A DNA stretch of 44,577 bases from assembly GCA_022703625.1 (NCBI GenBank), contig JAKLDH010000008.1, positions 1 to 44,577 of the forward strand, written 5' to 3'. The notes under the pieces were generated by a model. It ran no database searches and had not been told where the DNA came from. It was given only the letters and a program-made list of their open reading frames with translations. Shown piece after piece: positions 1 through 44,577 of the stretch (position 1 is its first letter; every line of letters starts with the position of its first letter). Origin of the DNA: Cyanobacteriota bacterium (GTDB taxonomy: Bacteria; Cyanobacteriota; Vampirovibrionia; Gastranaerophilales; UBA9971). Made by a program: the position numbers and the translations under genes.

Positions 1-210
1 AGATTTTTTAGTAAATTCAATGGGTCGAGCGAACCGCCATTGGCGGTTCGCTCGACCAAAAACAATCTTTAGCCCCCTCTCCCAATGGGAGAGGGGGTTG
101 GGGGAGAGGGGATTTTGGACTGAATTTATAAAAATGTAGGGGACTAAGGAGGCAGGGGGAGGAAGATTTAATACTACATTGATTGCAACTTGATAAAGAC
201 TGCTGCATAA
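1..210. repeat. Dispersed palindromic intergenic repeat, copy 1
   Basis: This stretch has no credible gene. It holds a near-perfect hairpin at about 24-58 (arms GGTCGAGCGAACCGCCA and its complement), then a C-rich/G-rich hairpin at about 72-95 (CCCCCTCTCCC / GGGAGAGGGGG), and ends at about 167-193 with a segment found again almost identically at 30932-30958. Related pieces lie at 16370-16520, 30815-30960 and 44430-44475. The sequence up to 356 is AT-rich with a small GGGGCGAA/TTCGCCCC hairpin near 269-292. Confidence 0.7.
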
Positions 211-356
211 CTTATTTAAATTAAAAAATGTTTTTGAAAATCAGAAATAAATTTTATTGGAGATATAGGGGCGAACCAACGTGTTCGCCCCTATTCAATA
301 AAAATTAAAATAAAATTTCAAGCTATTTCAGCATTTTGACTAATTAGCAACTCAGA

Positions 357-1700
357 TTATTTAAGTTCTATTTCAAGATCACTATTAATTTTTACATAAA
401 CGTCCTGATCTTCTGAAATACTAATTCCACAGCCTGGAGCTACAAGTCCAAGAGCTAAACCTGTTCCACCGCCTATAATTGACCCAAGGGCAGCGCCATC
501 TCCAACTTCATCGCAAAACGCGCCGATTGTAACCCCGAGAAGCGATCCGACAACCGCTACTGAACCGGTTATCATTCCTAATCTTTTTAAATTGCATTTT
601 CCAAAGGCAGGATCAAGAAGCTCATTATTTTGAATTGTAGCTGTTAAAGGATAGGCTTTTCCAGAAGGGGTAACAAGATTTTGGAGATTAAGCGCCATTT
701 CAGCGTTTATATGAAAAGGTTTTCCTCTTTTTAAACTTACTATTTCACTGACAAATTTACTTCCAGCAGGAATAACCGTCGTTCCTTCTTCTGTTGTAAG
801 ATTTTGAGTGAACACAAGATTTACAAATTCGCCTTTTTTAGCTTTTTTACTCTCAAATCCACCTTCAAACCGTACAGGAACTACATTTTCAGCAAAAATT
901 CTGGCGTTTAGTCCGTTTATTTCAACTTGATTTACGCTTCCTGAAAAAGGAGTAGAAGGCAAATGTTCAATAAGGGCAGTATTTTTTTGAACTGTTGCCT
1001 GCTGAAGAGCAGGTCCCTGATAGCTTGTCATTACAATTTGAGGTTTTTGCAACAATTTATAAAGCAATACTGATGTTTCAGCTCTTGTCATTTGTTTATT
1101 AGGCGTTAAAAGTTCACGCGCGGGATAATTTACATATAATTCATGCTTGACGGCTTTTGTAAAAGATTTTTTTGCCCAGCTTGCAATTTTTTCATTGTCT
1201 TGAAACTGTTTTAAAGAAGAGTCCTTTGGGCATGGGTTTAATTGTTTCATTGATGAGCATGGAACCGGACAATCGTGCTCTTTTACAGTTTTTGAAACAA
1301 TTGATGTCGCTTCTGATTTTGTAATTGAATTAAAAGGTTTAAAAGTTAAATCCGGGTATCCGACAACTAATTCCAGTTTTTTAGCTCTTAAAATGTCATT
1401 ATATCCCCAAAAACTGTTAGAAATATCAGTAAAATTATTTTTTATATTTACAGAAATTTCGTCTTTATCCAATGTTTTAATGAGCATTTTAATAAACTCA
1501 GCTCGACTTACAGGCTGGTCAGGCTTAAATGTTGAATCCGGATATCCTGATATAATTCCTTTTTCGGTGAGGACATTTATTTCTTTTGTTGCCCAATAAT
1601 CATTGGGAATGTCCGTAAAATTCGCCGCCAGAGCGAATGACGCATTGAAAGAAAGAAGCAGTGTCGATAACGCAAGGGATGTTAATTTTTTAAAATTCAT
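357..1700 (-). CDS. SLH-domain envelope protein with C-terminal glycine-zipper segment
   Basis: This is a 447-residue exported protein. A signal peptide covers about residues 1-25 (hydrophobic run ending FALA). Three S-layer-homology units follow: about 27-72 (FTDIPNDYWA, GYPDSTFKPD), about 90-135 (FTDISNSFWG, GYPDLTFKP), and a degenerate third at about 165-220. SLH domains normally anchor proteins to peptidoglycan-linked polymers, so an envelope location is expected. The middle part (about 240-385) is not recognised. The C-terminus (about 385-430) is rich in small hydrophobic residues (SIIGGGTGLALGL) and could insert in a membrane. The start is supported by AGGAG just upstream (complement of 1704-1709). 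The precise function is unknown. Confidence 0.85.
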   Translation of the reverse strand: MNFKKLTSLALSTLLLSFNASFALAANFTDIPNDYWATKEINVLTEKGIISGYPDSTFKPDQPVSRAEFIKMLIKTLDKDEISVNIKNNFTDISNSFWGYNDILRAKKLELVVGYPDLTFKPFNSITKSEATSIVSKTVKEHDCPVPCSSMKQLNPCPKDSSLKQFQDNEKIASWAKKSFTKAVKHELYVNYPARELLTPNKQMTRAETSVLLYKLLQKPQIVMTSYQGPALQQATVQKNTALIEHLPSTPFSGSVNQVEINGLNARIFAENVVPVRFEGGFESKKAKKGEFVNLVFTQNLTTEEGTTVIPAGSKFVSEIVSLKRGKPFHINAEMALNLQNLVTPSGKAYPLTATIQNNELLDPAFGKCNLKRLGMITGSVAVVGSLLGVTIGAFCDEVGDGAALGSIIGGGTGLALGLVAPGCGISISEDQDVYVKINSDLEIELK

Positions 1701-2067
1701 TTTTTCTCCTCATCTCAAATAAGCTTTAAAATAGATACTCTATATAAAAAATTATTATTTTTTCTTTTAAATATTAACATATTATCCGGACTTTTCAAAC
1801 ATCCTAAATTTATTTCTAAACAGCTTGACAAATGCATAGAATTTGTGTTTTCCTTGATTACATGGAATAAATGTTATTTAAACACTTATTGTTTTTATAC
1901 AAATTTGCGTTAAAATCACCAAAATGTTTCCAAATGTTAATTAAAAAATGTAACAAAAAATTACATCATGATATAGCTTATATATATTTGGTATATATTT
2001 AATATTTCATAAATATAGCATTTTTAGGGATTAGCGCTTGTATTTCAAAATTCATTAAAACTTTGTA

Positions 2068-2096
2068 TTGAAAAACGAAAAAAAAATGTTTATTAT
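2068..2096 (+). promoter_or_regulatory. Candidate sigma-70 promoter for the 2198 gene
   Basis: TTGAAA (2068-2073) and TATTAT (2091-2096) are separated by exactly 17 bases. This predicts a start near 2103 and a leader of about 95 nt before the ATG at 2198. The rest of 1711-2197 is very AT-rich and shows no gene. Confidence 0.5.
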
Positions 2097-2197
2097 GGAA
2101 AAGTCGGGTTTTTCAAATCAAAGAATTACTAAGTTTATAGTGTATGTGTCTTACTCCTTGTTAAGTGTGTAAAGTATTTATAATAAAGGGAGATAGA

Positions 2198-2512
2198 ATG
2201 GTTAATAATCTTAGCCAGTCGATAGAATTAACTATTGACAAAAATCTTAACCTCGGTCTTACAGTTAAAAGTAATATAAAAGACCTTGTTAATTATTCAA
2301 AATACAATTGTACAAAAAAACACAGACATACCAGCTTAAATCATTATTTTGAAAATTTTGATTTCAGCGAAAATAGTCTTAACGAAGCCCAAAGCGGTTT
2401 GCGCAGTAATCAGCTTTACGATTTTCTTAAAGTTAAGAAAACCCAGTGTAAATTCAATTTAATTAGATTATTTAAGCCCGGAGAGCTTTTAAACTCAGTT
2501 ATGAGCAGTTAA
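2198..2512 (+). CDS. Small hypothetical protein
   Basis: This is a 104-residue protein with no recognised domain. An in-frame upstream ATG at 2165 exists, but the ATG at 2198 is preferred because GGGAG lies a few bases upstream (2188-2192). The N-terminal half is polar (SIELTIDKNLNLGLTVKS). The middle is basic and His-rich (KKHRHTSLNHYF) and the C-terminus is amphipathic. No signal peptide or membrane helix is seen, so it is probably cytoplasmic. It stands alone behind its own promoter and is followed by a repeat. Being a genuine gene rests on the promoter, SD site and codon-like composition. Confidence 0.55.
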   Translation: MVNNLSQSIELTIDKNLNLGLTVKSNIKDLVNYSKYNCTKKHRHTSLNHYFENFDFSENSLNEAQSGLRSNQLYDFLKVKKTQCKFNLIRLFKPGELLNSVMSS

Positions 2513-2539
2513 TGCCAAGTCGCAATTATAACTGCAATT

Positions 2540-2762
2540 TTCAAGCTGTCATTGCAAGGAGGGGCTTTGTCCCGACGCGGCAATCTAGCGCATTGTTAAA
2601 CCAATCAAAATAAGTGTCGTTAATTTGTTAAAAAGCTGATATCTATAGCCCGCGCCGCCCGAAGGGCGGCGCGGGCTGAGTAACGGTATAGCGGGCGTTT
2701 CGATGCGCAAGCGGGAGTTTTAACTCATTCATGCGGCGAAGTCGAAACGCCCGCAAATAAAA
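2540..2762. repeat. Composite intergenic repeat (family A copy)
   Basis: A short GTCATTGC-type element (2543-2590) is joined to a family A repeat. The family A part has the shared segment AAGTGTCGTTAATTTGTTAA (about 2611-2630), a GC hairpin at about 2650-2675 (GCCCGCGCCGCCC / GGGCGGCGCGGGC) and a second hairpin at about 2692-2755 whose arms begin GCGGGCGTTTCG and end CGAAACGCCCGC. A further segment (AACTCATTCATGCGGCGAAG) sits inside the second hairpin. It lies between the 3' ends of two convergent genes. Confidence 0.75.
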
Positions 2763-2765
2763 AAT

Positions 2766-3596
2766 TTAGACCCCACTTTTTTCAAGCTCTTCGGCGCAAA
2801 GCTTTCCAACTCTTGAAGACATGTAATCAAGACCGTAAAGCAAATCAGCTTCTTTTGTGGCAGGCTCAACCAACGCTCCATAGTCTTTTATGCCGTGATG
2901 AGAAGCGATAATATGAGCCAACTCGGAAAACCCTCTCTGGTTTGCCCAGCTAAATCCCCAATAAATATGAGAAATCCAGATTTTTTGCCACTCTTCGTCA
3001 ATATCAATAACGCCGGTTTCCATATCAACCATATACTCGAATATTTTGCCGAAATCATGCATAATCGCCCCAGCCAAAATCAATTCACAATTTATTGAAG
3101 CTGGAATAACTGAAAATAAAGACTTCGCAAAGTCGACGCACTCTAAAACATGTGTCATTAAACCGCCAACATAATTATGATGATGATTTTTAGCCGCAGG
3201 ACTGGTTTTAAAAAACTCGGCATTCTCTAACATCAACGCTGTTATTTCTTTTTTCAAGTTTTCGTTTTGGAAAGAATCAACAATTTTAAGTATTTTAGAA
3301 AAAGCTTCATCTCTTTCTGGCTCTGATAAGCCGATTTTCACTTCTTTAACAAGCTTAATCTGTTTTATTTTGTCATTATTGAACTTGTCATTATAATCAG
3401 AATCAATAATAGAAATAATATTGCCGACTCTTAAAGCTTTTTTAGGAATCTTTTGAAGACAATCTTCCCAAATGACGCAGTTGTGTTTTTCATCTGTCTG
3501 CGTGTCTACAAGCTGAATTTTAACCATCAAATCGCCATTTTTAGTTTCAATTTGCTGATAACTGCCTATTTTATATTCGCTATTTTGCCTTAACAC
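2766..3596 (-). CDS. yhaM: OB-fold/HD-domain 3'-5' exoribonuclease, YhaM family
   Basis: A 276-residue protein with an N-terminal OB-like nucleic-acid-binding domain (about 1-85) and an HD metal-dependent phosphohydrolase domain (about 130-270). The HD domain shows HHHNYVGGLMTHV, then AGAIMHDFGKIFEY carrying the HD pair, and later IASHHG. This two-domain order matches YhaM-type exoribonucleases, which degrade single-stranded RNA (and DNA) in the cytoplasm. The start is GTG at 3594-3596, preceded by GGAGGT four bases away. It is the last gene of a secD-secF-yhaM minus-strand operon, 15 bp after secF. The family match is good; the exact substrate is inferred. Confidence 0.8.
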   Translation of the reverse strand: MLRQNSEYKIGSYQQIETKNGDLMVKIQLVDTQTDEKHNCVIWEDCLQKIPKKALRVGNIISIIDSDYNDKFNNDKIKQIKLVKEVKIGLSEPERDEAFSKILKIVDSFQNENLKKEITALMLENAEFFKTSPAAKNHHHNYVGGLMTHVLECVDFAKSLFSVIPASINCELILAGAIMHDFGKIFEYMVDMETGVIDIDEEWQKIWISHIYWGFSWANQRGFSELAHIIASHHGIKDYGALVEPATKEADLLYGLDYMSSRVGKLCAEELEKSGV

Positions 3597-3611
3597 TCTT
3601 ACCTCCAGTTT

Positions 3612-4703
3612 TTATGCGACTCTATGCCCCGTCTTTTCTCTCCACCAGGCTAAAAGAACGCTGGCATTAAATATACTTGAATAGGTTCCGGCAATAATAC
3701 CGAGTATCATCGCCAGCACAAAGTCTTTTGTAGTTACTCCACCAAAAAAATAAAGTGCTCCAAGGGTTAACAATGTTGTTACTGATGTATTTATACTTCT
3801 GGCAAGAGTTTGATTGACGCTTATATTCACTATTTCATTGAATGACTTGTTTTTAGCATGAAATTTGATGTTTTCTCTAATTCTATCATATACAACAATG
3901 GTATCATGAACGCTAAAGCCAATTACAGTAAGGATTGCAGTAATAAACAAACTGTCTATTTCAGTACCAAAAAGCAATCCAAACAATGAAAAAGCTCCGC
4001 AAACAAAGATAGCATCATGAAATAACGCAACAAGAGCAAATAAAGCAAAGTCCATGTTGAATCTAACAGTTAAATATCCGGTTATCCCAATAAAAGCAAG
4101 CAATATAGCGATTAAAGCGTTTTTAAACAATTCATTTCCAAGCGTAGGACCGATGGCATTAACCTGTAAAGGAGTAAATTCCCCAAATTCCTGTCTTAAA
4201 GAAGCGTTAACTTTTGCAACATCGCTATTTTCAGACTCGCTTTCCAAAAATGCAGTTCTTATTGAAACAATAGTATTTATTTGTTTTTCATCTTCCGCGC
4301 CGTTTTTGTTAAGTTTCGTTACGGTTTTATTATTAGTTGTCTGATTTTCAGACGTTATTCTCTGGTTTTTGTCTGATTCCTGCTTGGAATTTCCATGCAT
4401 ATTCTCACTTTTTTCTACCTGAATTATCGCATTTTCAATGCCAATTGATTTTAATTGCTCTCTAATTTTATTGATATCAGATTTTTGCAAATCTCCTTTA
4501 AATCCATACTGAAGCATTGTTCCGCCTGTAAAATCAATCCCAAGCCTTAACGGGGAATGGTTTTGATAAGTAATTACAGAGTATATCATAACAAGAATTG
4601 AGGGTATAACCAGCAATAAAGAGAATGTTATGAACGCCCATCTATATTTTATCACGTCTATATAGCTTTTCGTCGTATATTTATCTGTTAATTTATTAGA
4701 CAT
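3612..4703 (-). CDS. secF: Protein translocase subunit SecF
   Basis: SecF works with SecD in the cytoplasmic membrane to drive Sec-dependent export with the proton gradient. The 363-residue protein has TM1 at about 22-45, the family motif GIDFTGG at 55-61, a periplasmic domain, then five more membrane helices from about 195 (IGPTLGNELFKNALIA, FSVHDTIVVYDRIREN). The family is usually about 300 residues. The excess is a polar Asn/Lys/Gln-rich insertion at about residues 98-143 in the periplasmic domain, between two conserved strands. The gene begins 30 bp after secD and is followed by the YhaM-like gene. AGGAG precedes the ATG. Confidence 0.95.
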   Translation of the reverse strand: MSNKLTDKYTTKSYIDVIKYRWAFITFSLLLVIPSILVMIYSVITYQNHSPLRLGIDFTGGTMLQYGFKGDLQKSDINKIREQLKSIGIENAIIQVEKSENMHGNSKQESDKNQRITSENQTTNNKTVTKLNKNGAEDEKQINTIVSIRTAFLESESENSDVAKVNASLRQEFGEFTPLQVNAIGPTLGNELFKNALIAILLAFIGITGYLTVRFNMDFALFALVALFHDAIFVCGAFSLFGLLFGTEIDSLFITAILTVIGFSVHDTIVVYDRIRENIKFHAKNKSFNEIVNISVNQTLARSINTSVTTLLTLGALYFFGGVTTKDFVLAMILGIIAGTYSSIFNASVLLAWWREKTGHRVA

Positions 4704-4733
4704 CTCGAATTTCTCCTTTTTATGACCGAACCA

Positions 4734-6044
4734 TTAGTCTATAACGCCAAGTTTAGCTTTTCTTGGATTTGTTTCGTCAAACTTATAGGCTTTTCCGATT
4801 TCTTCCGGCTTAAGTCCAAACCAGGCAGGGTTTAAGGTGTCGCTGTAGCCGAAAAATAGCCTCATAAAGTTTCTTGTAACCGTTATAGCGGTAAACATGC
4901 TGACAAGCACCCCGATTGCAAGAGTAAGAGCAAATCCTTTAACAATGCTTGTTCCAAGCAAATACAGGATAACACAGGTAATGATAGTAGTCATATTGCT
5001 ATCAAAAATACTTGTAAAAGCCCTATCAAAGCCTGCATTAATTGCCGTAAACATTGTTCTTCCTATCCTGAGTTCTTCTTTAGTCCTTTCAAAGATAAGA
5101 ATATTAGCGTCTACAGCCATTCCCATGCTTAAAATAAATCCTGCAATCCCTGCCAGAGTAAGAGTTACAGGAATAATCTTAAAGATTGCAAAAACAAACA
5201 ATCCGTAAAACACAAGCGCAATATTAGCAATAAGCCCTGGCAGTCTGTAATAAGCTAACATAAAAACTATAACAAGCCCCAGCCCAAGCAATCCTGCAAT
5301 TTTACTCTTTTCAATTGAGTCCAAACCAAGCGTTGGACCTATTGAATTCTCCTCAATTATCTTGGCAGGCACAGGAAGAGCCCCTGCATTAAGCAAATTA
5401 ACCATGTCTTTAACTTCCTGAAGAGTTCCGACGCCTTCTATCACGCCGGACCCGCCTGTTATAGGACTTCTTACAATAGGACTGGAAACGAGTTCGCCGT
5501 CAAAAAAGATTCCTAAGGGCTTATCTAACAGTTCTGTAGTTACCTTGGCAAATTTTTTAGAGCCTTGATCATTTAATTCAAAGGTTACGAGCCAATTTCC
5601 ACCTGTACCACTGCCCACATAAGCTCTTTTAAGGTCTTTACCAGAAACTCCTGTGCTTACCCAGAGCATTTCGCCTTTTTTAAAACCTTCTTTTTCTTTT
5701 TTGAACTCAAGATTTGCGGTTTTTCCCAAAAATTCCTTAGCTTTTTGAGGGTCGTTTATGTTTGGAATTTCTATAAGCAGCCTGTCTTTCCCTATTGTTT
5801 GAACAACGGTTTCAGCCACGCCCATAGAATTGACCCTATTTTCTATTGAATATTGAAGACTACTCATTACCTCCTGAGTAATTTCCGGCACTTCCGGCGT
5901 TGTTTGTGCTTCCAGAACCAACCGAGATCCGCCTATAAGATCAAGTCCAAGCTTTGTAGGCTTCATAATTATGGCAAGCGAGCTTGCAGCAAGAAGAGCA
6001 AGGATAAACAAAAACAACATATTTTCTTTTTTCATAAGGAACAT
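4734..6044 (-). CDS. secD: Protein translocase subunit SecD
   Basis: A 436-residue SecD, the partner of SecF in the Sec export motor. TM1 is at about 8-27, followed by LGLDLIGGSRLVLE (about 32-45), a periplasmic P1 domain, and the conserved GPTLGLDSIEKSKIAG entry to the C-terminal five-helix bundle, including the MAVDANILIFERTKEELR loop. It is shorter than the E. coli protein, as in many bacteria. There are two possible starts, ATG at 6044 and ATG at 6035. GGGGAG lies only two bases from the first and about eleven from the second, so the start is ambiguous. It is first in the secD-secF-yhaM operon. Confidence 0.95.
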   Translation of the reverse strand: MFLMKKENMLFLFILALLAASSLAIIMKPTKLGLDLIGGSRLVLEAQTTPEVPEITQEVMSSLQYSIENRVNSMGVAETVVQTIGKDRLLIEIPNINDPQKAKEFLGKTANLEFKKEKEGFKKGEMLWVSTGVSGKDLKRAYVGSGTGGNWLVTFELNDQGSKKFAKVTTELLDKPLGIFFDGELVSSPIVRSPITGGSGVIEGVGTLQEVKDMVNLLNAGALPVPAKIIEENSIGPTLGLDSIEKSKIAGLLGLGLVIVFMLAYYRLPGLIANIALVFYGLFVFAIFKIIPVTLTLAGIAGFILSMGMAVDANILIFERTKEELRIGRTMFTAINAGFDRAFTSIFDSNMTTIITCVILYLLGTSIVKGFALTLAIGVLVSMFTAITVTRNFMRLFFGYSDTLNPAWFGLKPEEIGKAYKFDETNPRKAKLGVID

Positions 6045-6345
6045 ATCTCCCCGTTTTTAACATTTAATATAAATAATAACCTAAAAATACAATTTAGAAT
6101 TACAAAAGAATAATATAAAAGAATAATTTTTTATAATTAACATTCCGATTAATCTCAAATTATTCAACTTGTAACTACTACTCTTAGTGGCAATTAAGCT
6201 TCCATGAATAGTCATATTATGAGTAGTACTGGAAAAAACACAGCATTACTCATAAAATTTATACTTATCACTTAATTTTCACAAATTAACTACTCCTGAA
6301 AATCTAATCAAAATATTACCAAATATAAAGTTTTAAATAAAACCG

Positions 6346-6374
6346 TCGACAAATTATTCACATAAGTATATAAT
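6346..6374 (+). promoter_or_regulatory. Sigma-70 promoter of the 6429 gene
   Basis: TCGACA (6346-6351), a 17-base spacer and a perfect TATAAT (6369-6374) predict transcription starting near 6381. The -10 box abuts a perfect palindrome listed separately. The remainder of 6045-6345 shows no gene; it has the heptamer ACTACTC and its complement at 6177-6183 and 6221-6227. Confidence 0.65.
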
Positions 6375-6397
6375 TAGTATATAAGATTATATACTAA
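6374..6397 (+). promoter_or_regulatory. Candidate operator: perfect 11-bp inverted repeat over the start site
   Basis: TTAGTATATAA (6374-6384), a 2-base spacer, and TTATATACTAA (6387-6397) form a perfect inverted repeat. It overlaps the last base of the -10 box and the predicted transcription start, which is a typical place for a dimeric repressor. The cognate regulator is not identifiable here. Confidence 0.5.
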
Positions 6398-6428
6398 ACA
6401 AGCAAGTGAATCATTAGAGGTAATAATC

Positions 6429-6821
6429 ATGGCATTAAGCTATTTTATGCGATATTCCACAAAATTCATCCCTGATTTAAAGTCAAGAAACAATCCTATT
6501 GACGTTTGGAAAGATTTTTTAACGTATTCTTCTAACCTAAACGGGAACTGGCTTTATTCAAAGCAGATTTTTTACAGTTATATATTACCAACAGCAGAAA
6601 AAAATCCTGTTCAATTTGCCAAATGGATTAAAAAAATGGTTAAAAAGTCAGGAATAAAAATAAAATCCAAATCAGAATTTATTGAAGCTATAAAATATTT
6701 AAGCGGCATAAAAGGCAAAAATGAAAGACAAGATATAAAAAAAGCGTTATATTCTCTTTTAAATTCAGGTCTTGAAGAACCAACTTATGCGCTAAATGCT
6801 TTAACCAAACATTGCGCATAA
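6429..6821 (+). CDS. Hypothetical protein, possibly repressor-controlled
   Basis: A 130-residue, Lys-rich protein with no recognised domain. It is probably soluble and mostly helical, with no signal peptide or obvious membrane segment. The most characteristic parts are WKDFLTYSSNLNGNW (about 26-40) and a basic KWIKKMVKKSGIKIKSK stretch (about 61-77). AGAGGT precedes the ATG. It stands alone between secD (divergent) and the rRNA operon (convergent). The strong promoter with a palindrome over the start site suggests tight conditional control. Confidence 0.7.
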   Translation: MALSYFMRYSTKFIPDLKSRNNPIDVWKDFLTYSSNLNGNWLYSKQIFYSYILPTAEKNPVQFAKWIKKMVKKSGIKIKSKSEFIEAIKYLSGIKGKNERQDIKKALYSLLNSGLEEPTYALNALTKHCA

Positions 6822-6841
6822 ATTCTTGGTATAATTTAAAC

Positions 6842-6879
6842 AAAAAAAGAGATGAATTATTTTAATTCATCTCTTTTTA
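6842..6879. terminator. Bidirectional rho-independent terminator
   Basis: The hairpin AAAGAGATGAATT / AATTCATCTCTTT is flanked by A-rich sequence on the left and TTTTTA on the right, so it ends with a U-run when read from either side. It lies between the 3' end of the 6429 gene (plus) and the 3' end of the rRNA operon (minus) and can serve both. Confidence 0.8.
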
Positions 6880-6886
6880 AAATTGT

Positions 6887-7002
6887 ACCTGGCAGCTAGC
6901 TATCTTCCCGGGCAGTCTCCCACCGAGTATTGTCGCCGCAAGCAGTCTTTACGTCCGTGTTCGGGATGGGAACGGGTGTTTTCCTGCCGCTTGACCACCA
7001 GG
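6887..7002 (-). rRNA. rrf: 5S ribosomal RNA
   Basis: Read on the minus strand, the gene starts CCTGGTGGTCAAGCGGCAGG and ends GCTGCCAGGT, so the two ends pair. The internal CCCGTTCCCATCCCGAACAC block is the classic 5S signature. It lies about 100 bp after 23S and just before the terminator. Confidence 0.95.
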
Positions 7003-7029
7003 ATTTAAACTTTTTAAGGTTTATACCCT

Positions 7030-7050
7030 GATAATTACATAATAAGTAAG
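7030..7050 (-). other. 23S precursor processing stem, 3' arm
   Basis: The 21 bases at 7030-7050 are the reverse complement, with two mismatches, of 10178-10198 in the 16S-23S spacer. In the transcript the two arms flank 23S and would pair into the long stem cut by RNase III. Confidence 0.7.
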
Positions 7051-7099
7051 GCGAAGCGTAATTTTTAAAAAATTATCGCTTGCTATAATAAACGCCAAT

Positions 7100-10108
<3,009 letters not shown>

Positions 10109-10177
10109 ATGCGAATTTTGTTAAAACTCGCTAAAACATTGGTATTTACTACACAAACCTATATGTTTGTTTCTTTA

Positions 10178-10198
10178 CTTACTTATTATGCAATTGTC
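10178..10198 (-). other. 23S precursor processing stem, 5' arm
   Basis: This is the partner of 7030-7050 (CTTACTTATTATG core). It sits about 70 bp upstream of the 23S 5' end in the spacer. Confidence 0.7.
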
Positions 10199-10265
10199 AA
10201 GGTACAAATATAAAGCGTAACATTATTTTTTTATTTACGCCTCATACATTTCAAGGCTTTGAAAC

Positions 10266-10294
10266 CCTGAAAACTGAATAATCTGAAAAACGAA
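10266..10294 (-). other. 16S precursor processing stem, 3' arm (in the 16S-23S spacer)
   Basis: The plus-strand sequence here (CTGAAAACTGAATAATCTGA core) is complementary to the leader segment at about 12037-12064. In the transcript the two segments would pair across 16S. No tRNA gene was seen in the spacer between 10109 and 10444, which differs from many rRNA operons that carry tRNA-Ile/tRNA-Ala. Confidence 0.7.
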
Positions 10295-10444
10295 GTTCAT
10301 GTCAATTTGATCTCCACTTATAGGTACAACAACCAAGATTTAAAACCTATAAGCTTCACAGATACCGACCTGGGATACAGTAGGTGAATCGAGAATGATA
10401 TTCGTGAATAAATCCACATCAAACTCGCTACTGCTATCTCCCTA

Positions 10445-11956
<1,512 letters not shown>

Positions 11957-12036
11957 TAAACCTATATATAATCTGTTGATTACATTTTTTTAAGAGGTTA
12001 CTGTTCCTGGCTGTTTGTTTTTAAATTGACAGAACA

Positions 12037-12064
12037 TTCGTTTTTCAGTTATTCAGTTTTCAAG
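12037..12064 (-). other. 16S precursor processing stem, 5' arm (rRNA leader)
   Basis: The segment (plus strand TCGTTTTTCAGTTATTCAG core) pairs with 10266-10294 across the 16S gene. The leader between the promoter and 16S also holds an imperfect hairpin around 12080-12112 (ATTACCT / GAGGTAAT). Confidence 0.7.
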
Positions 12065-12114
12065 GTTCGGACATGTTTAATTACCTTAATTGCTTACGCT
12101 TTGAGGTAATTTGT

Positions 12115-12143
12115 ATGTTATCACCACAATTTTTTACAGTCAA
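12115..12143 (-). promoter_or_regulatory. rRNA operon promoter
   Basis: On the minus strand TTGACT (complement of 12138-12143), a 17-base spacer, and TAACAT (complement of 12115-12120) are present, preceded by an A/T-rich stretch like an UP element. The predicted start is near 12108, giving a leader of about 150 nt before 16S. The sequence between 12150 and 12450 is AT-rich and shows no gene. Confidence 0.6.
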
Positions 12144-12498
12144 GTTATTTTTTATATTCAACTAAAAAAGTTCTGTTAGTGATTTAACTCCCGAAATTCA
12201 TTTTCCAGTTCCCTGAAAAACTAATTTTCGAGAGTATATTTAATTTATCTCAAACTAATTTTGTTTTCAACTGTTTTTTTAAAAAAAAATAATTATTTTT
12301 TTTCAAGCTACCAAGATCACCTATTTAAAAGGGTTAAGCCAAAAGGCTAATTTCAAAATTTAAAACTAATTTTTTGACTTCTTATATAATGACATGCTTT
12401 TTTCAATTTTGTTCCCGAATTTTTTGAATTTTTCATGCCATTCAATTAAATGCAAAAATACGATATACTTAATAAAATAAACATAAAAAGGGGGATAA

Positions 12499-13190
12499 AT
12501 GAATCTAAAGATTATAAAAACAAATAGGGGGGGGGTAAGTCCTTAAAGGGTTTCACTCTTGCGGAAGTTCTTGTGGTCATTTTTTTAATAGGCGTTATCG
12601 CAGGAGAAACAATCCCTGTTCTTCTTACAACTTATCAGGAAAAAGAACTTTTAACCAGATGGAAAAAAACATTTAGCGTTATTAGCCAGATTACTGTTTC
12701 TCTTAACGATAATGGGAATAATTCTTCTATAAATTGGGGGCTGGTTCCTCCTTTAACATTTAAAAATTATTATAAACAAAATCTCAATGTTCTTGGAGAT
12801 GCTTTAGCTCCTGCTTTTTTTGCGCCTACTTTTCATCCTTATAAAAATACGTCTGTATCATTTGGAATTACAGATACTTACGCATTAATATTAGCTGACG
12901 GCGTTACTCTTTATTTTAACTCAATGTTAAGCAACTGCGGTTTTCCAAGTGGAACCCTTGCCAATATGTGCGGATATATAATAGTGGATGTAAATGGAAA
13001 AAATGGACCAAATATGATCGGCAAAGACTTTTTCCAAATTATAATCGCCAAACCAAATGGTTATTATATCGCTGTTCCCGCTGGCGGTAACGGAAGCGCT
13101 GGAACATGCGTAGCTGGTTCAAACAGTGTGGATAGCCTCGGTTGCTCTGCTAAAGCTCTCCTCGCCAAAACCCCGGCGGACATGCCGTAA
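12499..13190 (+). pseudogene. Type IV pilin-like gene, unit 1, frameshifted in a poly-G tract (possibly phase OFF)
   Basis: From the ATG at 12499 (GGGGG upstream) the frame matches the intact neighbour at 13633 but hits a stop after 15 codons, because the G tract here has 9 G instead of 10. One base of slippage restores the prepilin: leader, KGFTLAEVLVVI cleavage site (G|F with Glu at +5), the hydrophobic helix, and a C-terminal domain with CGYIIVDVNG, PNMIGKDFF and the tail LLAKTPADMP. A GTG at 12573 could restart translation, but only inside the helix, without the signal. It is either phase-variable, a pseudogene, or a homopolymer sequencing error. Confidence 0.8.
12528..12536 (+). repeat. 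Homopolymer G9 tract in pilin gene 1
   Basis: Nine G residues follow AAATA within codons 10-13. The paralogue at 13633 has ten at the same place, so this tract sets the reading frame of the whole mature protein. Confidence 0.9.
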
Positions 13191-13201
13191 AAGAACCTTT
13201 G

Positions 13202-13306
13202 CTAGCCCTGCGGAGCCTCGTCATCTCTTGTAATTATATATGTATTATAAATAAAACCGCCAATAAGGGCGACAAAAAGAATTCCTAAAACTATATATTC
13301 ATTCAT
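13202..13306 (-). CDS. 34-residue single-TM microprotein, cassette unit 1
   Basis: A tiny gene whose ATG overlaps the TGA of the preceding 79-residue gene (ATGA at 13303-13306), suggesting translational coupling. The product is MNEYIVLGILFVALIGGF followed by a short polar tail ending RDDEAPQG. That is one membrane helix and an acidic C-terminus. A homologue occupies the same place in unit 2 (14340-14447, tail QDDEAQQG) and a decayed one in unit 3 (about 15256-15376). Conservation of the tail and of the coupling across copies argues that it is a real gene. It ends 11 bp from the stop of the convergent pilin gene. Its function is unknown. Confidence 0.65.
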   Translation of the reverse strand: MNEYIVLGILFVALIGGFIYNTYIITRDDEAPQG

Positions 13307-13542
13307 TTTTCAGCTTCTCCAATTTTTTTCATTTCTTTTATCAAACGATAAGCTTTAAGATTAATTATAGAAACTATTATAATCAGCGCTATTATTGTTA
13401 ATATAACAATAATATTAAAAAAAATCGATATTTTACCCCAGTTATTAACAATCCAGGCTGTACTGCCAACAACTACAGCCATAAATAGCGTGATCCACAG
13501 CTTTAATAAACTTATTTTTTCTTTTAAAAAATCTTTATTCAT
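13303..13542 (-). CDS. 79-residue two-TM membrane protein, cassette unit 1
   Basis: A small basic-ended protein with helices at about 13-33 (LKLWITLFMAVVVGSTAWIV) and 39-62 (FFNIIVILTIIALIIIVSII), then a charged tail (RLIKEMKKIGEAEK). No family is recognised. A decayed paralogue in unit 2 (14437-15186) keeps both helices and the KLIKEIKNIGE tail. There is no Shine-Dalgarno site, but a perfect TATAAT lies at 13549-13554, placing the start of transcription at about the A of the ATG, so the mRNA may be leaderless. It is followed, with overlapping stop/start, by the 34-residue gene. Confidence 0.7.
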   Translation of the reverse strand: MNKDFLKEKISLLKLWITLFMAVVVGSTAWIVNNWGKISIFFNIIVILTIIALIIIVSIINLKAYRLIKEMKKIGEAEK

Positions 13543-13632
13543 ATTTTAATTATACATTAATAAAAACTTTTTAAAGATTTTTATCAATAAAGACGATATA
13601 ATTAATAAAATAAACATAAAAAAAGGCCTTAA

Positions 13633-14328
13633 ATGAATCCAAAGATTATAAAAACAAATAGGGGGGGGGGTAAGTCCTTAAAGGGTTTCACGCTCGCTGA
13701 AGTTCTTGTTGTAATCTTTTTAATAGGCGTTATCGCAGGAGAAACAATCCCTGTTCTTCTTACAACTTATCAGGAAAAAGAACTTTTAATCAGATGGAAA
13801 AAACAATACAGCATAGCAAGCCAAGCAGTAATTAGCTTACAAAATCAAAACGGCGACATTTATCACAGTAATCATTTTGCCATAAGAAACCAATTTTGTT
13901 CTATCATGAATTGTATGAAAAATGGAGAAACCCAAACTTTACTAACAGCGCAACAAAGACAATATAATTTATATAAAAGTTCTAATTCATACACGGCATT
14001 GGCCCTGTATGAACTAACAGCAATAATGTCAGACGGAAGTTTATGGGTTTTTTTGCAGGATTTTGATTCTGGCGCTTGTCATTTCCCTGGTGTCGGCATA
14101 TCTGATGCATGTGGAACTATTATTATTGATGTAAATGGCGCTAAAAAACCTAACATGAGTGGTAAGGATTTATTTTATATATACCTCAGAAAAAGTCAAA
14201 CTAATGGACTTTTTTATATAACACCTTATGGAACTTTAAATGACGGGTGGTCATGCGCTGCGGAAACACATGGAAAAGGTTGCTCCGCTAATGCCCTGCT
14301 CGCCAAAACCCCCGCTGAGATGCCGTAG
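13633..14328 (+). CDS. Type IV pilin-like protein, unit 2 (in frame, G10)
   Basis: A 231-residue prepilin. The leader (MNPKIIKTNRGGGKSLKG) contains RGGG encoded by the G10 tract. The site KGFTLAEV (cleavage between G and F, Glu at +5) and a helix of about 22 hydrophobic residues follow. The globular part includes a Cys pair region, CGTIIIDVNGAKKPNMSGKD and the tail LLAKTPAEMP. Mature protein would sit in the inner membrane or a pilus/secretion pseudopilus. The first ~165 bases are nearly identical to gene 1, but the middle diverges, suggesting gene conversion or recent cassette duplication. The Shine-Dalgarno site is weak (AAAGG). Confidence 0.88.
   Translation: MNPKIIKTNRGGGKSLKGFTLAEVLVVIFLIGVIAGETIPVLLTTYQEKELLIRWKKQYSIASQAVISLQNQNGDIYHSNHFAIRNQFCSIMNCMKNGETQTLLTAQQRQYNLYKSSNSYTALALYELTAIMSDGSLWVFLQDFDSGACHFPGVGISDACGTIIIDVNGAKKPNMSGKDLFYIYLRKSQTNGLFYITPYGTLNDGWSCAAETHGKGCSANALLAKTPAEMP
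13661..13670 (+). repeat. Homopolymer G10 tract in pilin gene 2
   Basis: Ten G residues encode part of Arg-Gly-Gly-Gly in the leader peptide. Loss or gain of one base would truncate the protein before the prepilin cleavage site. Confidence 0.9.
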
Positions 14329-14339
14329 AAGAATCTTTG

Positions 14340-14447
14340 CTAGCCCTGCTGAGCCTCGTCATCCTGGGTAATATATAGCGTTATATATAAAAAACCACCA
14401 AGTAAAATTAATATAGTAGTTGCCATAATTATAAAATTAATTGTCAT
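14340..14447 (-). CDS. 35-residue single-TM microprotein, cassette unit 2
   Basis: A homologue of the gene at 13202-13306. It has one hydrophobic helix (FIIMATTILILLGGFLYI) and ends QDDEAQQG. AGGAG lies seven bases before the ATG. In unit 2 the preceding 2-TM gene is broken, so this microprotein would now be made alone, if at all. Its 3' end lies 11 bp from the pilin stop, the same geometry as unit 1. Confidence 0.6.
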   Translation of the reverse strand: MTINFIIMATTILILLGGFLYITLYITQDDEAQQG

Positions 14448-14587
14448 TTTTTTCTCCTATATTTTTGATTTCTTTAATTAATTTATAAGTTTTTTTAGTG
14501 GCAAGAGCAATAAAAATAAAAATTAAAATAATTACGCTCAATACAAAAAGAATTTTATAAAAACCAATTTTTTCATAATTAATGAAT

Positions 14588-14890
14588 TACCCCGCAGCAG
14601 AGCTGACGAGGTATCTGACAAAATCGTCATGCTGAATCCTGAAACAAGTTTAGGACAGGCTTTGTTTCAGCATCTGTCCAATAGGGCTTATAATCTTTAG
14701 GCAAAAGCTGGACAGACCCTGAAATAAATTCAGGGTGACGCATATTGTCATGCTGAACTTGTTTCAGCATCTTTCCAGCATGCAACTATAAGCATTCCTG
14801 CCAAATTGGACAGACTCTGAAATAAATTCAGGGTGACATTTGGGTTCAGGGTGACAAAACGCAGCAAAGCTGCGGAGAATTTATCCCTCA
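14588..14890. repeat. Inserted composite hairpin repeat (GTCATGCTGAA family)
   Basis: The element is bounded by CGCAGCAGAGCTG and CGCAGCAAAGCTGCG. It holds two long imperfect hairpins (14627-14743 and 14748-14837), each opening GTCATGCTGAA and closing TTCAGGGTGAC. Pieces of the same family lie at 15026-15119, in the MITE at 26490-26505 and at 41680-41690. This class of repeat is common in several bacterial groups and codes for nothing. Confidence 0.75.
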
Positions 14891-14964
14891 GAGATTAAAA
14901 AACCAGGCAGAAGCACCAACTTCCATCGTAAGGAAAAAAGCTACATACAGCTTTAAAAAACTTA

Positions 14965-15155
14965 GAAGCTGTCTTGCTAAAAAAGAAAATTAAATAACTA
15001 ACAGCGTGTAAAATATGCCAAATAACGTCATGCTGAACTTGTTTCAGCATCTATCCAATAAACAATTATAAGCAATAATCCGAAAGCTGGAAAGATCCCG
15101 AAACAAGTTCGGGATGACGGTTTTCATTTACTAAATATTTTAACAAGACAGCTTC
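14965..15155. mobile_element. 191-bp MITE-like element with 3-bp target duplication
   Basis: The terminal inverted repeats read GAAGCTGTCTTGCTAAAA and, on the other end, GAAGCTGTCTTGTTAAAA (one mismatch). Both ends are flanked by TTA. Comparison with the intact paralogue shows that removing the element and one TTA restores the gene, so this is a clean transposition event. It codes for nothing and carries one GTCATGCTGAA hairpin (15026-15119). A 3-bp TNA-type duplication is typical of some IS5-group elements. Confidence 0.75.
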
Positions 15156-15220
15156 TTATTTTTTCTTTTAAAAATTCTTTATTCATATCAAATAAATTAT
15201 AACTTATTTATTTTAATATA

Positions 15221-15259
15221 CAAGCAACCCTCGCCAAGACCGCCGCTGAGATACCTTAA
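15221..15259 (+). pseudogene. Remnant of a third pilin-like gene (last 12 codons)
   Basis: The bases translate to QATLAKTAAEIP and stop, matching the LLAKTPAEMP tail of the two pilin genes upstream. The body of the gene is missing; the remnant starts only 34 bp from the start of the broken 2-TM gene. Confidence 0.65.
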
Positions 15260-15376
15260 AAGAACCTCTGCCAGCCCTGTGGAGCCTCGTCATCTCTTGT
15301 TATTAATATGTTATATAAATAAAACCGCTTTGATAGTATAGTTAATATAGCTATTATAAAAAAGTCAGAAACATTA
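15256..15376 (-). pseudogene. Decayed third copy of the single-TM microprotein
   Basis: The minus-strand frame reads DFFIIAILTILSKRFYLYN then ITRDDEAPQG. The stop codon seen in the other copies (GGC TAG) has become GGC TGG, so the frame runs on to a TAA overlapping the pilin remnant. The in-frame start is lost. It overlaps the first codons of the downstream glycosyltransferase only at its far end. Confidence 0.55.
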
Positions 15377-15379
15377 AAA

Positions 15380-16354
15380 TTGATTAAAAAAATACTTATA
15401 CTCAGATTTGGAGCGATTGGCGATGTTGTTCACTCAACAGAGCTTTTTCGCAGCATTAAAAGAAAATATCCCGATGTTTCCATACACTATGCGGCGTTTA
15501 AAGTTCCTTCGCTCAATATTCAGGATGATCCGGACCTTGATAAAGTCTGGATTGTCGAAGGGAAATCTTACGCGCAATTATATAAACTTGCTAAAGAACT
15601 AAAAAAAGAGCGCTTCGACGCTTTTATTAATCTTCAACCAGGAATCAGGACGAGAATTTTCTCTATTCTGCTTGGCATGCCTAAAACTATTACTTATAAA
15701 AAAACTTTTAAACAACACGCTGTTGAAAACTTCTGGGCTACCGGCAAAAAATTGTTCAAAGACATTGAACTTGATAAAAAATTACATCTTTATATAAAAG
15801 AAGAAATTAAAAATAAAGTTTTGGGAATGCTCGATATAAAAGACAAAAACATCATGCTTATTGCGTTCAATATGGGAGTAAGTCCCACAAGACAGGGAAG
15901 ACGCTGGTCGCAGGATTGCTGGAGAGAACTTGCAAAAATATTTCTTGAAAAATACAACTGTGAAATTATACTTACAGGCTCAAAAGAAGATATAGAATTT
16001 TCTGAAAACCTGCTTGATATTTCCCCTAAAATTAGGTCATTTTGCGGAAAAACTTCTGTAGAGGAAAATACCGCTTTATTGTCGATTTGTAATCTTGTAA
16101 TTTCGGGGGATACAGGACCTCTACATATTGCTACGGCGGTTGGAGTTCCTGCCGTGGGATTATATGGAGCGGCTCCGATTTCCAGAACCGGTCCTTACGG
16201 CAAAAATTGCGCGGCGGTATTTTCTGACAAAGCATGTGTGCCGTGCAACAGGCGTAAATGCAAATATATTAAAAAAGATGAACTTTATACGCCGTGTATG
16301 CTTGATATTACGCCTGATATGATTTTTAAAGCAGCTGAAAAATTTTCGTTATAA
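15380..16354 (+). CDS. Glycosyltransferase family 9 (heptosyltransferase-like)
   Basis: A 324-residue cytoplasmic or membrane-associated transferase of the ADP-heptose:LPS heptosyltransferase type. The N-terminal fold opens ILILRFGAIGDVVHSTE, the usual acceptor-side loop. The C-terminal nucleotide-sugar site shows ISGDTGPLHIATAVGVPAVG followed by LYGAAP. Near the C-terminus is a Cys cluster (CVPCNRRKCKYIKK). It probably adds sugars to lipopolysaccharide core or another envelope glycan; the sugar is not determinable. The start is TTG at 15380, with no good Shine-Dalgarno site; no in-frame ATG exists before the conserved motif. It sits directly behind the decayed third pilin cassette. Confidence 0.88.
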   Translation: MIKKILILRFGAIGDVVHSTELFRSIKRKYPDVSIHYAAFKVPSLNIQDDPDLDKVWIVEGKSYAQLYKLAKELKKERFDAFINLQPGIRTRIFSILLGMPKTITYKKTFKQHAVENFWATGKKLFKDIELDKKLHLYIKEEIKNKVLGMLDIKDKNIMLIAFNMGVSPTRQGRRWSQDCWRELAKIFLEKYNCEIILTGSKEDIEFSENLLDISPKIRSFCGKTSVEENTALLSICNLVISGDTGPLHIATAVGVPAVGLYGAAPISRTGPYGKNCAAVFSDKACVPCNRRKCKYIKKDELYTPCMLDITPDMIFKAAEKFSL

Positions 16355-16369
16355 CAATCTAAATAATAC

Positions 16370-16610
16370 CAAGTTGTAATCAATGTATAACCTGAATTCC
16401 CTCCCCCTGCCCCCTCCCAGAGGGAGGGGAAGAAAAATTGACAAGGTTTTTGCCGGCTACGCCGGCAAAAACCTTGTCAAAAACAATACTCTTTTGGTTG
16501 CAACTTGGCATTAACTCATTCATGCGGCGAAGCCAAAACACCCGCAAATTAAGGCTTTACAAAAACTGCCTTTTTTATTTGCCGGTGTTTTTAGAATTGC
16601 CCTAAAAAAT
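16370..16610. repeat. Composite intergenic repeat with 20-bp hairpin
   Basis: Here are a C/G-rich hairpin (CCCCCTCCCAGAGGGAGGGG area, about 16408-16431), a perfect hairpin with 20-bp arms (about 16438-16480, arm core AAGGTTTTTGCCGGC), the segment AACTCATTCATGCGGCGAAG seen also near 2730, and the family A tail (AAATTAAGGCTTTACAAAAA) to 16570. No gene is seen. Confidence 0.7.
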
Positions 16611-16615
16611 CAGCC

Positions 16616-17755
16616 TTAATACTGATTTTCTGATGCGGGTTCTTCTGAATTGCTCATTAATTCTAAATTAGGACTGTTTAAATCTTTTAAACTTAATCCA
16701 ATTCGTCTTTCCTGCGGAGAAAATCTCTTGATTAAAACCTCTACTTCCTGATTAATGTTTAGAAAATCATAAGGATTTACTCTTCCGTCCGCAATCTCTG
16801 CTACAGGCAAAAGGGCTTCAACTCCCGGGAAAATATTAATAAACGCGCCAAAATTGGTTATTTTATTAACGGTTCCCTTTACGACCTGACCTTCTTCAAA
16901 CTTTCCTTCAATTTTAACCCAGGGGTTTTCTTCCATTCTTTTGAAGCTTAAACTTACTCTGTTTAGTTCATTATCAATGTTTAAAACTCTGACAGTAACT
17001 CTCTGACCTAAAGAAAGGATGTCTGAAGGGTGTTTAATTCTCTGCCAGGAGATTTCTGAGATTGGCAGCAATCCGTCAATTCCCATGATGTCTATAAATG
17101 CGCCAAAATCAGCGAGTCTGACAACTTCGCCCTCTATTTCCTGATTTTCTTCAAGCTGAGCAATAACATCTTTAGCAATTTTCTTTCTTTCCTCTGCAAG
17201 ACATAATTTTTCGCTTAAAATAAGCTTATTTCTTTTTGGATCAGCTTCTAAAACCCGAACTGAAAGTTCCTGGTCAATAAGCGATTCATGCGGAACGCCT
17301 GTTCTAAGCTGGCTTGCCGGTATAAACCCTTTTAATTCCAGAGCGTCAACTATAACTCCGCCTTTAACCAAAGAAGTTATTTTTACTTTTATAATTTCTT
17401 CGTTTTGACGCATTTGATCCAGTTTTTCCCAGTTTTGAGCAAGATGAACCCTTCTTAAAGAAACAGTTATCTGTCCTTCGTCATTTTCTTCTCTTAAAAT
17501 GTAAAATTTCCTTTTGTCCCCTACTGAAATAACATCTTCAGGTTTTTCAAAAGGCAGGTTTGATAATTCTCTCAAAGGAAGCATGGCTTCTGTTTTGCCT
17601 CCAATATCAATAAGAATAGATGATTTTTCCATTTTAATTACTGTTCCTTCAACAAGCTCAGCTGTTTTATAGCCTTGGCTAAAGGATTGTTCAAGTAACT
17701 GAACAAAATCTTCTGTATAATAGTTTGTTTCTTTCTCTAAAATTGCCTCTCTCAC
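16616..17755 (-). CDS. rpsA: Ribosomal protein S1-like, four S1 RNA-binding domains
   Basis: A 379-residue protein made of four S1 (OB-fold) repeats at about 35-100, 118-185, 203-272 and 288-357. Repeats 3 and 4 are the most canonical (GEVVRLADFGAFIDI, GTVNKITNFGAFINI). S1 helps the 30S subunit bind mRNA. Four repeats is usual outside Proteobacteria, which have six. The start is GTG at 17753-17755, overlapping the ispH stop (GTGA). The ispH-rpsA neighbourhood, and even fusion, is known in several phyla. The acidic C-terminal tail (SNSEEPASENQY) is unstructured. Confidence 0.88.
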   Translation of the reverse strand: MREAILEKETNYYTEDFVQLLEQSFSQGYKTAELVEGTVIKMEKSSILIDIGGKTEAMLPLRELSNLPFEKPEDVISVGDKRKFYILREENDEGQITVSLRRVHLAQNWEKLDQMRQNEEIIKVKITSLVKGGVIVDALELKGFIPASQLRTGVPHESLIDQELSVRVLEADPKRNKLILSEKLCLAEERKKIAKDVIAQLEENQEIEGEVVRLADFGAFIDIMGIDGLLPISEISWQRIKHPSDILSLGQRVTVRVLNIDNELNRVSLSFKRMEENPWVKIEGKFEEGQVVKGTVNKITNFGAFINIFPGVEALLPVAEIADGRVNPYDFLNINQEVEVLIKRFSPQERRIGLSLKDLNSPNLELMSNSEEPASENQY

Positions 17756-18726
17756 GAGTTTGTTTCTCCTATTTCTTTAATTACTTCATCAATAACAAAT
17801 TCCGGGGTTGAAGCCCCCGCTGTAACGCCTATTTTTTGTGTATTTGCCAATAAATCCCCGTAAATATGCAAATCATTTTTATTTTCAATGTGAATAGTTG
17901 TTTTTATTGGTTTTAAAATTTCCGCAAGATGTGTAGTATTTGCGCTTGCTTTGCTTCCGACTACAATCATCAGGTCAACCGTTCCCGCAAGCTCTTTTGA
18001 GATTTGCTGTCTTTTAAAAGTAGCGTCGCATATAGTGTTATAAACTTTAAGTTCTTTAGAATACTCTGCTATAACGGGAATGATTTCTTTAAAATTCTCA
18101 TTTAATTGTGTCGTCTGGATAACCACGCCAATTTTTTTAAATTCTTTAATTTTAGGAATAAATTTTCTAGCTTCTTCGATCGAAGAAATCACAATACTTT
18201 CAGAAAACTGGTCGGCATGGGCTTTTATTGCAATAACTTCAGGATGATCCGGCTTGCCTATTACAATAACTTTATAACCTTCTTCCGCCAAAGATTTCGC
18301 CTTGTTCTGAACTCTTTTTACGTCCGGACAGGTAAGATCGATAACTTTACAACCTCTGTTTTCAAGCTCCTGAATAGTTTGCGGACTTGCGCCATGTGTT
18401 CTTACGATACAAATGCCTTTTATGTTGTCAGGGATTTCATTTAAGCTATGAATTCCCATTTTTTCAAGCTGTTCTGTAACCTGATGATTATGTATTAACT
18501 GCCCCAGAATATACACAGGCGTTTCAGGGTTTTCCTGTTTAATTCTTACAGATTCTTCTACAGCTCTTTTTACTCCATAACAAAAACCGGCGAGTTTTGC
18601 GAGTTTTATATCTTTTTTGCTCTTATTTACTGTATTCAGTTTTAAAATTGCTCTCTTTCTGCGGGATTGAAGAAAATTGCAATTATGAAATTTTCCTCTT
18701 AATAAGGATTTATAACATATCAACAT
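17752..18726 (-). CDS. ispH: 4-hydroxy-3-methylbut-2-enyl diphosphate reductase
   Basis: IspH makes IPP and DMAPP from HMBPP in the last step of the MEP isoprenoid pathway, using a [4Fe-4S] cluster. The three cluster cysteines are visible: GFCYGV (C49), DLTCPDV (C133) and TICDATFKRQ (C233). Active-site signatures ILGQLIHN, RTHGAS and QTTQ are also present, and the C-terminal AGASTPEFVIDEVI. The first ~43 residues precede the usual start of the family and are basic and poorly conserved. The ATG at 18726 lacks a Shine-Dalgarno site, so the true start may lie further in. Overlaps rpsA by four bases. Confidence 0.93.
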   Translation of the reverse strand: MLICYKSLLRGKFHNCNFLQSRRKRAILKLNTVNKSKKDIKLAKLAGFCYGVKRAVEESVRIKQENPETPVYILGQLIHNHQVTEQLEKMGIHSLNEIPDNIKGICIVRTHGASPQTIQELENRGCKVIDLTCPDVKRVQNKAKSLAEEGYKVIVIGKPDHPEVIAIKAHADQFSESIVISSIEEARKFIPKIKEFKKIGVVIQTTQLNENFKEIIPVIAEYSKELKVYNTICDATFKRQQISKELAGTVDLMIVVGSKASANTTHLAEILKPIKTTIHIENKNDLHIYGDLLANTQKIGVTAGASTPEFVIDEVIKEIGETNS

Positions 18727-18751
18727 TTAAATTCAAGCATCTGTTTTTAAC

Positions 18752-18940
18752 TTATACCAATACAAATAAGTTTTCGTTAATTTGTTAAAAAGCTGATACC
18801 TACAGCCCGCGCCGCCCTGCGGGCGGCGCGGGCTGAGTAAGGGTATAGCGGGTGTTTTGCCAAAGGCAAAACACCCGCTAATTAAGGATTTACAAAAACC
18901 CTCTTTTTTATTTAACGGTTTTTTAAATTAATTGGTATAA
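18752..18940. repeat. Complete family A repeat with terminal inverted repeats
   Basis: This is the best copy of family A. TTATACCAAT at 18752-18761 and ATTGGTATAA at 18931-18940 form the ends. Inside are AAGTTTTCGTTAATTTGTTA, a GC hairpin (about 18804-18830), a second perfect hairpin (about 18849-18880, arms GCGGGTGTTTTGCC / GGCAAAACACCCGC) and a T-rich tail. Other copies, some partial, lie at 2600-2762, 16520-16605, 24487-24650 (reverse), 26566-26650, 36160-36268 and 36513-36729. Confidence 0.85.
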
Positions 18941-18946
18941 AACGTT

Positions 18947-18980
18947 TTGAGGGCATTGAGGTAAAACTCAATGCCCTCAA
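18947..18980. terminator. Strong stem-loop downstream of the RlpA-like gene
   Basis: A perfect 14-bp stem (TTGAGGGCATTGAG / CTCAATGCCCTCAA) with a 6-base loop, 25 bp after the stop of the minus-strand gene at 19005. The U-run on the minus strand is weak (AACGTTTTAT), so termination is likely but not certain. Confidence 0.6.
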
Positions 18981-19004
18981 ATTAAGCTTTTTTATTAGAA
19001 CGAA

Positions 19005-19853
19005 CTATACTTTTCCAAGAACTTCAATCGTAACTTTTGAAACACCTGAGCTGAGCATGCCGATTTCTTTAGCGGCAACTCTGGAAAGGTCTATAATTCT
19101 TCCCTGTACAAACGGTCCTCTGTCTGTAATCTTTACAAGACAAGCATTTCCGTTTCTTAAGTTTGTTACTTTTACTACAGAACCAAACGGTAAAGACTTA
19201 TGAGCGGCGGTAAATTGATTTTTATCGTAGATACTGCCATCAGCAGATGATCTTCCGTGAAAATCCCCTCCATACCAAGATGCCATTCCGGTTTCATTAA
19301 ATCCCGCAGATTCCACATAGTTTTCAACGAGATTTTTAAAAAGTTCATAATCCTTAATAAGTTCTGAGGCGCCTAATGCTTTTCTTACGCTGTTTGCCCA
19401 TAAAAAAGCAAGTTCATTGGCGTTTATTCCCTGCGATTTTGCGCTTTTTGCGTCGGCTGTAAATAAAATTTTGTCTTCATGTTTAATTACAGCGATTCCT
19501 TTTTCAAAATCGGGGAATATTTTTTGTGGATTTTGACCTTGTTCTAAAAAGGCTCTAAGCGTTTTTACAAAGATTGCCGCTCTTTCTCTGGGAGTTAAGC
19601 CGCCTGCAATCTGGTCAAGCGTAATTATTTCCTGTCTGTTGATGTACACTGTTGCGGGTATTGATTTGCCATGATCCATTTCATGGAGTTTATAATAAAC
19701 TATTTCAGTTTCCTGCTGAAGATCATTTTCTGTAACAGCCAGTATTTGTTTTTCTTCAGCAACACTTTTTTGCGCAAAAGCAGAGTAGCTGGTCCAAAAG
19801 AGACAGGTAATCAGAAAAACGCTAATAAAACCTGTAAATCTTTTTAAATTCAT
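19005..19853 (-). CDS. rlpA: RlpA-like exported protein (double-psi beta-barrel)
   Basis: A 282-residue protein with a signal peptide at about 1-28 (FLITCLFWTSYSAFA). The C-terminal RlpA domain (about 190-282) shows GMASWYGGDFHGRSSADG, AAHKSLPFGSVVKVTN and ITDRGPFVQGRIIDLS. RlpA-family proteins bind or cleave denuded glycan strands of peptidoglycan, often at the septum; the catalytic-type Asp and His are present. The middle (about 45-180) is a helical domain not recognised. No SPOR domain is present, unlike E. coli RlpA. It is likely periplasmic and transcribed singly. Confidence 0.87.
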   Translation of the reverse strand: MNLKRFTGFISVFLITCLFWTSYSAFAQKSVAEEKQILAVTENDLQQETEIVYYKLHEMDHGKSIPATVYINRQEIITLDQIAGGLTPRERAAIFVKTLRAFLEQGQNPQKIFPDFEKGIAVIKHEDKILFTADAKSAKSQGINANELAFLWANSVRKALGASELIKDYELFKNLVENYVESAGFNETGMASWYGGDFHGRSSADGSIYDKNQFTAAHKSLPFGSVVKVTNLRNGNACLVKITDRGPFVQGRIIDLSRVAAKEIGMLSSGVSKVTIEVLGKV

Positions 19854-19878
19854 AAATTTTCCTCAAATTTCGCCCTAA

Positions 19879-20022
19879 ATATTTTTTTACTCACTAAAAG
19901 TTATTAAAGCCGCTGATAAAAAACTGTCAAGTCAACAAAACGAAAACTATACAAATGCATTAACCGAAATGACTGATATAAGCGGCGTTAAGATTAATCT
20001 TCCAGCCTTACCCGTTTCTTAA
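19879..20022 (+). pseudogene. Orphan coding-like fragment (3' end of a lost gene?)
   Basis: The plus-strand frame stays open for 47 codons and reads like protein (KVIKAADKKLSSQQ, then EMTDISGVKINLPALPVS, stop at 20020-20022). It has no start codon at its head and no Shine-Dalgarno site. It overlaps the 3' end of the minus-strand HEAT gene by 15 bases. It may be the tail of a deleted gene. The evidence is composition only. Confidence 0.35.
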
Positions 20023-21270
20023 AGAATTATTAACTACTGCCAGTAAATTAGGGTCTTTTATTCTTGACAAAAGCAAATCCCTGTCAATTTCTCCAGCCTG
20101 ACCCATTTTAGAGAGGGTTGTTATGACTTCACATATAACCACTTCGTCTTCCCCTTGTTTGAGAGCTGTTTTTATAAGATAAGGCGCGCTTTCTTCTGCT
20201 TCGAGTTCATTTAAAACCGCAATTGCCGCAAGTTTTCTTTTTATATCCGCTGACTCAAGTTCTTTTAAGAGCCTTTGGAACTGGGTTTTCCAGAACTCCT
20301 CATTTTCAAAAAGTAACAGATGATATATTTCATCGAGCTCCGCAAGGATGTCATGTTCTTCATCGTAGGTATATTGGGTGTTATTTATAAACAAACCGAA
20401 TTTTTGCTTGGATTTAAGCAGAATTTGGGCATATCTGCCTATCAAGTTATTTGTATGACCTGGTGATTTAGTTAAGTATATCAGTTTTTCAAGACATTCA
20501 AATATCTTAAAATCAAGTATAACGCACAGGGGCCATATTTCAGGAATTCCTGAAAGAATATTATCCAGGGCTTCGAGAGCAAGCGACTGTGTTTTTTCGT
20601 TTTCTTCATCAAATAACTCATATATATCAATTAAAGTTGCGATTTCACCGGCGATTAATTCTGCCATTCCTGAATTTTCCATTGATTCAAGAATAGGAAC
20701 AGCCGCTTCTTTTTTCCCGAATTTCGCAAGAAATTGGGCGGCTTCAATTCTTTCCCATTCGTCATCAGAGTTTAACTGATTTATATAATAATTATAAGAT
20801 TCTTCGTGATTTAAAATCCCCAAAGCTTCCGCCGCATTGCTTTTAAGTTCCTGATAGAAGCTTTTTGATATATTAAACAGGGTATCAATTGCTTTTGGAT
20901 AATTTACAAGACAAAAATACCGTGTAGCATAGATTTTTTCTTCAAGAGCGCCCTTTTCTAAAATCGTCAACATTTTTTCGTTCAAATTTTCGTCGGCATT
21001 TCTGCTGAGTCCTTCTGCCAGATATTCATCCCAGTCCCCTTCGTGAAACTTAAAAAGCTCAATAACTTTATCGGTATTTTCTTTTGTAATTTCATTTGCG
21101 AGGGCTTTTCCCGCTTTATGTTTTATATAACTGAATACATAGTCGGAATTTTCGAGAAGGCATTTCCAGGCATCAATATCAGGGGTATTTATAATTTTTT
21201 TCGCCGCTTCCTGTGTTTTTTGTTTATTTTTTCCCAACAACTCAGAAACGGTTTGATTTTCCAGCTTCAT
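20008..21270 (-). CDS. HEAT-repeat protein
   Basis: A 420-residue, acidic, all-helical protein. HEAT/PBS-lyase-like repeats are visible at about 130-200 (LKSNAAEALGILNHEESYN, ERIEAAQFLAKFGKKEAAV) and again at about 330-415 (DIKRKLAAIAVLNELEAEES, VICEVITTLSKMGQAGE). Such repeats form scaffolds for protein binding; no catalytic motif is seen. No signal peptide or membrane helix, so cytoplasmic. GGAG precedes the ATG by nine bases. Single gene upstream of the RlpA-like gene; partner unknown. Confidence 0.8.
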   Translation of the reverse strand: MKLENQTVSELLGKNKQKTQEAAKKIINTPDIDAWKCLLENSDYVFSYIKHKAGKALANEITKENTDKVIELFKFHEGDWDEYLAEGLSRNADENLNEKMLTILEKGALEEKIYATRYFCLVNYPKAIDTLFNISKSFYQELKSNAAEALGILNHEESYNYYINQLNSDDEWERIEAAQFLAKFGKKEAAVPILESMENSGMAELIAGEIATLIDIYELFDEENEKTQSLALEALDNILSGIPEIWPLCVILDFKIFECLEKLIYLTKSPGHTNNLIGRYAQILLKSKQKFGLFINNTQYTYDEEHDILAELDEIYHLLLFENEEFWKTQFQRLLKELESADIKRKLAAIAVLNELEAEESAPYLIKTALKQGEDEVVICEVITTLSKMGQAGEIDRDLLLSRIKDPNLLAVVNNSLRNG

Positions 21271-21431
21271 ATATAAAATCTCCGTAATTTTGTTTTTTTT
21301 AAATTATATAATAAAAGTCATTAATATGTTTACATTTAATGAGTTTCCCCCATTATCCGCAAGAAATTCATGTTAATTGCTTTTGTCGTTTAGCATAAAT
21401 ATCATCGCATAAACGCAGTTTATTTTTGAGT

Positions 21432-21896
21432 TTATGGACGGCCTCTAAATACATTATTTCCCTCTAATTTTAATAATTTCTGTTTAAGCTTAAGTCCGCC
21501 GGCATAACCGGTTAGCCCTCCATTTTGAGCGATAACCCTGTGGCAAGGGATAATTACAGGTATCGGATTTTTATTGCATGCCATGCCGACTGCCCTGTTT
21601 GCGTTTGAATTATTAATCGCCGCTGATATTTCTTTATACGTTACAGTCTTGCCATACGGGATTTTCAGCAATTCAGCCCAAACTTTTTGTTGAAAATCCG
21701 AGCCTTCAAGCGCAATTTCTAAATTAAATTTCTGCAATTCACCGGCAAAATATGCCTTTAATTGTTCAGTTAAAAGATTATAGCGTTTTTTTTCGGCTTT
21801 AATATCAATTGGACTGAAAGAAATTCTTTTTAATCCCTTTTCATCCCAAACAATAAATAAATTAACTGTTTTATTTTCAAAAACATCATAAAACAT
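21432..21896 (-). CDS. ogt: Methylated-DNA-protein-cysteine methyltransferase
   Basis: A 154-residue suicide repair protein that removes O6-alkyl groups from guanine (and O4 from thymine). The acceptor cysteine is C118 in VIIPCHRVIAQNGG. The helix-turn-helix DNA-binding part is FQQKVWAELLKIPYGKTVTY with NRAVGMACNKNP before the active site. The short N-terminal domain is the Ogt type, without the Ada regulatory domain. It begins 6 bp after the leuS stop, so the two genes are probably cotranscribed. Confidence 0.93.
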   Translation of the reverse strand: MFYDVFENKTVNLFIVWDEKGLKRISFSPIDIKAEKKRYNLLTEQLKAYFAGELQKFNLEIALEGSDFQQKVWAELLKIPYGKTVTYKEISAAINNSNANRAVGMACNKNPIPVIIPCHRVIAQNGGLTGYAGGLKLKQKLLKLEGNNVFRGRP

Positions 21897-21902
21897 TAGC
21901 TT

Positions 21903-24383
21903 TTACTTAATTACAATGTTAATAAGCCTGTTAGGGACCACTATAATCTTTACAATTTCCTTTCCTTCCGTATAACCCTGTATTTTTTCCAGGCTTAAAG
22001 CGGCAGTTTCAATAGCTTCCCTTGAAACATCCAGAGCCATGTCTATAGTATCCCTTAATTTCCCGTTAACCTGAACAGCAATAGTTAGATTTTCAGACTT
22101 AGTAAGCTTTTCATCATATTTAGGGAATGCTTTTTCGTGTATTGAAAACTCTCCGCCGAATTCGCTCCAGATTTCTTCTGATAAATGAGGAGTTATAGGT
22201 GCCATAAGTCTTACAAGAGTAAATATAGCCTGACTTAATACAGCTTTATCATCGCCGGAATAGTCTTTTTTGTCTTTTATATAATCATAAAGACTATTTA
22301 CAAACTCGCGACACTTGCTTATTGCTGTGTTAAACTGGAACTCTGCGCTTATATCAGATGAAATTCCCTTGATCGTCTTATGTGTTTCCCTTGTAAGATC
22401 ACGGTTTTCTTTAGACAGGACGTCTATATTTAGTTCAGGATAGTTGAAAACAAGGTTTTCACGACAGTTATAAATAAGCCTCCAGACTCTGTTCAAGAAT
22501 TTATAACAGCCTTCCGCTCCTGCGTCAGTCCAGTCAAAATCTCTTTCCGGCGGAGAATCGCTCAATATAAATAGTCTTGCGGTATCAGCCCCGAAATTTT
22601 CAAAAATTTCATCTGGATCAACGGTATTGCCTTTGGATTTACTCATTTTTGATCCGTCTTTTAAAACCATACCCTGCGTTAACAGGTTTTCAAACGGCTC
22701 GTCAAAGTTTATAAGTCCTCTATCCCGCAAGAATTTTACGAAAAATCTTGAATATAAAAGATGTAAAATGGCATGCTCAATTCCGCCGACATATTGGTTA
22801 ACGTTCATCCATTGGTTTACCAGCTCTGAATCAAAGACTTTTTCGCTGTTTTTGGGGTCAATATATCTGAGATAATACCAACTGCTGCAAATAAAGGTAT
22901 CCATGGTGTCTGTTTCACGCTTTGCAGGAGCGTCACAAACAGGACAGTCGACATTTACAAACGCATTAGACGTTGCAATAGGCGATTTACCCTGAATTTT
23001 AAAATCAACATCTTTTGGAAGCAATACAGGCAGATTTTTATCGGGAACAATTCCGCATTTTTCGCAATAAATCATTGGAATTGGAGCTCCCCAATAACGT
23101 TGCCTGCTTATTAACCAATCACGCAGTCTGAATTGTGTCTGGCTATATCCTACATTATTAGCTTCAGCCCATTCGGCAATTTTTTTCTTTGCGGTTTCAT
23201 TGTCTAAACCGTCGAATTCGCCTGAATTAATCATTGTTCCGGCTTCTGTGTACGCCTCTGGCAAGGCTGTATCGGTTTTTTTATCAACAGGTTTAATTAC
23301 TTCAATAACTGGAAGATTAAATTTTTTCGCAAACCCAAAATCTCTTGCGTCATGGGCAGGAACACCCATTACTGCTCCTGTTCCATATTCAACAAGGACA
23401 TAATCGCCTGTCCATACTGGAACTTTTTGTCCGTTAAAAGGGTTAATCACATGCGCGCCCAAAGGAACTCCTGTTTTCGGTCTTTCTGTTGAAGTTCGTT
23501 CTATTTCAGTAAGTTTTTTTGCGTTTTCTATATATTCATAAACTTTTTCTCTATTTTCATCAGTGATTAGTTTTTCTATTTCCGGATATTCAGGAGATAT
23601 TGCCATAAAAGTTACGCCAAATACTGTGTCTGGTCTTGTTGTATAAACAGGAATTTCCATTCCTTTTCTTTCTGCGACTTTAAAATTTAAAATTGTCCCT
23701 GAAGATTTGCCGATCCAGTTTTTTTGCATAAGCTTAACCTTTTCGGGCCAGCCTTTTAGCTTATCTAAATCCTGCAAAAGCTCTTCTGCGTAGTCAGTGA
23801 TTTTTAAAAACCATTGTGAAAGTTTTTTCTTTGTAACTTCTTCATCGCAACGCCAGCACTTTCCGTCTATTACCTGTTCATTTGCAAGAACTGTAGCGCA
23901 TTTTTCGCACCAATTAACGGGGGATTCCTTTTTATATGCCAATCCTGCTTTATAAAACTCTAAAAATAACCATTGTGTCCATTTATAATAGTCTTCTTTA
24001 CAGGTCGCAATTTCTCTGTCCCAGTCATACGCCAACCCAAGCTGTTTAAGCTGAGCTCTCATGTAATCTATATTGGCAAAAGTCCATTCAGCGGGATTTT
24101 TTCCCGACTGAATAGCGGCGTTTTCCGCAGGAAGTCCGAAGCTATCCCATCCCATCGGATGTAAAACATTGTATCCGGTCATTTTTTTAAAACGAGCAAT
24201 AACATCTGTAATTGTATAATTTCTCACATGCCCCATATGAAGTCTGCCTGAGGGGTATGGAAACATTGAAAGAGCGTAATACTTAGGTTTATCTGATTCA
24301 TCGGGAGTTTTATAAGTTTGTTTTTCTTCCCAGATTTTTTGCCATTTTTTTTCTATTTCCTGCGGGGCATAATGTTCTTTCAA
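21903..24383 (-). CDS. leuS: Leucyl-tRNA synthetase
   Basis: An 826-residue class I aminoacyl-tRNA synthetase that charges tRNA-Leu. The HIGH signature is HMGH at 49-52 (PSGRLHMGHVRNY) and the KMSKS loop is DGSKMSKSKGNTVDPDEI. A zinc-ribbon-like pair (CEKC / CWRC) at about 157-178 and a second (CEKCG / CPVC) near 440-475 frame the catalytic core. The CP1 editing domain (TTRPDTVFGVTFMAISPEY) is present, so misacylated tRNA should be corrected. The C-terminal anticodon-binding domain is complete. Followed by ogt. Confidence 0.97.
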   Translation of the reverse strand: MKEHYAPQEIEKKWQKIWEEKQTYKTPDESDKPKYYALSMFPYPSGRLHMGHVRNYTITDVIARFKKMTGYNVLHPMGWDSFGLPAENAAIQSGKNPAEWTFANIDYMRAQLKQLGLAYDWDREIATCKEDYYKWTQWLFLEFYKAGLAYKKESPVNWCEKCATVLANEQVIDGKCWRCDEEVTKKKLSQWFLKITDYAEELLQDLDKLKGWPEKVKLMQKNWIGKSSGTILNFKVAERKGMEIPVYTTRPDTVFGVTFMAISPEYPEIEKLITDENREKVYEYIENAKKLTEIERTSTERPKTGVPLGAHVINPFNGQKVPVWTGDYVLVEYGTGAVMGVPAHDARDFGFAKKFNLPVIEVIKPVDKKTDTALPEAYTEAGTMINSGEFDGLDNETAKKKIAEWAEANNVGYSQTQFRLRDWLISRQRYWGAPIPMIYCEKCGIVPDKNLPVLLPKDVDFKIQGKSPIATSNAFVNVDCPVCDAPAKRETDTMDTFICSSWYYLRYIDPKNSEKVFDSELVNQWMNVNQYVGGIEHAILHLLYSRFFVKFLRDRGLINFDEPFENLLTQGMVLKDGSKMSKSKGNTVDPDEIFENFGADTARLFILSDSPPERDFDWTDAGAEGCYKFLNRVWRLIYNCRENLVFNYPELNIDVLSKENRDLTRETHKTIKGISSDISAEFQFNTAISKCREFVNSLYDYIKDKKDYSGDDKAVLSQAIFTLVRLMAPITPHLSEEIWSEFGGEFSIHEKAFPKYDEKLTKSENLTIAVQVNGKLRDTIDMALDVSREAIETAALSLEKIQGYTEGKEIVKIIVVPNRLINIVIK

Positions 24384-24486
24384 TTTATTTTATCCTTTTA
24401 AAATTAACTTAAATTATAGTATATTTTTTAATTATATAAAAAAATCAGTTTAAACAATATTAAAAAATCGGTAAATAAAAAAAGAC

Positions 24487-24650
24487 AGTTTTTGTAAATC
24501 TTTAATTTGCGGGAGTTTTAACTCATTTATACAGCAAAGCCGCAACTCCCGCAACCCCCTTACTCAGTCCATATGACTAAGCAGACTGTAAATATTAGCT
24601 TTTTAAGCAATTAACGAAAACTTATTTAGATTGACATAGTATAAAATACT
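24487..24650. repeat. Family A repeat, reversed and diverged copy
   Basis: Read on the minus strand it has the family A head (AAGTTTTCGTTAATTGCTTA) and tail, with a hairpin GCGGGAGTT / AACTCCCGC that holds the internal AACTCATTTATACAGCAAAG segment. It lies between the divergent leuS and MBL genes and may include their promoters. Confidence 0.65.
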
Positions 24651-24710
24651 TGGCTAAGTTAAAAAATTAATTTACAATAAATATAATAAGTTCAAAAGAG
24701 TTTTAAAGAA

Positions 24711-25673
24711 ATGACGAAAAAAACCGGTGAATTTAAAGTTAAATTTAGAGGAGTAAGAGGTAGTTATCCTGTCTGCGCAAGTAATCAGGTAAAATACGGA
24801 GGAAACACTTCCTGCGTAGAAGTGTCCATAAACGGCAGATTAATTGTTATAGACGGCGGAACAGGCATTATAAATCTTGGCGGCGATCTTGTTCGGGACT
24901 ATATAGCAAGCGGCGCAAGCTCTGAAAGTAGAAAACCCATTGAAGCGGTGCTTTTGTTCAGTCATTCCCATCTTGATCATATTCAGGGATTCCCGTTTTT
25001 TAAACCGGCATACATAAAAAACAGCAATATTTATATGTATGGATTCAGACCAAGAAACAAAGATTTTGAACAGGTGCTTGCAGAAACAATTTTTGACCCG
25101 ATTTTTCCTATAGAACTTAAGGAAATGTCAGCAAATATTTTTATAAATAACCTTCTGGAAACTCATGCCTTAATCATTTATCCCGATAAAGCGGAGCCGG
25201 AAAAAGTTAAACTGAATGATGAATGTGAAATACAAATCCCTGAAGACGCTATTCTGATAAAATGCTCAAAAAGCTATGCGCATCCGAAAGATGGGGTTTT
25301 AAATTTTAGAATAAGCTGTAACGGTAAGTCCATGGTCTATGCAAGCGATAAAGAAAGCTATATTGGCGGCGATAGCAAGTTTACAACTTTTGCCAGAAAC
25401 GCTGATTTATTAATACATGACGCTCAATATACAATGGAAGACTATGTTTCCCCGATTATTCCGAAGCAGGGTTACGGGCACAGCACTCCTGATATGGCGA
25501 TAGAAGCGGCAAAACTTGCTAATGTTAAGCAACTGATTCTTTTTCATCTTGATCCAAATTATAACGATGATTTTCTGGATAAAATGGAAAAGAAAGCAAA
25601 AGGGCTGTTTAATAACTTATTAATGGCATACGAAGGTCTTGAAGTTGATTTAATGCAAACAGCCAATCGTTAA
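24711..25673 (+). CDS. Metallo-beta-lactamase-fold hydrolase
   Basis: A 320-residue protein of the MBL-fold family (PhnP/RNase Z-like branch). The zinc-binding motif is SHSHLDHIQG (about 85-94), supported by VIDGGTG earlier, IHDAQY and GYGHSTPDMA later, and LFHLDPNYND near the end. Family members hydrolyse phosphodiesters or related bonds; the substrate here is not evident. No signal peptide, so cytoplasmic. Followed 8 bp later by a TPR protein, with which it probably forms a two-gene operon. Confidence 0.85.
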   Translation: MTKKTGEFKVKFRGVRGSYPVCASNQVKYGGNTSCVEVSINGRLIVIDGGTGIINLGGDLVRDYIASGASSESRKPIEAVLLFSHSHLDHIQGFPFFKPAYIKNSNIYMYGFRPRNKDFEQVLAETIFDPIFPIELKEMSANIFINNLLETHALIIYPDKAEPEKVKLNDECEIQIPEDAILIKCSKSYAHPKDGVLNFRISCNGKSMVYASDKESYIGGDSKFTTFARNADLLIHDAQYTMEDYVSPIIPKQGYGHSTPDMAIEAAKLANVKQLILFHLDPNYNDDFLDKMEKKAKGLFNNLLMAYEGLEVDLMQTANR

Positions 25674-25681
25674 ATTAAAAA

Positions 25682-26233
25682 ATGGTTTTAATTTTTAAAT
25701 TTTTAATTATTTTATCAATTTTTGTTTTTTGTCAGGGAAGTTTTTTTGTTATTGACCCTTCCAAAAACGCTGTGTGGCATAATGAACAGGGATTGTTTTT
25801 TTTGGAATTAAAATACTATGGAGCGGCAATAAATGAATTCCGGCTTGCGATAATGCTTAATCCGGAATCAGAAGCTTCGGCGACTTTTTATAATAATCTT
25901 GGCAAAGCTTATTATAAAATCGGCGATTATGACCATGCTGAGGCAAGTTTTCAAAAAGCTGCGCAGCTTAAGCCTTACTATATTGAATATTGCGAAAATC
26001 TTATTATGGTTTGCAAAGAAAAGAACACTTTATATATATTAGCCAAAAAGTATGAACAGCTTATAAAAAACAATGGCAATAACTTACAGGCTCTTCTTAT
26101 GCTGGGGCTTATAAACAAAAAATATGGCAATAATAAATATGCGCTGGATTTTTTCAGGAAATTTATATTTCTTGCGCCGGATTTAAGAATTTCCGGCGAA
26201 GTTAAAACCTTTATAAAAGAGTTAGAAAAATAA
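25682..26233 (+). CDS. Exported or membrane-anchored TPR protein
   Basis: A 183-residue protein with an N-terminal hydrophobic segment (about 1-22, FKFLIILSIFVFCQGSFFVI) acting as signal or anchor, then three or so tetratricopeptide repeats. The clearest are about 66-99 (ATFYNNLGKAYYKIGDYDHA) and about 132-165 (LQALLMLGLINKKYGNNKYA). TPRs mediate protein-protein contacts. No Shine-Dalgarno site is obvious before the ATG, which lies only 8 bp after the MBL gene. Partner unknown. Confidence 0.8.
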   Translation: MVLIFKFLIILSIFVFCQGSFFVIDPSKNAVWHNEQGLFFLELKYYGAAINEFRLAIMLNPESEASATFYNNLGKAYYKIGDYDHAEASFQKAAQLKPYYIEYCENLIMVCKEKNTLYILAKKYEQLIKNNGNNLQALLMLGLINKKYGNNKYALDFFRKFIFLAPDLRISGEVKTFIKELEK

Positions 26234-26246
26234 AAAATTATTGTTG

Positions 26247-26547
26247 TGTTAAGTTAATTTTGTAGAATAGAAAATAATATATAGACCGATAATATTTTTT
26301 ATGTAAAAAACCAAGAAAAAACAAAAAGTGAGCATTTGAATACAAGGGGGTTCGGGGGCTTGCCCCTGACAGTCTTGTCCCCTTGGGGTTCAGTTTTTCT
26401 TTTCTTTGCTTCGTTTCTTTTCTTTTTGCGTTCAAAAAGAAAAGAAATGAAGAAACGGCAAGCATTGCATACTGGAAAGATGCTGAAACAAGTTCAGCAT
26501 GACGATTTTCACGTTTATTAAAAAATTACATAAAAAATATTATCGGT
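26247..26547. mobile_element. MITE-like element family B, copy 1 (right end lost)
   Basis: This ~300-bp non-coding element is a clear homologue of 41421-41757. It starts TGTTAAGTTAATTTTGTAGA, has the sub-terminal CGATAATATTTTTTATGTAA matched by its complement at 26528-26546, and a central hairpin around 26405-26450 (CTTTTCTTTTTGCG / CAAAAAGAAAAG). The outer right repeat is missing; a partial family A repeat begins there instead (ATACCAATCAAAATAAG at 26569). Confidence 0.8.
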
Positions 26548-26565
26548 ATAGAAAGCTATACCAAT

Positions 26566-26650
26566 CAAAATAAGTTTTCGTTAATTTGTTAAAATTAAGG
26601 CTTTACAAAAATCATCTTTTTCATTTGCCGTTTAATGACTGATATTAGAA
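26566..26650. repeat. Family A repeat, internally deleted
   Basis: The head (ATACCAATC, AAGTTTTCGTTAATTTGTTA) is joined directly to the tail (AATTAAGGCTTTACAAAAAT); both internal hairpins are absent. It follows the truncated family B element. Confidence 0.7.
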
Positions 26651-26681
26651 GCTGTTGCGTTAAAACCTTAAAGGCAGGCTC

Positions 26682-27617
26682 TTACTTATCTTCTTTTTTA
26701 AAAGCTATTGAAGGAAATTCCAGCGGAAAAATTTTTTGAAATTTAAATTTGCTTTTTTCTTTAATTTCATCATCAGATTTTTCTTTGACAGACTCAGAAA
26801 GCCCATATAAAAACTCTAATTCTGATTTTAGCTGATCCAGGCTGGAAATAATTGTTAAAGTTCCTCCCTGCGCTATAGATATATTTCCGGTTTCTTCGGA
26901 AACTACAAGGCAAGTTGCGTCTGAAATTTCTGACATTCCAATAGCCGCTCTATGTCTTGTGCCATATTGCCAGCTTAATTTTGGATTCTCAGTGAGCGGA
27001 AGCAAAACCCCTGAAGCATGTATCCTGTCTTGTTTTATAACAACAGCGCCGTCATGCAGAGGCGTATTAGGATGAAAAATAGTTAAAATTAACTCCGCGC
27101 TTATAACTGAATTTAGTTTTGTTCCCACTTCCAAAACATTTTCCATTTCGCTGGAATTGTAAAAGACAATTAATGCGCCGGTATGAGATTTACTCAGATG
27201 TTTAACGGCATCTATAATTTCATCTATAATTGTATTTATATCATATTCACTGTCAGCATTGATAATATGTTTATTTAAAAACCCTTTTTGCCCTAAATAA
27301 CCAAGAATCCGCCTTAATTCCGGCTGGAAAATAACAACCAACGAGAATATAACGATATTAACAACACTTTCAAGAACTTTGCTGATAATTTGCAAATTAA
27401 AGACCTTGCTCATAATAAGAGCTAAAATAAGCGTCAAAATGCCTTTAAGCAATTGTTCAGCGTGACTTCCTGCAATAAATTTATAAATTCTATAAACAAT
27501 AAAGCCTAAAATGAAAATTTCCAGAATATTAATTGGTCGCATTTGTACATTAAAGGACAATAACGAGCCTGTTAAGTCCAAAAAAGACTGGAATATTTGC
27601 GGTAATTGTTCGAACAT
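26682..27617 (-). CDS. cdaA: Diadenylate cyclase CdaA (c-di-AMP synthase)
   Basis: A 311-residue membrane enzyme that joins two ATP into the second messenger c-di-AMP, which controls potassium and osmotic balance and cell-wall homeostasis. Three N-terminal membrane helices (about 30-50, 57-75, 80-98) precede the DAC domain. The catalytic motifs are DGA (189-191, PLHDGAVVIK) and RHR (221-223, GTRHRAAIG). A charged C-terminal extension (about 270-311) is not part of the domain. It lies 60 bp after lysA on the same strand; lysA-cdaA adjacency is also familiar from cyanobacteria. Confidence 0.93.
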   Translation of the reverse strand: MFEQLPQIFQSFLDLTGSLLSFNVQMRPINILEIFILGFIVYRIYKFIAGSHAEQLLKGILTLILALIMSKVFNLQIISKVLESVVNIVIFSLVVIFQPELRRILGYLGQKGFLNKHIINADSEYDINTIIDEIIDAVKHLSKSHTGALIVFYNSSEMENVLEVGTKLNSVISAELILTIFHPNTPLHDGAVVIKQDRIHASGVLLPLTENPKLSWQYGTRHRAAIGMSEISDATCLVVSEETGNISIAQGGTLTIISSLDQLKSELEFLYGLSESVKEKSDDEIKEKSKFKFQKIFPLEFPSIAFKKEDK

Positions 27618-27677
27618 TTACGACCAGCCTCTTCTTAAATGTAAAAACAGTTACAGGATTTTAAAAAAGACTTAATC

Positions 27678-29033
27678 TTAATGATTATTGCAACTGCATC
27701 CGCTTTTAGCAAGCCTCTCCGGTATTAAATCATAAGATATTAAATCCTGATAACTTTCTCTTTTTATTATAACATCAGACTGACCTTTGTGTACAATAAT
27801 TGCTGCGGGTTTTCCTACTCTATTGTATTGGCTTGCCATTGAGTAATTATAAGCCCCTGTTGCGGGAATGCATATTATATCTCCAGGATTTATATTTGGC
27901 AAATTAATGTCCTTTATTAAAATATCACCTGATTCACAGTATCTTCCGGCGATGGTTACAACTTCTTCGGGATTACTGTTCGCTTTATTTGCCACGATAG
28001 CTGTATATTTTGCCTGATACATAGACGGTCTGGGATTGTCAGCCATTCCTCCGTCAACCGCAATATATTTTCTGCCGTCTGTAACCTGTTTATAACTTCC
28101 CGCTGTATACAAAGTAACGCCTGAATTGCATATAATGCTTCTGCCCGGCTCTATTATCAGTTTTATTCCATTTAAATTGTTTTTATTTAGATTTTCTTTA
28201 AAAGCGTCTGTTATTATTGCGCCCATGTCATATACAGAAAGCGGGTCTTCATCTTCGGTGTGTTTTACGCCGATACCGCCGCCTATATTCATTTCAGCGA
28301 GCGCTATTTCAAATTTTTCCCGAATTTTTACAAATTGTTCAAAAATAATTTTTATAAGATCAACATAAACGTCTTTTTCAAAAATTTGTGAACCAATATG
28401 AGCATGCAATCCTTTTAATTCAAGGTTTTCGTAATTATTTTTTATTTTTAAAACAGCTTCATCAAGCTGGGCAAGGTCAAATCCGAATTTACTGTCAATA
28501 TGTCCTGTTTTAATGTATTCATGCGTATGACATTCTATGCCAGGGGTTATTCTGAGGAGAATATCAACTTTTTTCTCGTGATTTTTAGCTATTTCATTAA
28601 GCAATTCGAGCTCATAAAAATTATCAACGGTAATTCTGCCCATTCCGCAATAAAGAGCAAGTTTAAGTTCATCTATAGTTTTATTATTTCCGTTAAAATA
28701 ACATTTTTGCATTGGAAATCCTGAATTTATGGCTGTATAGATTTCCCCGCCGGAAACCACATCAAGACCCAAGCCTTCATCCTTCATTATTTTGCAAACA
28801 GCTCTTGTCATAAACGCTTTTGAGGCGTATAAAACAGAAACATCGGCATAAGAAGAAAAAGCTTCTTTATATTGCCTGCAACAGGTTCTTATTCCTTCTT
28901 CATCATATACATAAAGCGGGGACGCATATTTTTTCACCAATTCGACAGTATCGCATCCACCTATTTCAAGGTGATTTTTATCGTTAATTTTTGCCGTAAG
29001 CGGCAGTATTGACTGATTTACAGTGGTTTGCAT
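27678..29033 (-). CDS. lysA: Diaminopimelate decarboxylase
   Basis: A 451-residue PLP enzyme that converts meso-diaminopimelate to lysine, the last step of lysine synthesis. The PLP lysine is in VLYASKAF (K72). Other signatures are HIGSQIFE, the GGGIG phosphate loop, IEPGRSI and YCESGDIL with the substrate Cys. The frame is open upstream to 29183, but the ATG at 29033 is chosen because AAAGGA lies seven bases before it and the family begins there; the extra 50 codons are low-complexity. Followed by cdaA. Confidence 0.95.
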   Translation of the reverse strand: MQTTVNQSILPLTAKINDKNHLEIGGCDTVELVKKYASPLYVYDEEGIRTCCRQYKEAFSSYADVSVLYASKAFMTRAVCKIMKDEGLGLDVVSGGEIYTAINSGFPMQKCYFNGNNKTIDELKLALYCGMGRITVDNFYELELLNEIAKNHEKKVDILLRITPGIECHTHEYIKTGHIDSKFGFDLAQLDEAVLKIKNNYENLELKGLHAHIGSQIFEKDVYVDLIKIIFEQFVKIREKFEIALAEMNIGGGIGVKHTEDEDPLSVYDMGAIITDAFKENLNKNNLNGIKLIIEPGRSIICNSGVTLYTAGSYKQVTDGRKYIAVDGGMADNPRPSMYQAKYTAIVANKANSNPEEVVTIAGRYCESGDILIKDINLPNINPGDIICIPATGAYNYSMASQYNRVGKPAAIIVHKGQSDVIIKRESYQDLISYDLIPERLAKSGCSCNNH

Positions 29034-29233
29034 TATTAATCCTTTCAGATTTTTCAAAATATTATTATTTAATGATATTGTAAACGCATTTAATGCCAAC
29101 TTGCAATCAAATAAATAATCCTTGATTAAAAGCGAATTGATATTTAAAGAGATAATAAAAATTGCCATACCCGCTCTTTTCAAATATATTATATTAAACT
29201 GTATTTTATAAAAAAAGCTCTGTTCTTTATATT

Positions 29234-30307
29234 ATGGAAAATTTTTTTAATAAAGATTATTTAAAAAAAAAGATTCAGAAATCCGTTGAAAATTCTGAAT
29301 CGGAGCTTCTTTTGGAAGAGAAAATTAATATTGTTTTTGATCAAAATTATTACGACGAAACTCTGAAAAATTACCTTAAAATCCTCGAATCAGAACCTGA
29401 TAACATTGAAGTTATCGTCAATACCGGCTGTATTTCGTTTTTAAAAGGCGAAGAAGAAAAAGCGGAACAATATTTTCATAAAGCGAAAAAATTGGACCCT
29501 GACAATTATCTTGTGTATTTGAATATTGCAAATTTGTATTTTGAAAAAACCAAATATGAAAAAGCAATTTTATATTTAAAAAAAGCTTTAGACCTTTCGC
29601 CGAATAATCCTGAAATTTATGCGTTATTAGGAGCGGCTTTTTATGAAATTAAAAAACATGAAGAAGCTTTAAAATATTATAATAAAGCGATAAAACTTAA
29701 CCCGCAAAAACAGGAATATATTATTAATCTGGCAAATATTTATCAGGAAACAGAAGATTATCAAAATGCCGCTGTTTTATATGAAAAAAGCGTTGCGCTG
29801 GACAAAAAAGATTATAAATCATTAATTTGTCTGGGCAATGCGTATTCAGAACTAAATAAATTTGAAAAAGCGTTTGATTGTTTTGAAAAAGCGATCGCCT
29901 TAAAACCCGATTATTATAAAGTTTATTTATGTTATGGAATTTCAAAATCAAACTATGGCAAGCCTGATGAGGCTGTGGAAAAATATAAAAAAGCGCTGTC
30001 ATTAAACCTCGGCGATGAAAAAATTTATATTATTCTGGCTAATACACTTGTTGAAAAAAACTCTTATGATGAAGCTATAGAGTATTATAAAAAAGCGATT
30101 GAACTTAATAATAAAAATATCACAGCGCATATTGCCCTTGGGAACACGCTTATTTTAAAGGGAAATATTAAAGAATCCATATATTATTACCGCATTGCAA
30201 CGTTTTTGGAACCGGCAAATATAAAAATCAGACATATTTATGAGGAAGCTTTAGAAGAATATGCTTCCAGTACAATTAAAAAAATTACTGAGGAGGATGA
30301 TAAATGA
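29234..30307 (+). CDS. Tetratricopeptide-repeat protein
   Basis: A 357-residue protein consisting almost wholly of about eight 34-residue TPR units from about residue 35 to 340 (for example YLNIANLYFEKTKYEKAILY, AYSELNKFEKAFDCFEKAIA, ALGNTLILKGNIKESIYYYR). No signal peptide. It should form a superhelical docking scaffold. Its stop codon overlaps the start of the Tic20-like gene (ATGA at 30304-30307), and GGAGG lies in its last codons, so the two proteins are translationally coupled and may act together at the membrane. The start lacks a clear Shine-Dalgarno site. Confidence 0.85.
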   Translation: MENFFNKDYLKKKIQKSVENSESELLLEEKINIVFDQNYYDETLKNYLKILESEPDNIEVIVNTGCISFLKGEEEKAEQYFHKAKKLDPDNYLVYLNIANLYFEKTKYEKAILYLKKALDLSPNNPEIYALLGAAFYEIKKHEEALKYYNKAIKLNPQKQEYIINLANIYQETEDYQNAAVLYEKSVALDKKDYKSLICLGNAYSELNKFEKAFDCFEKAIALKPDYYKVYLCYGISKSNYGKPDEAVEKYKKALSLNLGDEKIYIILANTLVEKNSYDEAIEYYKKAIELNNKNITAHIALGNTLILKGNIKESIYYYRIATFLEPANIKIRHIYEEALEEYASSTIKKITEEDDK

Positions 30308-30729
30308 GATCGTACAAAAGTTATAGAACTTATGTTTCTTATATAACCATGCAGGATAAAATATTTAGCTGTTTATCATGTTTAACTTACGGGCTAACAG
30401 GATTTCTATGGATTATTATTTCTCATCTTCGAGGACAAAGCCTTTCTTCGTTTGCGAGATTCCATGTTTTTCAGTCTATATTTGTGTTTATAGCAATTTA
30501 TGTTGTCGGGCTAATTTTAAATATTCTTTTAGGCATTGTTCAAATAATGCCTTTTATCGGCGCTTTTATTATAAACATCGTTTATTTTTTAAAAGGCTAT
30601 CCTTTAATTTTCGGACTTTCAGCGATTCCGCTGTTAATTCAGGGGCTTTCCATCTACATGGCTGTTTCTGCGTTTTTAGGCAAATACGCAGAAATTCCCG
30701 GCGTTTCTGAAACTGTGCGCAAAATGTAA
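30304..30729 (+). CDS. Tic20-like integral membrane protein
   Basis: A 141-residue protein with about four membrane helices. It resembles cyanobacterial Tic20 (related to the chloroplast inner-envelope import channel component): MQDKIFSCLSCLTYGL near the start, FARFHVFQSIFVFIA in the middle (Tic20 has a similar RF-x3-Q segment) and the C-terminal GKYAEIPGVSE, a characteristic ending of the cyanobacterial family. The role of bacterial Tic20 is unsettled. The ATG at 30304 overlaps the TPR gene; an internal ATG at 30349 would fit the family start also. Confidence 0.7.
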   Translation: MRSYKSYRTYVSYITMQDKIFSCLSCLTYGLTGFLWIIISHLRGQSLSSFARFHVFQSIFVFIAIYVVGLILNILLGIVQIMPFIGAFIINIVYFLKGYPLIFGLSAIPLLIQGLSIYMAVSAFLGKYAEIPGVSETVRKM

Positions 30730-30756
30730 TACTTTAATGCCAACTTGCAATTCATA

Positions 30757-30958
30757 TTGTCATTGCGAGCGTGGCAGTCTATCCGGCTAACAATGCATTT
30801 TGTCCAAAAAGGTTATACCAATTCGCATTCAATCGAGTATTATTTATTTGATGTATTTTTCGGCGGCAGAGCCGCCGAAAAATACATCAAATTTTCACTC
30901 CCTCCCCTAGAGGGGAGGGTTGGGGAGGGGTGATTTAATACTACATTGATTGCAACTT
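30757..30958. repeat. Composite intergenic repeat with 21-bp hairpin
   Basis: A GTCATTGCGAGCG fragment (about 30768-30780) leads into TTATACCAATTCG (30825-) and a perfect hairpin at about 30849-30891 (arm core GATGTATTTTTCGGCGGC, AGA loop). Then come CCTCCCCTAGAGGGGAGGG and the tail shared with 167-193. Located between the convergent Tic20-like gene and alaS. Confidence 0.75.
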
Positions 30959-30971
30959 GGTATTAGATTGC

Positions 30972-33626
30972 CTATTTTTTTAATGATTGATAAAGCTTTT
31001 CAATAGCATCATCAAGACATGAAACTTCTGAAGCTCCTGCTTGCGCAAAATTTAAACGACCGCCGCCTTTTCCGCCGCATTTTTGGGCGACTTCATTCAC
31101 AAGCTGACCGGCATTATATCCCTTTTGAACAAAATCATCTGAAACCTTGCATATAATAGAAATTTTTTCGTCCGCCACAGAAGCAACCAGAACAATACCG
31201 TTTCCCAGCTTGTCAGCGGTCTTTTCAACCATCTCTTTTAAAGCTTTTGGAGCTATTCCGTCTGCTCTTGCAATTAGAAGTTTCCCTCCTTCAATATTTT
31301 CAGCTTGTTCAAATAATGAACCCGCTTTGTTTCCGGCGATTTCAGCTTCAAGAGTTTCAATTTTCTTTTGTTGGATGAAAATTTCTTCCTGTAATTTTTC
31401 AATCCTTGCAGGGGTTTGGGCTGGAGGTGTTTTCAGTTTTTTGCAAATTTGCTCCATCGTCTTTACATAGTCGTTTAGATGCTCAAAAGCCTTTTGTCCG
31501 CATACAAGCTCTATCCTGCGAGTGCCTGCGGCAATCGCTCCTTCTGAAACTATCTTGCAAAGACGGACTTCAGACGTGGATTTTGCATGTGTACCGCCGC
31601 AAAGCTCTTTGCTTATGTTATCTATTACCACCATTCTGACTTTATCGCCGTATTTTTCGCCGAATAAAGCTGTAGCCCCCAATTTTCTGGCTTCTTCAGG
31701 AGAGGTTTCAATTACTTCTCTTTTATAGTCTGCTTCTATCCAGTTATTAATTAAGGATTCGATTTTATCAAGCTCTTCTTGGGTAACAGCTCTGTCAAAA
31801 CTAAAGTCAAAACGTGTTCTATCCGGTTCAACCTGTGAACCAGCCTGGGCAACACTATCTCCAAGAACTTTTCTTAACGCTGACTGCAATAAATGCGCGC
31901 TTGTATGATGCGCCATTATCTGTTTTCTTCTTTTTTCATCAACTTTTGCGTTGATTACATCCTCTTTTTTAGCTTCCCCTTCTGATATTTTAACTTTATG
32001 TATAAATAAATCATTAAATTTAATTGTGTTTAACACTTCAGCTTTAAATTTATGCCCTTCTATAAAGCCTGTATCGCCGACCTGACCGCCGGATTCCCCA
32101 TAAAAAGGCGTTTTGTCAAGAATAATCTCTGCAAGATCGCCTTCTTCAAGAGATTCTGTTGTATGCCCGTCTTTAATTATTTCTTTTATCACGCAACCTA
32201 AAACTTTGGTTAATTCATAGCCAAGAAACTCTGTTACGCCGATTTTTTGCAGGATATCGTTATATACAAGGTCATCCGTGAGCTTTACCGCTACATGAGC
32301 CTGCCTTGCCCGCTCTTTTTGCTCTTTCATTTCTTTATTAAAGCCTTCTATATCGACTTTAAACCCTTTTTCCTGAGCCATTTCAACTGTCAATTCCAGC
32401 GGAAAACCAAAAGTATCATATAATTTAAAAGCATTTTCTCCGGAAATTATTTTTTCATGCTCTGTTTTAAATATAATTTCATCAAGAAGCTTTTCACCTC
32501 TGTCTAAGGTGTTATTAAATCTTTCTTCTTCACGTTTTATAGTGGAAATCACTTTTTCTCTGTTAGTTTTTAGCTCAGGATAAGTTTCTTTGTAATTTTC
32601 TATAATTGTATCAACGATTTTATATAAAAAAGGGAGCTCGATTCCAAGAAGTTTGCCATGCCTTAAAGCCCTTCTCATAATCATTCTTAAGACATAATTT
32701 CTGCCTTCATTGCCTGGAATTAATCCGTCAGAGATTAAAAAAGTTACGCAGCGGGCATGGTCTGTAATTATTCGCAAGCTAACATCATCTTTTTTGTTGT
32801 CTTTATATTTTTTGCCTGAAAGCAAAGTTACTTTTTCAAGAATCGGCAGGATTAAATCAGTTTCAAAAGTTGAAGATAAGCCGTTTACAACCATTGTAAT
32901 TCTTTCAAGTCCCATTCCCGTGTCTACGTTTTTCTTTTCAAGCGGTGTAAAGTTTCCTTCTTCGTCTTTATTGAGTTCCATAAACACAAGATTCCATATT
33001 TCCACGAATCTGTCGCAATCACAGCCTTTATCTATGCCACAGTTGTCTGAGCATGCATATTTTTCGCCTAAATCAAAATGGATTTCGGAGCATGGACCGC
33101 AAGGACCTGTTGGACCAGGGGGTCCCCAGAAATTATCTTTCTTTCCTTTTCTTATAATTCTTTCTGCCGGAACGCCAACGTCTTCTTTCCAGATTTCAAA
33201 GGATTCATCGTCTGTTTCGTATATTGTAATCCAGAGCTTGTCTTTATCAAGTTTTAAATAATTGGTAACAAAGTCCCATGACCAGGGAATAATCTCTTTT
33301 TTAAAGTAATCGCCGAAGCTAAAATTGCCGAGCATTTCAAAAAATGTGTGGTGGCGGGGGGTTCTTCCCACGTTTTCTATGTCGGAATCCTTGCCTCCGG
33401 CTCTTGCGCATTTTTGGACAGTTACTGCTCTCGGGGGATTTGGCGGGGCTTCATAGCCCAGAAAAACCGGCACAAATTGAAGCATGCCAGCCGTTGTAAG
33501 CATAACCGTGGGGTTTTCAGGAATCAATCCCGAACTTTTCAAGTGTATATGGTTATGTTTATCTTTAAAAAACTCTATAAACTTATTTCTTATTTCTTTT
33601 CCCGTTAAAGCGGCAGTCTTATTCAT
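30972..33626 (-). CDS. alaS: Alanyl-tRNA synthetase
   Basis: An 884-residue class II synthetase charging tRNA-Ala. The catalytic domain begins IRNKFIEFFKDKHNH and has RAVTVQKCARAGGKDSDIEN and HHTFFEMLGNFSFGDYFK. The editing domain carries the zinc site HTSAHLL and CGGTHA. The C-terminal C-Ala domain ends GGKGGGRLNFAQAGA. All parts are present and the length is normal. AAGGGA precedes the ATG. A promoter is suggested at 33662-33691 (minus). Single gene. Confidence 0.97.
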   Translation of the reverse strand: MNKTAALTGKEIRNKFIEFFKDKHNHIHLKSSGLIPENPTVMLTTAGMLQFVPVFLGYEAPPNPPRAVTVQKCARAGGKDSDIENVGRTPRHHTFFEMLGNFSFGDYFKKEIIPWSWDFVTNYLKLDKDKLWITIYETDDESFEIWKEDVGVPAERIIRKGKKDNFWGPPGPTGPCGPCSEIHFDLGEKYACSDNCGIDKGCDCDRFVEIWNLVFMELNKDEEGNFTPLEKKNVDTGMGLERITMVVNGLSSTFETDLILPILEKVTLLSGKKYKDNKKDDVSLRIITDHARCVTFLISDGLIPGNEGRNYVLRMIMRRALRHGKLLGIELPFLYKIVDTIIENYKETYPELKTNREKVISTIKREEERFNNTLDRGEKLLDEIIFKTEHEKIISGENAFKLYDTFGFPLELTVEMAQEKGFKVDIEGFNKEMKEQKERARQAHVAVKLTDDLVYNDILQKIGVTEFLGYELTKVLGCVIKEIIKDGHTTESLEEGDLAEIILDKTPFYGESGGQVGDTGFIEGHKFKAEVLNTIKFNDLFIHKVKISEGEAKKEDVINAKVDEKRRKQIMAHHTSAHLLQSALRKVLGDSVAQAGSQVEPDRTRFDFSFDRAVTQEELDKIESLINNWIEADYKREVIETSPEEARKLGATALFGEKYGDKVRMVVIDNISKELCGGTHAKSTSEVRLCKIVSEGAIAAGTRRIELVCGQKAFEHLNDYVKTMEQICKKLKTPPAQTPARIEKLQEEIFIQQKKIETLEAEIAGNKAGSLFEQAENIEGGKLLIARADGIAPKALKEMVEKTADKLGNGIVLVASVADEKISIICKVSDDFVQKGYNAGQLVNEVAQKCGGKGGGRLNFAQAGASEVSCLDDAIEKLYQSLKK

Positions 33627-33661
33627 CTAAAAAATCCCTTTTATTTACTCTTTAAGGTTAT

Positions 33662-33691
33662 ATTATAACTTAATCAGCCATACTCAACCAA
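33662..33691 (-). promoter_or_regulatory. Candidate alaS promoter
   Basis: On the minus strand TTGGTT (complement of 33686-33691), an 18-base spacer and TATAAT (complement of 33662-33667) predict a short leader of about 28 nt. Confidence 0.4.
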
Positions 33692-33737
33692 TAAACAATG
33701 TAAATTTAAAGGGATTTTTTAATATTTTATTTAATAA

Positions 33738-34004
33738 TTATTTGGATTCGCTACCTTTAACCATTTGGAAGAAATCCATGGCATCCTGTACATTTATTTG
33801 CCCGTCTTTATTAAAATCAAAAATGCTGTTATCTGTAGGACTTTTAGCCTGCGCTTCGCCTTGAGGTTGCGCTTGTGCTTGACCGGCTTTTTCAGATTTG
33901 CCAGCCCCGTCAATTGCTCCGCCAAGTTGTGATCCCACTGCAGCTCCAGCAGGACCTCCTAAACAAAGTCCAGCGGCTCCACCAATTAATGATCCAATTC
34001 CCAT
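33738..34004 (-). CDS. Glycine-zipper mini-protein with one EF-hand/dockerin-type loop
   Basis: An 88-residue protein in three parts: a Gly/Ala-rich hydrophobic segment (about 3-33, GSLIGGAAGLCLGGPAGAAV) able to insert into a membrane, an Ala/Gln/Lys linker (AQAQPQGEAQAK), and a C-terminal Ca-binding-type loop DFNKDGQINVQD followed by AMDFFQMV. The loop has the D-x-N-x-D-G-x-I-x3-D spacing of EF-hands and dockerins. A purine-rich GAGGGAGAGAG lies before the ATG. A membrane-linked calcium-responsive role is possible but not shown. Confidence 0.7.
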   Translation of the reverse strand: MGIGSLIGGAAGLCLGGPAGAAVGSQLGGAIDGAGKSEKAGQAQAQPQGEAQAKSPTDNSIFDFNKDGQINVQDAMDFFQMVKGSESK

Positions 34005-34170
34005 AATTCTCTCTCCCTCTTTCTTAACTGTAATACCCTAAAACCTCTTTGTTATATTTTTATAAAAACAATCATTTTGAGTTAATTGTTACGTCTATAT
34101 ATTCCGTAAATATAAAAATTAATAATACTTAACATGTTTTTTTAATGGGTAACTGCTCAGGTGTCTATTC

Positions 34171-34357
34171 TGTCATTGCGAGCGATAGCGAAGCAATCTT
34201 CCAGCAAGCTATAAAAGCAATAAAAACATTTAATTTCGTTTAAAGTTTTTATACAAAAATTTTTTTATTGATGAATTTTAGCTAAAATTCATCAATGGAA
34301 GATTGCTTCGGAACAGGTTAACCGTTTATAATCCTGAATTTATGCCTCGCAATGACA
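34171..34357. repeat. Palindromic repeat (GTCATTGCGAG family), full copy
   Basis: The ends are TGTCATTGCG and CGCAATGACA. Inside, GAAGCAATCTTCC is matched by GGAAGATTGCTTC, and at 34267-34296 lies a perfect 30-bp palindrome. Fragments of the same family are at 2543-2590 and 30768-30800. The flanking 34005-34170 and 34358-34478 are AT-rich and show no gene. Confidence 0.75.
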
Positions 34358-34478
34358 GCTACATGCTTAGTGGCATTGAATTTCACGAAAAACACGATGA
34401 TCCCTTTTTAAGATTGGTATAGAACAAAAAAAGCGTTTAAGTTAAACTTAAAAAAGAGGAGTAAAAGGATTTTAAATT

Positions 34479-35711
34479 ATGCATAAAGATGACGTTATTG
34501 TAATGATTTTAGCCGGAGGTGAAGGGAAAAGACTTTACCCGCTTACTAAAGACAGAGCAAAGCCGGCAGTGCCTTTTGGCGGACGCTATAGAATTATTGA
34601 TTTTGTAATGAATAATTTTATTAATTCAGGCTTTTATAAAATAAAAATTTTGACGCAGTTTAAATCAGATTCCCTTAATAAACACATTACCAGAACCTGG
34701 CCCGCTTCGCCGATTACGGGACATTATATTGACCTTGTCCCTGCCCAGATGAGAACAGGCGCAGAGTGGTACAAGGGCACGGCAGACGCAATTTATCAAA
34801 ATAAAAACCTGATTATGGACGAAGATCCTAAATATGTATGCGTTTTTGGCGGCGATCATATTTATAAAATGGAAGTTAACCATATGTTGAAATATCACCG
34901 TAAAAGAGGCGCTGATCTTACTATTTCAGCAATTCCCGTGCCGGTGGAACAAGCTCATGAATTTGGCGTAATGGTGATAAACGAAGACTGGAAGCTTATA
35001 GGTTTTCAGGAAAAACCAAAACAAAATCCCGCAACGATTCCCGGACAACCTGATAAAGTCCTCGCTTCCATGGGAAATTATATTTTTAATAAAGATATTT
35101 TACTCGAAGAAATTATGGCTGACGCCAATAATGAAAATTCAGGGCATGACTTTGGAAATGACATAATTCCTCAAATGGTTAACAGGCTTAATGTTAATGT
35201 TTATGACTTCAGCAGGAATTTTACAAAGGGAATGACCCAGCCGGAATTGGGCTATTGGAAAGATGTAGGATCAATAGACGCTTATTGGCAGGCGAATATG
35301 GATTTATTAGCTCCGCTTCCCGAATTTGATCTGTATAATCAGGATTGGCCCATTAGAACAGAAACCCGTAATTTGCCTCCGGCAAAATTTATCTGGAGGG
35401 AATCAGAGCGTACCGGCATGGCTACCAATTCGCTGGTTTCAGAAGGCTGTGTTATAAGCGGCGGACAAATTGACAGATGCGTTCTTTCTTTTGGCGTTAG
35501 AATAAACAGTTTTTCTCAAGTTGAAGAATCTATAATTTTTGAAAATGTAAATGTGGGAAGATACGCAAAAATAAAAAAATCTATAATTGATAAAGGCGTT
35601 TTTATTCCCCCATATTCTGAAATCGGTTATAATAAAGAAGAAGATAAAGTTAGAGGTTTTTATGTAACTGAGTCAGGAATTACAATAGTGCCTAAAGGAG
35701 CAATTTTATGA
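34479..35711 (+). CDS. glgC: Glucose-1-phosphate adenylyltransferase
   Basis: A 410-residue ADP-glucose pyrophosphorylase that makes ADP-glucose for glycogen from glucose-1-P and ATP. The nucleotide-binding loop LAGGEGKRLYPLTKDRAKPA (about 12-31), GTADAIYQN, VCVFGGDHIYKM and IGFQEKP-type sugar site (LIGFQEKPK) are all visible. The C-terminal left-handed beta-helix (about 300-410) is complete. Overlaps the next gene by four bases (ATGA at 35708). An imperfect palindrome (TTTAAGTTAAACTTAAA, 34436-34452) lies just upstream. Confidence 0.95.
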   Translation: MHKDDVIVMILAGGEGKRLYPLTKDRAKPAVPFGGRYRIIDFVMNNFINSGFYKIKILTQFKSDSLNKHITRTWPASPITGHYIDLVPAQMRTGAEWYKGTADAIYQNKNLIMDEDPKYVCVFGGDHIYKMEVNHMLKYHRKRGADLTISAIPVPVEQAHEFGVMVINEDWKLIGFQEKPKQNPATIPGQPDKVLASMGNYIFNKDILLEEIMADANNENSGHDFGNDIIPQMVNRLNVNVYDFSRNFTKGMTQPELGYWKDVGSIDAYWQANMDLLAPLPEFDLYNQDWPIRTETRNLPPAKFIWRESERTGMATNSLVSEGCVISGGQIDRCVLSFGVRINSFSQVEESIIFENVNVGRYAKIKKSIIDKGVFIPPYSEIGYNKEEDKVRGFYVTESGITIVPKGAIL

Positions 35712-36154
35712 TAGACAAAAAAAAAGTTATTTCATTAATAATAGCCGGAGCATCAGCTTTATTGATAATGTTTGCTTTCAAATTTGCGACGTTTGCTGTT
35801 GCGCCGAAAAAAAACCCTATGCCTTCGGATTATAATACCGGCATTTCCTGGGAAGAAGCCGAAAAAATTAATAAGCCTATAGCCGTACTTTTTTATGTAG
35901 ACTGGTGTAATTATTGCAGAAAATTCGCGCCGGTTTTTGATGATTATAGAAAAAAATACAGTTCGGAATACAACTTTGTTATTGTTAAATCAGACGCGCC
36001 GGAAAATGAAAAAATAGTTAAACAATACTATATTCCAGGTTATCCTACAGTGTATTTAGTAGAAAAAAAGAAAAATAGAAAGAATATAATTGATCCGCAA
36101 AAATATTTTAATAACGAGGAATTTACTCAAGAATTAAAAGATTTTTTGAAATAA
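35708..36154 (+). CDS. Membrane-anchored thioredoxin-fold protein
   Basis: A 148-residue protein with an N-terminal membrane helix (about 8-32, SLIIAGASALLIMFAFKFA) and a thioredoxin domain. The redox pair is DWCNYCRKF (C67, C70), and the cis-Pro loop is IPGYPTVYLV. It probably faces the periplasm and reduces or forms disulfides, or helps cytochrome/envelope protein maturation. The downstream genome neighbourhood contains a Cys-rich surface protein (36886-41265) that could be a client, but that is only a guess. Translationally coupled to glgC. Confidence 0.85.
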   Translation: MIDKKKVISLIIAGASALLIMFAFKFATFAVAPKKNPMPSDYNTGISWEEAEKINKPIAVLFYVDWCNYCRKFAPVFDDYRKKYSSEYNFVIVKSDAPENEKIVKQYYIPGYPTVYLVEKKKNRKNIIDPQKYFNNEEFTQELKDFLK

Positions 36155-36159
36155 GCTGA

Positions 36160-36268
36160 TATTTACAACTTGCGTAGGCTGAATAATGGTATTGCGGGTG
36201 TTTTGCTTTCGGCAAAACACCCGCAAATTAAGGATTTATAAAAAGTATATTTTTATTTCCCTATACCA
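36160..36268. repeat. Family A repeat, partial copy
   Basis: Contains the family A hairpin with arms GCGGGTGTTTTGC / GCAAAACACCCGC (about 36197-36228) and the AAATTAAGGATTTATAAAAA tail, ending CTATACCAAG. Confidence 0.7.
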
Positions 36269-36277
36269 AGTTACTCT

Positions 36278-36451
36278 TTAAAAAGATTCAAAAAATCTTG
36301 AATTTAATCCACCCTGTCCTATTTTAAATTTTATAGACCTCATACACCCGGGACACCTTCCTACATAGGCTGTGCCTTCTTTGTTTATATAAATTCTGTT
36401 GTAAACATTACAACAGCTAAAATGAACACTTATAAATTTTCTTTTTTCCAT
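36278..36451 (-). CDS. 57-residue Cys-rich conserved-type small protein
   Basis: The ATG at 36451 opens a compact protein: EKRKFISVHFSCCNVYNRIY, then INKEGTAYVGRCPGCMR and a basic tail GQGGLNSRFFESF. The paired cysteines (CC and CPGC) suggest a small zinc-ribbon or metal site. It resembles small conserved proteins I recall from Planctomycetes and Cyanobacteria ending RFFE, but I cannot confirm the family. The frame is open further upstream to 36673, but that part is repeat DNA. AGGA lies ten bases before the ATG. Confidence 0.65.
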   Translation of the reverse strand: MEKRKFISVHFSCCNVYNRIYINKEGTAYVGRCPGCMRSIKFKIGQGGLNSRFFESF

Positions 36452-36512
36452 AAAAAAATTATCCTGAACGACAAAATTAATTATACCAATTATTGAAATA
36501 AAAAAGAAATCG

Positions 36513-36729
36513 TTATACCAATACAAATAAGTTTTCGTTAATTTGTTAAAAAACTGATACCTACAGCCCGTGCCGCCCTGCGGGCGGCACGGGCTGGGTA
36601 AGGGTAGAGCGGGTATTTTGGCAAAGCCAAAATACCCGCTAATTAAACAGGGCAATTCAATTCTAAAAAACAAAAAAAATTACAAAAACCATTTTTTTTA
36701 TTTCCTGATTTTTTCAATGATTGGTATAT
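36513..36729. repeat. Family A repeat, second full-length copy
   Basis: Ends are TTATACCAAT (36513-36522) and ATTGGTATA (36720-36728). The two internal hairpins have arms GCCCGTGCCGCCC / GGGCGGCACGGGC and GCGGGTATTTTGGC / GCCAAAATACCCGC, each perfectly paired although different in sequence from the copy at 18752. Confidence 0.85.
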
Positions 36730-36846
36730 AACAATTTTTTTTCAGAACAATATATCTCATAATGATAGATGATGTAATGCGAAATTTTAAAAGTTAATAT
36801 AAAAATGTACTCCTTAGAAGACGACGATACACATATCCCTATTTAG

Positions 36847-36880
36847 CTATGCATTCCTGATTGGAGCATAGCTTTTTTAT
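36847..36880 (+). terminator. Orphan plus-strand intrinsic terminator
   Basis: AGCTATGC and GCATAGCT form a stem, extended inside by TCC/GGA, followed by TTTTTT. The U-run is on the plus strand only. The nearest plus-strand gene ends 700 bp upstream beyond repeats and a minus-strand gene, so the terminated transcript is unexplained; a small RNA starting near 36765 (CATAAT at 36758-36763) is conceivable. Confidence 0.55.
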
Positions 36881-36885
36881 TTGCT

Positions 36886-39800
36886 TTATAATCCAACCGT
36901 CCAATCATCAATTACTTCCACGTCAATAACAAATCCGCCGCAATTTGTTGCATCCCCCCAGTCAGGCATATCTGACCCGACAGCGGTCCAGTCAGTTATA
37001 TCAACGCCTAAAGTATTCCATTTCGCGGCAATATTAATATTTTCTCCATAAACAGCCCAGTTATTTATTTCATCACTTTGAAAATTCCACTGTCCCAAGA
37101 AAGCGCCAAAAGAAACCGCCTGATCCGTGGGCCAATTTGTTATATTGCTTGCTCCCTGATCAACTTCAAGCTTCATTACAACTACATCATACTGTCCTCC
37201 ATTGGGATCGCTTTTTTCTTTTCCTGTAATATAAAGATGACTTCCTGAAAGAACCATCGAATATGCGGCTTCATAACTAAATCCGCCGTATTGATTTTTC
37301 CATACAACATATCCATCATCTACTGTATCTATAATGTTATCAGGTCCGTCACTATCCAGTCGCATTACAAAAATATCTATGCTTCCACCGTCAAAATCAC
37401 TATATTCCTGTCCGCTTAAATAAATATCATTGCCGGATACAACAATTGAATAACCAATATCTTCTTGACTAAATCCTCCAAATTGTTTTTTCCAAAGAGT
37501 ATTTCCATTTATATCAAGTTTCATAACAAATATATCATCTTCTTCTGAACCAGGACTTGAACTTTCTTCTTCTCCAACCACATATATGTTTCCGCCAGAT
37601 ACCGCAAGTCCGTAAGCTTTCTCTTCATACGGTCCGCCCCATTGTTTTATCCAGACTTTACTTCCGTCAATTTCATTCAGTTTCATAACAACAATATCAC
37701 GATTACCCGGAGGGCTATTATCACTTGCTTCATCTGCGGCAACATATATAAACCCGTCGCCCGGAACAACTATTGATTTATCATAACTGCGATTATAAAT
37801 ATCATCCTCTGGCTCATTGCCAGCGCTGCCATATTGCATTGCCCAGGTAATATTGCCTGTTGCTTCCTCAAGTTTCATCACAAATAAATCCTGTCCGCCT
37901 CCACAACTGGCACTTTTTTCAGCTCCAAAAACATAAAGGGAAGCTCCGTTTTTTGTTATGGAAAAACCTACATCATCATTATTTCCGCCGTATTCTTTTG
38001 CCCATTGTATAGTTCCGGCGCTGTTTAATTTCATTACAACGACCTGATCTCCTTTCCCTCCGGTTTGTTTCGAACCGGTAACATATATATTGCCGCCGTC
38101 TACAGTTAAGGAATATCCGATTTCATGTTTTGCATCATCTCCTTTTCCATATTGTTTTTTCCATAAAACTTGTCCGTCATCAGTATTTCCCGCAATTCCA
38201 TCAGGACCAAGCTCATATATTTTCATTACAAAAATATCCCGACTTGCTCCGGTGGCATCAGCATTATCAGATTTTTCTTCTCCGGTTACATATATATATC
38301 CATCTCCGGGCACAGAGATTGATCTTCCAAAATCATCTTTATTTCCGCCGTATTGATGTTTCCATTCAACAAACGGTATAGCAGGCGGAGGCGTTGAAGT
38401 TGATGAGATAGGGCTCCAGTCAATTTCTTCCGCATTTGCTCCCGGTTCTGTTCCGATTGTAACGCCTTCAAGACTCCAGCCGGCGCCGTCTGTAATATTG
38501 TTTCCAACCGCTGTCCATCCGCCGCCTATTGCCGCATCAACAGTCCAGCCATTTGCGCCGTCTGTAATCGGATTCGCAGAAACAGTCCAGCCGGCAAGTT
38601 CATATCCATTCACGCTCCAGCCGTTTATAGCTTCTGTAGTAATTGTAGTTCCTTCAAGTGTCCAATCGTCAATATCTCGATTATCTCCAAGAGTTGTAGG
38701 TTGAGAGGCTTGCAAGCTTAACAGCAAAACATCTGTAGCTCCGCCATCAGCGTCAGACCGTTCTTCGCCGACAATATGAATATATCCCTCTGATACAACC
38801 AGAGCATGTCCTGCTTCATCTGCGGATCCGCCATGTTGTTGTTTCCAAATAACTGCTCCATTTGTTTTTGAAAGTTTCATAACAAATAAATCTTTTTCTC
38901 CCAATCCGTCAAAATTGGCTCCTGCTTCAGGATCGCTTTCTTCTTCGCCTGTTACATAAATAAATCCTTCCGCAACTTTAATTGAATATCCTTTATCATC
39001 TTCAAGTCCGCCGTATTGATTTTTCCAGACAACATTACCGTTTGTATCCAGTTTCATCACAACAATATCAGATTTTCCACCGTCAAAATCGCTCATTTCA
39101 TAGCCGGTTACATAAAGATATCCTTCTGAAACCGTTATTGACTGACCTCTGTCTGTATTGCCTCCGCCATATTGTTTTTTCCACATTACATTACCGGAAA
39201 TGTCCAGTTTCATTACAACAATATCTGATATGCCGCCGTAAGAATCGCTCATTTCATAACCGGTTACATAAAGCGAATTATCAGAAAATGCTATTGAATG
39301 TCCAACATCTCTATCAGCTCCGCCGTATTGCTTTTTCCAAACCATATTTCCCGCAGAATCAAGTTCCATAACAAAAATATCTTCATTCCCGCCGTCAATA
39401 TCGCTGCTTTCGCTTCCTGTAATATAAACATGTCCTGTTACATTCGATATTGCAATTGAATATCCTCTTTCATTTTGCGCTCCGCCAAATTGTTTATACC
39501 AAATGACATTTCCGTCATGATCAAGTTTTATTACGGGAACATCATAGCCGCCCCCAGCAGAGGCGCTTGCTTCATGCCCCGTAACATAAATATTTGATCC
39601 TAAAACTGCTATAGCAAAAGCTTTTTCATCTTTAGAGCCGCCAAATTGTTTTTTCCAAAGAATTTCACCGGTATTTTTTACAACTTTCATTACGAATATA
39701 TCAGAACCGCCGCCGTCAGCATCGCTGCTTTCCTCTCCCGCTATGAATAAATAATTTCCTGATACAGCTATTGATCTTCCTGCTTCATAACCGATTCCGC

Positions 39801-41265
39801 CATATTCATATATACGCTCATAAGCTCCGGGACTTGCGGGTAATACCGGATAAATGCCGTCCATCCAGAATTTTTTACAAGCCTGATACTGAGCATCGGT
39901 AATATGGCTAAACCTGTCGCCCTGCCAATGTACCCATTGATAAGGACTTGCGGCATTAGAGCATGCCCAGCAGCCCCATTGATCTTTTGTTAAATCATAA
40001 ACGATTCCAGGGCTGGGAAATGAAACTGAAGTAAGCGCATTAGAGCAAACTGTATTCACGTTATCAGGACTGTTGGGAATATTAATATACCCGGGATAAA
40101 CTTCGCTGACCCAGAAAAGGTTACAAGGCTCTCCTCCCAGTATATATAACGGATTAGTCGCATCATAGGCGACTTCTTTAAAATCTTCAGTCGGGTTTGT
40201 GCATAACCAGCAATGACCTGCTGTTGGAGGCGTTGCAGGCAAAGCGTTATTACATGCCAAAGGCGTATGCATTGAGCTTGCCGGACAATGATTGCCCGCC
40301 CAGTAATCGTTGCATTTAGAAGAGTCATTCTCTTTTAACCATGTTCCGCTGTGGCATAACCAGCATGTTCCATTTCCGTAAGGATTAGGACCTCTTGCCG
40401 GAGGCACATTTTTGCATCCGCAGTATGGGTAATCATTATTTTCCGGTACATAAGCAGGACAAGAACCGTTTACGTCTATCCACATATCTTCACATTTAGT
40501 TATATCTGTTGAATTTATCCACTGTGTCCCATCACATAACCAGCACATATCTGTTTTAGTGGTTTTTTCATGATAAATTCCGTATACAGGAGGAACTCCT
40601 ATACACCCGCAGGTGGTTTCATAAGCGATATCACTGCTTTTGCATTCAAAAGGAGCATTCCAAAAATCACTGCATTCTATTCCGGTATCTTTTCTTTTCT
40701 GCCAATACCCGGGAAAGGATCCGCTGTTTGTGCAAACATAACAGCGACCACCTTGTATTCCGTTAAAAGGAGGGCTATGCGGCATACATTGAGAACTGCA
40801 TGTTCCTGAAAGATCGCCATACCAGTATGAACTGCACGTCCCCGCATTTGTTTCCCAGAACCAAAAGCCGCTTCCAGTATCACATTTCCAGCAGCCGTCA
40901 TCTAAAACACCTGCTGCGCCGGGTATAGTTCCGCACACGCCTTCTTCTGTCGCTAAATTTGTTGTTCCACAGCCATTTGGTCCGCAATTGCCAACTACTG
41001 AAGTAGGAGGCGGCGGTTCCAGCAAAGAGGGAGGTAAAGAAGGATGGGCGCTTATAGCGCCGGGAGAAATTGAGCCGGCAAGGATAGGACTTAATATTAT
41101 TCCTTCCTGATTTAATTTTTGATTAGCTTGTGGCGCAGAGTGCTGCGTCAGGCTCTTGTTGGCTTCCTGAAAAACAGGTATCAACATATAAATCAAGCCT
41201 AGAACCACAACGGCTATAAGCAAATATTGAACTAATGCCTGAGCTTTTTGGGCATTAAGTTTCAC
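36886..41265 (-). CDS. Giant Cys-rich double beta-propeller surface protein with pilin-like N-terminus
   Basis: A 1459-residue protein. Residues ~8-28 (AQALVQYLLIAVVVLGLIYM) resemble the N-terminal helix of TadE/Flp-type pilins and would anchor or export it. About 90-470 hold six Cys modules, each opening CWxC-like (CWKC, CYVC, CWLC, CWLC, CWLC, CWAC) and closing C-x3-W or C-x2-[FYM]W. From ~485 come 14 propeller repeats of ~50 residues (WKKQYGG, then YVTGxExSD, then DIxVMKLD): seven, a Trp-repeat linker (~845-955), and seven more, suggesting two seven-bladed propellers. A second Trp-rich stretch ends the protein. The start GTG at 41263-41265 is preferred (AGGAG seven bases before). Function unknown, probably adhesion or surface recognition. 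Confidence 0.8.
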   Translation of the reverse strand: MKLNAQKAQALVQYLLIAVVVLGLIYMLIPVFQEANKSLTQHSAPQANQKLNQEGIILSPILAGSISPGAISAHPSLPPSLLEPPPPTSVVGNCGPNGCGTTNLATEEGVCGTIPGAAGVLDDGCWKCDTGSGFWFWETNAGTCSSYWYGDLSGTCSSQCMPHSPPFNGIQGGRCYVCTNSGSFPGYWQKRKDTGIECSDFWNAPFECKSSDIAYETTCGCIGVPPVYGIYHEKTTKTDMCWLCDGTQWINSTDITKCEDMWIDVNGSCPAYVPENNDYPYCGCKNVPPARGPNPYGNGTCWLCHSGTWLKENDSSKCNDYWAGNHCPASSMHTPLACNNALPATPPTAGHCWLCTNPTEDFKEVAYDATNPLYILGGEPCNLFWVSEVYPGYINIPNSPDNVNTVCSNALTSVSFPSPGIVYDLTKDQWGCWACSNAASPYQWVHWQGDRFSHITDAQYQACKKFWMDGIYPVLPASPGAYERIYEYGGIGYEAGRSIAVSGNYLFIAGEESSDADGGGSDIFVMKVVKNTGEILWKKQFGGSKDEKAFAIAVLGSNIYVTGHEASASAGGGYDVPVIKLDHDGNVIWYKQFGGAQNERGYSIAISNVTGHVYITGSESSDIDGGNEDIFVMELDSAGNMVWKKQYGGADRDVGHSIAFSDNSLYVTGYEMSDSYGGISDIVVMKLDISGNVMWKKQYGGGNTDRGQSITVSEGYLYVTGYEMSDFDGGKSDIVVMKLDTNGNVVWKNQYGGLEDDKGYSIKVAEGFIYVTGEEESDPEAGANFDGLGEKDLFVMKLSKTNGAVIWKQQHGGSADEAGHALVVSEGYIHIVGEERSDADGGATDVLLLSLQASQPTTLGDNRDIDDWTLEGTTITTEAINGWSVNGYELAGWTVSANPITDGANGWTVDAAIGGGWTAVGNNITDGAGWSLEGVTIGTEPGANAEEIDWSPISSTSTPPPAIPFVEWKHQYGGNKDDFGRSISVPGDGYIYVTGEEKSDNADATGASRDIFVMKIYELGPDGIAGNTDDGQVLWKKQYGKGDDAKHEIGYSLTVDGGNIYVTGSKQTGGKGDQVVVMKLNSAGTIQWAKEYGGNNDDVGFSITKNGASLYVFGAEKSASCGGGQDLFVMKLEEATGNITWAMQYGSAGNEPEDDIYNRSYDKSIVVPGDGFIYVAADEASDNSPPGNRDIVVMKLNEIDGSKVWIKQWGGPYEEKAYGLAVSGGNIYVVGEEESSSPGSEEDDIFVMKLDINGNTLWKKQFGGFSQEDIGYSIVVSGNDIYLSGQEYSDFDGGSIDIFVMRLDSDGPDNIIDTVDDGYVVWKNQYGGFSYEAAYSMVLSGSHLYITGKEKSDPNGGQYDVVVMKLEVDQGASNITNWPTDQAVSFGAFLGQWNFQSDEINNWAVYGENINIAAKWNTLGVDITDWTAVGSDMPDWGDATNCGGFVIDVEVIDDWTVGL

Positions 41266-41420
41266 AGACACTCTCCTTTACACAGACAACCCTTTATTAA
41301 AAAATTTTAATTTTATTAATCTTATATATTATTTTATTATATCAAATTATGGTCAAATAAGTATAAAAAAATGAATTTTATTTTTGGGAAATTTTATAAT
41401 AAATTTACAAATTATTGTTG

Positions 41421-41757
41421 TGTTAAGTTAATTTTGTAGAACAGAAAATAATATATAGACCTATAATATTTTTTATGTAAAAAGTGAAGAAAAAATAAAA
41501 AGTAAGCATTTGTAAGCAAGGGGGGTTCGGGGGCTTGCCCCTGATCGATATGTCAGTTTGTCTTGTTAGTTTTTCTTTTCTTTTGCTTCGTTTTCTTTTC
41601 TTTTTGCGTTCAAAAAGAAAAGAAAATGAAGAAACGGTAAGCATTTATTGCTTGCTGGAAAGACCCTTAAACAAGTTCAGGGTGACGATTTCCACGTTAA
41701 TTAAAAGATTACATAAAAAATATTATCGGTCATAAATTCCATAAAATTAACTTAACA
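41421..41757. mobile_element. MITE-like element family B, complete copy
   Basis: A 337-bp non-coding element with inverted ends: TGTTAAGTTAATTTTGTAGA at the left and, on the complement of the right end, TGTTAAGTTAATTTTATGGA. A second inner inverted pair is ATAATATTTTTTATGTAA / TTACATAAAAAATATTAT. The central hairpin (about 41573-41628) resembles copy 1. No target duplication is clear. The sequence on to 41845 shows TATAAT at 41812-41817, a possible -10 for the permease gene. Confidence 0.85.
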
Positions 41758-41845
41758 GAGCGCTATAATTAAACAATAGTTATTTTTCCTTTATCCTGCC
41801 ATTTAAATTGGTATAATAGCCTTAAATGATGTATATTTTTATTAT

Positions 41846-42925
41846 ATGAAACTCACCGAAATTAAATTTTTAAAAAAATTAATAAAAGACAAAATTGTCT
41901 TTGCGTCAATTATTACGCTGGTTTTAATGTATATTTTCGTTGCCTTTGCGGGTTTTTTTGCTGCTTATTCAAAATATTTCAGCGACAGAAACTTATCTTA
42001 CTCTCCACCCTCAAAAATTTACATTATTAATCAGGAAGGCAGGATTTCATTTCCCTATACATACAATTATGAAAGACGTTTCAACGCTGAAACATTTAGA
42101 ATGGATTATATACCCGACAGATCACAAAAATATTTTCTAAAATTCTTTTCAAAAGGGGATGAATACAAATTATTTGGACTTATTCCGGCAAATATCCATC
42201 TTGTAAAAGTGGATGAACCCGGCAGATTATTTTTGCTCGGGACGGATATTAACGGCAGAGATGTTTTTTCAAGGCTTTTCTATGGAGGACAGATTTCTCT
42301 TACAATAGGTTTTCTTGCTTTGTTGATTTCTTTCCCGATAGGACTGCTTTATGGCGGAATATCGGGTTATTTTGGAGGAAAAACAGACGCTGTAATGATG
42401 AGAATTGCCGAAGCGATCATGAGCATTCCGGGCTTTTTCCTTTTGATAACTTTAGCGGCAATTTTACCGGCAAATATGACCAGCGTACAAAGATTTACCC
42501 TTATAACGACAATTCTTGCTTTTATAGGCTGGGCTGGTTTTAGTCGGGTTGTGCGAGGAATGGTTCTTTCCATAAAAACAAAAGAGTTTATAGAAGCTTC
42601 AAGGGCAGTTGGAGCAAGTTCTTTAAGAATTATAACGCGTCATATTCTTCCTCAAACCGCAAGTTATGTTATAATTGCAATGACCTTAAGCGTGCCGGGT
42701 TATATTTTAGCGGAGTCGGGGCTTAGTTTTCTCGGCTTAGGCATACAACAACCTGACGCAAGCTGGGGAAACATGCTTAAAGAAGCTCAGGAATATGTAA
42801 ACGTACTTTACAGACCATGGCTTTTAACTCCGGGATTTTTAATTTTTATTGCTGTCTTGGCATTTAATCTTGTTGGAGATGCGGTAAGAGATGTTTTAGA
42901 CCCGAAAAGCAGAGTGAGAAACTAA
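41846..42925 (+). CDS. Peptide/nickel-type ABC transporter permease (DppC/OppC family)
   Basis: A 359-residue inner-membrane permease. TM1 is at about 18-40. The binding-protein-dependent permease domain (about 135-355) begins LLGTDINGRDVFSRLFYGG and contains the EAA-type cytoplasmic loop EASRAVGASSLRIITRHILP, followed by ESGLSFLGLGIQQP and the end DALDP-like DVLDPK. A periplasmic loop of about 90 residues (45-135) is longer than in most DppC proteins. Substrate is probably peptides, but no binding protein or ATPase gene is nearby in the window. The lgt gene starts 3 bp later. Confidence 0.9.
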   Translation: MKLTEIKFLKKLIKDKIVFASIITLVLMYIFVAFAGFFAAYSKYFSDRNLSYSPPSKIYIINQEGRISFPYTYNYERRFNAETFRMDYIPDRSQKYFLKFFSKGDEYKLFGLIPANIHLVKVDEPGRLFLLGTDINGRDVFSRLFYGGQISLTIGFLALLISFPIGLLYGGISGYFGGKTDAVMMRIAEAIMSIPGFFLLITLAAILPANMTSVQRFTLITTILAFIGWAGFSRVVRGMVLSIKTKEFIEASRAVGASSLRIITRHILPQTASYVIIAMTLSVPGYILAESGLSFLGLGIQQPDASWGNMLKEAQEYVNVLYRPWLLTPGFLIFIAVLAFNLVGDAVRDVLDPKSRVRN

Positions 42926-42928
42926 AAT

Positions 42929-43762
42929 ATGAATTTTATTTCTTTTTATCCAGCATTTATAACGTTTCAATCGCCGGGCGAAGTTCTTTTTAAATTAGGC
43001 GGAATAGACGTTCACTGGTACGGCATTTTTATTGCGGCTGGTTTTTTAATTGCGCTTGGAGCCTGTTTGTACGCCGCAAAACAAGAAGGCTTTGATTTAA
43101 ACGAAATAATAGACCTTTCAACGCTGCTTTTAGTCGGTACAATTATATTTGCAAGGTTATATTATGTTATTTTCGACTGGGATTATTTTCATGCTCATCT
43201 TGCGGAAATTTTTATGTTGTGGAAAGGCGGATTGTCGATACACGGCGTTATTATCGGCGGTGTAATAATTCTTTTTCTTTACACAAAATTTAAAAAAGTT
43301 TCTTTGTTTAAATATACGGATTTATTTGCATGCGCATTGCCTTTGGGACAAAGTATAGGAAGATGGGGGAATTTCTTTAATTCAGAAGCTTTTGGCATTC
43401 CAACAACGCTTCCTTTAAGAGTTTATATACCTCTTGAGCGTCGTCCAGTCGAGTTTTTAGAGTATAATTATTTCCACCCCACTTTTTTTTATGAATCATT
43501 GTGGAATTTAGTAGTGTTTTTTATTCTGTTTTTTGTTTTAAGACATAAATTTAAAGCAATAAACGGGGTTACAACTTTTAGTTATCTGATTTTATATTCA
43601 GCCGGCAGGTTTATAATAGAATCTTTGAGAACTGATAATATTTACAGCATTTTAAATCTTCATATTGCCCAGTTTATAAGTTTAATTTTGATTATTACAG
43701 GCATAATCGGTTTGTTTATAGTCTTTTTAAACAAAAGAAGTTTACGGGAAAAGAAAGTATAA
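42929..43762 (+). CDS. lgt: Prolipoprotein diacylglyceryl transferase
   Basis: A 277-residue, seven-helix membrane enzyme that moves a diacylglyceryl group from phosphatidylglycerol to the lipobox cysteine of prolipoproteins, the first step of lipoprotein maturation. The family signature is GRWGNFFNSEAFG (about 147-159); earlier HWYGIFIAAGF and WKGGLSIHGVIIGG are also diagnostic. Length is normal. It follows the ABC permease by 3 bp, so probably one operon. Confidence 0.95.
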   Translation: MNFISFYPAFITFQSPGEVLFKLGGIDVHWYGIFIAAGFLIALGACLYAAKQEGFDLNEIIDLSTLLLVGTIIFARLYYVIFDWDYFHAHLAEIFMLWKGGLSIHGVIIGGVIILFLYTKFKKVSLFKYTDLFACALPLGQSIGRWGNFFNSEAFGIPTTLPLRVYIPLERRPVEFLEYNYFHPTFFYESLWNLVVFFILFFVLRHKFKAINGVTTFSYLILYSAGRFIIESLRTDNIYSILNLHIAQFISLILIITGIIGLFIVFLNKRSLREKKV

Positions 43763-43881
43763 TTTTAACAAATTATTAAAATATGCCTTTAGCTCTTGCT
43801 AATTTTGGTTATTAGATGTAATAATAACGAAGTAAATCATTATGCTATGTTTAACAGTATTTAAATGCGCAGAGGTCAATA

Positions 43882-44346
43882 TTGAACTGTCCTTTTTGTT
43901 CTTATGATAAAACAAAGGTTTTGGAATCTCGCTTATCCTGTGAAAAAACGAGTATAAGACGCAGAAGAGAGTGTGAGCTTTGCCTGAAAAGATTCACTAC
44001 CTATGAACGAGTTGAAAACAGTTCATTAATAGTAATAAAAAAAGACATGACAAAAGAAAAATTTTTACGCGAAAAAGTATTAAAAAGCATGTCAGATGCA
44101 TGTATAAAATTACATGTTAGCCCGAATTTATTGGAAAAAATAGCTGATTGCATAGAATCTGAAATTTCTATAAACGGGAAAAAAGAAATTACGAGCAATT
44201 ATCTTGGAGAAAAAGTTCTTTATTATTTAAAAGACATAAATGAAATTGCCTATTTAAGATATTTATCCGCCTTTAGAGAATATAGAACGATTGATGAGTT
44301 AGTGAACGAGATAAAAGTTTTGTCTAAAACTCCTGTTCTTATATAA
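43882..44346 (+). CDS. nrdR: Transcriptional repressor NrdR
   Basis: A 154-residue regulator that represses ribonucleotide reductase genes in response to (d)ATP. The N-terminal zinc ribbon is CPFC...CELC (C3, C6, C31, C34), with the conserved ESRLS and SIRRRRECE and the ERVE link to the ATP-cone domain (about 47-137, VIKKDMTKEKFLREKVLKS). The start is TTG at 43882, with AGAGGT before it; there is no nearer ATG. No NrdR box was found in this window. Confidence 0.95.
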   Translation: MNCPFCSYDKTKVLESRLSCEKTSIRRRRECELCLKRFTTYERVENSSLIVIKKDMTKEKFLREKVLKSMSDACIKLHVSPNLLEKIADCIESEISINGKKEITSNYLGEKVLYYLKDINEIAYLRYLSAFREYRTIDELVNEIKVLSKTPVLI

Positions 44347-44431
44347 ATTAACTTAAGTTGCCAATTGACTGAAACGCTGAAATATTGTGATCTATAAAAG
44401 TTTTTTGGAGCTTAATAAAGACCTGTGCCCT

Positions 44432-44474
44432 CAACCCCCTCTCCCAATGGGAGAGGGGGTTGAAGATTGTTTTT
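44432..44474. repeat. Dispersed palindromic repeat, copy interrupted by an IS
   Basis: AACCCCCTCTCCC / GGGAGAGGGGGTT hairpin followed by GAAGATTGTTTTTGG. This is the inverted version of positions 55-95 of the window (CCAAAAACAATCTTTAGCCC). The match stops exactly where the IS end begins at 44475. Confidence 0.7.
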
Positions 44475-44528
44475 GGGGCTGTCTAAAAAGTAAATTTTAG
44501 CAACCTCTTTGTATAAAAAAAATAAATA

Positions 44529-44558
44529 AAACTGGCTCTATGCAACAGCCAGTTTTTT
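44529..44558 (-). terminator. Terminator overlapping the transposase 3' end
   Basis: AAAACTGGCT and AGCCAGTTTT pair around CTATGCAAC, with a T-run on both strands. One arm lies inside the last transposase codons, an arrangement seen in several IS families. Confidence 0.6.
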
Positions 44559-44576
44559 CATATTGTGCGCAATGCT
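44538..44576 (-). CDS. Transposase, C-terminal fragment (cut by the window edge)
   Basis: Twelve codons ending AHNMKKLAVA, preceding a TAG stop. The AHN-x-KK-L pattern is common at the end of IS1182-type transposases. The rest lies beyond the window. Confidence 0.45.
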   Translation of the reverse strand, partial: SIAHNMKKLAVA

Positions 44577-44577
44577 C

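What the first reader, a model, noticed from the sequence alone, without database searches (positions are those of the whole stretch)
12499..15376. Repeated three-gene cassette: pilin-like gene plus two convergent tiny membrane-protein genes
Three units can be traced. Each has a plus-strand pilin-like gene whose 3' end faces, 11 bp away, a minus-strand pair: a 79-residue 2-TM protein and a 34-35-residue single-TM protein coupled by an ATGA overlap. Unit 1 has an intact pair, unit 2 an intact microprotein with a broken 2-TM gene, unit 3 only scraps. The repeated geometry suggests the three products work together (assembly, stabilisation or toxicity control of the pilin). I do not know this combination from described systems.
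Basis: partly seen in the sequence, partly recalled or inferred. Interest (0 to 1): 0.85.

Follow-up and report, generated by a model that had tools for sequence, protein, structure and literature searches.

The report
Dispersed two-gene tiny membrane-protein cassette
The two tiny membrane-protein genes next to the pilin genes belong to an undescribed two-gene cassette with its own promoter, present in up to about 19 copies per genome in these uncultured bacteria and behaving like a toxin-antitoxin module; the neighbouring pilins are mostly coincidental.

Summary
The repeat is real: pilin-like genes lie 11 nt from a minus-strand 2-TM gene (79 aa) and a 1-TM gene (34-35 aa). Unit 1 has an intact pair, unit 2 a 2-TM gene broken by repeats and a MITE-like insert, unit 3 scraps. 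The pilin link is not general. A profile of the 2-TM family finds 4-19 matches in each of ten genomes of its family and hits in 74 of 383 genomes of the order (Candidatus Gastranaerophilales). Only about 4 of roughly 95 copies adjoin a pilin. The pair itself is nearly invariant: 60 of 65 full-length 2-TM genes carry a coupled 1-TM ORF, against 1 of 327 control genes. Both genes are mostly under purifying selection. A -10 box often ends 6-7 nt before the 2-TM ATG, without Shine-Dalgarno, predicting a leaderless mRNA. Copies interrupt core operons that are empty in relatives; the atpA-atpG slot holds this pair in one genome and ParDE or a lone pilin gene in others. A prophage carries pairs among ParE, HEPN/MNT and HicAB modules. 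Aquifex plasmid ece1 has a homologous pair with an unannotated 34-aa ORF. No Pfam, NCBIfam, PHROGs or PADLOC family fits. Best reading: an undescribed accessory cassette, probably toxin-antitoxin-like or defensive. Toxicity is untested.

The parts
13303..13542 (-). 2-TM gene, 79 aa, intact; first gene of the cassette
   Evidence: helical hairpin H2-33 / H40-78 predicted, mean pLDDT 78
13202..13306 (-). 1-TM gene, 34 aa, start codon overlapping the 2-TM stop (ATGA)
   Evidence: downstream 1-TM ORF in 60 of 65 homologous loci against 1 of 327 control genes
13549..13554 (-). -10 box TATAAT ending 6 nt before the 2-TM ATG; predicted leaderless start
   Evidence: TANRAT ends 6-7 nt before the start in 37 of 65 members against 10 of 262 control ORFs
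12499..13190 (+). unit 1 pilin-like gene; ATG frame closes just after a G9 tract (12527-12535)
   Evidence: (N_methyl above cut-off)
13633..14328 (+). unit 2 pilin-like gene, 231 aa, in frame through a G10 tract (13661-13670)
   Evidence: (PF07963 23.5 bits)
14340..14447 (-). unit 2 1-TM gene, 35 aa, intact ORF
14437..14541 (-). unit 2 2-TM gene, surviving C-terminal part
   Evidence: tblastn match 14449-14631 with one stop
15157..15186 (-). N-terminal scrap of a 2-TM gene (MNKEFLKEKI), cut by the MITE-like insert
14956..15164 (+). MITE-like element with 27-nt inverted ends, 89% complementary; copies elsewhere in the genome
   Evidence: (L002-L004, 96-99% identity)
15221..15345 (.). unit 3 scraps: pilin C-terminus (+) and 1-TM C-terminus (-)

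Best explanation
The two small genes form an autonomous accessory cassette of roughly 350 nt: a promoter whose -10 box sits 6-7 nt before the start codon, a 2-TM hairpin protein of about 76 aa read from a leaderless mRNA, and a single-TM protein of about 35 aa translated from a Shine-Dalgarno inside the 2-TM gene. The cassette is dispersed in many diverged copies and is found in core operons, prophages and at least one plasmid, in slots also used by toxin-antitoxin modules. The likeliest function is an addiction or defence module acting at the inner membrane: one partner (probably the 1-TM peptide, built like Fst or TisB type membrane toxins) depolarises or permeabilises the membrane unless held by its cognate 2-TM partner in the same membrane. 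Shown here: the pair, its coupling, selection, promoter signature, filled versus empty sites and the company it keeps. Inferred: leaderless transcription, physical interaction, toxicity, which partner is toxic, and the trigger.
For: Multi-copy dispersal, 4-19 matches per genome in the ten f1 genomes; 74 of 383 genomes of the order. Nearly invariant two-gene architecture. Similarity of 2-TM and 1-TM partners is correlated, Mantel r = 0.34, and 0.25 after redundancy removal, 0 of 2000 permutations each. Mostly purifying selection on both genes. -10 box at leaderless spacing in 37 of 65 members; Shine-Dalgarno-like motif before the 2-TM start in 3 of 66 and before the 1-TM start in 59 of 62. Filled versus empty sites at atpA-atpG and leuC-leuD. 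The atpA-atpG slot holds ParDE in G006 (Pfam-confirmed). Prophage G000:C112 (terminase, portal, maturation protease) carries three pairs together with ParE, HEPN/MNT and HicAB modules, all opposite to the structural genes. The Aquifex plasmid ece1 homologue, E = 2e-3 to a consensus query and profile probability 96.5%, lies among AbiEii, MazE-like and PIN genes, with a coupled 34-aa ORF.
Against: No toxicity or interaction data. No toxin-antitoxin or defence family is hit convincingly by either protein. I know of no described toxin-antitoxin type with two membrane proteins, so the analogy rests on lifestyle. One copy (rsfS-pair-TPR) is retained in place in four related genomes, which could also mean a housekeeping role. 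Half the copies (31 of 62) sit in tight co-directional gene runs, which would equally suit a regulatory or membrane-organising role. The Mantel correlation may partly reflect shared descent of whole cassettes.
Confidence: 0.5

Rival explanations
1. The pair is an anti-phage or superinfection-exclusion module: the two membrane proteins form a complex that collapses membrane potential on infection, without being an addiction module.
For: Three pairs lie between structural genes of prophage G000:C112 on the antisense strand, a moron-like position; a copy in G003 lies beside a gene resembling the portal gene (L126); paralogues are strongly diverged.
Against: No consistent PADLOC hit; many copies are in core operons; no phage record or viral contig with a homologue was found, though the motif scans are insensitive.
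Confidence: 0.22
2. The pair is a small regulatory or structural membrane module that benefits the cell, for example modulating envelope stress or a membrane complex, amplified by duplication and kept by selection on function.
For: Purifying selection; tight co-directional placement in operons; one locus, rsfS-pair-TPR, retained in four genomes.
Against: Copy number and location vary greatly between relatives; empty sites; decayed copies; occurrence on a plasmid in another phylum.
Confidence: 0.18
3. One reading: the three products (pilin, 2-TM, 1-TM) act together in pilin assembly, stabilisation or toxicity control.
For: Convergent geometry repeated in the window; one of the closest relatives of the window pair (G003:C62, about 60% identity) is also convergent to a pilin-like gene of the same family; pilin adjacency is modestly above a rough expectation.
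Against: Some 91 of about 95 copies in the family are not beside a pilin; an equally close relative, G001:C351, is not beside one on its contig; most of the about 124 pilin-like matches in ten genomes have no pair beside them.
Confidence: 0.06
4. The small ORFs are chance hydrophobic ORFs of AT-rich intergenic DNA.
For: Short, AT-rich, hydrophobic.
Against: Homology across genera and to an Aquifex plasmid, dN/dS mostly well below 1, coupling 60 of 65 against 1 of 327, promoter spacing peak.
Confidence: 0.01

Closest known systems
Type II toxin-antitoxin modules (ParDE, HicAB, HEPN/MNT, MazEF)
   Same: Two small, overlapping or adjacent genes; many diverged copies per genome; same insertion slots (atpA-atpG, prophage antisense slots); present on a plasmid in a TA cluster
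   Different: Both products are predicted integral membrane proteins; no sequence relation; leaderless-type promoter; toxicity untested
Type I membrane toxins (Fst/Ldr, TisB, Hok families)
   Same: About 30-40 aa single-TM peptide with a charged tail (resemblance from general knowledge, not a test)
   Different: Partner is a second membrane protein, not an antisense RNA; no significant Pfam match (one member hits HOK_GEF at E = 0.013 only)
GhoT/GhoS (type V)
   Same: Small 2-TM membrane protein encoded with a partner (from general knowledge)
   Different: GhoS is a soluble RNase; here the partner is a 1-TM protein; no homology shown
Phage exclusion and holin-like small membrane proteins (RexB, holin/antiholin)
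   Same: Small membrane proteins carried in prophages
   Different: Only one weak PHROG match to RexB-like among 23 members (E = 0.036); most copies are not in recognised prophages

Membership tests
Toxin-antitoxin module (any type) | Two-gene operon, often translationally coupled | tested here: met
   60 of 65 loci against 1 of 327 control genes; 13 at the -4 overlap
Toxin-antitoxin module (any type) | Accessory, variable in copy number and location, carried on mobile elements | tested here: met
   plasmid ece1
Toxin-antitoxin module (any type) | One product toxic alone and neutralised by its partner | not testable with these tools
   needs expression assays
Toxin-antitoxin module (any type) | Sequence match to a known toxin or antitoxin family | tested here: not met
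Type I membrane toxin (Fst/Hok/TisB) | Antisense or trans-acting RNA antitoxin | not tested
   No transcript data; the conserved second gene argues for a protein partner
Known anti-phage defence system (PADLOC) | Match to a PADLOC model | tested here: not met
   only inconsistent weak matches
Pilin accessory system | Consistent genomic association with a pilin gene | tested here: not met
   about 4 of 95 copies

The most novel reading that the evidence does not exclude
The first toxin-antitoxin type in which both partners are integral membrane proteins, a 1-TM pore-forming peptide neutralised inside the membrane by a cognate 2-TM hairpin, with the first gene on a leaderless mRNA and the second on a Shine-Dalgarno within it, dispersed as minimal cassettes of about 350 nt into core operons.
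Probability: 0.35. Interest if true: 0.9.

Novelty: new variant of a known kind. Interest (0 to 1): 0.74.

Why it matters
A two-gene element present in up to about 19 copies per genome has no entry in the family libraries searched; its second gene is short enough to escape annotation, as on Aquifex ece1. If it is a membrane toxin-antitoxin pair it would define a new mode of neutralisation. It also accounts for small membrane genes interrupting conserved operons such as ATP synthase in these bacteria, and gives a concrete signature (2-TM gene, coupled 1-TM gene, -10 box 6-7 nt before the ATG) for finding more.

Tried and rejected
Plasmid and phage tblastn with single family members and consensus queries found nothing credible except Aquifex ece1. 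Viral-contig motif scans found no relative; the motifs are too weakly conserved, so absence there means little. The single genome-contig scan reached only close relatives. Outside the order, a phylum sample with profile A4 listed no hit at E <= 1e-5; one marginal A1 hit outside the order has three internal stops. Weak Pfam, NCBIfam, PHROGs and PADLOC matches (AA_permease, SLATT_4, 2TM effector and others) are inconsistent between members and, where cut-offs are shown, below them, so rejected. Orphan analysis to decide which gene is the toxin was inconclusive: in decayed copies the 2-TM gene is broken more often than the 1-TM gene, as its length predicts. The ParD in the atpA-atpG slot of G006 appears to have a leader with a GAGG motif (read by eye), so the leaderless feature does not seem shared by that module. 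Literature searches found no description.

Full report
OBSERVATION. The window (contig C145 of a 2.5-Mb genome, G000) contains what was described. The 79-aa and 34-aa minus-strand ORFs at 13303-13542 and 13202-13306 overlap by ATGA, and their 3' end lies 11 nt from the stop of a pilin-like gene. Unit 2 repeats this with an intact 35-aa ORF and a 2-TM gene cut into pieces by dispersed palindromic repeats and a MITE-like element (27-nt inverted ends, copies elsewhere in the genome). Unit 3 is scraps. Units 1 and 2 align well at the pilin N-terminus and at the convergent junction and are diverged between, so the repetition is an old local duplication.

DISTRIBUTION. A search with the 79-aa protein in relatives hit nine of nine other genomes of the same family, in unrelated contexts. 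A broad profile (A4) then found 4-19 matches per genome in the ten f1 genomes (this includes some decayed or weak matches) and 74 of 383 genomes of the order. Record titles name the close relatives as Candidatus Gastranaerophilales and one UBA9971 bin. A phylum sample listed nothing outside the order at E <= 1e-5. tblastn on plasmids found one homologue, on Aquifex aeolicus plasmid ece1 (E = 0.5 with one member, 2e-3 with a consensus query, profile comparison 96.5%, E = 1e-9). There the 2-TM ORF is followed, again at a 4-nt overlap, by a 34-aa 1-TM ORF absent from the annotation table shown, which is known to be incomplete.

THE PAIR. Of 65 full-length 2-TM genes in the fetched loci, 62 had a downstream 1-TM candidate and inspection adds one more (L128). 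With strict rules (ATG, 25-55 aa, -14..+7 nt) the count is 60 of 65 against 1 of 327 genes of 150 aa or more in the same loci. Further loci not used to build the profile also have it. 2-TM dN/dS is 0.12-0.39 in all pairs with finite dS; 1-TM values are mostly below 0.6 with one value of 1.0, and many dS values are near saturation. Partner similarities correlate. The 2-TM protein is predicted as a helical hairpin (residues 2-33 and 40-78, mean pLDDT 78, only four sequences in the alignment). Net charge is positive at both its ends; the 1-TM protein is on average slightly negative at the N side and slightly positive at the C side.

EXPRESSION SIGNAL. A TANRAT -10 box ends 6 nt before the 2-TM start in 29 of 65 and 7 nt before in 8 of 65, against 5 and 5 of 262 control ORFs; a Shine-Dalgarno-like motif is seen before the 2-TM start in only 3 of 66, but before the 1-TM start in 59 of 62 against 91 of 262 controls (the 1-TM test used a slightly wider motif set). 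This predicts a leaderless mRNA for the first gene and Shine-Dalgarno-driven translation of the second. It is a prediction from sequence; no transcript was seen.

INSERTION. Between atpA and atpG, G005 has the pair, G006 a ParD/ParE module, G013 a lone pilin-like gene, and G001 an XRE-type regulator upstream of atpG (atpA itself not on the fetched stretch), while seven others have only a short gap (Pfam for ParDE and the pilin). Between leuC and leuD, G000 has the pair; the other genomes with both genes on the fetched stretch lack it, with gaps mostly of 2-163 nt. Another copy lies between atpD and atpC of G005 (gene names my reading). In prophage contig G000:C112 three pairs lie on the strand opposite the structural genes, as do ParE, HEPN/MNT and HicAB modules. 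Of 62 copies, 31 have co-directional neighbours within 150 nt on both sides.

PILIN LINK. Ten f1 genomes hold about 124 N_methyl matches. Adjacent pairs are seen only in the window, at G003:C62 (convergent), and at G000:C2 and G007:C82 (pilin upstream, same strand; G007:C82 rests on a weaker 2-TM match), against about one expected by a rough count. The P value there (0.02) is approximate and the counts were made after the fact. Lone pilin-like genes and this pair sharing the same insertion slots is enough to explain it.

FUNCTION. The lifestyle is that of a toxin-antitoxin or defence module. Neither protein matches a known family, and no paper found describes the pair. I think a membrane toxin-antitoxin-like pair is most likely, but toxicity, interaction and trigger are inferences. 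What is shown is an autonomous conserved cassette (my confidence in that part is about 0.93); the function is about even odds.

Noticed in passing
12527-12535 and 13661-13670; also G000:C2:8433-8441: G9 and G10 tracts at the start of pilin genes: the G10 copy is in frame, the G9 copy in unit 1 is not; a third pilin also has a G9 tract. Only six loci in the 2.5-Mb genome have nine or more G, so these pilins may be phase-variable. Assembly error in homopolymers is not excluded.
   Followed up: partly
14956-15164: MITE-like element with 27-nt inverted ends, near-identical copies in contigs C142 and C97.
   Followed up: partly
14620-15120 and many other contigs: Dispersed palindromic repeat (GTCATGCTGAACTTGTTTCAGCATC...) found widely in the genome; a similar insert truncates a 1-TM gene in G001:C163.
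   Followed up: no
L153-L165 (atpA-atpG intergenic): One intergenic slot of the ATP synthase operon receives different cassettes in different genomes: this pair, ParDE, a pilin-like gene, and perhaps an XRE regulator.
   Followed up: partly
L118:11485-11784 and L141:6088-6369: Small membrane-anchored coiled-coil-like proteins (93-99 aa) also dispersed, one in the prophage and one near a pilin; possibly another accessory cassette.
   Followed up: no
L144, L145, L146, L148: A copy of the pair is held between rsfS and a TPR gene in four genomes of family f2, suggesting a retained, possibly domesticated copy.
   Followed up: partly
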